From positions 1-43,568 of the forward strand of contig LJUJ01000009.1 in NCBI GenBank assembly GCA_001303785.1: a stretch of DNA of 43,568 nucleotides, in the 5' to 3' direction. Every line of letters begins with the position of its first letter. Within the stretch, counting starts at the first letter, position 1. Positions 1-43,568 of this stretch are shown here, piece by piece. The translations under genes and the position numbers were made by a program. A model generated the notes under the pieces. The model worked only from the letters and a program-made list of their open reading frames with translations. It searched no databases and was not told where the DNA came from. The DNA comes from Caldifarciminota bacterium SM23_42 (GTDB lineage Bacteria; Hydrothermota; Tepidihabitantia; SM23-42).

Positions 1-374
1 ATAATCGACAAGACAGTGGAAATCTCCGTCCCCCGTTACGATTAAGGCTTTGTCGTAGTTTTCGTACTCGATCATTGCATGGAGGACGAGTTCAGCATCA
101 ACATTCCCTTGGGTTTTCCACTCGGAAGTACTAAAGTTGGTTTGAACACCAGGATAAAACCATACTTCTGTAGTTGAATGTACATGCCTTGATTTTCTGC
201 CACATAGCCAATGAATAGATAAGCTTTGGTGATATTGTACTTATCTTTCAGGTAATTTTTGAATTTCCGAAAATCGATATTCCAACCTTGCTCGCGGATT
301 GAGAGATGAAGATTCTGACTGTCTATGAAGGCGTAGTTGTTTGCCTTTTTTCTGTGGTTTTTTGTTTTCTTCAT
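1..374 (-). pseudogene. NYN-domain protein (LabA/DUF88-type), frameshifted and cut by the window edge
   Basis: The reading frame from the ATG at 374 gives an NYN/PIN-like start with the motif YAFIDSQNLHLS, whose first Asp is the usual metal ligand, and it runs about 95 residues to GKPKG. It then meets an early TGA at 72-74. From about 105-115 the neighbouring frame continues the family perfectly: NVDAELVLHAMIEYE and then VTGDGDF, the conserved second acidic motif of NYN domains. One base is therefore missing near the CCCTTGGG run. Family members are metal-dependent RNases or RNA-binding regulators, often encoded alone. Because both halves are well conserved, I cannot tell a recent mutation from a sequencing or assembly error. 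The 3' end lies outside the window. Confidence 0.8.
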
Positions 375-555
375 CCGTAATCCAATATTAATTGAAGGTT
401 TAGGATAGTGTCACCAATGAGTTCCATGTTATGCTTCTTGAGTATATGTGGAGAGATCACAATGTCAACGGGTAATTCGTGTTGTCATACGTGATGGGCA
501 TCTTCTCGATGCGTCCGCCTCAGGCGGACTTACTCGAAGAATAATACGGTAGCAA

Positions 556-587
556 GTCATTATGTCACTGAGTCATTGTGTCATTGG
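556..587 (+). repeat. Array of four 8-nt units, GTCAYTNN
   Basis: Four consecutive octads start at 556, 564, 572 and 580: GTCATTAT, GTCACTGA, GTCATTGT and GTCATTGG. The first six positions are almost fixed and the last two vary. Two further arrays of exactly four units occur at 15079-15110 and 22504-22535. Confidence 0.75.
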
Positions 588-628
588 ATGCACTGCATCC
601 ATCGATTCCCCTCGTCCCTCGGGATGCT

Positions 629-665
629 GATTTTTGTCAGCAAATCTTAGATTTGTACAAAAATC
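629..665. repeat. Two-tier inverted repeat
   Basis: The outer arms GATTTTTGT (629-637) and ACAAAAATC (657-665) pair over 9 bp. The inner arms CAAATCT and AGATTTG pair over 7 bp around a single-base centre. There is no U-tract after it, so I do not call it a terminator. Confidence 0.6.
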
Positions 666-708
666 GCGACGATGATTTACAAAGATAGATTACACTGATA
701 TTATTACA

Positions 709-743
709 CCCTCACCTTAATCCTCTCCCATCAAGGGAGAGGA
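709..743. repeat. CCCTCACC...CTCTCCC hairpin-type dispersed repeat
   Basis: The perfect 8-bp stem CCTCTCCC (722-729) and GGGAGAGG (735-742) is preceded by CCCTCACCTTAAT. From general knowledge, this motif family is scattered between genes in many bacterial phyla. Only one copy is seen in this window. Confidence 0.6.
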
Positions 744-813
744 CTGGCAGGTTGGTCTTGCTAAACATAAGTACATTGATTTTGTCTAAATGGTAGATTT
801 TTCGTGGTGTTTG

Positions 814-841
814 TTGACAATATGATATTAATCCATATAAT
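814..841 (+). promoter_or_regulatory. secA promoter, TTGACA-16-TATAAT
   Basis: The -35 box is at 814-819 and a perfect -10 box is at 836-841, separated by 16 bp. The expected transcription start is near 848, so the secA leader would be only about 8 nt. There is no Shine-Dalgarno sequence before the ATG at 856. Confidence 0.8.
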
Positions 842-855
842 TAATTGGACAAAAT

Positions 856-3852
856 ATGCTGCAAAAGATTTTAGGTAAGGTTTTCGGTACAAAGACCGAG
901 CGTGAGCTCAAGGAGCTTTGGCCGAGAGTCGATGAAATCAATTCAATCTACGAGAAATTAAAGGACGTTGACCTCACCAAACACACCGAAGACTTCAGAA
1001 AACGCATCAAGGACGGTGAAGACCTTGATAGTATTATGCCCGAGGCGTTTGCATTAGTGAAAGAGGCGTGCCGCCGGCTCCTGGGCAAAAAATGGCCGGT
1101 TGTGGACATTGAAACCGAATGGAATATGGTGCCTTTTGACGTGCAACTGATCGGTGCCATCGTACTCCATCAGGGTAAAATCGCCGAGATGAAGACTGGT
1201 GAGGGTAAGACTCTGGTTGCGACCATGCCTCTTTATCTCAATGCCCTGTCTGGCAAAGGCGCTCACCTTATAACCGTAAACGATTATTTGGCAAGGCGCG
1301 ACCGCGAATGGATGGGCCCGGTCTACGAATCATTGGGCATGACACTGGGTGTACTTCAGCAGGGTATGGAACAGGATGCAAGGATTCAGGCGTATCGTTG
1401 TGATATTACTTACGGTACGAACAATGAGTTCGGTTTTGATTATCTGCGCGACAACATGGTCTGGCGTTTTGAAGACAAGGTTCAGCGCGGGCATCACTAT
1501 GCAATCGTTGATGAAGTCGATAGTATTCTCATTGATGAGGCACGAACACCACTTATCATATCCGGCCCGGTTGAACACGAAACAAAAGCGTACAATGAAC
1601 TCAACCCGATTGTCCAGCGGCTGAATTCTGCGCAAACAGTTTTGGTGAATAGAGTAGTCGCCGAAGCGAAGAAATTACTTGATGAGGGTAAAGACACAGA
1701 AGCCGGTTTAAAGCTCTTGCAAGCACGTCGGGGTGCACCCAAGAATAAACAGCTTCTGAAATTAGAGCAGGAGACCGGCGTTAAGAAACTCATCGAACAA
1801 ACCGAACTCAATTTCTTGCGTGAGAAAACCTTCGCAAGAATAGACGATGAATTGTATTTTGTAATCGATGAAAAATCGCACATAGTCGATCTGACCGAGA
1901 AGGGTCGTCAATTTGTTGCTCCTAATGACCCTAAGATGTTCGTGCTCCCTGATCTGAGTGAGTCAATCGGCAAGATTGACAAGGATGAACACCTAACACA
2001 CAAGGAAAAAATCTTCGCTAAGGAAAAGAGTTACCAGGAATATGCTACTAAGAACGAAACGCTGGCAAATCTGCGAGCATTGCTCAGAGCATATTCACTC
2101 TTCGAACGGGATGTTGAGTATGTAGTACAGGACGGAAGGGTTATCATCGTTGATACATTCACCGGTCGGCTGATGCCTGGAAGGCGATACTCAGATGGTT
2201 TGCATCAGGCGATCGAGGCGAAGGAACAGGTACGTGTCCAGGAAGAGACTCAGACATTTGCCACGATAACGATTCAGAACTATTTTAGGATGTACGAAAA
2301 ACTCGCCGGCATGACTGGTACGGCCGCAACCGAAGCAAATGAATTTTGGACAATCTACAAACTGGATGTGGCTGAGATTCCGACCAAAGAACCGGTACGC
2401 CGTCCCGATTATGAAGATGTTGTATATCGTTCCAGACGCGAGAAGTACAATGCTATAATCGACGAAATCGTGAGGTGGCATGCCAAGAAACGACCGATAC
2501 TCGTGGGTACAACATCGGTTGATGTTTCTGAGGTGTTGTCGAGACTGTTGCAGCGGCGCGGTGTGCCCCATGAGGTGCTCAACGCAAAACACCATCAAAG
2601 AGAAGCCGTGATAGTTGCCAGCGCTGGGCAACCTGGCGCCGTGACGATCGCAACCAATATGGCCGGCCGCGGAACCGATATCAAACTGGGTAAAGGCGTG
2701 GTTGAATGTAGCAAGTGTTGTATCAAGTGCTTAGATGGGGACTGTTCCAATTGTGAACATCAGCAGAAAAAAGAGTGTATGCAAGACCTGCCGTGCGGTC
2801 TATACATAATCGGTACGGAGCGGCATGAATCGCGACGCATTGATAATCAGTTGCGTGGTCGGAGCGGTCGGCAAGGTGACCCTGGCTCGTCACGATTCTA
2901 CCTATCGTTGGAAGATAATTTGATGAGGATATTCGGTTCGGATCGGGTCGCCGAAATCATGGATAGATTCGGCGGTGGTGACCAGAAACCATTGACTCAT
3001 CCGCTCGTTACCAGAGCGATTGCCAATGCTCAAAAGCGCGTCGAGGAAAATCATTTTGAGGTGCGAAAGCATTTACTTGAGTATGATGACGTGATGAACA
3101 AGCAGCGCGAAGTGATTTACAAAATACGGGATGAGGTCCTGTTGGGGGAGAATCTGAAGGAAAGGGCGATTCATTTCTTTGAGGACGCAGTTGAGGATAT
3201 CCTGATGAAGTATACTGACCCAAAAACTAATTCCGAAGAATGGGATTGGGAAAGCATCAAGAGCGAATTCAACCTGATATTCTTGACTGACGTTACGATA
3301 CCCAAGGAACGAATTCCAAAAATGAAGCAGGAAGAACTGCTTGATCTACTCCTGGAAAGAGCGAAAGAAAAGCTAAACTGGCGTGAACAGGAATTCGAGC
3401 CTGAAGTTTTCCATGACTTGCTTAAGTTTGTGTTGCTTGGTACAGTTGATAGCAAATGGCGCGACCATCTATACTCGCTCGATGCACTTAGAGAAGGTAT
3501 CAGTTTGCGCGCTTATGGGCAGAAAGACCCGCTGATTGAGTATAAATTTGAATCTCGCAAGATGTTCGATGAATTGCAGCGGGACATGGCGCGAGATGCA
3601 TCAGGGCTGGTATTCCGAGCCCAGCCCAGACCAGGAGCGAGGGTAAGAAAGCCACAACAGACACATGAATACAAGCCAAGTGTCAGACCGCAGACAGCCG
3701 CGCAAGCGGCAGGGCAAGCAGGCGCACAATCAGGTGCTGCAAGGTCTAGCCCAGGCACTGTTACCGCGACTAAGAAGGTTGGTCGAAACGACCCTTGCCC
3801 CTGTGGAAGCGGTAAGAAATACAAGAAGTGTTGTGGGAGGAATGTAGCATGA
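856..3852 (+). CDS. secA: Preprotein translocase ATPase SecA
   Basis: SecA is the cytosolic motor that drives unfolded preproteins through SecYEG using ATP. The 998-residue protein starts with the typical MLQKILGKVFG helix. It has Walker A GEGKT at 115-119 and the DEVD box at 219-222. A roughly 110-residue insertion follows ARTPLIISG, as in Bacteroidetes-type SecA. Motif VI residues (RGRSGRQGDPGSS) are present. The C-terminus is a zinc-binding SEC-C tail with Cys 981, 983, 992 and 993. An extra cysteine cluster (C618, 621, 622, 625, 630, 633, 641, 647) sits in the second nucleotide-binding domain and may be a further zinc ribbon. Its stop codon overlaps the next start in an ATGA, so the two genes are probably translationally coupled. 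Confidence 0.97.
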   Translation: MLQKILGKVFGTKTERELKELWPRVDEINSIYEKLKDVDLTKHTEDFRKRIKDGEDLDSIMPEAFALVKEACRRLLGKKWPVVDIETEWNMVPFDVQLIGAIVLHQGKIAEMKTGEGKTLVATMPLYLNALSGKGAHLITVNDYLARRDREWMGPVYESLGMTLGVLQQGMEQDARIQAYRCDITYGTNNEFGFDYLRDNMVWRFEDKVQRGHHYAIVDEVDSILIDEARTPLIISGPVEHETKAYNELNPIVQRLNSAQTVLVNRVVAEAKKLLDEGKDTEAGLKLLQARRGAPKNKQLLKLEQETGVKKLIEQTELNFLREKTFARIDDELYFVIDEKSHIVDLTEKGRQFVAPNDPKMFVLPDLSESIGKIDKDEHLTHKEKIFAKEKSYQEYATKNETLANLRALLRAYSLFERDVEYVVQDGRVIIVDTFTGRLMPGRRYSDGLHQAIEAKEQVRVQEETQTFATITIQNYFRMYEKLAGMTGTAATEANEFWTIYKLDVAEIPTKEPVRRPDYEDVVYRSRREKYNAIIDEIVRWHAKKRPILVGTTSVDVSEVLSRLLQRRGVPHEVLNAKHHQREAVIVASAGQPGAVTIATNMAGRGTDIKLGKGVVECSKCCIKCLDGDCSNCEHQQKKECMQDLPCGLYIIGTERHESRRIDNQLRGRSGRQGDPGSSRFYLSLEDNLMRIFGSDRVAEIMDRFGGGDQKPLTHPLVTRAIANAQKRVEENHFEVRKHLLEYDDVMNKQREVIYKIRDEVLLGENLKERAIHFFEDAVEDILMKYTDPKTNSEEWDWESIKSEFNLIFLTDVTIPKERIPKMKQEELLDLLLERAKEKLNWREQEFEPEVFHDLLKFVLLGTVDSKWRDHLYSLDALREGISLRAYGQKDPLIEYKFESRKMFDELQRDMARDASGLVFRAQPRPGARVRKPQQTHEYKPSVRPQTAAQAAGQAGAQSGAARSSPGTVTATKKVGRNDPCPCGSGKKYKKCCGRNVA

Positions 3853-4946
3853 AGCCATTCCAGGTACATCTTTTTAGTGAGGAAGGCAAGATTCCTGAAT
3901 CGGTTCCGCCCGAACCATCTTTCGTGTATGGAAACAAACGGTATCTGAATTTCCTCCATTTTGATTGCTTACATCTCAAGAACAGTGAATTCTTGAGAGA
4001 GACCGCGCGTACGAATATTGAAGCAAGGGGAATTGTACCCACCGATGCGCGCGCTGAGATAATGGCGAACCTACAGGACTTCATGCTCGAGGTAAAACGA
4101 TTAGAGTCACTGCTTTTTTTCCCAGATGAAATTTCCATGACGTTTGCCTTAATTTCGATTTTCGGTCCGAGAACCACGTTCTTCATTGATTATGAAACTT
4201 CTCCGAGTTTGATGAATGTTTTACAATATAGACATATTGAATACTACGATTTTCACGACATTGATCAACTCGAGAAACGGCTTGATGCGTATTCCGAGAA
4301 GGTGATGTTCATCGACGGAATATATGAGTGGTTGGGCAATATTGCGCCCGTGAATAATTTAGTGAAATTAGCTAAAGAGAAAGAATGTATCATTATTGCG
4401 AATGAATTGAATTCATTTGGACTGCTTGGTCGAGAAGGACGGGGTTTTGTTGATCTCTGTAATGCTTATGAAGATATTAATATCGATATTGGCAGTTTTA
4501 GTAGATACTTGGGAGGCTTCGGTTGCTATGTCGGTGCTAAGAAATACCTGATTAACAAAATAAGGGAGAATGTTGGGCACATTACAGATTTCGTCCCCCA
4601 ATTTATGCTCGCGGTGAACCTTGCGGGCTTGGAAATCATCAAGGACAGGACAAAAAGCAAGGAAGTCTACAACAAACTATGGAAGAATAGCCGTTATTTT
4701 ATCACCAACCTTAAGCAAATGGGTTTTGAAACCGTCAGTGAAACGCCACTCGTTGTAGTTTCATTCAGTAACAACGAAGAGGCCGGTGAATTCACGCGGC
4801 GGTTAATCGACGAGCAGGTCATCGTGTCTCAGAAAAAGGAACGCATTAGATTGTGCCTTTCAGTTGAACACAGTAAGGAAGACCTCGATTTTTGCTTGCA
4901 TAAGTTTGAAGTAATAGGAAATGCTTTGGGAATTGTCAAAACGTAG
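3849..4946 (+). CDS. BioF/Kbl-like fold-type-I PLP-family protein lacking the catalytic lysine (probable pseudoenzyme)
   Basis: I place the start at the ATG at 3849, which overlaps the secA stop and has GGGAGG at 3835-3840, giving 365 aa. The sequence resembles the alpha-oxoamine synthase family (2-amino-3-ketobutyrate CoA ligase, 8-amino-7-oxononanoate synthase). The family signature that reads T-[FL]-[SG]-K-x-x-G-G, with the Schiff-base lysine, reads GSFSRYLGG here, with Arg219 in place of Lys. The DEAHS motif, whose Asp touches the PLP ring nitrogen, reads NELNS (Asn185, Asn188), and the LNHAS motif is not recognisable. It therefore probably does not use PLP as relatives do. No role is known to me. 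Coupling to secA is visible, but a link to secretion is only a guess. Confidence 0.8.
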   Translation: MKPFQVHLFSEEGKIPESVPPEPSFVYGNKRYLNFLHFDCLHLKNSEFLRETARTNIEARGIVPTDARAEIMANLQDFMLEVKRLESLLFFPDEISMTFALISIFGPRTTFFIDYETSPSLMNVLQYRHIEYYDFHDIDQLEKRLDAYSEKVMFIDGIYEWLGNIAPVNNLVKLAKEKECIIIANELNSFGLLGREGRGFVDLCNAYEDINIDIGSFSRYLGGFGCYVGAKKYLINKIRENVGHITDFVPQFMLAVNLAGLEIIKDRTKSKEVYNKLWKNSRYFITNLKQMGFETVSETPLVVVSFSNNEEAGEFTRRLIDEQVIVSQKKERIRLCLSVEHSKEDLDFCLHKFEVIGNALGIVKT

Positions 4947-5026
4947 AGTTTGACAATTCCTGAATCGCAAACTTCAAACTCCAAACTGCAAATAAACTAA
5001 AACTCAGAAATTCCAAACTTTGAAAA

Positions 5027-5156
5027 CAGTGACAAAATTCGTCGCGTTGTGCGGTTTCGAGAAGCGTTTTCGGTTTGGAAATTCGGTTTCGTAACTCAAG
5101 CCGGTTTTGGCGACACCGTTGAACGAAACCGTATCGCATTTCAAAACCGATGAACG
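5027..5156 (+). repeat. 130-bp imperfect-hairpin repeat, copy A
   Basis: This segment matches 6081-6211 along its whole length in the same orientation, with identical blocks such as GCGACACCGTT and ACGAAACCGTATCGCATTTC. Its two halves are imperfect inverted repeats, so the RNA or single strand could fold as one long hairpin. A T8 run follows at 5168-5175. The flanks of both copies are rich in AAAC/AAATTC words. Confidence 0.75.
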
Positions 5157-5180
5157 TAAAACTTTCGTTTTTTTTAGGAA

Positions 5181-5208
5181 TTGACTTTGATTTGTTTCGC
5201 GGTATACT
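5181..5208 (+). promoter_or_regulatory. trmI promoter, TTGACT-16-TATACT
   Basis: The -35 box is at 5181-5186 and the -10 box at 5203-5208. The -10 box ends 3 nt before the ATG at 5212 and 9 nt before the second ATG at 5218. The predicted transcription start, near 5215, favours a leaderless message that begins translation at 5218. Confidence 0.75.
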
Positions 5209-5211
5209 GAG

Positions 5212-6012
5212 ATGAGTATGACAAAAGAATTTGACAATCTCATCAAAGAAAAAGACCTCGTTTTGATATATCTTGACGAGAAGAGGCAATTTCTTGCGCA
5301 AGCTGTCTCTGGTCTGAGAATGTCAAGTGATCTGGGTGATTTAGACCTCAGCGATATTGTCAAGAAGCCGTATGGTTTCGTGGGCAAGACGCACTTGGGT
5401 AAGGATTTCTACTGCTTGAAGCCGAGCACTGCCGATCTAATGATGAAGGCAAGAAGGACAACCACGATCGTTTATCCGAAGGATCTGGGTTATCTCATGC
5501 TCGAGACGGCAATCGGACCTGGTTCACGTGTAATCGAAATAGGTACGGGCAGTGGCGCTCTAACCATGGTATTGGCGAAGTTCGTTGCACCGGATGGTAT
5601 CGTTTACAGCTATGAGCGGCGCGAAGATTTCATCGAAAACGCAAGGAAAAACATAGAACGCGTCGGTTATGCGCAAAATGTCGAGTTCACGTGTGTTGAT
5701 GTTGCCCTGAAGGGTTTCAACCAAACCGACATCGACGCGATATTCATTGATGTGCCTGAACCTTGGGCGATCGTTCCCAAGGCGGCTGTGGCGTTGAAGG
5801 GCGGCCACCATCTGGTGAGCTGGAGTCCGAATGTTGAGCAGGTCAAAAGGACAATCGAAGCCCTTGAGGCGTGCAGTTTCAAACGTACTAAAGTGAAAGA
5901 AATCATTGAACGAGAGATGTTAGTACGTTTGCAGGGCGTCAGGCCGCGCGAGAGGGGCATAACACATACTGCATACCTCATTAGAGCACAGAAGATTATC
6001 GCTACCACGTAG
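5212..6012 (+). CDS. trmI: tRNA (adenine-58-N1)-methyltransferase TrmI
   Basis: The enzyme transfers a methyl group from S-adenosylmethionine to N1 of A58 in the tRNA T-loop. The 266-aa protein has the TrmI/Gcd14 layout: a small N-terminal beta domain, the RTTTIVYPKD approach motif, the SAM loop EIGTGSG at 109-115, an acidic residue after the second strand (YSYERRED) and the diagnostic DVPEPW at 180-185. The start may be 5212 or the ATG two codons later, at 5218. The promoter position favours the second. It stands alone, followed by a repeat-filled space and a convergent operon. Confidence 0.93.
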   Translation: MSMTKEFDNLIKEKDLVLIYLDEKRQFLAQAVSGLRMSSDLGDLDLSDIVKKPYGFVGKTHLGKDFYCLKPSTADLMMKARRTTTIVYPKDLGYLMLETAIGPGSRVIEIGTGSGALTMVLAKFVAPDGIVYSYERREDFIENARKNIERVGYAQNVEFTCVDVALKGFNQTDIDAIFIDVPEPWAIVPKAAVALKGGHHLVSWSPNVEQVKRTIEALEACSFKRTKVKEIIEREMLVRLQGVRPRERGITHTAYLIRAQKIIATT

Positions 6013-6080
6013 CGATTAAACCCTAAATCCTAATCTCTAAGCTATAAATAATCTCAAATTTCAAAGCACGAAATCCAAAA

Positions 6081-6211
6081 CAGCGACAAAGATTGAATGC
6101 GTTGGTCGGTTGCGAAAAGCGCTTCGGTAGGAAATTCGGCTTCGTGGCGCAAGTTGCTTCTTTAGCGACACCGTTTAACGAAACCGTATCGCATTTCGAA
6201 ACCGAGCAACG
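6081..6211 (+). repeat. 130-bp imperfect-hairpin repeat, copy B
   Basis: This is the second copy of the element at 5027-5156, in the same orientation, with one copy on each side of trmI. In this copy the ends pair well: about 18 of 22 positions match between GTTGGTCGGTTGCGAAAAGC and the complement of the right end. Confidence 0.75.
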
Positions 6212-6268
6212 ACTAGCGGTCTAGTTGAAATAATTATGTAATTGAATTATTAACCATGCTGTGTAACT

Positions 6269-6400
6269 GTTAAATTCTAAATCCTAATTTCTAAACTCCG
6301 AACAAATTCAAATTTCAAAGCACGAAATACGAAACTGTTTTGAATTTTGGATTTCGGTCATTTGGTATTGTTTAGTATTTAGAATTTAGTACTTAGGATT
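6269..6400. repeat. AT-rich imperfect inverted repeat
   Basis: The left arm (CTAAATCCTAATTTCTAAA...) and right arm (...TTTAGAATTTAGTACTTAGG) are roughly complementary around a centre near 6335. A related element lies at about 22548-22690. Similar elements are familiar to me from intergenic regions of other uncultured bacterial genomes. Confidence 0.65.
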
Positions 6401-6408
6401 TTTTGGCG

Positions 6409-7518
6409 TCAGTCCAAATACGCCATCGGATCCACTGGTTTGCCGTCTTTGCGGAGTTCAAAGTGTAGTATCGGCCCAGATAACGAACCGCTCTCTCCGA
6501 CTCTACCAACAATCCTGCCCGCACCGATTTCGTCGCCGGTGTTGACAAGCATCTCGGCCAGATGTCCGTACAACGAATAGTATCCGTCCAGATGATCGAC
6601 AAGTACCATATTTCCGTAACCCATGAAACGATCCGCATAGACGACCTTACCGGGTGCCACGGCATAAACGTTGTCACCATAGCTCGTACTGATGTCGATG
6701 CCATTGTTACGGGTTGTTGTGTTATATTTAGGATGTATGACTTTGCCGAAATTAGTTATCACGCTACCGTGACAGGGCCAGGTCAACTTGCCACGATTTG
6801 CCTCCAAATAGTTGGTCCCGCTGCGGGCCTTTTCTCTCTGCCTTTCGAGTGACACGATAAGATCTTCGAGTTTGCGCTGGGCACTCTTGAGTTCTTTCTC
6901 CAACGCTCGCTTTTTGTTTTCTTGCTTTGCCACTTGGTTTAGGATCTGCTTTTTCTTTCTTCGCTCGTCATTGAGGCGCGCTAACTCGTCTTCTTTCTCG
7001 TCTTTTCTGCGTTCCAGTGTGTTGATAAGATCGTTACGTATCTTCTTATCGGCGATATAGCGCTTCCAGTCTTGTTCAAAATCGAAAAGCGCCCTTTGGT
7101 CATTTTTTGCGAGAAGCTGCAGATAATAAGAGGATGAGAGTATTTGAGGTAGGGATTTTGAGGAAAAGAGGACATTCATCTTGTAGAATGGTTTCCATTT
7201 GTATAGACGTACCATGCGCGTGCGCATGTCTCCCTTCTTCAATTTCATGTTGGACTCCAACCGCGCGATTTCCTTTTCCAACTCGACGACTCGAGATTTC
7301 TCGCGGCTCTCTTGGGCGGTTAGCTCGTCAATGTACTGGATTGTCAAATTGATGCCTTCATCAATTTTCTCAATGTGCGCTAGTGTTCCGACTTTTTGTT
7401 TTTCCAGACTAGTTATCTCCTGCCTAACTGTTGTCAACTTTGTTTTCAACTGGTCTAATTCTTCTTGTTTTTCGGTAATCTGGGAGACCATACATAAAGC
7501 GATTATCAGTATGTTCAT
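6409..7518 (-). CDS. EnvC-like LytM (M23-fold) factor with degenerate active site
   Basis: The start at 7518 overlaps the ftsX stop in an ATGA and gives 369 aa. The order is a short signal-like hydrophobic stretch (MNILIIALCMVSQ), a long coiled coil (about residues 15-240, with EKEI and EKELKSAQRKLEDL heptads), then a LytM domain. In active M23 peptidases the zinc ligands are HxxxD and the second His of HxH. Here HxxxD reads NNGID (Asn271, Asp275) and HLH reads ILH (Ile350, His352). Two key histidines are therefore lost, as in EnvC, which activates amidases instead of cutting peptidoglycan. Coiled coil, operon with ftsEX and this degeneracy together support an FtsEX-controlled amidase activator in the periplasm. 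Confidence 0.85.
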   Translation of the reverse strand: MNILIIALCMVSQITEKQEELDQLKTKLTTVRQEITSLEKQKVGTLAHIEKIDEGINLTIQYIDELTAQESREKSRVVELEKEIARLESNMKLKKGDMRTRMVRLYKWKPFYKMNVLFSSKSLPQILSSSYYLQLLAKNDQRALFDFEQDWKRYIADKKIRNDLINTLERRKDEKEDELARLNDERRKKKQILNQVAKQENKKRALEKELKSAQRKLEDLIVSLERQREKARSGTNYLEANRGKLTWPCHGSVITNFGKVIHPKYNTTTRNNGIDISTSYGDNVYAVAPGKVVYADRFMGYGNMVLVDHLDGYYSLYGHLAEMLVNTGDEIGAGRIVGRVGESGSLSGPILHFELRKDGKPVDPMAYLD

Positions 7519-8363
7519 TTCAAGAATCTCCGCATTGCAAAGCTCGACCCGATGACTCCGAATATCATGCCGCCCAGGATCGTGCCGAGCAAGAACCACC
7601 AGTGCGGGAAGTAGACATTATCAAAGAAGAAAGTTGAGACACGGTAAGTAATCGCGGTCAGCAAGAAGGCAATAAATCCGCCAATCATTCCCTGGACAAT
7701 ACCTTCAAAGGTAAAGGGAATGGCAATGAAACTATCGGATGCGCCTACTAACTTCATTATTTCGATCTCGGTAGAGCGGGCAAATATAGTCAATTTTATT
7801 GTCTGAAAGATAACGAAGATGACCGAGAAAATAATGATTGCCAGAAGGCCAAAGTCGAACAAAACGATGACGCGAGTGACTCTTTTCAATTGATCAACTA
7901 ACTCACCTCCATACAGGGTTTCATCGATACCCTGCAGGAGCATGATTTTACCACTGATTTCATTCAGCCCCTGTGCATTGCGAAAGTTGCTTTCTAACTC
8001 AATACGGAATGATGCCGGCAAAGGATTTTCCTCGAAGACGGTTAGTATCTCCTCGGTATCCTGTAGTTCATTTCTCAGCTCGGTCAGAGCTTGTTCTGAA
8101 GATACATAGATTACCTGCTCGACACCTTTTATCTTCTCGATATTTTCCTTCAGGACATCGACATCGGCGCGCTGGTCCAGAAAAGCGATGATTTCAATTT
8201 TCTCGTCGAGGATTTTTATTGCCTGGTAGAGATTTACGGTGACCAAAGAAAACAGTGCCAGAAGGAAAAGTGATATGGCGGCAACCAGGAGTGAGAGAAA
8301 GAATAGTGAACCATTGCGGGTAATTGTGCGCATACCTTCTCTTATCCCAATACGTAGTGACAT
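7515..8363 (-). CDS. ftsX: Cell division protein FtsX
   Basis: FtsX is the membrane partner of the FtsE ATPase and passes its cycle to an extracellular peptidoglycan-hydrolase activator. The 282-aa protein has an N-terminal cytosolic segment and one membrane helix (about 20-45). A periplasmic loop of about 120 residues follows, with the family pattern FLDQRADVDVLKENIEKIKGV. Three C-terminal membrane helices end the protein, with EIEIMKLVGAS just before the second. It starts 2 nt after the ftsE stop, with AAGGAT upstream, and overlaps the following LytM gene. The three genes look like one transcript. Confidence 0.95.
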   Translation of the reverse strand: MSLRIGIREGMRTITRNGSLFFLSLLVAAISLFLLALFSLVTVNLYQAIKILDEKIEIIAFLDQRADVDVLKENIEKIKGVEQVIYVSSEQALTELRNELQDTEEILTVFEENPLPASFRIELESNFRNAQGLNEISGKIMLLQGIDETLYGGELVDQLKRVTRVIVLFDFGLLAIIIFSVIFVIFQTIKLTIFARSTEIEIMKLVGASDSFIAIPFTFEGIVQGMIGGFIAFLLTAITYRVSTFFFDNVYFPHWWFLLGTILGGMIFGVIGSSFAMRRFLK

Positions 8364-8365
8364 GT

Positions 8366-9025
8366 TTACTTATCCTTTACAAGACGGCAATCCTCGATTC
8401 TGAGCATTCTTTTTTTCATCTTCCTGACTAAACTTATGCTATGGGTCGCCATGATGACTGTAGTACCTTTGTAATTTATATCCTCCAGAATACTCGTGAT
8501 TTCCTCAGAGCTTTTTGCATCCAGGTTGCCGGTAGGTTCATCGGCCAGGAGAATATATGGGTCTCTGACTAAAGCGCGTGCGATAGCGACTTTTTGCTGC
8601 TCACCACCGGACAATTGGTAAGGATACGCGTACTTCTTATGGCTTAAACGTAAGTACGTCAAAATTTCCATGAGTTTTTTTCTTACTTCGCGCGCTGGAG
8701 TGTCCGTGACCTCTAGAGAAAACGCCACATTTTCTTCAAGCGTGCGGTCTTGCAGCAATTTGAAATCTTGGAAAACAACGCCGATTTTCCGACGAAATAT
8801 GGGAATCTCCTTTTTCTTTACATCCTTAAGGTTCTGGTTCAAAACCTTGATCGTGCCGTGTGTCGGTTCCTCGTCCTTGTAAATCATCTTGAGCAGAGTC
8901 GTTTTGCCGGCACCAGTGGCGCCGCAGATGAAGGCGAATTCACCTTTATCGATATTGAAAGTGATATCTTGAAGTGCTACCCAGTCCTTTTGATAGACCT
9001 TGGATACTTTGTCGAACGAAATCAT
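8366..9025 (-). CDS. ftsE: Cell division ATP-binding protein FtsE
   Basis: FtsE is the ABC-type ATPase of the FtsEX complex at the division septum. I use the ATG at 9025 (219 aa). A longer frame reaches upstream, but only the shorter protein begins with the family-typical [12 protein letters not shown], and the promoter sits just before it. Walker A is GATGAGKTT at 35-43. The signature [15 protein letters not shown], Walker B ([12 protein letters not shown]) and the switch histidine (MATHS) are all present. The gene is divergent from smpB and heads ftsE-ftsX-LytM factor. Confidence 0.95.
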
Positions 9026-9032
9026 TAAGATT

Positions 9033-9060
9033 AATATAATCAGAATTCTTTTTTTGTCAA
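9033..9060 (-). promoter_or_regulatory. ftsE promoter, TTGACA-16-TATATT
   Basis: On the minus strand the -35 box lies at 9060-9055 and the -10 box at 9038-9033. The -10 box ends 7 nt before the ATG at 9025, so the transcription start should fall at or next to the start codon. No Shine-Dalgarno sequence is present. This supports the shorter FtsE start. Confidence 0.78.
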
Positions 9061-9175
9061 CAATGCCATTATTTTCGCGCGTTTCAGAGCGACAAAACAC
9101 TTCACTACATCGCAGTGGATGATGTGTATCTTCAGCGGCGCATGTACGTCTTTGCGTAGTTTTCAGCGTAATCTC

Positions 9176-9204
9176 TTGACTTTATTTGATATTGTTGCTA
9201 TAAT
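9176..9204 (+). promoter_or_regulatory. smpB promoter, TTGACT-17-TATAAT, leaderless
   Basis: The -35 box is at 9176-9181 and the perfect -10 box at 9199-9204. Five bases (CAACG) separate it from the GTG start at 9210. The predicted transcription start coincides with the start codon. It is back to back with the ftsE promoter. Confidence 0.8.
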
Positions 9205-9209
9205 CAACG

Positions 9210-9659
9210 GTGAAAGTCGTGGCCAATAATCGCAAGGCTTTGCACGATTACCACATTCTTGAATCATTCGAAGCCGGTCTCGTGCTTGCCGGCAGCGAGG
9301 TGAAATCCCTGCGTCAAGGCTTGGTATCAATTAGTGATGCTTATGGAGATGTGAGTGAAGGCGAAGTGTACGTTCTCAACTTGCATATCTCACCATATAA
9401 GTATGGTAGTAGCGGCAAACTCAATCCGAAGCGGAAGAGGAAATTACTGATGAAAAAAAGAGAGATAAAAAGGTTGTATGGTCTTGTTCAACAACGGGGG
9501 AATACCATGATTCCGTTGAAGATATACTTTAATGAACGGGGCTATGCCAAGGTGAAGATTGGTGTTTGTCGGCGCAAGCGGCTTTATGATAAGAAGGAAA
9601 AGATTTTGAAGAAAGAAGAGGAAAGGAAGATTGCCAAGTTCAGGAAGATAATGCGATGA
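9210..9659 (+). CDS. smpB: tmRNA-binding protein SmpB
   Basis: SmpB binds tmRNA and brings it to stalled ribosomes for trans-translation. The 149-aa protein starts at a GTG and has the family pattern NRKALHDYHILESFEAGLVLAGSEVKSLRQG. This is followed by the oligonucleotide-binding barrel (HISPYKYG, PKRKRKLLM) and a basic, helical tail (KEEERKIAKFRKIMR) that reads the empty mRNA channel. Its length is slightly below the usual 150-160. The last codons overlap the amidase gene in an ATGA. No tmRNA gene is seen in this window. Confidence 0.96.
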   Translation: MKVVANNRKALHDYHILESFEAGLVLAGSEVKSLRQGLVSISDAYGDVSEGEVYVLNLHISPYKYGSSGKLNPKRKRKLLMKKREIKRLYGLVQQRGNTMIPLKIYFNERGYAKVKIGVCRRKRLYDKKEKILKKEEERKIAKFRKIMR

Positions 9660-11005
9660 CACTATTATTGCTTTCACTTCTGTGTGTTATCCCAAACAAA
9701 TACAAGATAACATGTAACGAACGCAGTGTTTTAGTTGAACCGGAAAGAGTGGAGCTCCAGGATTATGTTTCCTTGAAGCCGGTAGCCGAAGTGTTGAACG
9801 TCAGTTACGTCATGGATAACACTACCCAACAACTGTATCTCACGGGCAACGGACGCAGGTTCGTTATTGTCCCCAACATAACGACGATGGAATACGGTGG
9901 GGCATATTACAATATTCCCTTTGCACCGATTTACAGAAATGGTGACGTGTATTTCCCAGTGCAGCTGATCACTACGACACTGGCTAGTGCCTTTGAAAAA
10001 CTCGTTTTCATCACAAAAGTAACGGAAGTGCCTGTAATAAACGGAGTTACAATACTCACACGTTCGGATTCAACAATTCTCAAATTTGCCTGGGCAAGGC
10101 CGATCGACTTTGACGTCCGTTTTGCCACAAAACAGGCTATCGTAGAGATTGATGGTATTTACAAAGCCAAACCAAAATTGAAGCCGACTGGGGCGGTGAG
10201 TAGTGCGAAACTGACACCGCACAATACATACACAACGGTTGAACTGGATTTACAGGGCGTGAATTCAGTGATTGAGCGAGAGGCCGAGGTCGTTTTCTAT
10301 AGTAAGAAGATTGAAAGTATCAGTTCAATCGTGATTGACCCAGGGCATGGTGGGGTAGATCCTGGCGCGGTGGGTAAGCAGGGATTGTACGAAAAAGACG
10401 TGAATCTTGCAATTGGCAAGATGCTTAGACAATTCCTTGAGGATTCTTTGAAAGTAAGAGTGATTCTAACAAGAGATCGAGATATCTACCTGTCGTTGAA
10501 AGAAAGGACCAATGTCGCTAATCGTAATGCGGCAGATCTCTTTGTGAGTATTCATTGTAATGCATATATGAAGGGTTCGCGCAAGAGCGGCTTTGAAACA
10601 TATTTTCTTTCTGATGCAAAAACCAACGAAGAACGAGCCGTGGCTGCAAGAGAGAATGCATCGCTGAAATTCGACGAGGTCGAGATGACCAATGATGATA
10701 TTAGTTTCATCTTTTATGACCTAGCCCAGAGTGCATTCTTGGACGAATCGAACCGGTTTGCCGAGGACATTCAGGTTTCGGCAGAGAGGCATCTCAAGAT
10801 TCCTTCGCGCGGGGTGAAACAGGCTGGCTTCTATGTGCTACATGGTGCTTTCATGCCGGCAGTATTGGTTGAATGTGCTTTCATTTCAAACCCTGACGAA
10901 GAGAAACTACTACGCCAGAAAAGCTTTCAAAGACGGTTAGCATATTGCATCTATCAGGGAATCAAGAACTATATTGAAGATTACGAAAGGAGGTTGAATA
11001 GTTGA
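9656..11005 (+). CDS. N-acetylmuramoyl-L-alanine amidase, AmiC-type
   Basis: This periplasmic zinc amidase cleaves the bond between N-acetylmuramic acid and the stem peptide, as needed for septum splitting. The 449-aa protein has a short hydrophobic N-terminus, a beta-rich N-terminal half resembling copper-amine-oxidase-like and AMIN domains (to about residue 220), then an Amidase_3 domain. The zinc and catalytic residues are visible: His231 in DPGHGG, Glu246 in GLYEKDVN, His300 in VSIHCNA and Glu406 in VLVECAFISN. A segment between His300 and Glu406 matches the regulatory helix region that EnvC/NlpD-type factors displace in AmiB/C enzymes. The gene overlaps smpB and murI and lies close to ftsEX and the LytM factor. 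Confidence 0.92.
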   Translation: MTLLLLSLLCVIPNKYKITCNERSVLVEPERVELQDYVSLKPVAEVLNVSYVMDNTTQQLYLTGNGRRFVIVPNITTMEYGGAYYNIPFAPIYRNGDVYFPVQLITTTLASAFEKLVFITKVTEVPVINGVTILTRSDSTILKFAWARPIDFDVRFATKQAIVEIDGIYKAKPKLKPTGAVSSAKLTPHNTYTTVELDLQGVNSVIEREAEVVFYSKKIESISSIVIDPGHGGVDPGAVGKQGLYEKDVNLAIGKMLRQFLEDSLKVRVILTRDRDIYLSLKERTNVANRNAADLFVSIHCNAYMKGSRKSGFETYFLSDAKTNEERAVAARENASLKFDEVEMTNDDISFIFYDLAQSAFLDESNRFAEDIQVSAERHLKIPSRGVKQAGFYVLHGAFMPAVLVECAFISNPDEEKLLRQKSFQRRLAYCIYQGIKNYIEDYERRLNS

Positions 11006-11814
11006 ACAACAATCCGGTTGGTATCTTTGATTCTGGTATTGGCGGTTTGACCGTGGTGAAGGCAGTAAAGAGGATTTTGCCTCATGAGGATATCATATAC
11101 CTGGGTGATACGGCACGATTGCCGTACGGAACTAAATCGACCGATGCCATCATCCAGTTTTCACTTGAAGATACACAGTTCTTGGTCGACCGGGGTGTGA
11201 AGTATGTGGTCATCGCATGCTACTCTTCGGCTTCGGTCGCACTCGACATAATCAAAACAACATTTTCGGTTCCGATTATTGGGGTAATCAGACCTGGTGT
11301 GCGCAAGGCACTTCAGATGACGAAGACCGGTAGAATTGGTGTGATCGGTACGTCGTTAACGATTTACAGTGGTGCTTATGAGAAAGCTTTCAAAGAAATC
11401 AGTGCTCAGTCTGAGATATTGGGTAAGGCCTGTCCGCTATTTGTGCCATTGGTCGAGGAGGGTTGGCTCGATCATATGGTTACAGAGCTGGTTGCTCGGG
11501 ATTATTTAACGCCGCTCAAGCGGGATAATGTTGATACCTTACTCCTGGGATGCACCCATTATCCATTACTGATGAAAGTGATAAGGCAGATAATGGGTGA
11601 CATCAACTACGTTGATGCTTCAACCGAGGTGGGTGTTGAACTAGCCCGGAGTCTGCGCGACCTCGATTTAGAAAATCATGAGGGCAAGGGTAGCACCGCT
11701 ATATATTTGACCGATTTGTCGATGAATTTCAAGGAGATAGGTGAGCGTTTTCTCGGTGAACCGATGAAAAACTTCTCAAGAGTATCGCTAAAGGGCCGCG
11801 AAGGTATGAAGTGA
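11002..11814 (+). CDS. murI: Glutamate racemase MurI
   Basis: MurI converts L- to D-glutamate for peptidoglycan precursors. The 270-aa protein starts at a TTG that overlaps the amidase stop, with AAAGGAGG eight bases upstream. It has FDSGIGGLTV at 8-17, LGDTARLPYG, and the two catalytic cysteines at positions 73 and 184 (GCTHYPLL). The residue after Cys73 is unusual: most racemases read CNTA, while this one reads CYSSAS, so the conserved Asn is Tyr. It belongs to the smpB-amidase-murI-rph transcript, which joins peptidoglycan synthesis and turnover. Confidence 0.9.
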   Translation: MNNNPVGIFDSGIGGLTVVKAVKRILPHEDIIYLGDTARLPYGTKSTDAIIQFSLEDTQFLVDRGVKYVVIACYSSASVALDIIKTTFSVPIIGVIRPGVRKALQMTKTGRIGVIGTSLTIYSGAYEKAFKEISAQSEILGKACPLFVPLVEEGWLDHMVTELVARDYLTPLKRDNVDTLLLGCTHYPLLMKVIRQIMGDINYVDASTEVGVELARSLRDLDLENHEGKGSTAIYLTDLSMNFKEIGERFLGEPMKNFSRVSLKGREGMK

Positions 11815-11857
11815 ACATCCTGATGCGGTTACTGTTTGATCAAGGAAAGGAGCGGAC

Positions 11858-12583
11858 ATGAGGACCGATGAGCGACGATTGGATCAATTACGTGAAATGA
11901 ATTTCGAAATTGATTACTTGGAATATCCAGCTGGTTCTTGTCTGATTACGGTAGGTCGAACCAGAGTTTTGTGTGCGGTGAGTGTCGAGAATCGGGTTCC
12001 TCAATTCTTGTTCGGCAAGGGTACTGGATGGCTGACCGCTGAATATTCTTTGTTGCCTTTTGCGACCCAAGACCGCACCATGCGGGAGGCACATGCCGGT
12101 CGCTTGAGCGGACGTACTCAGGAAATCCGACGGTTCATCGGACGCTCCCTGCGTCCAATCTTCGACCTTCGTTCGGTTGGGGAAAAGACATTCATTATTG
12201 ACTGTGACGTGATTCAGGCCGACGGCGGTACGAGAACCGCAGCCGTCAACGGTGCTTTTGTTGCATTGCACAGCGCGGTCGACAAGATGATGCTGAACAA
12301 GCAGTTTATCAAATCACCAATTCTTGATTATGTTGCGGCTGTAAGCCTCGGTATCGTCAAGGGTGAGGCGATGCTTGATCTCGACTATGATGAAGATAGC
12401 AGCGCCGAGATCGACATGAACCTGGTGATGACCGGGCGCGGTAAGATTATTGAGGCACAAGCTACCGCAGAAAGGTTACCAGTCACCCGCGAGAAGTTTA
12501 ACGAACTGATGGATCTGGGGGTTAGTGGGATTCAGAAGATAATCGGCCTGGAGAAAAAAGTACTTGAGTCAAGAAAGCGTTAA
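11858..12583 (+). CDS. rph: Ribonuclease PH
   Basis: RNase PH is a phosphate-dependent 3'-5' exonuclease that trims tRNA 3' ends. The 241-aa protein has the expected N-terminal R-x-DER pattern (MRTDERRLDQLR). It also shows GTGWLTAEYSLLP, SGRTQEIRRFIGRSLR for phosphate and RNA contacts, IDCDVIQADGGTRTAA, and the metal-binding DLDYDEDSSAEIDMN segment. AAAGGAG lies before the ATG. The 3' end overlaps the next gene by 20 nt. Unlike many bacteria, no rdgB follows. Confidence 0.95.
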   Translation: MRTDERRLDQLREMNFEIDYLEYPAGSCLITVGRTRVLCAVSVENRVPQFLFGKGTGWLTAEYSLLPFATQDRTMREAHAGRLSGRTQEIRRFIGRSLRPIFDLRSVGEKTFIIDCDVIQADGGTRTAAVNGAFVALHSAVDKMMLNKQFIKSPILDYVAAVSLGIVKGEAMLDLDYDEDSSAEIDMNLVMTGRGKIIEAQATAERLPVTREKFNELMDLGVSGIQKIIGLEKKVLESRKR

Positions 12584-13547
12584 GGAATTTCGCCGCACGG
12601 TTGCTGGACGGCAGAAGGGCCGGCGCATAGACCAATATCTGATAAGTGCTGGCATTGGTATTTCACGAAACCTCACCCAGAAGTTGATCCATGACGGTAA
12701 GGTCTTAGTTAATGATAGCCCGGTGAAGAGCGCTTACCGCGTGAAATGCGGCGATGAAATTTATGTCCGCTTTCAGACTCATACCGCCCCCCAGATCAAG
12801 GCTGAGTCGATTGCCTTAGATATTGTTCACGAAGATGTCGACATTATTGTCGTCAACAAAAGCAAAGGTATTGTCGTGCACCCGGCGCGCGGCAATCTTG
12901 AGCACACGATGGTCAATGCACTGCTACATCATTGTGGACAGCTGCCCACACTCGGCGATAGGGTACGTCCGGGTGTGCTACACCGTCTGGATAAAGACAC
13001 TACTGGATTAATAGTGTTTGCCAAGACCGACAATGCGTTGACCGCCCTGAGCCGTGCAATCGAACGGCGCGAGGTGATAAAGAAATACGATGTTTTCTGT
13101 TGGAATTACCCGGGCTTGCCCGAAGGTGTAATCGAAGCGCCGATCGGTCGCAGTGGCCTGGATCGAAAGAAAATGGTCGTCACGCCGTTGTCCTCGAAAG
13201 CGGCAACCACCAAGTTCTCTGTGTTGGAGCGCTTTCGCATCGCAACCTATTTGAAGGTTTCACTCATAACCGGCCGGACTCATCAGATACGAGTGCACTT
13301 CAGACACATCGGATGCCCGATTGTTGGAGACAAGGATTACGGGGGACGGAGTCCAGGCACTATCAGCCGTAGTGAGGAGCTACCAGTGTTCAGGGGCATC
13401 CTGAGCATAATTGATCGTCAGGCACTGCATGCGGCCGAGCTTCATTTCACGCACCCACGAACGGGGGGGAAGATGCATTTCAAAGCACCGCTACCCGATG
13501 ACATGCGGGAGGTCCTTAAGTACTTGAGGAAAGAGTCCGCGCGATAG
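12564..13547 (+). CDS. RluD-family ribosomal large-subunit pseudouridine synthase
   Basis: This is a pseudouridine synthase of the RluA/RluD family. The 327-aa protein has an N-terminal S4 RNA-binding domain (RRIDQYLISAGIGISRN...VLVNDSPVK), then the catalytic domain with HRLDKDTTGL, where Asp143 is the nucleophile. GRTHQIRVHF and GDKDYGG follow. An S4 domain with this layout is typical of RluD, which modifies the helix 69 loop of 23S rRNA, but exact target sites cannot be read from sequence. The TTG start at 12564 lies inside rph. Confidence 0.9.
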   Translation: MSQESVKEFRRTVAGRQKGRRIDQYLISAGIGISRNLTQKLIHDGKVLVNDSPVKSAYRVKCGDEIYVRFQTHTAPQIKAESIALDIVHEDVDIIVVNKSKGIVVHPARGNLEHTMVNALLHHCGQLPTLGDRVRPGVLHRLDKDTTGLIVFAKTDNALTALSRAIERREVIKKYDVFCWNYPGLPEGVIEAPIGRSGLDRKKMVVTPLSSKAATTKFSVLERFRIATYLKVSLITGRTHQIRVHFRHIGCPIVGDKDYGGRSPGTISRSEELPVFRGILSIIDRQALHAAELHFTHPRTGGKMHFKAPLPDDMREVLKYLRKESAR

Positions 13548-13618
13548 ACTTACTGAAATCCCTCTGCTTTGCGCTTAAGGAGAGCGTGATTACGGATTAG
13601 TATCAACAGGACAAGCAA

Positions 13619-15079
13619 ATGAATGGGATATATCTCAACCTGCTACTGAGGGAAATTAGCGACAAGTTAGTAGGTAGTCATATCGAGAGTGTGCGCATGC
13701 ACGATCGGCTTGTACAGTTATTACTCGGTGAGAATTCTCTATACGTGTCGTTGTATCCCACAGCGCTCGGATTATTTTTCTCAAAAAGCATCATGCGTGG
13801 ATATCATCCATTAAAAAGCATTAGCAGCATCGTGAAGGGAAGTCGCATAACCGGTGTGTTCCAGAACGATCTAACACCATCTGCTGCTATTGCGCTGTCA
13901 AAATCCTTTCCTGAACAGGAGATCCTGCAGATAGTAATTTCACTCTATCCACAGGCGCCAAATTTCAGTTTGAAGTCTGAATCACGGCAAATGAACGTGT
14001 ACCCTCGTTATATCGAGAAGACACCCAAGACCTCAATTATCAAACTGGATGAAAATGAATTAGCTGACCTGGCCCTCGTTGATCTGGTAAGGAATTTCGA
14101 GGGCATTGATAAGAAACTCGGCCGCGAGTTGAATCCTGAAAACCTGGAAAAAATAAAGGCAATTCTCCGAGGAGAAGCCGTGAGTCCAAGACTAGTATCG
14201 ACAAATCCACTGCACATCAGTCTCTTCGCGCGCAAGTTTCTGAAGGAATTTGGCTCGTTCAACGAACTGTTCAAGTCTGCGATTACCGAGCATGTGCGTG
14301 CACGTGAAATGCAGACTGCAGAGCATCACAAGCGTTTGGTCATCCGGAACATGAAAAAACGTATGGTGCGATTGCGAAAGAGAGTGCTGAAACCTGCAGA
14401 GATTGAGAGCCTTCGTGTCACGGGTGACTTGATACTTGCCAATCTGAATAAGATCAGAAAAGGCGTATCCTCAGTTCAAGTTTTCAACCCTTATGCGCAG
14501 AGTGATATGGAAATCAAACTTGACCCTCATCTTTCACCCCAGGACAATGCGCAGCAGTATTTTCGAAGGTACAAAAAAGAAAAGAGGGGTCAGCCAAAAC
14601 TCAAGCAACAGTTAGCAGCTTTGATCAAAGAGGCGGAAATCCTTGAGAAAATGCCACAAGTTGAGCCGAGCAAGAGAATCAAGACCGCACAGAAGGCGGC
14701 GGTTAAGGAACCATTTCATAAATTTGTGCTCGACTCGGGTTCGGTTGTACTGGTAGGTAAGAATGCTCAGGCTAACGATGAGTTGACATTCAAGTGCGCT
14801 CGTCCAGGTGACTACTTTTTCCATACGCGCGGCTTCGAAGGCGCACACACACTTTTGCAGCCAAAGATCCCGAAGGGGCAGCGGCCGAGCAAAGATGAAG
14901 TGCGTGTCGCTGCTGCGATTGCTGCCTTCTTTAGTAAGGCCAAGAAGCAAAAGAACGTCGCGGTGTCTTACACACAGCGCAAGTACCTCAAGAAGAATAA
15001 GAAGGGTAGACCCGGTAGCGTTATATTGATGAGGGAAGAGGTGGTATTTGTGGATCCGGGACTGCCTGCCTCCTTGTAG
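13619..15079 (+). CDS. NFACT-family protein (RqcH/FbpA-like)
   Basis: Members of this family bind the 60S/50S-peptidyl-tRNA complex in ribosome quality control. Bacterial RqcH recruits tRNA-Ala to add alanine tails. The 486-aa protein has an NFACT-N-like first half (NLLLREISDKLVGSHIESV), a helical and basic middle (about 220-350, coiled-coil-like), and a C-terminal NFACT-R (DUF814) domain with GKNAQANDELTF, ARPGDYFFHTR and a basic strand near YTQRKYLKKNKKG. It is about 80 residues shorter than B. subtilis RqcH, mainly in the middle. I avoid a gene symbol because tailing activity is not shown by sequence alone. Confidence 0.85.
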   Translation: MNGIYLNLLLREISDKLVGSHIESVRMHDRLVQLLLGENSLYVSLYPTALGLFFSKSIMRGYHPLKSISSIVKGSRITGVFQNDLTPSAAIALSKSFPEQEILQIVISLYPQAPNFSLKSESRQMNVYPRYIEKTPKTSIIKLDENELADLALVDLVRNFEGIDKKLGRELNPENLEKIKAILRGEAVSPRLVSTNPLHISLFARKFLKEFGSFNELFKSAITEHVRAREMQTAEHHKRLVIRNMKKRMVRLRKRVLKPAEIESLRVTGDLILANLNKIRKGVSSVQVFNPYAQSDMEIKLDPHLSPQDNAQQYFRRYKKEKRGQPKLKQQLAALIKEAEILEKMPQVEPSKRIKTAQKAAVKEPFHKFVLDSGSVVLVGKNAQANDELTFKCARPGDYFFHTRGFEGAHTLLQPKIPKGQRPSKDEVRVAAAIAAFFSKAKKQKNVAVSYTQRKYLKKNKKGRPGSVILMREEVVFVDPGLPASL

Positions 15080-15110
15080 TTATTAAGTTATTGTGTGATT
15101 ATGTGATTGC
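15079..15110 (+). repeat. Array of four 8-nt units, GTKATTNN
   Basis: The octads GTTATTAA, GTTATTGT, GTGATTAT and GTGATTGC run without interruption from the last base of the NFACT stop codon. They are related to the arrays at 556 and 22504, with position 3 changed. Confidence 0.7.
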
Positions 15111-15180
15111 ACGACAAGCACATCTGGGTATCAGAGGATCAGTAGGTAGATTATCAAAACATCAGAGCATCAGGCAAAAA

Positions 15181-15215
15181 GCGTAGAGCGTAACGCGTCA
15201 AGCGTATGGCGTTTC
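15181..15215 (+). repeat. Array of five GCGTNNN heptads
   Basis: Five perfect heptads run in phase, with GCGT fixed and the three following bases different in each unit. The array ends 14 nt before the -35 box of the DUF1844 promoter. A longer array at 22723-22785 has the same rule. Confidence 0.8.
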
Positions 15216-15229
15216 GAAAGAGGTGAGCG

Positions 15230-15258
15230 TTGACTTAGCGGTTGAATGTCGTTATAAT
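15230..15258 (+). promoter_or_regulatory. DUF1844 gene promoter, TTGACT-17-TATAAT, leaderless
   Basis: The -35 box is at 15230-15235 and the -10 box at 15253-15258. Five bases (GCCCC) separate it from the ATG at 15264. There is no Shine-Dalgarno sequence. Confidence 0.8.
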
Positions 15259-15263
15259 GCCCC

Positions 15264-15578
15264 ATGTCTGATAATGAGAAAAAAGATGATGAGAAGGAAC
15301 CCGCACAAGAAGCGCCTAAATTATTGGATAAACCGATAAAGGTCAAGGAAATTGTCTACATGACAATTCTTTCGCTAGAGAGTAAGGCATGGGCGTATCT
15401 GGATCTGGTCGCTCATCCAGAAACGCAAAAGCACCAAAAAGACACACAAGAGGCAAGAGCTGCAATTGATGCGATTGATGCCTTATACAAAGTAATCGAG
15501 GCCGATCTGAGCACCGATGAGAAAAAGGACATCCAGGTTCGTCTGACGAATTTGAAACTGAATTTTGCCAAAGAGTAG
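15264..15578 (+). CDS. DUF1844 small cytosolic protein
   Basis: The 104-aa protein begins with a charged linker (EKKDDEKEPAQEAP). It continues with the DUF1844 core: a helix around VKEIVYMTILSLESKAWAYL and the H-x-E-x-x-K pattern (LVAHPETQKHQKDTQEARAAID). It ends with an amphipathic C-terminal helix. Function is unknown in the family. It is widespread in proteobacteria, acidobacteria and related lineages as a small helical protein. The next gene starts inside or directly after its stop codon, so the two are probably cotranscribed. Confidence 0.8.
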   Translation: MSDNEKKDDEKEPAQEAPKLLDKPIKVKEIVYMTILSLESKAWAYLDLVAHPETQKHQKDTQEARAAIDAIDALYKVIEADLSTDEKKDIQVRLTNLKLNFAKE

Positions 15579-17286
15579 CTTGTCTATTTCATTCCGCCAC
15601 AGGTGGGTGTTAGTCTGTGTGCTGGTTTTTGCATTCGGTGGATATTTTTATTCGCTCTGTCCCGATGTATACCTCATTGATTCTGGCGAGCTTGCCGCAG
15701 TTTCCTACACCTTGGGTGTTGCCCACCCCACCGGCTACCCGCTCTACACCTTGATTTCATATTTCTTTACGCGCCTCCCGGGCGAACCAATCAGAAATCT
15801 CAACCTACTTTCCGCGATATTCTCGGTCGTGGCGACGGCCGTTGTTTTTCTGACCGCATACAAAATAACAAAAAATCAATGGACCTCAGCACTAAGCGCT
15901 GCACTCTTTGCCTTCTCGCCTACAATCTGGCGCACATCCGTCACCAACGAAGTATATCCGTTAACCGGTCTTTTCACAGTAACCGTGATCTATCTACTGC
16001 ACCGTTGTAACAACAATCGTATATTCTATCTCATTATGTACTTAACAGGTCTTGCGCTCACGAATCACGTAATCTTTTTTTCTCTGGCACTACCAGTTAT
16101 TGTCTACATGGTTCTTGTACACAAACCAAAACCTAGCATGTTTCTTACAGGGCTTATCTTTTTATTAATGGGATTATCACTTTACTTTTATGTCATGGCG
16201 CGAACCATCGGTGGTGCAGAAGTCGCGTGGGGGAATGCATATAATTTGCAGCGTCTGTTCTGGCATCTAACCGGCAAGCAATACCAGGTCTGGATGTTTA
16301 CACTATCGCCTGGTGAGATTGTGGGTAATCTTGTCAAAGGCCTGCATTTTCTAGCGCGGGATTTCTTGTATGTTCTGATCATTCCTGCGATACTTGGCTT
16401 TTGGGTGCTTTATCGGCAAAAGAAAGAAATCTTTTGGCTATTGTTAGCAGCGCTTGTCGCCAACTTATTGTATACAATAAATTATTCAATTCCAGACATC
16501 GAGTCGTACTACATCCCGAGCGTAGCGGTATTAGTTATTGCCTTGGTTCACGGGCTACACGCGTTGCGTAGATATATGAAGCCAGTGATCGTGCTACCAA
16601 TTGCACTAGCAATTCCGGTCATAAACTACAGTCACTGTACGCTGAGAGACAACAGCTTCGGCATGGATTTCAGCCGCTCCCACGTTGAGCAGTTGCCGGA
16701 TTCGAGTTTGTTTATCACTACTCACTGGGATGTCTATTCGCCACTCGTGTATCTGCGTGAAGTCAAGGGTTGGCGAACGGATTTGACGGTCATCGATAAA
16801 GAACTGCTACGCCGCACCTGGTATATCAAATACCTAAAGCGCGAGTACCCTGAGTTCTACCATCGAGTTCGTTCATCTATTGATGCCTACCTCGGAGAAT
16901 TGTACAAGTTCGAATACGATCGACCATACACGGCCTTTGTAATTCAGTCCAGATTTGTTCGTATGCTTGAGCGCTTTGTCGAAACCAGATTGGAGGCCGG
17001 GGTTTTCATGGCCACACCTTGGCCTGATCGAGATCTAGACGCAGTGAAACCAGGCTACAGGAGAGTTCCGTTTGGACTGGTTCATGGCATAAGCAGTGAT
17101 GAGACCCCTGCAGTGTACGATTTCTCGAACCTTGATTTGAAGAAACCACCCACAGTCAACGACAACCGGCTCAAGGTGAACCTGGATATCGTCCGCACTA
17201 TGTTGGTGAACAACATCAACTACCTCGTCGCAATGGGCGAGAAGAAAGAAGCAGAAAAAGCCCGCAGGTTGCTGAAATCATTCTGA
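15565..17286 (+). CDS. DUF2723 (TMEM260-like) GT-C-fold membrane protein
   Basis: This is an integral membrane protein with about ten helices in the first 360 residues and a soluble C-terminal part. The diagnostic N-terminal loop after helix 1 reads YLIDSGELAAVSYTLGVAHP followed by TGYPLY, with an acidic GE pair as in GT-C glycosyltransferases. Eukaryotic TMEM260 is a protein O-mannosyltransferase, and bacterial members are thought to act on polyprenyl-linked sugars, but the substrate here is unknown. It starts at TTG 15565, overlapping DUF1844, or at TTG 15580, one base after that stop. I cannot decide between them because neither has a good ribosome binding site. Total length is 573 or 568 aa. 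Confidence 0.8.
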   Translation: MPKSSLSISFRHRWVLVCVLVFAFGGYFYSLCPDVYLIDSGELAAVSYTLGVAHPTGYPLYTLISYFFTRLPGEPIRNLNLLSAIFSVVATAVVFLTAYKITKNQWTSALSAALFAFSPTIWRTSVTNEVYPLTGLFTVTVIYLLHRCNNNRIFYLIMYLTGLALTNHVIFFSLALPVIVYMVLVHKPKPSMFLTGLIFLLMGLSLYFYVMARTIGGAEVAWGNAYNLQRLFWHLTGKQYQVWMFTLSPGEIVGNLVKGLHFLARDFLYVLIIPAILGFWVLYRQKKEIFWLLLAALVANLLYTINYSIPDIESYYIPSVAVLVIALVHGLHALRRYMKPVIVLPIALAIPVINYSHCTLRDNSFGMDFSRSHVEQLPDSSLFITTHWDVYSPLVYLREVKGWRTDLTVIDKELLRRTWYIKYLKREYPEFYHRVRSSIDAYLGELYKFEYDRPYTAFVIQSRFVRMLERFVETRLEAGVFMATPWPDRDLDAVKPGYRRVPFGLVHGISSDETPAVYDFSNLDLKKPPTVNDNRLKVNLDIVRTMLVNNINYLVAMGEKKEAEKARRLLKSF

Positions 17287-17359
17287 CCTGGCCACAATAT
17301 GAATATATTGTATTACACGAATTTATTGTAGGAATGTAGAGTGGTAGGCCATTGTACCC

Positions 17360-17387
17360 TTGACATTTTATTGCGCGAGTCTATACT
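17360..17387 (+). promoter_or_regulatory. Carbamate kinase promoter, TTGACA-16-TATACT, leaderless
   Basis: The -35 box is at 17360-17365 and the -10 box at 17382-17387. Five bases separate it from the ATG at 17393. There is no Shine-Dalgarno sequence. Confidence 0.8.
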
Positions 17388-17392
17388 TTTAG

Positions 17393-18331
17393 ATGAAAAA
17401 GGCAGTTGTTGCGCTTGGTGGCAACGCGATTTCACACACCGGCAAGGAAAACATACACGAACAATTCGCTAATACCCGCAAGAGCCTCGAGGGCATCGTG
17501 GAACTTGTAAAAGCTGGGTACAAGTTAGCGATTACGCACGGCAATGGGCCGCAAGTGGGCAATGCGCTATTGCGGGTGGAAAGAACAAAAAATGATATTC
17601 CAGCGCTGCCTCTGGGGGTCATTGTTGCCGACACCGAAGGCGGCATGGGCTACATGATCGAGCAGAGCCTGCAAAATAGGTTCATGAACCTAGGTATAAA
17701 GCGTGATGTTATCACCATCGTCACACAGGTGATTGTCGATCCGAACGACCCATCGATAATAAACCCCAGTAAGTACATTGGTCCTTTTTACACAAAGAAA
17801 CAAGCTGAAACCCTGGCCGAAATGTTCAACTGGGTGATCAAGGAGGATTTGGGGCGCGGCTACCGCCGTGTGGTACCTTCACCGAGGCCCAGAAGGATTG
17901 TGAATCGCCACACCATAGGAATGCTCGTCGATCTTGGGACCATTGTAATTGCCGCCGGTGGTGGTGGTATACCCGTTTATACGGAGAACGACGGTACCTA
18001 CGAAGGCGTTGATGCGGTGGTCGACAAGGACCACGCGTCGGCGGTCCTAGCGCACGATATTGATGCTCAGACCTTACTTTTTCTCACCGATGTGGATTAT
18101 GTATACCTTAACTACAACAAACCAAATCAACAGATGCTCAAGACAATTACCGTCGTTGAGGCGAAAAGATATTTCGCCGAAGGGCACTTCCCTCCAGGGA
18201 ATATGGGTCCTAAGATTGAAGCCGCGGTTAGCTTCCTGGCCAGCGGTGGTCAAGAAGTAATCATCACCTCATTGGACAAAGCGCAACAAGCAATATCAGG
18301 TGATGCTGGTACAAGAATTGTGAATAAGTAG
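17393..18331 (+). CDS. arcC: Carbamate kinase
   Basis: The enzyme makes ATP from carbamoyl phosphate and ADP, or runs in reverse. The 312-aa protein matches the family over its whole length: ALGGNAI at the start, THGNGPQVGN, a long internal subdomain with PTKKQ-like GPFYTKKQAE, VPSPRPRRIV, AAGGGGIPV, and DKDHASAVLAHDIDAQTLLFLTDVDYV. The C-terminal PGNMGPKIEAA motif binds the nucleotide. There are no arginine deiminase or ornithine carbamoyltransferase genes beside it. It is monocistronic and convergent with the next gene. Confidence 0.95.
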   Translation: MKKAVVALGGNAISHTGKENIHEQFANTRKSLEGIVELVKAGYKLAITHGNGPQVGNALLRVERTKNDIPALPLGVIVADTEGGMGYMIEQSLQNRFMNLGIKRDVITIVTQVIVDPNDPSIINPSKYIGPFYTKKQAETLAEMFNWVIKEDLGRGYRRVVPSPRPRRIVNRHTIGMLVDLGTIVIAAGGGGIPVYTENDGTYEGVDAVVDKDHASAVLAHDIDAQTLLFLTDVDYVYLNYNKPNQQMLKTITVVEAKRYFAEGHFPPGNMGPKIEAAVSFLASGGQEVIITSLDKAQQAISGDAGTRIVNK

Positions 18332-18337
18332 TTCTCT

Positions 18338-18928
18338 CTAGAAGAGTACAGGTCGCCACATTGCCATCATCACTGTACTTGAGATCCCGCCGATAATAAA
18401 GTAGATTACAATCATTACGATTAGTGTGACTATGAAGTAACCAGCATGTTTTTCCTTCGGAGTCTCCATCATCACTGGCATGCCGACGAAGAGCAAGTAG
18501 AAGGAATAGATGCCGATGAGAAAGACGAGAATACCCAAAGCAGGTATGATATTGAGGATTCCGGCAACAAATGCAGGCGTCGACGAGTATACAACTAATT
18601 TGTAAGCATTTACTAGATTCTGCTTGGACCCAAACGACGGGGCCAAGGCATTAATGACCAAGCCCTCAACATAGAGAGCAACTAGCGTGAGTACATACCA
18701 AACGATTGCCCAGACAAGAGCATAGGTGAATGGTATCCTGAAGAGACCCGTGATTGGTCCAAAGCTTTGACCGATCAAAGTAAAGCCGAGCAGTCCAAAT
18801 ATTGCAGGGAGTGCGGCAAGTATCATGGCATAACCCATGAAGACTTCCTTAATACCGGTCGCTTCACTTTTTATTTGAGGCCAGGTGTCCTTAGGTTTGA
18901 ATAGTATGTCTTTGATGCGTTGAAACAT
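18338..18928 (-). CDS. Yip1-domain membrane protein
   Basis: The 196-aa protein starts with the family-typical MFQRIKDILFKPKDTWPQIKSE, an amphipathic segment. Five hydrophobic helices follow (about 28-50, 60-90, 112-150 as two, and 170-190). Bacterial Yip1/DUF1282-like proteins are inner-membrane proteins of unknown function, related in fold to eukaryotic Yip1. AAAAGGAGG stands just before the ATG. It lies downstream of the DUF4870 gene on the same strand, 47 nt away, and may share its transcript. Confidence 0.8.
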   Translation of the reverse strand: MFQRIKDILFKPKDTWPQIKSEATGIKEVFMGYAMILAALPAIFGLLGFTLIGQSFGPITGLFRIPFTYALVWAIVWYVLTLVALYVEGLVINALAPSFGSKQNLVNAYKLVVYSSTPAFVAGILNIIPALGILVFLIGIYSFYLLFVGMPVMMETPKEKHAGYFIVTLIVMIVIYFIIGGISSTVMMAMWRPVLF

Positions 18929-18975
18929 TTTACCTCCTTTTACCTAAAATAATGTAATGAATGACGATTGACTTA

Positions 18976-19299
18976 TCAGATTTTGATCTTCTCGGCGATA
19001 TCGCCTAATACCGGCATCTTCCAGTACTTGCCTTGGAGCGATGTCACCATGCCAACGATCGCCAGAATAATGCAAATTATACTGCCGATGGGGCCAATAA
19101 TGAACCAACCGATGACGGGTATGTAGCTTAACGCCCAGATGAGTATTTCGAATGCAAAGAGAACCATTCCTTGCTTACCATGGGAAAATGCGAATTTATT
19201 ATCTTTCTTGCCGAGTAATGGAGCGAGGAAAAGAATCCACCAATAGCCGATGAATGCCCAAATTTTACCTTCTTCAATCTCTTTGTTGGTTTCTGGCAT
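18976..19299 (-). CDS. DUF4870-type small membrane protein
   Basis: The 107-aa protein has the recognisable arrangement of this family. A short charged N-terminus leads to a helix around IWAFIGYWWILFLAPLL. A polar KKDNKFAFSHGKQG loop follows, then helices around MVLFAFEILIWAL and WFIIGPIGSIICIILAIVGM. Function is unknown. It has a leadered promoter and a strong AAGGAGG site, unlike the leaderless genes nearby. Confidence 0.8.
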   Translation of the reverse strand: MPETNKEIEEGKIWAFIGYWWILFLAPLLGKKDNKFAFSHGKQGMVLFAFEILIWALSYIPVIGWFIIGPIGSIICIILAIVGMVTSLQGKYWKMPVLGDIAEKIKI

Positions 19300-19319
19300 G
19301 ACTCCTCCTTGATTACTTT

Positions 19320-19347
19320 AGTATAATAGGAATATTGGAAAAGTCAA
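19320..19347 (-). promoter_or_regulatory. DUF4870 gene promoter, TTGACT-16-TATACT, leadered
   Basis: On the minus strand the -35 box is at 19347-19342 and the -10 box at 19325-19320, 20 nt from the ATG at 19299. The leader of about 14 nt holds AAGGAGGAG. This is a useful contrast with the leaderless promoters in this window. Confidence 0.75.
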
Positions 19348-19481
19348 CTACTTATTGTCATGGGTGATGGGCAAAAGATGATGCTTCGTTCGCTCGGCCA
19401 CGTTGCGCATCATATTTGGCAACGCGCATCGAGACCGAATCGCCCATCGAAACCACAAAACGGAGCACTATGTACAGATGA

Positions 19482-20501
19482 TTAGAAATTATTGATCGCC
19501 CATTGGGCACTGTGGGCGTGAACCGGATCGCTACTTTTTGTGAGTTTTTCAAGTGTTGGTAAGGTCTTCTTATCGCGGACGTTTCCCAAAGCGATTATGG
19601 CGTTGCGTTGGATTGCTTTGAAATTGATCCAGCGGGCTGTCATTTGATTGCCCGTAAATTTCTTTCGATACTGTGCTTCATCCATCGTGAGAATCTCGAG
19701 GAGTGATATCGACTGACCGACGTACCCGATGTCGGTCCTTGGCCGGCCCGCCTTAACATGGTGGTTGGCTGGGCAGACATCTTGACATGTGGTGCAGCCG
19801 TAAAGTCGGTTTTCCCAAACTCGGGCTATGTCATCCTGCAGCACGCCATACCAATTAGTGAGGGCTTGAATACAGCGCCGGCGATCAATGACATAGGGTT
19901 CGATAATGGCTCGAGTAGGACATGCCTCAATGCACTCGAGGCATTCTCCGCAGTCTGCGTTACTGGCTGAGTCTGGCTCGATATCGGCGTTTGTTACTAT
20001 TTCGCCAAGCACGACCAAGGAACCGAATCGCTTGTTTATGATGAGACTGTTCTTACCATAGTAGCCAATGCCACTCCGTTCGGCTATTGGTTTTTCTGCG
20101 ATGACTCCGTTCGAATAGACGACGCATTCAACCGACTGTCTCTCTTTTATCGACGTCGCGAGCATCTGCAAACGTTTCTTGAGGTCTGAGTAATGATTAC
20201 GCCAGGTATAACGTGCGACAAGGCCGTGTGGATCTCCTGGAGCGCCCGTGTCTATTGGTTCGTCAGTCAGGTAGCACTGACAAGCGGCGATGATCGATTT
20301 TGCCGTTGAAAGAACTGACCACACATCACAGAATTCCTCTATGTTTCTGTGGTGCCAGCGTTCGCTATTCAGATAAAGGCCGGCTTTCTTTTGTCGTATA
20401 ATTCGGGCGGCGGCACGGCCAAAGGGTTCTGCCGTGGTGATCTTGATTTCATCGATGCCGAGCTCTTTGCCAAGAGTCTTTATTACCTGGGCATCAATCA
20501 C
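19482..20501 (-). CDS. QueG-family double-[4Fe-4S] protein, possible divergent epoxyqueuosine reductase
   Basis: QueG reduces epoxyqueuosine to queuosine in tRNA with cobalamin and two 4Fe-4S clusters. The 339-aa protein has the QueG order: an N-terminal DUF1730-like domain, PIAERSGIGYYGKNSLIIN, and cluster cysteines in CGECLECIEACP. These are followed by RRRCIQALTNWYG and GCTTCQDVCP, then a HEAT-like C-terminus (residues about 290-339). In studied QueG enzymes the segment before the AER motif carries a catalytic Asp (D-[ST]-[AG]-P). Here the aligned segment reads YSNGVIAE, with no Asp. It may be a paralogue with another role. It starts at GTG 20501, 16 nt after the preceding gene. 19300-19481 holds only inverted-repeat sequence and a promoter. 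Confidence 0.75.
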   Translation of the reverse strand: MIDAQVIKTLGKELGIDEIKITTAEPFGRAAARIIRQKKAGLYLNSERWHHRNIEEFCDVWSVLSTAKSIIAACQCYLTDEPIDTGAPGDPHGLVARYTWRNHYSDLKKRLQMLATSIKERQSVECVVYSNGVIAEKPIAERSGIGYYGKNSLIINKRFGSLVVLGEIVTNADIEPDSASNADCGECLECIEACPTRAIIEPYVIDRRRCIQALTNWYGVLQDDIARVWENRLYGCTTCQDVCPANHHVKAGRPRTDIGYVGQSISLLEILTMDEAQYRKKFTGNQMTARWINFKAIQRNAIIALGNVRDKKTLPTLEKLTKSSDPVHAHSAQWAINNF

Positions 20502-20517
20502 AAAATATGCTACGGAT

Positions 20518-20739
20518 CTACTTCAGTAAAATACCTAATGGGAAGAAAACAAGATAACCAACAACAAGGAGAATCGGGGCAAGTACGATGTCGCCTGCGG
20601 CTAGAAGGATGAAGCCAACTATGACCAGAATCAATCCGATGCCAAAAAACAAGGTGTTTTTCTTGGTAAACTTAACCGCCGCTAGGACGCTCTCCTTCTT
20701 TACTGGTTTTTCTTTCTTTTTCTTTTCTTTCTTTGCCAT
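20518..20739 (-). CDS. Small two-helix membrane protein, DUF3098-like
   Basis: The 73-aa protein has a lysine-rich N-terminus (MAKKEKKKKEKPVKKE), a KFTKKNTLFFGIGLILVIVG helix and a second hydrophobic helix up to the end. The K-x-N-x-x-x-x-x-I-G-x-x-x-I-x-x-I-G-F pattern resembles DUF3098 of Bacteroidetes. Function is unknown. AAAGGAG lies upstream, and the gene is 28 nt after the LpoA-like lipoprotein gene, so probably in the same transcript. Confidence 0.7.
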   Translation of the reverse strand: MAKKEKKKKEKPVKKESVLAAVKFTKKNTLFFGIGLILVIVGFILLAAGDIVLAPILLVVGYLVFFPLGILLK

Positions 20740-20767
20740 CCATCACTCCTTTACTGACAATGTACGT

Positions 20768-22420
20768 TTATCCTTCCCCTTTTCGTATATCGGTAAGTTT
20801 GACAAAATCGCCATCTCTGATCTGATAGATGCTGAAAATCTCGGTACCGCGAAGGGTTGCAGCGATCATACGTGGCAGGTTCGCGCGCTCGTAGTTTTGT
20901 ATACTGCGAAGTTGCCAGAGCGCTGAATAGAATCGTGCGTTGAACTCATTGACGGTGATCCCGGCGGATTTGAGCTGTCTCAAGACACCTTCATCGATTG
21001 CCGAAGGTGTAGAGAAAACAGAACCCTCGACATACTTCTCACCGAGTCGGGGGACCCGCTCGCTGTGAAAGGACTCAGTGCCAAGGAGGGTAACCTCTTC
21101 GAGTCCGTAGTAGGCTACCTGGGGCGCAACGTTTATGATCATATCCGTATCCATAGCGAGAAATAGTGCCTCAGGTTCTTTATCTTTGATCGCCTCCAGC
21201 TCAGCTTTAAGGGTTATTGAATCTTCCTGGAAGCTGACCATGGCTACAACTTCGCGATTATTCCTCATAACTTCCTGTGCGAACGCTTGAGCGACGCTGC
21301 GGTGGTGGCTATCTTCTGGATAAAGGACGGCGAATTTATTGATACCATGATCATATACGCTGTAGCGGGCAACCATCCGTGCTTGCTCTTCTCCAGTCTG
21401 ACCTCTTGTGAAGACCAGGGGTATTACTTCGAATCTAGCCTCGGCGCTCATTGGTAGAACAATGGGGATTGCCTTCCCGTATGTGTAACCGCAAACACCG
21501 AAGGCCTCAAAAGAACTTATCGGGGCAACGAGGAAATCGACACCGATATCCTCGATCAACCTTGCCGCGGCGAGAATGGCCTCGATAGGATCAGATTTGG
21601 TGTCAATGACGTGCAGCGAGAACGGAAGGAGCCTGTTGCTTTCAAACACCCGGACAACCTTTTGCAGGCTCTGACCGATATTAGAAAACTTGCCTGTGAG
21701 TGGCAGCAGTACACCTGCTCGGCCGGTGGCTTCGCCCAAACTGATGAATCTCTTGTATTCCTCGGCTTCGTAGAGATATCTGGTATCAGGAAAGCGCCGC
21801 ATGAGTAGATTAAAGTCTCTCTCTGCTTCCTCCTCCTTGTCTTCTTGTGCTTCGAGGTGTGCGAGGTGATATAGGATGTGTTCGTCGACCGGCTCGGCCA
21901 TGAAAATGCGATGTAGTTTCTCGAGTTCGGCGATTGAGAGATTGGGTAGCATACCGATGATGCGTTCAAATGCCTGCTGTCGGCCCGTGGGGTCGTCACT
22001 TTGTACGTAATACTTCGTTAAGTAGTATGTTGCGTCGTAATCATCAGCGAGGTTGAAATAGGATTCGCCAACTAATGACAGAGCGTTTAGATAGTATTTT
22101 GAGTTTGGGAATTCCCTTAAGAATCTTTCCCCAAATGACACAGCATTTTGGAACCGGGCCAATTTATACTGACAGAATGCCCCCAGATAGAGCGCTGGTT
22201 CGTAGGGATCGGTCGTTGGGTATTCGGCGACCAGTTCTTCAAAGGCGATCAAGGCGTTGCCGTAGTCCTTACGTTTGAAATAATCATTGCCTCTTTCGAA
22301 AATGATTGCTGCTCGCTCCGCAGCCCTTTGCGATTCTGCATCGGTCAGGACTCTGGGGTTTATCGTTGCACACCCCACCAGTACGATAACAACAGCAAGA
22401 AGAAATTCCCAGTATTTCAT
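20768..22420 (-). CDS. LpoA-like lipoprotein: TPR repeats plus periplasmic-binding-fold domain
   Basis: I use the ATG at 22420 (550 aa). The next bases encode a lipoprotein signal (MKYWEFLLAVVIVLVGC, lipobox LVGC), and the promoter sits just upstream. Residues about 35-230 are TPR-like repeats (ERGNDYFKRKDYGNALIAFE, ALYLGAFCQYKLARFQNAV). Residues 235-530 form a type-1 periplasmic-binding fold (RAGVLLPLTGKFSNIGQSL, LVAPISSFEAFG). This is the layout of LpoA, the outer-membrane activator of penicillin-binding protein PBP1A. It could also be a ligand-binding sensor. A role in peptidoglycan synthesis is inference. It heads the minus-strand set with the DUF3098-like and QueG-family genes. Confidence 0.82.
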   Translation of the reverse strand: MKYWEFLLAVVIVLVGCATINPRVLTDAESQRAAERAAIIFERGNDYFKRKDYGNALIAFEELVAEYPTTDPYEPALYLGAFCQYKLARFQNAVSFGERFLREFPNSKYYLNALSLVGESYFNLADDYDATYYLTKYYVQSDDPTGRQQAFERIIGMLPNLSIAELEKLHRIFMAEPVDEHILYHLAHLEAQEDKEEEAERDFNLLMRRFPDTRYLYEAEEYKRFISLGEATGRAGVLLPLTGKFSNIGQSLQKVVRVFESNRLLPFSLHVIDTKSDPIEAILAAARLIEDIGVDFLVAPISSFEAFGVCGYTYGKAIPIVLPMSAEARFEVIPLVFTRGQTGEEQARMVARYSVYDHGINKFAVLYPEDSHHRSVAQAFAQEVMRNNREVVAMVSFQEDSITLKAELEAIKDKEPEALFLAMDTDMIINVAPQVAYYGLEEVTLLGTESFHSERVPRLGEKYVEGSVFSTPSAIDEGVLRQLKSAGITVNEFNARFYSALWQLRSIQNYERANLPRMIAATLRGTEIFSIYQIRDGDFVKLTDIRKGEG

Positions 22421-22427
22421 ATTCTCA

Positions 22428-22455
22428 ATGATAATCAAAAAAGGTACGATGTCAA
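22428..22455 (-). promoter_or_regulatory. Lipoprotein gene promoter, TTGACA-16-TATCAT
   Basis: On the minus strand the -35 box is at 22455-22450 and the -10 box at 22433-22428. The -10 box ends 7 nt before the ATG at 22420, the same spacing as ftsE and hisC. There is no Shine-Dalgarno sequence, so the message is probably leaderless. Confidence 0.75.
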
Positions 22456-22503
22456 CGGATAAACACCGTCCCTGTTCTCGACTTCGCTCGAACAATACTT
22501 AGA

Positions 22504-22535
22504 GTCACTGAGTCATTATGTCATTGGGTCATTTG
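22504..22535 (+). repeat. Array of four 8-nt units, GTCAYTNN
   Basis: The octads GTCACTGA, GTCATTAT, GTCATTGG and GTCATTTG run in phase. It again has exactly four units, with two of them identical to units in the array at 556-587. Confidence 0.75.
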
Positions 22536-22547
22536 CTGCTGTGCAGC

Positions 22548-22690
22548 TATCAAATTCTAAATCCTAATTTCTAATTCCTAAACGAATCCAAATCTTAAAA
22601 TTCCAATGTACTAAACACTATTTTGGATTTTGGTAATTAGGTATTGGACATTGTTTCGGATTTCGTGCTCCGAATCTGGAATTTTGTTAA
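22548..22690. repeat. AT-rich imperfect inverted repeat, second copy
   Basis: It begins AAATTCTAAATCCTAATTTC, as does the element at 6269-6400, and its right half contains GGATTTTGGTAATTAGGTATTG. The arms are less complementary than in the first copy. Confidence 0.6.
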
Positions 22691-22722
22691 GTGACGCCTT
22701 CAGGCTCGTTGCGAAGGCAACT

Positions 22723-22785
22723 GCGTGAAGCGTGCTGCGTTAGGCGTAAAGCGTACAGCGTAGTGCGTCACGCATAGCGCGGCAA
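22723..22785 (+). repeat. Array of nine heptads, GCGTNNN
   Basis: Seven in-phase perfect units (22723-22771) are followed by two imperfect ones (GCATAGC, GCGGCAA). The three variable bases differ between units, so the array is not a simple copy-number microsatellite. The last unit ends 14 nt before the candidate -35 box. Confidence 0.8.
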
Positions 22786-22799
22786 AAGCGGATTGCTGC

Positions 22800-22827
22800 T
22801 TGATTTTTGCCCGAATTATAATAATAT
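22800..22827 (+). promoter_or_regulatory. Candidate promoter, TTGATT-16-TAATAT
   Basis: The -35-like box is at 22800-22805 and the -10-like box at 22822-22827, 6 nt before the ATG at 22834. The hexamers are weaker than elsewhere, and a perfect TATAAT at 22817-22822 has a poor -35 distance. If this is the real promoter, the message is leaderless. Confidence 0.5.
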
Positions 22828-22833
22828 TATCTG

Positions 22834-24042
22834 ATGTCGAGTGCTCTAGACCGAACAAACATATTCTCTAGGAAAAGCATTGTGACCTTTCCTTTTTACG
22901 CTGTGCTTGCCGTCATGTTGTGTTTGAATTGTGTACAGTATACAAAATACGTACCTGACCCTGAACAAGATATAGATCGTTGGATAAAGAATTTTGAACA
23001 ACAAATCTCATTCAGCTATGAATACGAGATGAAAGTGAGTTTTGTGCACGTGCATGCATCGGGCGATTGTATGATTGGTAAGGGAGAAAAACTTACCGGT
23101 CAGTGGCAACGCAACGGTGACGTCCGTAGATTCAAGTACGTCGGACTTGGAGATATCGAATATTCGCGAGAAGATGGCGCGTGGCAAGAATCATCGCGGG
23201 GTGAGCAGTCGGATGTGTTTACACAGATTAAGCGCATTCTAACATTCGACAAATTCCAATACCAAGGTTTCGATGATGGTTACTGGTACACCTTCAAGGC
23301 TAACATACCTTTTCTCGCACCCGACCGGCGTAAGGAAATGATCGGGTCGATCAAGATATCACGGCGAAATTATCTTCCTGAACTGATTTGGGCAGGGCTG
23401 CCCGATTCATCAGCCTTTTGGACAGCGCAGATCTTTGGATACAATGATCGTAAAAACATCAAGCAACCCGTGAGAGAATTTAATGATTACGTTGTTATCC
23501 TGCCCGGGAGTTCAAAAATTGCCGATTCCCGTGGCTTGAAACACAGACTATATCTGGTCGGCGTGGATTTCCGAACCGAATTGGTTCCCCACGGTATGCT
23601 ATTGAGCTTACCCAGTCATTATGGGCATGAGGACGTAAAAACCATGCTAAGGCCCGGTGGATTGTTCGTATACGGCGTGACCCTGGATAATAAGGCGGCG
23701 CATCGGATAGCCTATTTGAAGGACAATATGTACGCACCGATTTTCTTGACCGACATCTTGTTGACTGAACGCGACGTTCGAGACGTTGAGATCGATTTTG
23801 ATGAGCGGTCGACACCTTACATTTCTCTCAAACTTCATGAAAAGCATATGATGCCGCCCATGGTCGCTTTTGAGATTGATAGTACGGTGGTTGCAACTGC
23901 CGCTCTTGACACTTCAAGAAAGATGGATAGAATAAGGCTGTACCCCGAGATGCAATATCATGATATTGAAATTCTACGGGCTTATGTTGCTCAGCCACTA
24001 CGTGCTGTTGAATTGAGACCCGCCCACGGAGAAAATCCTTGA
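22834..24042 (+). CDS. Probable lipoprotein or exported protein of unknown function
   Basis: The 402-aa protein has a hydrophobic segment at about 17-32 ending LCLNC, a possible but poor lipobox (Asn at -1). Residues about 45-210 look like a LolA/LppX-type half-barrel in style (SYEYEMKVSFVHVHASGDCMIG, GQWQRNGDVRRFKYVG), suggesting lipid or lipoprotein handling. Residues about 270-370 contain FLTDILLTERDVRDVEIDFD and PYISLKL, which resemble a SecD head-domain repeat. Both comparisons are from pattern alone and weak. It heads the transcript leading to the glycosyltransferase, whose TTG start overlaps this stop codon. Confidence 0.55.
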   Translation: MSSALDRTNIFSRKSIVTFPFYAVLAVMLCLNCVQYTKYVPDPEQDIDRWIKNFEQQISFSYEYEMKVSFVHVHASGDCMIGKGEKLTGQWQRNGDVRRFKYVGLGDIEYSREDGAWQESSRGEQSDVFTQIKRILTFDKFQYQGFDDGYWYTFKANIPFLAPDRRKEMIGSIKISRRNYLPELIWAGLPDSSAFWTAQIFGYNDRKNIKQPVREFNDYVVILPGSSKIADSRGLKHRLYLVGVDFRTELVPHGMLLSLPSHYGHEDVKTMLRPGGLFVYGVTLDNKAAHRIAYLKDNMYAPIFLTDILLTERDVRDVEIDFDERSTPYISLKLHEKHMMPPMVAFEIDSTVVATAALDTSRKMDRIRLYPEMQYHDIEILRAYVAQPLRAVELRPAHGENP

Positions 24043-25508
24043 TCACCCTAGTGCTTGTTGTCTATACGTTGTTACTGGTGGTGCTTTTTTTCTACTCACT
24101 CCATGCTTACCTACTGATCTTCTATTATTATAAGTTTCGGAACCGCTGCTCAAGAAATGTAAAGCGGTTGGTTGAATACCCCAAGGTCACGGTACAACTG
24201 CCAATATACAATGAAAAATACGTGATTCACCGGCTCTTGAAGAGCGTCGTCGAATTAGATTATCCAAGGAGCAGACTAGAGATTCAAGTACTCGATGATT
24301 CAAATGATGAAACGAGCGACATCGTGGCCAGCCTGGTCCAGGAATATCGGCGGAGTCGGTTTGATATCCATCATATTCGACGTGGCTCGCGGGCTGGGTA
24401 CAAGGCAGGGGCACTACAGTATGGTCTGGAAAAGGCCAAGGGTAATTATGTAGCGATCTTCGATGCTGATTTCCTGCCGGCACCAGATTTTTTGAAAGAA
24501 ATGCTACCAAGTTTTGATTCACCGTTTGTGGCCGGTGTTCAAGCACGTTGGGCGCATTTGAATCACGACGATTCACTACTGACGCGTGCCCAGGCGATTG
24601 GTTTGGACAATCACTTTGCGATGGAACAGAGGCTGCGTTTTCAGGCTGGTTTCTTTATTAACTTTAATGGTACGTGTGGCATATGGCGTAAAGAGGCAAT
24701 AATCGATGCGGGCGGGTGGCATGGAGACACCCTCGCTGAGGATCTGGATTTGTCCTATCGCGTACAGCTCCGGGACTGGAAGATTGTTTTTCGGGATGAT
24801 TACTCGGTTCTTGGCGAGTTGCCGGCCAATGCTGAGAGCTACAAGATACAGCAGAATCGCTGGGCTAAGGGCACAATTCAGGCGGCGCGTAAACACTTGC
24901 CTCAGGTTTTGAGGTCAAAGATAAAAGGAATTGCTAAGTACGAGGCATTTGTACATCTAACCTGCCACGTTAATTTTCTTGCCTTGCTTGGTCTGGCGCT
25001 ATTCTCGCCGCTCATTGTTTTTTTAAAAGTCGAAAACATAGTGGCAAACTGGTATTTCATTTTTGCATCGTTTTTCACCATCGGCGCCTTGGGTTACCCC
25101 TATCAATACTTCTTATCACAGCGGGAATTGTATCCCGACTATCGCCGCCGCATACCCTCCATCGCTGGGGTCATTGCTTATAGCATGGGATTGTCGGTTT
25201 CAAATTCAAAGGCGATTATCGAAGGATGGTTTAACCAAAAAAACGTTTTCCGACGGACTCCAAAATCGGGGGGCGAAACAAAGGGGTATCGGTCTGACTC
25301 AAAGTCGATTGTTCCTTTTATCGAGATACTGTTGGGCGTGTACATATTCGCCGCACTAATTTACGTTGTCGTGAACGTGCAATTGATTCTTGTCCCTTTT
25401 CTTTTATTTTATAGTTTCGGGTTTCTGAGTTTGGGATATTTGTCCATCAAGGACAAACTATTCACGCTCGGACCACAGGAGGTATTATGCTCAAGAGAGA
25501 GCTCTTAG
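24039..25508 (+). CDS. Membrane glycosyltransferase family 2, cellulose-synthase-like
   Basis: This is a processive-type GT2 enzyme with an N-terminal membrane helix (2-30), a cytosolic catalytic domain (about 48-290) and a C-terminal cluster of about four helices. The catalytic motifs are complete: DD at 86-87, DAD at 142-144 (metal and UDP), the general base region AED at 233-235 and QQNRW at 271-275. This matches CESA-like enzymes that build beta-linked polysaccharides or glycolipids. The product cannot be read from sequence. No PilZ domain or BcsB partner is nearby. The TTG start overlaps the previous stop, and the end overlaps the Trm112-like gene by 22 nt. Confidence 0.88.
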
Positions 25509-25657
25509 AAATTCTAGTTTGTCCGAAATGCAAGGGCGAACTTGAGTATGACAGGAAGAACGAAGAATTGATATGCCATAAATGTAAACTGGCATACGGA
25601 ATAAAGGATGATATACCGATAATGTTGATTGAAGAAGCGAGGAAATTAGATGCTTAG
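25487..25657 (+). CDS. Trm112-like/UPF0434 small zinc-ribbon protein
   Basis: This 56-residue gene starts at ATG 25487 behind an excellent AGGAGG and ends at TAG 25655-25657. It begins [19 protein letters not shown] and continues with a second pair, CHKC, then [15 protein letters not shown]. This is the YcaR/Trm112 pattern: two CxxC pairs and a conserved aliphatic-D-x-P-x-[ML]-x-x-x-E-A end. Trm112 stabilises methyltransferases in eukaryotes and archaea. The bacterial short form has no firm role, though it often lies among envelope or lipid A genes. It overlaps the glycosyltransferase by 22 nt and the C25 protease by 8 nt. Confidence 0.9.
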
Positions 25658-28600
25658 CTCAATTTTTATCGTACTGATCGTAGGTAACACAACGATTAGT
25701 GAATTAGGTACTACTGGGGTCGAGATATCGTTTTCGATGCCGGAAGTCAGGCGGGAGGACTACTCGTTCCCAGAAGCAATGTGGTTGAACAAATCTGGTG
25801 AGCCTAATCTTCCGTCTCTTTTGTACAAGGTTGGTATTCCCCAAGATGGCGACGTAGTGGTCACGGTTGTGGGGCATGATGAGACTGTTTTCCGCAATGT
25901 GGTCGTTGACCCTGTATACTATGTGGCGGTGGACGAGGAGCCTCTCGGCGAAAAGATTGATTTCCATGGTGAGGTCTACAAACTGAATGCGTTGTTCCCG
26001 GACAGACTGATCGACGTGTCGAAACCAGGTTATTTCCGCGATCTGTATACAGTTGATGTACGTATCAATCCGGTGCGCTACAATCCAATCACCAAAGAAC
26101 TTAGAGTAACGAGAAATGTAAGAATCGAAATAAAATTCAGGGGTCAGCCTAAGGTAGGCGGCGCGGTAGATGCCGCGTACGACGATATCTACGAGCGGAC
26201 CATAGTCAACTACCGTCAATGTAGGAATTGGCGACGTATTGCCAGACCACTGCGGCAAAATCCCTTTGTTGGTGCAACGTGGTATAAGATCGAGGTCGAG
26301 GATGAAGGTATTTATAGGATAGGGATGGATGAACTCACAAATGCAGGTCTCGATCCTGAACAATTCGACCCCAGAACCATGAAGATCTACACCGCGCCGT
26401 TTGATGTTTTACCACGCACAGTGCCCATGCCTGATTCGCTCGACTCGTTGATTCAAATTCCCGTGTACGTTTACGGCGAGGAAGACGGCGTGTTCGATCA
26501 GAATGACTATCTTATATTCTACGGCTATTCAGCCAGTCACTTTGTTCCCGCTACTGATGTCGTTTGGTTTGAGAACGGATATGCACTGAGCAATGTCTAT
26601 TGGTTTACGTTCGGTGGGGCCGATGGTTTGAGAATGGAACAAGTGGATGCCCAATGGGATGGTACAACACCAGATACGACTGTCAATGCCATCGTCCATA
26701 ATGAGATTGACCTGGGTAATCCAACACGTTCCGGTACAAACTGGTATTGGGCAGATGTCTCACCCCTCAGTTCAGATATGGGCAGTGCGCAAATCACTAT
26801 CGGGCATCCAGAAGCGGCAGGCATGGCACAGGTAAGGGTTGCTATGTTTGCGCTAAACAGTGCTCAGTTCTGGTATCGCTTCTCGATCAACGGGGCAACT
26901 TTCTTCAACGACACACTTTATATACCAGCACAACCGCAGATGCCGCCCATATTCCTGACGGGCACGGGTGCACTGACGGGCGACAGCTCGGCTCTGTTGT
27001 TCGAAGTAATGCGTCCGGCGGGGGTGATGACTAGTCTTGAGGAGTTTCTCAACGCTGTGGATATTAGTTATGAGCGTAAGGCCAGGCTTAATAAACCATT
27101 CCATGTATTGTTCACGGCAACCACAAGCTACTCGGTAAAATGCACCGAAGTCGAAACGGAACCTTTCGTACTCGACATCACTGAACTGAACCTTCCCAAG
27201 ATGCTGTCCAACCTCACGATTGGGGGAAGCGTCATGCAATTATCCGGCGCGGTCGATTCTTTTCAAATGCTCTATTTTTCCAAACTTTCACTTGCGGAAA
27301 CGGCTGAACTACAGCCGGCGAGCCCGGGAAGATTACGTACACAGGGTGATGGTTGTGAATACATTGTGATTACACACGAGGATTTCTACACCGCGATTAT
27401 GCCTTTAGTTGAATACCGAAGTCGCGAGTACTTGACAAAACTGGTTGTTGTAGATGACATCTATGACGATTTTGCTTTTGGTAAGTACGACCCATTGGCA
27501 ATAAAACACTTTCTATACTACACCATGAACAACTGGTCGCCGTACCCCAAGTATGTGTTGCTGGTCGGTGACGCTACATATGATTATAAAAATAATCTAG
27601 GAAAAGACAATCCACCTAACTTCGTACCCATGTACGAGTACGGTACGTACTTGTCGGGTAGCCCCGTATTCTCCAATAATAGCCTTTACGAAGGGGAATA
27701 TGTTAATTTCGGTCAAGGAGAGGTCATGTGTCTAGGGAGGATCACGGTGCGCTCGCGACAGGAGGTGAGAGATTACATCGACAAAGTAGTTACCTATGAG
27801 ACGGGCGATATCGTGGGTCCATGGACAAAGCGGGTGTTGCTTACCGCCGATGATGAGTATGCTTATGGATTTGAATATCCGACGATACATACAGGAGCTT
27901 GTGAACGTAACAGTGATAATATCCCTGATTCGCTGTATGACTTTGCGAAGGTTTACATGATCAGCTACCCGCCACTGGGTGCGGGAACTGCGGAGAAGGC
28001 AAATGCCCGAGAGGCATTTATCCGTGAGTTCAATAGGGGGGCACTCATGGGTATCTTTTATGGGCATGGCAATACACATCAACTCGCTCATGAGGTGCTG
28101 TTCTTGAGCCCCTACGTTGGCCGCCTCAACAACGGTCGAAGATATCCTTTCTTTTATTTCGGTTCATGCAATGTTAGTCGGTTTAACGATTCCGACTTCG
28201 AGTGTCTAGGTGAGGAATTCGTGCGTACCCGGGACGGGGCAATTGGTACGATCGGATGCACGGCAGGAAGCTATTCAGGTGAGAATGAGGTAATCGGTGG
28301 ACGATTATGTGCGAGCATCACAGATCCCGATACGACTTTGACCATGGGCGAGTGTAGTGTGATTGCCCGTGGTGGTTACTGGACGCGGCAATATCTGCTT
28401 ATTGGTGATCCGGCGACAAGATTCAGGAAGATGTATCACCCGATGTATCTCGCGAGCTCGCCAGATTCGGTAAGGCCGATTGAGAGACTGGGAGTGGTTG
28501 CGGACAACGAGCGTTACCACTTGACGGCGTCTGTACGCGATACAACAATAATTGATAAATTTGATGCGAGTACGGCAGATAGGATAAGTGGACGTGTGGG

Positions 28601-29471
28601 AAGAGACGTGCAGACAGGCAGCAGTTCATACATATACTACGAATATGCCATCGATGGCAAACAGGTGTATGTTGGTTATTGGGATAATGACACGGCGACG
28701 ATAATCGCGCCGAGAGTTTCTACTACGCATCTCCCGGTGATAAAGTTGAGTAGCGTCTATGGGGATCAGAGTGGTCTGCTCGACTCATTGCGCGTTTATG
28801 GTACAGCGATGCCAACGGCCGATAATACGGGCCCGGAGGTTGCCCTCTACGCAGGCGGACGCTTGTTGAAGGATGATGATTGGGTAAGCAAGCAGTTTAC
28901 GTTGAACGGGCGTGTTGCGGATAGCAGTGGCATTAATCTCTTGTACTCGGTGGAGAGTACGAATGGATTCTATCTCTACATCAACAGCGACCTCGATAGT
29001 AAGATCGATTTGCGTGATTATTTCTACTACAATAAGAATTCCTTTACGAGTGGAGAGTTTAGCGTGGAGATCGATTTGCCTGAGGCCGTAGATACTCTCA
29101 CGATAAATGTTGTTGATAATAACTTCAATCAGACGGTGTACAGACTCGTACTCAACACCGAAGTGTTTGGTCAGATTGCATTTGAGGATTTTCTTGTCTA
29201 TCCGAATCCGCTGCGTACCGATGGAGGTTCATGGTTCACGTTCAATCTCACCAGATCGGGGCTGGTTCAATTGAAGATATTCACAATAGCCGGCCGATTA
29301 ATCAAAACCATTGATAATGTATCCTGCACGGTTGGTTACAACCAAGTATATTGGGATGGGTTGGATAATTTTCAAGACGAGATAAGCAACGGGGTATATA
29401 TTGTTAAGGCTTTTGTCGAAGCGGATAATTCTCGAGCTGAGGTGATTGAGAAATTCATTATTGCACGATAA
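25650..29471 (+). CDS. C25 (gingipain-type) cysteine protease with C-terminal sorting domain
   Basis: This is a large exported protease, 1273 aa. Residues 1-15 form a short signal-like stretch, and about 20-190 resemble the gingipain propeptide region. A beta-rich region follows to about 560, and the C25 catalytic domain spans about 565-930. Its catalytic pair is visible as His806 in FYGHGNTHQ and Cys840 in [10 protein letters not shown], with [11 protein letters not shown] and [15 protein letters not shown] around them. The last 85 residues are a FlgD-like/type-A sorting fold ([35 protein letters not shown]). This indicates surface delivery by a type IX-like system, though no such secretion genes are in this window. 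The start overlaps the Trm112-like gene, with GAGGAAA upstream. Confidence 0.92.
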
Positions 29472-29486
29472 CATTAAGGAGTAATC

Positions 29487-29957
29487 ATGGGCGATTTGAT
29501 TGATAAGATTGAGCAAAATACGAAGATCGCCAAGGTGACCCTGCACAGCGTTGTTGATCGCCAAGGAATAGCGGCAGAGATTTTCAGCGCGCTGGGTGAC
29601 CACGGGTTAAATGTTGAGCTCATATCGACCAGTTCGGTCGGGCGTGGGCGCAGTGATATCTCTTTCGCAGTTTTGGAATCAGATCTGAGCGACGTCGTGA
29701 AATTGTTTGAAACGATAAAAGGCAACTTCGGGGCTGGGGAAATTGCGGTCAACAAGGATCGCGCACTGATAACGATCTACGGCACAAAACTGGCGACCAC
29801 TCCGGGTGCCGCCGGCAAGATATTCAAGGTCTTAGCAGAGAACGGAATAAATATCGATATGATCAGTGCGTCCTTGACTGTGCTCAGCATTGTTGTCGAG
29901 CAAGATAGGATCACCAGCGCGATCGAAGCAATAGAAAAAGAGTTTCCGATAAAATAA
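29487..29957 (+). CDS. Stand-alone double-ACT protein, aspartokinase regulatory-domain type
   Basis: The 156-aa protein consists of two ACT domains (about 15-80 and 93-155) and closely follows the C-terminal regulatory part of aspartate kinase. Matching segments are DRQGIAAEIFSALGDHGLNVELISTSS, then SDISFAVLESDL and TPGAAGKIFKVLAENGINIDMIS. No kinase domain precedes it. It might be a separate beta-type subunit of an aspartokinase encoded elsewhere or a free amino-acid sensor. AAGGAG lies seven bases before the ATG, 15 nt after the protease gene, so it is probably cotranscribed. Confidence 0.85.
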   Translation: MGDLIDKIEQNTKIAKVTLHSVVDRQGIAAEIFSALGDHGLNVELISTSSVGRGRSDISFAVLESDLSDVVKLFETIKGNFGAGEIAVNKDRALITIYGTKLATTPGAAGKIFKVLAENGINIDMISASLTVLSIVVEQDRITSAIEAIEKEFPIK

Positions 29958-30005
29958 TCAGTGCGTAGACTACGTTGAGCTTTTTGTTCTTACGAGGAGG
30001 TCAAG

Positions 30006-30188
30006 ATAAGGATTTTCAAGTACATCGCCTTGGTTGCGGCCATTGTAACCATCGTCCTCGGTGTTATCTGTAGAGTTGTTACGGCTAATAACATCCTTTT
30101 TGGACTTGGAGGAGTGACTTATTTGAGGCTCACTGCGGTCATGCTGCTGTTTGCATTAACACTTCACGTCTTATTTCCTGAACACTGA
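30006..30188 (+). CDS. Small membrane protein with apparent ATA start codon
   Basis: An open frame of 60 codons encodes two hydrophobic helices (IFKYIALVAAIVTIVLGVIC and LRLTAVMLLFALTLHVLF) joined by RVVTANNILFGLGGVTY. It ends at TGA 30186-30188. A strong GAGGAGG ribosome binding site at 29994-30000 points to ATA at 30006, where an ATG would be expected; relatives I recall begin M-[KR]-[IL]-F/L-K. No ATG, GTG or TTG lies at a suitable distance in frame. It is either a rare ATA start, a point mutation that silences the gene, or a base error. Function is unknown. Confidence 0.6.
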   Translation: MRIFKYIALVAAIVTIVLGVICRVVTANNILFGLGGVTYLRLTAVMLLFALTLHVLFPEH

Positions 30189-30261
30189 GTGCTGCGACCA
30201 GTAGGCACAACCCACAGCAAAGTAGTAGGAAACACGTAGCTTAATCTATTTTTTCCCTGTC

Positions 30262-30564
30262 TTACGTTGTTGGTTTTGTGGCTCGCGTGTTCTCTTCGAT
30301 GGCCAGGATTACCAATATTAAATCGGCACCGGCAAGTAGACTAATAAACCAGATAGCTCCGATTATCAGAACATAGAACGCAATGCCGACCGCACCAAAG
30401 GGGCCCAAGCCGGCCATACCGCCATACTGCCCGCTGAATTGCGCCAAAGCCGCACCGCCAACGAGTATCGCGATGAAGCCGATGATCGTCAAGGCGGCAA
30501 TCACCCAAGCGATGATTTTGAGTATTACCGAAACCGTTCTCAGTGTCCTGAATTTGCTTTCCAT
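30262..30564 (-). CDS. Small membrane protein of unknown function
   Basis: The 100-aa protein has two or three hydrophobic segments. One lies around VILKIIAWVIAALTIIGFIA. A glycine-rich loop (AALAQFSGQYGGMAGLGPFG) follows, then AIWFISLLAGADLILVILAIEENTRA. The final [LI]-A-x-E-x-N-T-R-A pattern occurs in small bacterial membrane proteins without assigned roles. AAAGGAGG precedes the ATG, and the gene has its own leadered promoter inside the end of mfd. Confidence 0.75.
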   Translation of the reverse strand: MESKFRTLRTVSVILKIIAWVIAALTIIGFIAILVGGAALAQFSGQYGGMAGLGPFGAVGIAFYVLIIGAIWFISLLAGADLILVILAIEENTRATKPTT

Positions 30565-30581
30565 GATTCCTCCTTTGTTTA

Positions 30582-30609
30582 ATTATAACAACGACCCGTA
30601 CAAAGTCAA
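30582..30609 (-). promoter_or_regulatory. Promoter TTGACT-16-TATAAT inside the mfd 3' end
   Basis: On the minus strand the -35 box is at 30609-30604 and the perfect -10 box at 30587-30582, 17 nt before the ATG at 30564. The leader of about 11 nt holds AAAGGAGG. The mfd stop codon TGA (30608-30606) is part of the -35 hexamer. Confidence 0.78.
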
Positions 30610-33398
30610 TCTAATTGGTGTATCACTTGTCCAGCATGATAGAAGATGTATCGTTTGTCCTTGCGGACGACTTCGGACGCACCAATTTCCTTTGCTTTCA
30701 ATCTTATTTCCGAGAGCGTGAAGAGATTCTCCACAGCTTCAGGGTATCGTCCAAAACGATCGATGATTTCCTCTCTTATCGAGCCCAATTCATGTGGTGA
30801 CTCAACCTCGAATAACCTTTTGTACAAAGCTGTCCGCTCGTAGGCGCTTGGGATATATTCGCTGGGGAAGTATGCGTCAAGCTTGAGGTCGAGGACAGGC
30901 TCTTCGACCACGGGTTTGCCCTGTAGTGCGTTCACCGAGTTCCCGAGCAGCCTAATGTAATGATGGTAACCGATGGAGTTGATATGACCGGACTGCTCTT
31001 TGCCGAGTAGATTACCCACCCCTCTGATTTCCATGTCTCGGAGCGCCAGCCGAAAGCCGGAACCTAATGATGTATAAGAAACCAGCGCGCCCAGTCTCTT
31101 ATGCGCTTCGTCGGTTATACGACCACGCGAAGGCACTATGAAGTAGGCATGACCCTGGAGTTCACCGCGGCCAACACGTCCTCTCAATTGATGCAAGTCC
31201 GCCAATCCGAACTTATGTGCTTCGTCGACGATGATCGTATTAACCCGCGGCATATCGAGTCCTGATTCTATGATGGCGGTCGAGAGCAATAAGTTATATT
31301 TCCCTTCGATAAACTCGATCATCCTTTTTTCACTGATGTCTTCACGCATTCTGCCGTGTAAGAGGCATATTTTCAAATCGGGCATAATCCTAAGAAGCCT
31401 TGCTCTAATTGTTTCGATTGTTTGTATGCGGTTGTGCACGAAGAATACTTGACCGCCCCTCATAAGTTCATGGCTGATAGCGTTTTCGATTATTTCATCG
31501 TCGAAATGTATGATTTTGGTTGCGATATCCTTTCTCCCGACCGGTGGAGTATGTATATTTGATATGTTCTTTAGCCCGGTGAGTGCCATGTACAAGGTAC
31601 GTGGTATTGGGGTTGCCGATAGATGGATGGCGTCGATCCCTGGTTTCAACTTTTTTATCTTCTCCTTCTGGGCGACACCGAATCGCTGTTCTTCATCGAT
31701 GATCAGTAATCCAAGATCCTTGAATCGGACGTCAGGCTGTAGTAATCGATGGGTACCGATGACGATATCGATCTTACCGGTAGCCACATCATTAAATATC
31801 GTTTGGAGTACTTCTTTTTTCCGAAAGCGTGACACCATTTCAACGTATACCGGGAATGGGCTGAGCCTCGTTTTGAACGTATTGTAGTGCTGGAATGCTA
31901 GCAGGGTCGTGGGGCACAGTATCATTGTCTGCTTGCCTTCGAGAGCGGCCTTAAACGATACACGCAGCGCAATCTCGGTTTTGCCATAGCCGACATCGCC
32001 GCAAATGAGCCGTTCCATTGGCCTGGCCATTTCCATATCCCGTTTTACATCGTTGATCGCGTTCATTTGATCTTTCGTCTCTTCATAAGGAAATGTTGTT
32101 TCCAAATCCCTCATCTCATGTGTGTCCACGGAAAATGCATAGCCGGGTTCCTGCATTCTCTGGGCATAGAGTTTCAACAATTCGAGGGCCAATCTTTCGG
32201 TTGCTTTCTTGATGCGTTTCTTTGTACGCAGCCATAATTCGCTACCCAACTTGGAAAGGCGTGGCGGTCGGTCATCAGTTGCAATGAAGCGTTCCAATAG
32301 GTTCAAACGCTCGATGGGCAGGTATAGACGGTCTTTACCCGCATAGGATATATGAAGGCATTCGATCTTCTTCCCCTCGAAATCAACAAATGTTAATCCC
32401 TTGTATTGACCAATACCGAAATCAATATGTACTACATAGTCGCCTTCCTTGAAGCCCATTAGGTCATCGATAAACGGTCCCCGGTACGCTCTCTTGCGTC
32501 GCCTCAACTCCCCGAATATTTCATGCTCAGTTAGATAGATGACACGGTTGACAGCGTCAACAAAACCGGTTTCCAGGGGTACATGGAATACTTCAATTTC
32601 ACCAAGCAGAGAGCTCAATTTTCTAGCCAGTGATCGGGAAACGAGAAATTTGAACGTGTTTTCTTTCTTATGTAACTCCTCGATGAGCGTCTTGAAGTCA
32701 CCAAAATATGGTCGAGCCGGTGTAAATTTGTATTGTATTTCTCCCTGCTCGCGAAAGATCAGCGTCTGTTTGGCCAGCTTTACATCATTCTCGGAAACGA
32801 CGATGCATTCATCGGTGATGATGTCGATGGGACGTCTGGACGTTCGTTCAGCTTCAGCTAGCCTTATTTCTGCCTTCTCAACATCTTCTATGGATCTCTG
32901 GGTCTGCGTGTCGAATTTCCTCATGGAGAACACCCGGTCGCCGTAGAACTCAATCCTTATCGGAAGACTATCGGCTTCAAAGAGATCAACGATTCCACCT
33001 CTTATCGCGTATTCATTTTCTTCTTCGACATTCTCTTCGCGGGTGTAGCCAGTTGCTTCCAGACGCTTGACGAGTTGCTCCGGATCAATAGGCTGATTCA
33101 CCTCAAGGGTCACTTTTTCTTTTTTTGTCACTTGCTTGTATAACATGTTTTGATTGATAATGATGATTCTCGATTCGATGTAGTAAGGATGTTCTTCGTC
33201 GACCAGTGTCGTGTCGTCGCCGATCTTCCGCAGCTCGCGCCAGTACCTTTTTAGATTCTCCTCTGAGGGGATGAAAACAACTGGCCTGTGTTTTGCGAGT
33301 TCATGCACAAAAAGGGTTCTTGACGAACCATATAATCCACCAATGGTGATACGCCGCCGTTCTGCCAAATCCTTCATGACTTGGGCGATCGAAAACAA
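30606..33398 (-). CDS. mfd: Transcription-repair coupling factor Mfd
   Basis: Mfd removes RNA polymerase stalled at DNA damage and recruits UvrA. The 930-aa protein is shorter than the E. coli one (about 1150) because the N-terminal UvrB-homology region is compact. The layout is a UvrB-like domain (1-270), an RNA-polymerase-interacting CarD-like domain (GDYVVHIDFGIGQYKGL), helicase motifs GDVGYGKTE, IIDEEQRFG and HLSATPIPRT, and the RecG-like translocation motif region QLRGRVGRGE. A TRCF C-terminal domain (about 780-930) ends it. Start TTG 33398 is uncertain: the frame stays open for about 30 codons upstream without a normal start codon, and no good ribosome binding site is seen. It is last in hisC-ptb-mfd. 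Confidence 0.95.
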   Translation of the reverse strand: MFSIAQVMKDLAERRRITIGGLYGSSRTLFVHELAKHRPVVFIPSEENLKRYWRELRKIGDDTTLVDEEHPYYIESRIIIINQNMLYKQVTKKEKVTLEVNQPIDPEQLVKRLEATGYTREENVEEENEYAIRGGIVDLFEADSLPIRIEFYGDRVFSMRKFDTQTQRSIEDVEKAEIRLAEAERTSRRPIDIITDECIVVSENDVKLAKQTLIFREQGEIQYKFTPARPYFGDFKTLIEELHKKENTFKFLVSRSLARKLSSLLGEIEVFHVPLETGFVDAVNRVIYLTEHEIFGELRRRKRAYRGPFIDDLMGFKEGDYVVHIDFGIGQYKGLTFVDFEGKKIECLHISYAGKDRLYLPIERLNLLERFIATDDRPPRLSKLGSELWLRTKKRIKKATERLALELLKLYAQRMQEPGYAFSVDTHEMRDLETTFPYEETKDQMNAINDVKRDMEMARPMERLICGDVGYGKTEIALRVSFKAALEGKQTMILCPTTLLAFQHYNTFKTRLSPFPVYVEMVSRFRKKEVLQTIFNDVATGKIDIVIGTHRLLQPDVRFKDLGLLIIDEEQRFGVAQKEKIKKLKPGIDAIHLSATPIPRTLYMALTGLKNISNIHTPPVGRKDIATKIIHFDDEIIENAISHELMRGGQVFFVHNRIQTIETIRARLLRIMPDLKICLLHGRMREDISEKRMIEFIEGKYNLLLSTAIIESGLDMPRVNTIIVDEAHKFGLADLHQLRGRVGRGELQGHAYFIVPSRGRITDEAHKRLGALVSYTSLGSGFRLALRDMEIRGVGNLLGKEQSGHINSIGYHHYIRLLGNSVNALQGKPVVEEPVLDLKLDAYFPSEYIPSAYERTALYKRLFEVESPHELGSIREEIIDRFGRYPEAVENLFTLSEIRLKAKEIGASEVVRKDKRYIFYHAGQVIHQLD

Positions 33399-33468
33399 CT
33401 GCGAATTCCCCGGTGCTGCGTTTGGTTCTTTCTGGGATTTAAGGATTTTGTCTTGGTGTACTTTGATG

Positions 33469-34365
33469 TTAGTTTCTTGAAATAACGACGCCCAGGGCGA
33501 TTGAATTCAGTTTAGTTGCCGGATCATCGGCACGTGAAAGCATGATTATTGGTCGCTGAGCGCCGACCACCATGCCGGCAGCTTTTGTGTGGGCAAAATA
33601 CATCAATCCCTTTGCCCAAATATTGGCCGTCGAGATGCTGGGCATGAGTATGAAATCAACGTCGCCGGCAACTGGACTCTCAATTTTCTTTATCGCTGCA
33701 GCCTTTCTTGAAACGGCCACGTCGAAGCCGAAAGGCCCATCAATAGTACAACCGCCTATTTGCCCGGCTCTATTCATTTCGACGATTTTGACCGCGTCCA
33801 CGGTTTCGGGCATGTCTGGGTTGATCGTCTCGCTCGCGGCGACGAGGCCGATTTTCGGTTGCCGGATTCCCATCGTTCTTAGGGCCTGAACCGCGTTTTT
33901 CACTATCTCGATCCTGGTCGCGAGGTTCAGTTTTGGGTTCATGCCGCCATCTGACATGAATAACAACTTATGGTAGTCGGGAATCTCAAACGCCGCGATG
34001 TGACTCAGTATTTTCTCGCTACGCAGTCCCCAATCCTTGTTCAGAACACCTTTCAGGAATGCCGATGAGGAGAGCATGCCTTTCATCAAGAAATCGCCTC
34101 TTTCCTTGACCACAGAAATCGCTTTGATTAACGCCTTCCCCTCGTCGGGTTCGTCGTGTATATCACATTTTGTAGCATCGAGTTGAACTGTTTTCGCAAT
34201 TTCGGTAATTTTTGCTCTGTCGCCTACCAATACCGGGACGATAAGGCCTAGATCGTGAGACAGTCGAATGCCTTCGAGTAACGCATCATCTTCGGCACAC
34301 ACGACGACACATCGCTTCTTGCCTTTGCGTTTAGCCGATGCTATGAGTTTTTCAAATGATTTCAT
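33469..34365 (-). CDS. ptb: Phosphate butyryltransferase-family protein
   Basis: The enzyme exchanges an acyl group between CoA and phosphate, giving acyl phosphate for ATP formation. The 298-aa protein matches the Pta/Ptb family: VVVCAEDDALLEGIRLSHDLGLIVPVLVGD, LMKGMLSSSAFLKGVL, LFMSDGGMNPKLNL, DGPFGFDVAVS and DFILMPSISTANIWAKGL. The last motif and the lack of extra domains favour butyryl- over acetyl-transferase, but acyl specificity cannot be fixed from sequence. No butyrate kinase gene is beside it. It lies 73 nt after hisC and before mfd on the same strand. Confidence 0.85.
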   Translation of the reverse strand: MKSFEKLIASAKRKGKKRCVVVCAEDDALLEGIRLSHDLGLIVPVLVGDRAKITEIAKTVQLDATKCDIHDEPDEGKALIKAISVVKERGDFLMKGMLSSSAFLKGVLNKDWGLRSEKILSHIAAFEIPDYHKLLFMSDGGMNPKLNLATRIEIVKNAVQALRTMGIRQPKIGLVAASETINPDMPETVDAVKIVEMNRAGQIGGCTIDGPFGFDVAVSRKAAAIKKIESPVAGDVDFILMPSISTANIWAKGLMYFAHTKAAGMVVGAQRPIIMLSRADDPATKLNSIALGVVISRN

Positions 34366-34438
34366 CTTGGCAATTACGGATTACACGACCGTTACGCAGC
34401 AGTTACCTGAAATCAAACTACGGCCGTTCCGTCATTTT

Positions 34439-35524
34439 TCAGAGAATCTTCTTAAGCGTTTTAATCAACTTTCTATTCTGTTTTTCGGTGCCAATGGTGA
34501 TGCGCAAGGCATTAGGGAAACCATATTCTTTGATGGTTCGGGCAATTATGCCATGCCTCTGAAGGGATTCGAAAACCGTCAGACTATCTTTGTTGAAATC
34601 AACGAAAACGAAATTCCCGTATGTAGGGACATAAAAGAGTCCCAACTTCTCATAGGCATCATAGAGAAATTCTTTACCTGCCTCGTTTATCTTACGACCA
34701 TTTTCCACGTGTTCATAATCATCGAGTGCAGCTAGCCCGGCATGTTGTGAGATCCTATTTACATTGAACGAGATTCTCAACTTCATTAAGTTGGAGATGA
34801 TTTCACTATTGGCAAAACCATAGCCCAGTCTCGCACCAGCAAGTCCGTATATTTTCGAAAAAGTACGTAGAATTACTATGTTCTTTCCTTCATAAAGATA
34901 TTTCGATGAGTCTGGATAGTCAGGGTGATTAATATACTCATAGTATGCCTCGTCCAATATTACGAGAATGTTTTCAGGAATTTGCTTCAAGAATTTATCA
35001 ATTTCGTCTTTGGTTACCATTGTTCCTGTGGGGTTGATAGGGTTATCAATGAAGATCAGCTTGGTATTGCTTTTCACAGCATCAAGCATTGCCTTTAGAT
35101 CATGGGCATAATTCTTTTGGGGTACTTCGATTAGTTCTCCGGCTGCGATCTTTACTGCTATCTTGTACCAGATAAACGAACCTTTACTCACAATCGCACT
35201 GTGTCCAGGTCCAAGATAGGCCAGGGTTATGAGTGGCAGGATTTCGACTGACCCATTGCCGACAATTGTATTTTCCTGTTTGAAATTAGTTCTTTCAGCC
35301 AATTTTCTCCTCAGGTAGAAGCAGTTATCGTCTGGGTAAAGGAAGGATTCATTCAGCGCTTCCTTCATTGCCCGCAGCGCGAGAGGAGAAGTACCCAGCG
35401 GATTTTCGTTAGATGCTAATTTGATTATTTCGCCTTTCAAATTGAGTTCTCTGATAACCTCTTCAATGGGTTTCCCAGGTTTGTATGGTCTGATTTTTCT
35501 TACGAAATCTCTTGCTTCAATCAT
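34439..35524 (-). CDS. hisC: Histidinol-phosphate aminotransferase-like PLP enzyme
   Basis: This is a fold-type-I aminotransferase of the HisC family, 361 aa from the ATG at 35524. I prefer this start over an ATG six codons upstream because the promoter -10 box ends 7 nt before it. Visible features are LASNENPLGTSPLA, the substrate-cofactor residues NGSVEILPL, DNPINPTG, VILDEAYYEY (Asp and Tyr contacts of PLP), the Schiff-base lysine in RTFSKIYGLAGARLGYG, and the final NALRITIGT with its carboxylate-binding Arg. No other his genes are nearby, so it may instead act on aromatic or other amino acids. Confidence 0.85.
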   Translation of the reverse strand: MIEARDFVRKIRPYKPGKPIEEVIRELNLKGEIIKLASNENPLGTSPLALRAMKEALNESFLYPDDNCFYLRRKLAERTNFKQENTIVGNGSVEILPLITLAYLGPGHSAIVSKGSFIWYKIAVKIAAGELIEVPQKNYAHDLKAMLDAVKSNTKLIFIDNPINPTGTMVTKDEIDKFLKQIPENILVILDEAYYEYINHPDYPDSSKYLYEGKNIVILRTFSKIYGLAGARLGYGFANSEIISNLMKLRISFNVNRISQHAGLAALDDYEHVENGRKINEAGKEFLYDAYEKLGLFYVPTYGNFVFVDFNKDSLTVFESLQRHGIIARTIKEYGFPNALRITIGTEKQNRKLIKTLKKIL

Positions 35525-35531
35525 GCTTAGA

Positions 35532-35559
35532 AGTATATCCATAATCTTCGAAAATGCAA
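35532..35559 (-). promoter_or_regulatory. hisC promoter, TTGCAT-16-TATACT
   Basis: On the minus strand the -35-like box is at 35559-35554 and the -10 box at 35537-35532, 7 nt from the ATG at 35524. The arrangement is the same as for ftsE and the LpoA-like gene, with no Shine-Dalgarno sequence. Confidence 0.65.
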
Positions 35560-35633
35560 GTATAAATTCGTTCAGTTTCTTTTCGACTCAGCGTAAAGAA
35601 CGACATACTAATCATAAACGTCGGCTACTCTTG

Positions 35634-35661
35634 TTGACAAGGCAGCATAAATGGATAGACT
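35634..35661 (+). promoter_or_regulatory. Lyase gene promoter, TTGACA-16-TAGACT, long leader
   Basis: The perfect -35 box is at 35634-35639 and a -10-like TAGACT at 35656-35661. The transcript would have a leader of about 177 nt before the lyase ATG at 35845, unusually long for this window. Confidence 0.55.
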
Positions 35662-35688
35662 AGTATCATTCTGAATCCAGCTATAAGG

Positions 35689-35748
35689 ATGACAAAAATT
35701 ACAGCGCCAGGTGTGATGAAGGTGCTTTATCGCCGTTGGATATTGTAG
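35689..35748 (+). CDS. Possible 19-codon leader peptide
   Basis: The ATG at 35689 opens a 19-codon frame ending at TAG 35746-35748. The C-terminal part reads LYRRWIL, containing one Tyr and one Trp. It lies in the long leader of an aromatic-amino-acid lyase gene, a position that recalls TnaC of tryptophanase operons. The Shine-Dalgarno is poor (AAGG touches the ATG). A frame this short can occur by chance, so this is a candidate only. Confidence 0.3.
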   Translation: MTKITAPGVMKVLYRRWIL

Positions 35749-35771
35749 GCATAAGATGAGAATTTGCGGTG

Positions 35772-35798
35772 TGACTACTTGTCGTTATATCGTAGTCA
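35772..35798 (+). promoter_or_regulatory. Leader hairpin before the lyase gene
   Basis: Arms TGACTAC (35772-35778) and GTAGTCA (35792-35798) pair perfectly over 7 bp with a 13-nt loop. No U-run follows directly. It could be an antiterminator or stability element. Confidence 0.4.
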
Positions 35799-35844
35799 TA
35801 ATAAGACCTATTTGGGCAATTATGCAATAAAAGGAGAATTCACC

Positions 35845-38589
35845 ATGCTACATAAATTGTCCGCAGAGCCACACAAGACGAAAATTATTCAGAAATTACC
35901 ACTGACGACATATCAGCAGCGTCTAAAGCATCTAAAAAACGTATACTATAACACATTTAACTTGCGTTCTGATAGAGTGACCTTTGATTTGACAAGCAAC
36001 GGCACGTCAGCTATGTCGCAGGGACAGCTTTCTGGTATTTTAATTGGTGACGAGGCATATGCAGGCAGCAGAAATTTCTTATTGTTGGAAAGTGTTGTGA
36101 AAAAGATCTTAGGTCACACCATGATTATTCCAACCCACAATATTTTGGGTGCAAAGAAATTGATTGCGAAAGTGTTGAGGAAGAACAATGGCGTGATATT
36201 AACAAACAGCACATTGGTTGAGAATATTTTTCACGACAATCAGATGAAAAATATCAATGTCAAAGAAACGGTTCCCTTAAGTAATGTAGAACCCGCAGGG
36301 TTCACTGGTTCTATTGATATAGATAGGCTCAATAAGTCGATTAGCGAGTATAGTCCCGATGGTATAGCTTTTATTCTGATTGAGACTTGTCCTCCTTCTT
36401 CACACAGCCAGCCCTTTTCTCTGAAAAATTTGAGAGACACGTGTAACATTGCCAAAAAGCACCAGATACTTACTGTACTGGACATTTCATTTATTGTTGA
36501 GAATGCGGCGTTTATTATCAACTTTGAAAACAGCAGTAGTGAAGAATCAGTTGGCAAATTAGTGAAAGAAATGGTAAGTGAGGTAGATATTACCATAATG
36601 AATGCAGCTGAGGATTGCCGGTCCAATGTCGGTGGTTTCATAACCACAAATCTGAAAGACCTTGCCGAGAAGCTGAAAAACCAGGTCGTCGTATATGAAG
36701 GATTGCATACATACGGCGGCATGGCAGGGCGAACTATGGAAATCGTAGCGCGTGGTTTGCAGGAGATGGTTGACGAACGGTCTATCAGCTGGAAAGTGGC
36801 TCAGATTGACCGCTTGTACCAGCAACTAAGAGAGAAGCGTGTACCATGTATAAGGGGAGGGAACGGCATTTATCTTCGAGTGAAAAATTTCTTGCCTCAC
36901 CTTAAATCTGAAGAATATCCAATATTCGCACTGTCATCTGCGCTGTACCTGGCCGGTGGACTAAGGACTACTATCGACGCGAAGTATGAAGAATTGATGA
37001 AATCAGAAAAATCCCAAACGCTTGGATGTGAGATACCGTGGGATTCCTTTACAGACCAACATCTAGATCATATCGCCAGGGCGATTATCGATCTACACGA
37101 AAACCGGAATAGGATACAGGGCTTGAGAGCGTCGACCGTCGGGCTGTGGACTGATGAGTTCAAGTTCAAAACCAAAGATGAAGATCGACCTCTCTGTCCA
37201 GTAATGAGTGAGCTCGAAGAGCATAATTTTGAGCCTTGGAAGATTGTTGCTATTGAACATATCGGCTTTACTAACCGGAGACACAGGGAAAATGCGGCAA
37301 AAGAAGCAGGCTATAACACGTTTCTACTTAAATCCGAAGATGTGGGTATTGATGCCTTGACCGACAGTGGAACATCGGCGATGTCCCTTGAACAGTGGTC
37401 CAAGATGTTCATGGCCCATGAGACACCATACTTCAGTAAGGATTACGAAGAATTCATTGCGGCCGTTAGAGAAGTCTTTGGGTATGAATATGTAATGCCA
37501 ACCCATCAGGGACGTGCTGCCGAACATATTTGTTCACAAACATTGATTAAAGACGGAGATAGTGTTCCGGGGAACATGTACTTCACCACCACCAAGCTTC
37601 ATCAGGAATTGGCTGGCGGGCAATTTGTTGATGCTATTGTTGATGATGCACATGATCCTGATAGTACTTTTGAGTGGAAGGGAAACGTTGATCTAAACAA
37701 GATAGCAGATTTGATCAAAAAGGTTGGGTCTGACCGCGTTCCCTATCTAAGTTTCGAAACTTGTGTTAACATGGCCGGCGGGCAGCCCGCATCTATGGAC
37801 AATATGCGAGAGGTCTACGAGTTTTGCGGAAAACATGGCATATTGGTTCTCTTTGATGCAACCCGATGTGCTGAAAATGCTTATTTCATTAGAAAGAAGG
37901 ACCCGCGATACAAGGGCACCGCGATTAGGGACATACTCCGAGAGATGATGTCATATGGCGACGGGTGTACGGTTAGTAGTAAGAAAGACTGTTTGGTGAA
38001 TATATGTGGATTCTTTGCGGTTAACGATCGTAAAATTTTCGAGAGGGCACAGAACTTGCTGCGAATCTACGAAGGCACGTATACTACTGGTGGCTTATCG
38101 TGTCAGGATTTGTCAGCACATACCCAAGGTGTGAAAGAGATGCTGGACTATAACTATATCCGTGCAAGAGTTGAACAGACGCAGTACCTCGGCAACAAGT
38201 TGATCGAGGCAGGCATTCCCATCGTCAGACCGCCAGGGAGTCATGCTATCTTTCTAAATGCAAGGAAGTTTTTTGACCATCTGGATCAGGATGAATACCC
38301 CGCCCAAGTGCTTGCCATTGAAATATTCATAGAAGCCGGGATTAGAACCATGGAACGGGGTAACGTCTCAAAAGGAAGAGACCATGTCACGGGCAAGAAT
38401 TACCGGCCTAACCTTGAACTAGTGAGAATCACCCTGCCACGAAGGGTCTATACTAATTCGCATATGGATGTTATTGTGGATGCAATTAAGAATGTATACA
38501 AGAAGCGACATGCTACAAAAGGATTGAGATTTGTATATGAACCAAAAGAGTTGAGATTTTTCCAGGGGCGTTTCGAATATATTTCTTGA
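35845..38589 (+). CDS. Double tyrosine phenol-lyase-like protein: degenerate N-terminal copy fused to an intact C-terminal copy
   Basis: Start ATG 35845 has AAGGAG upstream (914 aa); usual lyases are about 460. The C-terminal half (about 464-914) has all the catalytic features of tyrosine phenol-lyase/tryptophanase: GNMYFTTT, PLP-contacting Asp671 and Arg674 in FDATRCAENAYFI, Schiff-base Lys714 in SSKKDC, and Arg838 in MERG. By spacing to the carboxylate-binding Arg861, Arg838 equals Arg381 of tyrosine phenol-lyase, which tryptophanase lacks, so tyrosine phenol-lyase activity is more likely. The N-terminal half (about 25-440) aligns along its length but reads NAAEDC at the lysine site (Glu256) and LDISFIVENAAFI at the Asp/Arg site. 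It is probably inactive and structural or regulatory. Confidence 0.88.
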   Translation: MLHKLSAEPHKTKIIQKLPLTTYQQRLKHLKNVYYNTFNLRSDRVTFDLTSNGTSAMSQGQLSGILIGDEAYAGSRNFLLLESVVKKILGHTMIIPTHNILGAKKLIAKVLRKNNGVILTNSTLVENIFHDNQMKNINVKETVPLSNVEPAGFTGSIDIDRLNKSISEYSPDGIAFILIETCPPSSHSQPFSLKNLRDTCNIAKKHQILTVLDISFIVENAAFIINFENSSSEESVGKLVKEMVSEVDITIMNAAEDCRSNVGGFITTNLKDLAEKLKNQVVVYEGLHTYGGMAGRTMEIVARGLQEMVDERSISWKVAQIDRLYQQLREKRVPCIRGGNGIYLRVKNFLPHLKSEEYPIFALSSALYLAGGLRTTIDAKYEELMKSEKSQTLGCEIPWDSFTDQHLDHIARAIIDLHENRNRIQGLRASTVGLWTDEFKFKTKDEDRPLCPVMSELEEHNFEPWKIVAIEHIGFTNRRHRENAAKEAGYNTFLLKSEDVGIDALTDSGTSAMSLEQWSKMFMAHETPYFSKDYEEFIAAVREVFGYEYVMPTHQGRAAEHICSQTLIKDGDSVPGNMYFTTTKLHQELAGGQFVDAIVDDAHDPDSTFEWKGNVDLNKIADLIKKVGSDRVPYLSFETCVNMAGGQPASMDNMREVYEFCGKHGILVLFDATRCAENAYFIRKKDPRYKGTAIRDILREMMSYGDGCTVSSKKDCLVNICGFFAVNDRKIFERAQNLLRIYEGTYTTGGLSCQDLSAHTQGVKEMLDYNYIRARVEQTQYLGNKLIEAGIPIVRPPGSHAIFLNARKFFDHLDQDEYPAQVLAIEIFIEAGIRTMERGNVSKGRDHVTGKNYRPNLELVRITLPRRVYTNSHMDVIVDAIKNVYKKRHATKGLRFVYEPKELRFFQGRFEYIS

Positions 38590-38717
38590 TGACGATAGGA
38601 AGCTAAGAAACACTGGTTAGTCTTCAAAGAATAGATACATTGAATCATTTGAGACAGTTTGATTTTGGCTTCTGCTCATAATGTTCATGTCGTTAGACAA
38701 TTTCTAGGAGGTGTAGC

Positions 38718-39704
38718 ATGACCAAGTTGCTATCGAAAGACGATGTGATGAGTGTTCTTGACATGGAGGACACGATCACAGTCCTTGAAAATGCATTCTC
38801 TGACTTGGCAACCGAAAATGCGGTGATGCCGCAACGAACCCCGATCACTTCACCCGACCACAATGGATTGGCGCTATTCATGCCGGCATACCTCAAGGGT
38901 ATGGGTGCGCTTGGTGCCAAGGTCGTGACCGTGTACAAGCAAAATCCTGCCAAATATAAGATGCCCACCGTACTCGGTACGATCATTCTGCTGGAGGAGA
39001 AGACGGGTGCGCCCATTGCGGTCATGGACGGTGGGTATCTTACGGCGATGCGTACGGGCGGCGTTGCCGGACTTGCCACTAAAATACTCGCTGCCAAGGA
39101 TGCTAAGGTTCACACCCTAATTGGTACGGGCGGAATGGCCAGGACACACGCTTGGGCGGTTGATTGTGCACGTAAGATTGAGAAATTGTATATCTATTCG
39201 ATCGATCCAATTGAAAGCCGCGAAGCGTTCCGCGATTCGCTGAAAGATATCATCAGTTGTGAGATCCTGCTGGCTAATGAGCCTGCTCAGGCGGTCAAAG
39301 AAGCGGATATCGTGACGATCATCACGAGTGCCAAAGACCCGGTTGTGAACGGTGATTGGTTTAAGCCGGGCACGCATATTAACGGCATTGGTTCACATGC
39401 TCCAGCAATGAGGGAACTGGATTCGAAGACGGTCATGAAGTCGAAGGTGGTCTGCGACCTCGTCGATGCTTGTAAGGCAGAAGCAGGTGATTTCATCATT
39501 CCGGTCGAAGCTGGTGAATGGAGTTGGGACAATGTTCACGGCTCACTGGGCGATGTCATTACCGGTAAGATACCAGGCCGTGAAAACGATGATGAGATCA
39601 CCCTGTTCAAGAGCGTTGGACTGGCGATTCAGGATATCTCAACTGCGTTTCATGTCTACAACAAGGCGGTTGAAATGGGGGTCGGCTCGGATTTTAGCTT
39701 TTGA
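38718..39704 (+). CDS. Ornithine cyclodeaminase/alanine dehydrogenase family (mu-crystallin fold)
   Basis: This NAD(P)-dependent enzyme belongs to the OCD/Mu-crystallin family, 328 aa. AGGAGG precedes the ATG. The substrate-side Lys is in GALGAKVVTVY, the nucleotide-binding loop is GTGGMARTHAWA, and the catalytic Asp is in KSVGLAIQDIS near the C-terminus. The family includes ornithine cyclodeaminase (ornithine to proline and ammonia), archaeal-type alanine dehydrogenase and imine reductases, and I cannot separate them here. Its position 128 nt after a lyase that forms pyruvate and ammonia makes alanine formation from those products attractive, but this is inference. Confidence 0.87.
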   Translation: MTKLLSKDDVMSVLDMEDTITVLENAFSDLATENAVMPQRTPITSPDHNGLALFMPAYLKGMGALGAKVVTVYKQNPAKYKMPTVLGTIILLEEKTGAPIAVMDGGYLTAMRTGGVAGLATKILAAKDAKVHTLIGTGGMARTHAWAVDCARKIEKLYIYSIDPIESREAFRDSLKDIISCEILLANEPAQAVKEADIVTIITSAKDPVVNGDWFKPGTHINGIGSHAPAMRELDSKTVMKSKVVCDLVDACKAEAGDFIIPVEAGEWSWDNVHGSLGDVITGKIPGRENDDEITLFKSVGLAIQDISTAFHVYNKAVEMGVGSDFSF

Positions 39705-39817
39705 TGCCCGGGCTTGTCGTTCTACTTTCGACGCAAAGATCATTTCTTTACGCGAAAAGGTTAAAAATGTTATGCCTGTCCCCAAGCAGCTTCAAATAAG
39801 TGATAAGGAGGTAGATT

Positions 39818-40012
39818 ATGAAGACGAGTATATTCTGGATTTTTGGCGTACTTCAAAGCCTATCATTGGGAGTAATACTATTTCTGTTATTCCGGGCGCT
39901 GAATTCGATCAAAGGGGCAAGTGTTATTGGCTTGGATACTCAAATCTTGTTGAGCATTTCTTTTCCTTTATTTCTCTTAATTGTGGAATACCATATTTAT
40001 AGAAAGAGATGA
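39818..40012 (+). CDS. Small two-helix membrane protein
   Basis: The 64-aa protein has a helix at about 4-26 (IFWIFGVLQSLSLGVILFLLF), a short polar loop (RALNSIKGASVIGLDT) and a second helix ending YHIYRKR. AAGGAGG seven bases before the ATG makes it a convincing gene despite its size. I do not recognise a family. It lies 113 nt after the cyclodeaminase gene and may share its transcript. Confidence 0.7.
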   Translation: MKTSIFWIFGVLQSLSLGVILFLLFRALNSIKGASVIGLDTQILLSISFPLFLLIVEYHIYRKR

Positions 40013-40106
40013 TTACAATATTGGACTTGCTTCAAGGATAGGAGAAAAGATAGCGATGCAATGACATCATTGAGACGAAGTTTTCGTAATTGATGGAGAC
40101 GAGTCA

Positions 40107-40135
40107 TTGACAAGAATAAATAATTAACATATAAT
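40107..40135 (+). promoter_or_regulatory. Consensus promoter TTGACA-17-TATAAT upstream of the Erm-type gene
   Basis: The boxes are perfect at 40107-40112 and 40130-40135. The -10 box ends five bases before an ATG at 40141, the same geometry as the leaderless genes here. That ATG opens only a six-residue frame. The methylase start lies 187 nt further on. Confidence 0.8.
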
Positions 40136-40140
40136 ACAAC

Positions 40141-40161
40141 ATGTTTATAATGATTCGATAA
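40141..40161 (+). CDS. Putative leaderless leader peptide MFIMIR
   Basis: This frame has six codons and a TAA stop, at the exact position a leaderless start should occupy after the promoter. Erm genes are classically controlled by short leader peptides at which drug-bound ribosomes stall, followed by competing hairpins. Here hairpins follow from 40165. The peptide's short, bulky sequence also recalls macrolide-resistance E-peptides. There is no direct proof of translation. Confidence 0.45.
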   Translation: MFIMIR

Positions 40162-40164
40162 TCA

Positions 40165-40206
40165 CTCGGTCCGCCATGTGCAGCGGACAATAAATAATGC
40201 ACCGAG
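40165..40206 (+). promoter_or_regulatory. Leader hairpin with alternative pairings
   Basis: GTCCGC (40169-40174) pairs with GCGGAC (40183-40188) around an 8-nt loop. An outer CTCGG (40165-40169) can pair with CCGAG (40202-40206), sharing one base, so the two pairings compete slightly. It starts 3 nt after the leader stop codon. Confidence 0.6.
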
Positions 40207-40261
40207 GAAAAGGCTTTTGACAGCCAATTTCTCACACCCTTAATAATAGCAAAAAACCATA

Positions 40262-40300
40262 GCGATAGGTCGTTTACCGGGTTGGTAAAAATCGCCTTTT
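40262..40300 (+). terminator. Attenuator-like hairpin before the Erm-type gene
   Basis: Inner arms TTTACC (40273-40278) and GGTAAA (40284-40289) and outer arms GCGAT (40262-40266) and ATCGC (40291-40295) form a two-tier hairpin. CCTTTT follows directly. The U-run is short, so a termination signal is possible but not certain. Confidence 0.5.
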
Positions 40301-40327
40301 ATGTTGTGCCTATTGGAGAACTGTGCA

Positions 40328-41110
40328 ATGCTTGTAAATAAGCGAAAATCATTGGGTCAAAATTTCTTGACGAAATCTCATTTAGCAGCGTCGTTGCTGG
40401 ATGAAAGTTCGATTAGCATAGAGGATATCGTATACGAGATGGGTCCAGGCACGGGCATGTTAACAAAAGAGTTGGGTAAGAGAACTAGGAAGGTAATCGC
40501 TATTGAAAAGGATTATGATCTGTTTAGGACCTTAAAGAAGAAATTCCGACTCAACGATAATGTTGTTTTATATAATGCCGATTTCTTGAAATTCAAGATC
40601 AACGAATCCTGTTACAAGATCTTTGCGAATATTCCATTTAACATAACGACAGCTGTTATTAGAAAAATAGTCTATGCCGCAAAACCGCCAGTAGAAGCAT
40701 ATCTTATAGTACAGAAGGAAGCTGCCGAGAAATTCATTGGTGCACCGAAAACCACCCAGTCTTCGGTATTAGTAAAACCATGGTTTAGGCTAAAGATAAT
40801 CTGGTCTTTTAAAAGAACCGATTTCTCACCAGTTCCGAGTGTGTGTGTCGTTATGCTGCACATCGAGAAAAGGGCTACTTCCTTAATTTCGCCAAGGGAC
40901 CGTCACATCTATGAAAGATTCATTAGATGTGGTTTCGGTGCGTCGAGGAAAAACTTGAAACTGAACTACAAAAACATCTTCAGTCATAACCAATGGAAAA
41001 AAATATCACGTGATCTTGAGTTTTCTGTTCGTGCGAAGCCGTCGGAATTACGCTTTAGACAGTGGCTAGGTCTGTATGTATTTTTCAAAAGAAATATATA
41101 CAGGTATTAA
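40328..41110 (+). CDS. Erm-type 23S rRNA (adenine-N6)-methyltransferase
   Basis: This SAM-dependent enzyme is of the KsgA/Erm family, 260 aa from the ATG at 40328 (GGAG about ten bases upstream). It has LGQNFL at the start, SAM motif EMGPGTG (37-43), the acidic IAIEKD strand, and the catalytic N-I-P-F at 101-104 in IFANIPFNITTAVIRKIV. The middle and C-terminal parts (AYLIVQKEAAEKFIGAP, FKRTDFSPVPSVCVVMLHIEKR) match the actinobacterial Erm pattern rather than KsgA. Such enzymes methylate A2058 and give macrolide-lincosamide-streptogramin B resistance. The long leader with leader peptide and hairpins suggests inducible control. Horizontal transfer is possible but not shown. Confidence 0.85.
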   Translation: MLVNKRKSLGQNFLTKSHLAASLLDESSISIEDIVYEMGPGTGMLTKELGKRTRKVIAIEKDYDLFRTLKKKFRLNDNVVLYNADFLKFKINESCYKIFANIPFNITTAVIRKIVYAAKPPVEAYLIVQKEAAEKFIGAPKTTQSSVLVKPWFRLKIIWSFKRTDFSPVPSVCVVMLHIEKRATSLISPRDRHIYERFIRCGFGASRKNLKLNYKNIFSHNQWKKISRDLEFSVRAKPSELRFRQWLGLYVFFKRNIYRY

Positions 41111-41179
41111 CAATGACAGCGGTGTTTACATAATTCTCGACTAGATGATTTTTTCCTTTCTGCGATCAACGAAATCCTA

Positions 41180-41208
41180 TTGACTCAAGTGCATAAAATG
41201 ACTATATT
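41180..41208 (+). promoter_or_regulatory. TonB-domain gene promoter, TTGACT-17-TATATT, leaderless
   Basis: The -35 box is at 41180-41185 and the -10 box at 41203-41208. Five bases separate it from the GTG at 41214. There is no Shine-Dalgarno sequence. Confidence 0.78.
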
Positions 41209-41213
41209 TTTGT

Positions 41214-41939
41214 GTGAAATTCGTTATAATTGTTATGTTCTTCGCGCTGATTGTATCCTGCGCAGTGAGAAGAGAAGCTGTTGTCCCCGTATTATTGGAT
41301 TACGAATTATATTATCCTGACGAAGCGAGAAGACAGGGAATGGAGGGTACGGTCTATGTCCGGGTGTTGGTGAACCGAAGCGGCAAGGCAGAAGAAGTTG
41401 TCATCGCAAAGTCGTCCGGGAGTTATTTGTTGGACTCGGCTGCGGTGCGTACTGCCAAGACTTTTACGTTTTCACCCGCGATGAAGGGCGATGAGGCATT
41501 GAAGGCGTGGGTAAGGGTGCCGATTGAATTCAAATTTATTGACATAGACTATGACCAGTGGCTCGCCGAGGTTGAAGTCATGCAACGAAGAATCGAGAAG
41601 AGGTATGACGACGATGCGATCGAGGATCTGTATGATTTATATAGACAAATGATTTTCTCATCCGGAGAGTCTCCAGATTTTGAAATCAACGAATATATCA
41701 GAGCAGTGGTTGTTGAGCGTGCAGCACTTATATGGCAAGGTTATTGGGCGGTTTATCCGGCTCGTGTTGTGCTGTATGTCGATATCATAATTCGTTATCC
41801 GGACTCGTTCACGGCCTTGAAAGCGCGGGCAGATCTTGGGAAATATCTTGAGCTAGAAGAGATCGCCATGCGCCACATACTCGGTTCTGACCGAGCCGAT
41901 ACACTTGTCACTCGAATAACTGAGGCGATTGAGTACTGA
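41214..41939 (+). CDS. Lipoprotein with a TonB C-terminal domain directly after the lipobox
   Basis: The 241-aa protein starts at GTG with a lipoprotein signal MKFVIIVMFFALIVSC (lipobox IVSC, Cys16). Residues about 25-110 form a TonB-type C-terminal domain: P-x-x-A-R-x-x-x-x-E-G-T-V-Y-V-R-V, SGSYLLDSAAVRTAKTFTFSPA and V-P-I-E-F-K-F. The remainder is helical, with TPR-like features. Classical TonB has an inner-membrane helix and a proline-rich linker before this domain, and both are missing here. The protein probably sits at a membrane surface and contacts partners without energy transduction. Confidence 0.82.
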   Translation: MKFVIIVMFFALIVSCAVRREAVVPVLLDYELYYPDEARRQGMEGTVYVRVLVNRSGKAEEVVIAKSSGSYLLDSAAVRTAKTFTFSPAMKGDEALKAWVRVPIEFKFIDIDYDQWLAEVEVMQRRIEKRYDDDAIEDLYDLYRQMIFSSGESPDFEINEYIRAVVVERAALIWQGYWAVYPARVVLYVDIIIRYPDSFTALKARADLGKYLELEEIAMRHILGSDRADTLVTRITEAIEY

Positions 41940-41943
41940 AACA

Positions 41944-42004
41944 GTCAGTCTAACGCGCGGATACTTGCGTCGAAAAAATCATTCTCAATTAACTGTCAGT
42001 CTAA
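41944..42004 (+). repeat. Direct repeat GTCAGTCTAA, two copies
   Basis: Copies lie at 41944-41953 and 41995-42004, 51 bp apart start to start, both preceded by AC or CT. They lie between the TonB-domain gene and the receiver-PAS gene. Their meaning is unknown. Confidence 0.45.
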
Positions 42005-42072
42005 TCAGGGAGAATAGATGTGAACTCGCTCAACGAGTGCCGCATGCCTCCTGCTAGTCGGTGGGGCAGATG

Positions 42073-43179
42073 ATGAAAGCTAGAGTCCTCGTCATAAGTC
42101 AGGACTTAGAACTGCTTGAAATAACCGCGAAGGTGGTCGAGAATGAGGGGCATGAGGTAGTCACCTGTAGCAAGCCAAAGCAAGTCATTTCCCATATAAG
42201 ACGCCAGGTGTACGACATTGTGTTTGTAGATGTTCATATGCATGAAGCGCCTTACGAAAAAATCATCGAAGTGATAAGAAAAGTTGCGCGTGAGACGCAA
42301 GTCGTGCTTATTACTAGCTATGCATTTCCCGATGTTTCCAAGCACGACAGTATTGATGTCAGCTCATATTTAGTGCAGCCGCTAACTGATGACAAGATAA
42401 GAAACGTGGTGGCTCGGACGCTGCGTCAAGCAAAACTCTCCCGTGAAAGTAGGCGTTTGCTTTCGACCGTGACGGCGGCGAAAAAGCAGTGGGAAGCAAC
42501 CGTCGATGCAATAGATGATCCAATCTTCTTAACCGATTTTGACTACAATGTTCTAAGGGCAAATCTGACAACTTATCGGCGCTTGGGTAAGGGTGTTGAC
42601 GAAGTCTTGGGACACAAATGCTACGAGATATTTCATTGCTCAGACCATGTCTTGGGCGATTGTCCTGGTAAACGAGCGATGACGAGCGGTGAAATGGCTT
42701 CTGATATCATTTCTTTTAAGGGTCTTAAACAGAGACTCTCTTGTGATGTGTATCCTCAGGTTTTTGCAGGAGGCGGACTGGTTCATCACTTACACGCACC
42801 GACGGTTAGTTTCGACACGCAAGCCGAGATGATGACCACCTACGAACGTGTTTTTGATGAAGCCGCGGTGCCGATTTTGCTCATCGATGTGGAAGGCTAC
42901 AAGGTGGTAGATGCAAATCGCCAGGCATTGGAATTCTTCGCACGCGAGCCAGAACGTATTTTCAACATCGACCTCGAAAACCTCTTCGTGCCGGCGGAAA
43001 GTGAATCGGCGATCGGCAGCATAATGGGTCAGCTCGAGAGCAAAGGTGGCGGTTTCAGGACGCAAATCGTTGATGGGCGCGGGAAAGAGAAGGATGTATA
43101 CATTATTGCTAACAGCGTCGAGGTAAGAAATAAACCTCTTGCTCAAGTACTTGTGCTGCCGATTGATTTGCTCGGATGA
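42073..43179 (+). CDS. Receiver-PAS-PAS signalling protein without output domain
   Basis: The protein is about 368 aa; ATG 42070 or 42073 is likely, since both follow a GGTGGGG stretch. Residues 1-120 form a response-regulator receiver with phospho-acceptor Asp53 in VFVDVHM, the Thr/Ser position in VVLITSYA and the Pro in SYLVQPLTDDKI, where Lys is more usual than Gln. A short coiled linker leads to PAS 1 (about 145-260), which contains a three-cysteine group (HKCYEIFHC and GDCPGKRAM) seen in some cytosolic PAS sensors. PAS 2 spans about 265-365. There is no kinase, GGDEF or DNA-binding domain. It probably acts through partner proteins. Confidence 0.82.
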   Translation: MKARVLVISQDLELLEITAKVVENEGHEVVTCSKPKQVISHIRRQVYDIVFVDVHMHEAPYEKIIEVIRKVARETQVVLITSYAFPDVSKHDSIDVSSYLVQPLTDDKIRNVVARTLRQAKLSRESRRLLSTVTAAKKQWEATVDAIDDPIFLTDFDYNVLRANLTTYRRLGKGVDEVLGHKCYEIFHCSDHVLGDCPGKRAMTSGEMASDIISFKGLKQRLSCDVYPQVFAGGGLVHHLHAPTVSFDTQAEMMTTYERVFDEAAVPILLIDVEGYKVVDANRQALEFFAREPERIFNIDLENLFVPAESESAIGSIMGQLESKGGGFRTQIVDGRGKEKDVYIIANSVEVRNKPLAQVLVLPIDLLG

Positions 43180-43219
43180 TAAACATGAATATGCTCTACC
43201 GATTGAATAGAGGAAATTG

Positions 43220-43568
43220 ATGACGATGAAGCTTGCGGTAATCGGTCTTGGCCACTGGGGTCATAGGTTGATCCCGAAGTTCCTTGTTCATCCACGTGTG
43301 GACGGCTTGTACTGCCACGATGTAGATGCGTCCAGACGGGCAATGATTTCAAAAGAATTCCCCGAGGTGATTGTGGCGTCAGATTATGCCAGTGTTCTGG
43401 CAAACCCTGAGGTAGATGCGGTGTTCGTCGCAACTCCAGTTGCGACTCATTACGATCTTGCAAAGAAGGCACTGGAACACGGCAAACACGTGTTGGTTGA
43501 GAAGCCCCTGACGAACAGCGTACGTGATGCCCAGGCTCTAGTAGAACTTGCTGCCACGCGTAAGCTCA
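43220..43568 (+). CDS. Gfo/Idh/MocA-family oxidoreductase, 5' part
   Basis: The frame opens at ATG 43220 with AGAGGAA upstream and runs off the window end (116 codons seen). It has the Rossmann dinucleotide loop GLGHWGH, an acidic residue ending strand 2 (YCHDVDASR), the conserved ATPVATHYDLAKKALEHGKHV segment and the EKPL motif with the family lysine. Members reduce or oxidise sugars and related substrates with NAD(P). The substrate domain is not visible, so function stays open. It lies 40 nt after the receiver-PAS gene. Confidence 0.9.
   Translation, partial: MTMKLAVIGLGHWGHRLIPKFLVHPRVDGLYCHDVDASRRAMISKEFPEVIVASDYASVLANPEVDAVFVATPVATHYDLAKKALEHGKHVLVEKPLTNSVRDAQALVELAATRKL

Follow-up and report, generated by a model that had tools for sequence, protein, structure and literature searches.

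The 43,568-nucleotide stretch of Caldifarciminota bacterium SM23_42 analyzed here (contig LJUJ01000009.1, phylum Hydrothermota; hereafter the window) contains a single uninterrupted open reading frame on the forward strand (positions 35845-38589) that encodes a 914-residue protein made of two complete tyrosine phenol-lyase (TPL) domains. This architecture is conserved in four other genomes, both halves are under purifying selection, and the halves have lost active-site residues reciprocally. Judging from the residue pattern, we consider it likely (probability roughly 0.78) that the fused chain forms a covalent pseudo-dimer with a single composite active site, to which the N-half would lend the catalytic tyrosine.

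The gene is preceded by an AGGAG motif (35832-35836) located 8 bases upstream of its ATG. The presence of two full-length lyase domains, claimed in the preliminary description, is confirmed by both Pfam and NCBIfam models, each of which matches in two stretches. The Pfam matches are to Beta_elim_lyase, with a weak match to Aminotran_1_2 and nothing else listed, and the protein is not a member of the glycine decarboxylase family models. TIGR02618 (tyrosine phenol-lyase) has its best match at residues 463 to 911 (model positions 2 to 450 of 450), and its score of 938.4 bits, which sums both halves, lies above the cut-off of 720.7; the tryptophanase cut-offs are not reached (646.5 versus 825.8 bits for TIGR02617 and 713.6 versus 750 bits for NF053783). 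Residues 6 to 428 match TPL with an E value of 1.8e-69 and residues 462 to 913 with one of 1.5e-159. From TPL identity and predicted fold, together with the residue comparison for the N-half, we delimit an N-half of about residues 1 to 445 (35845..37179, forward strand, as are all features of this gene) that has a TPL fold with a degenerate PLP site and about 32 to 33% identity to TPL, an approximate linker of residues 446 to 461 (37180..37227), and a C-half of residues 462 to 914 (37228..38586) that by itself retains the full PLP and substrate site and has ∼51% identity to the C. freundii enzyme. The predicted C-half aligns to TPL with a Z score of 58.2 and an rmsd of 1.2 over 440 residues, and the N-half, which had been said to retain the overall fold, is indeed predicted as a full TPL fold (Z score of 49.0, rmsd of 2.2 over 439 residues). 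Glycine decarboxylase was absent among the matches listed in these fold searches. The full-length prediction reached a pTM of 0.74, and since one TPL chain accounts for a TM-score of only 0.48, part of the model confidence concerns the arrangement of the halves; confidence is low around residues 458 to 475, in the linker region.

Fused proteins with 79, 78, and 73% identity to that of the window were found in three genomes (G022, G021, and G080), and one with 44% identity was found in a fourth (G135). Among 147 genomes of the phylum, 5 carry the fusion, a rare and patchy distribution. None of the four homologues has a stop between the halves, as an assembly fusion would have predicted. No fused member was found in the genomes sampled outside the phylum, and a scan of an 84,980-species collection, with strict peptide patterns that would miss G135-like proteins, recovered only the three closer homologues, which lie on two MAG contigs named Candidatus Stahlbacteria (JAUWLY010000071.1 and JAUWGT010000052.1) and one that its submitters named Candidatus Cloacimonadota (SOKD01000256.1). 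Matches on viral contigs included no fusion, all being single-chain lyases of ∼460 residues, and the eight plasmid matches listed each cover one lyase length. In diverged pairs, dN/dS was ∼0.09 to 0.11 for the N-half and 0.03 to 0.07 for the C-half, rough values given that synonymous sites are near saturation, and purifying selection acts on both halves.

We aligned both halves of the five fused proteins with C. freundii TPL and single-chain relatives. In the C-half, Lys714 (37984..37986, the Schiff-base lysine), Asp671, Arg674, and Arg838 (38356..38358, phenol specificity), all present as first described, correspond to K257, D214, R217, and R381 of TPL. All five C-halves keep 19 of the 19 positions that a TPL subunit presumably supplies to its own site, a list we drew from general knowledge of the enzyme, and K257, D214, R217, N185, R404, Q98, R100, S51, S254, and F123 are each present in all of them; this last set is incomplete in the N-half. 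The N-half substitutions in the preliminary description were equally correct, with Glu256 (36610..36612) at the Schiff-base position and Phe216 at the arginine position, and the glutamate is shared by all five fused proteins. Besides the lysine, Ser51, Gln98, Phe123, Asn185, Arg217, and Arg404 are gone from every N-half, as are Thr124 and Met379, and Asp214 is kept. A working PLP site built on a second lysine elsewhere in the N-half is unlikely given the loss of the first six of these, which leaves most of the PLP pocket missing.

The C-halves in turn lack two tyrosines that the N-halves retain. Tyr71 is replaced by Pro, Thr, or Leu and Tyr291 by Thr or Asp in 5 of 5 C-halves, and both are kept in 5 of 5 N-halves. 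The N-half tyrosines lie in the loops GDEAYAGSRNF (residues 68 to 78; 36046..36078), where Tyr72 equals TPL Tyr71, and EGLHTYGGMAGRTME (residues 285 to 299; 36697..36741), where Tyr290 equals TPL Tyr291. Their degenerated counterparts in the C-half are at residues 525 to 531 (37417..37437), where Pro528 replaces the tyrosine, and at residues 742 to 753 (38068..38103), where Thr745 and Thr748 replace Met288 and Tyr291. Position 288, which is Thr in the C-half, is Leu in the N-half and also in the nearest single-chain relatives.

The partner-contacting tyrosines of tryptophanase and indole-lyase we take, from general knowledge of the family, to be equivalent to TPL positions 71 and 291. This equivalence is supported for Tyr71 and for the neighboring position 288 (PMC3870968, PMC5805759). 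In the catalytic dimer of Escherichia coli tryptophanase, the PLP phosphate of a subunit is hydrogen bonded by Tyr74 and Tyr307 of its neighbor (PMC2770544), and in Proteus vulgaris tryptophan indole-lyase, the leaving group receives a proton from Tyr72*, a residue of the opposite chain in the catalytic dimer (PMC11301627). In TPL itself, the phenol carbon is protonated by Tyr71 (PMC9262865), and the Y71F substitution leaves the enzyme inactive (PMC11301627). These neighbor-contact roles identify the N-half motifs DEAYAGSRNF and YEGLHTYGGMAGR as the two loops that enter the partner's active site; the earlier reading of them as a fold pattern was right that they are retained but incomplete, as they are cross-subunit loops that the C-half has lost. 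Likewise, the picture of a dead half joined to a live one covers only part of the case, as the live C-half is itself incomplete without Tyr71 and Tyr291.

An unbiased scan, in which residues were not picked beforehand, covered 185 positions invariant in seven single-chain proteins of the TPL clade. Nineteen were lost in all five C-halves; of these 19, the five N-halves all retain 11, every one of which falls in the Tyr71 and Tyr291 loops. Fisher's test gave a P value of 0.0067 with columns treated as independent, and a shift test that preserves column clustering gave a weaker result (14 of 184 shifts; P of ∼0.08). Taken alone, the statistics of reciprocal loss are modest, the five fused proteins representing about two independent lineages; the strength of the case is in which residues were lost and kept and in the recurrence of the pattern in a lineage at only 44% identity. 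As a control, we checked 34 single-chain lyases with Met379 and Arg381, TPL among them, and all 34 have Tyr71, Tyr291, and Lys257 together.

We propose that a TPL gene was duplicated and fused and that the copies then specialized by reciprocal loss. The C-half would bind PLP through Lys714 and hold the substrate carboxylate and ring, and the N-half, having lost productive PLP binding, would act as a permanent dimer partner that lends Tyr72 as the proton donor to the leaving group and Tyr290 as a PLP phosphate contact. Each chain would then have one composite site, where an ordinary catalytic dimer has two, the mirror-image site having disappeared on both sides. The preliminary suggestion of a pseudo-dimer with half the sites is thus well supported, by the reciprocal loss, the unbroken homologues, and the loss of the N-half pocket. 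Because the C-half lacks Tyr71 and Tyr291, catalysis is predicted to require the N-half, which would then be more than a tethered partner, and neither half is expected to cleave tyrosine by itself. Two fused chains probably pair through a noncatalytic interface to give a pseudo-tetramer with two sites that mimics the TPL tetramer, a proposal made because the family is tetrameric. The phenol-specific residues of TPL are T124, M288, M379, R381, and F448 (PMC5805759), and four of these five positions (T124, M379, R381, and F448) are present in the C-half; they suggest that the substrate is tyrosine or a close analogue, and the likely reaction would split L-tyrosine, or a compound near to it, into a phenol, pyruvate, and ammonia. 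We infer the placement of the composite site within one chain, as well as the quaternary structure and the substrate, from these comparisons.

The same residue pattern would also be compatible with composite sites formed between chains, the N-half of one pairing with the C-half of another and the fusion securing one-to-one stoichiometry. The model is least confident near the linker, as this arrangement would allow, but the pTM of the single chain weakly suggests a preferred intrachain arrangement, and we regard sites between chains as unlikely, though worth keeping in view. It is rather improbable that, in an obligate single-chain pseudo-heterodimer whose halves are each catalytically dead alone, the vacated pocket of the N-half, where Glu256 is invariant, has in addition been reused for a second role such as ligand sensing or conformational control of the one remaining site. 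Loss of Tyr71 and Tyr291 alone need not imply a partner, because at least eight single-chain lyases of other subgroups lack both and have Lys257. Such subgroups, with Phe71 and with Ser, His, Gln, or Glu at position 291, lend some weight to a C-half that acts alone on another substrate needing neither tyrosine, with the N-half as a structural or regulatory partner. S-alkyl-cysteines, which have better leaving groups, would be substrates of this kind. Against this stand the retention by the N-halves, in two lineages, of exactly the two loops that the C-halves lost and the retention by the C-half of the phenol-specific Thr124, Met379, Arg381, and Phe448, and we consider the C-half acting alone to be improbable. 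The idea, raised in the preliminary description, that the dead half binds a regulator controlling the C-half is very doubtful: we found no positive evidence for it. The Glu that all 5 proteins have in place of the lysine, the retained Asp214, and the purifying selection on the N-half could speak for such a role, but we identified no new ligand pocket that is conserved, the two lineages have different residues in the pocket, and the lent loops and the interface explain the selection on the N-half. An assembly artefact or a decaying pseudogene, for which nothing speaks except the lysine loss, can be dismissed, given the open frame in five assemblies, one at 44% identity, the strong purifying selection on both halves, and the conserved downstream gene.

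In a tree of the halves together with single-chain lyases, the C-halves form one group inside the TPL clade (support of 83/85) and the N-halves cluster together as a long-branched group (88/69), which fits a single duplication and fusion followed by fast change of the N-half, with long-branch effects possible. Directly downstream of the fused lyase in 4 of the 5 fused genomes is a gene of the ornithine cyclodeaminase/alanine dehydrogenase family (in the window at 38718..39704, forward strand; PF02423), the best solved relatives of which are delta1-pyrroline-2-carboxylate reductase and alanine dehydrogenase. The other conserved neighbors are a divergently oriented HisC-like aminotransferase (34439..35542, reverse strand; TIGR01141) and a phosphate acetyl/butyryltransferase-like gene (33469..34365, reverse strand; PF01515). 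In three close relatives (G018, G010, and G011) the gene order is HisC-like aminotransferase, single-chain lyase, phosphate butyryltransferase-like gene, and mfd; in the window no single-chain lyase separates the aminotransferase from the phosphotransacylase, and the fused lyase and its partner gene lie beside the aminotransferase in divergent orientation. These gene orders suggest that the fused enzyme took the place of the single-chain one in a syntenic locus. The Mfd proteins of G022 and G080 have 64 and 46% identity to that of the window, and these values are exceeded by both the fused lyase (79 and 73%) and the partner protein (87 and 79%), which suggests that the lyase-dehydrogenase pair was transferred between lineages, the alternative being slow evolution of the pair. 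The gene content would be consistent with a role in amino acid fermentation, in which the lyase yields pyruvate and ammonia alongside a dehydrogenase and an acyl-phosphate-forming enzyme. The G135 homologue (L047:1155-3851, reverse strand) lies in a region of 66% G+C without dehydrogenase, aminotransferase, or phosphotransacylase neighbors; the fused enzyme is therefore also found outside the conserved cluster.

Other lyases and genes were noted in passing. Sixteen single-chain TPL-like lyases from related genomes (L007-L009, L012, L015-L018, L021, L023-L025, L041, L046, L064, and L065) have Leu in place of Arg217 and Arg in place of Lys256, with Lys257 intact; they look like a distinct subgroup by these residues, and several sit in an aminotransferase-lyase-phosphotransacylase operon. 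The genome of the window encodes a further single-chain lyase of 496 residues (L051:11426-12913, forward strand), 16 kb downstream of the end of the fused gene, and a short one of 416 residues (L052:5601-6848, reverse strand) that lacks the Met379-Arg381 segment. Also in the window are an rRNA adenine dimethyltransferase (40301-41110, forward strand), borderline between Erm (216.8 bits; cut-off of 212) and RsmA/KsgA (169.5 bits; cut-off of 171), which may be a housekeeping enzyme, and a PorU-type sortase of the type IX secretion system (25650-29471, forward strand; 448.9 bits, cut-off of 420), in a genome whose relatives carry the name Candidatus Stahlbacteria and not Bacteroidota.

TPL is used as a biocatalyst for tyrosine and L-DOPA, and the single, asymmetric site of a fused form would allow each interface to be mutated separately. 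The reciprocal loss amounts to a natural complementation experiment, in which the sequence predicts for each residue whether its role lies inside a subunit or across the interface. The fused lyase also makes it testable why fold-type-I PLP enzymes repeatedly evolve a dead partner and whether reducing two coupled sites to one alters kinetics.

Among known systems, the closest in sequence is TPL (EC 4.1.99.2; C. freundii structures 1tpl and 2ez1, E. herbicola structure 1c7g), with which the C-half shares all own-site residues and the N-half shares the fold. TPL is a homotetramer of identical 456-residue chains that each hold PLP and lend Tyr71, whereas the fused lyase splits these roles between its halves: the C-half lacks both Tyr71 and Tyr291, and the N-half has both but no lysine. 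By the family model and its own-site residues the C-half passes as a TPL, and the whole protein does not consist of identical, mutually complementing subunits. Tryptophanase (EC 4.1.99.1) has the same fold and dimer logic, with Tyr74 and Tyr307 lent across the interface (PMC2770544), but the C-half of the fused lyase has Thr124, Met379, Arg381, and Phe448 and scores under the tryptophanase cut-offs. Polyketide synthases carry Beta_elim_lyase (SH, thiocysteine lyase) domains within longer chains (9cen; LnmJ type) (PMC3870968), but these combine one live lyase with carrier domains, have no dead twin, and share 16 to 20% identity in structural alignments. In the glycine decarboxylase P-protein (GLDC), a dead N-half has Gln in place of the lysine and a live C-half carries the lysine (PMC7259800); two fold-type-I PLP domains occupy one chain of ∼1,000 residues in an arrangement like that of Glu256 and Lys714. 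GLDC belongs to another PLP family, catalyzes another reaction, and has the lipoylated H-protein as its partner; by analogy it is the nearest precedent for fused dead and live halves. In serine palmitoyltransferase, of the alpha-oxoamine synthase family, a subunit without the PLP lysine pairs with a catalytic one in the LCB1/LCB2 heterodimer, but in most organisms the two are encoded by separate genes. No report of a fused TPL or tryptophanase was found in the open-access literature, in agreement with the initial statement that no fused lyase is described, as far as aromatic beta-eliminating lyases are concerned. Fusion of a dead and a live fold-type-I domain is thus already known from GLDC, and what is new, as far as we found, is its occurrence in the aromatic beta-eliminating lyases.
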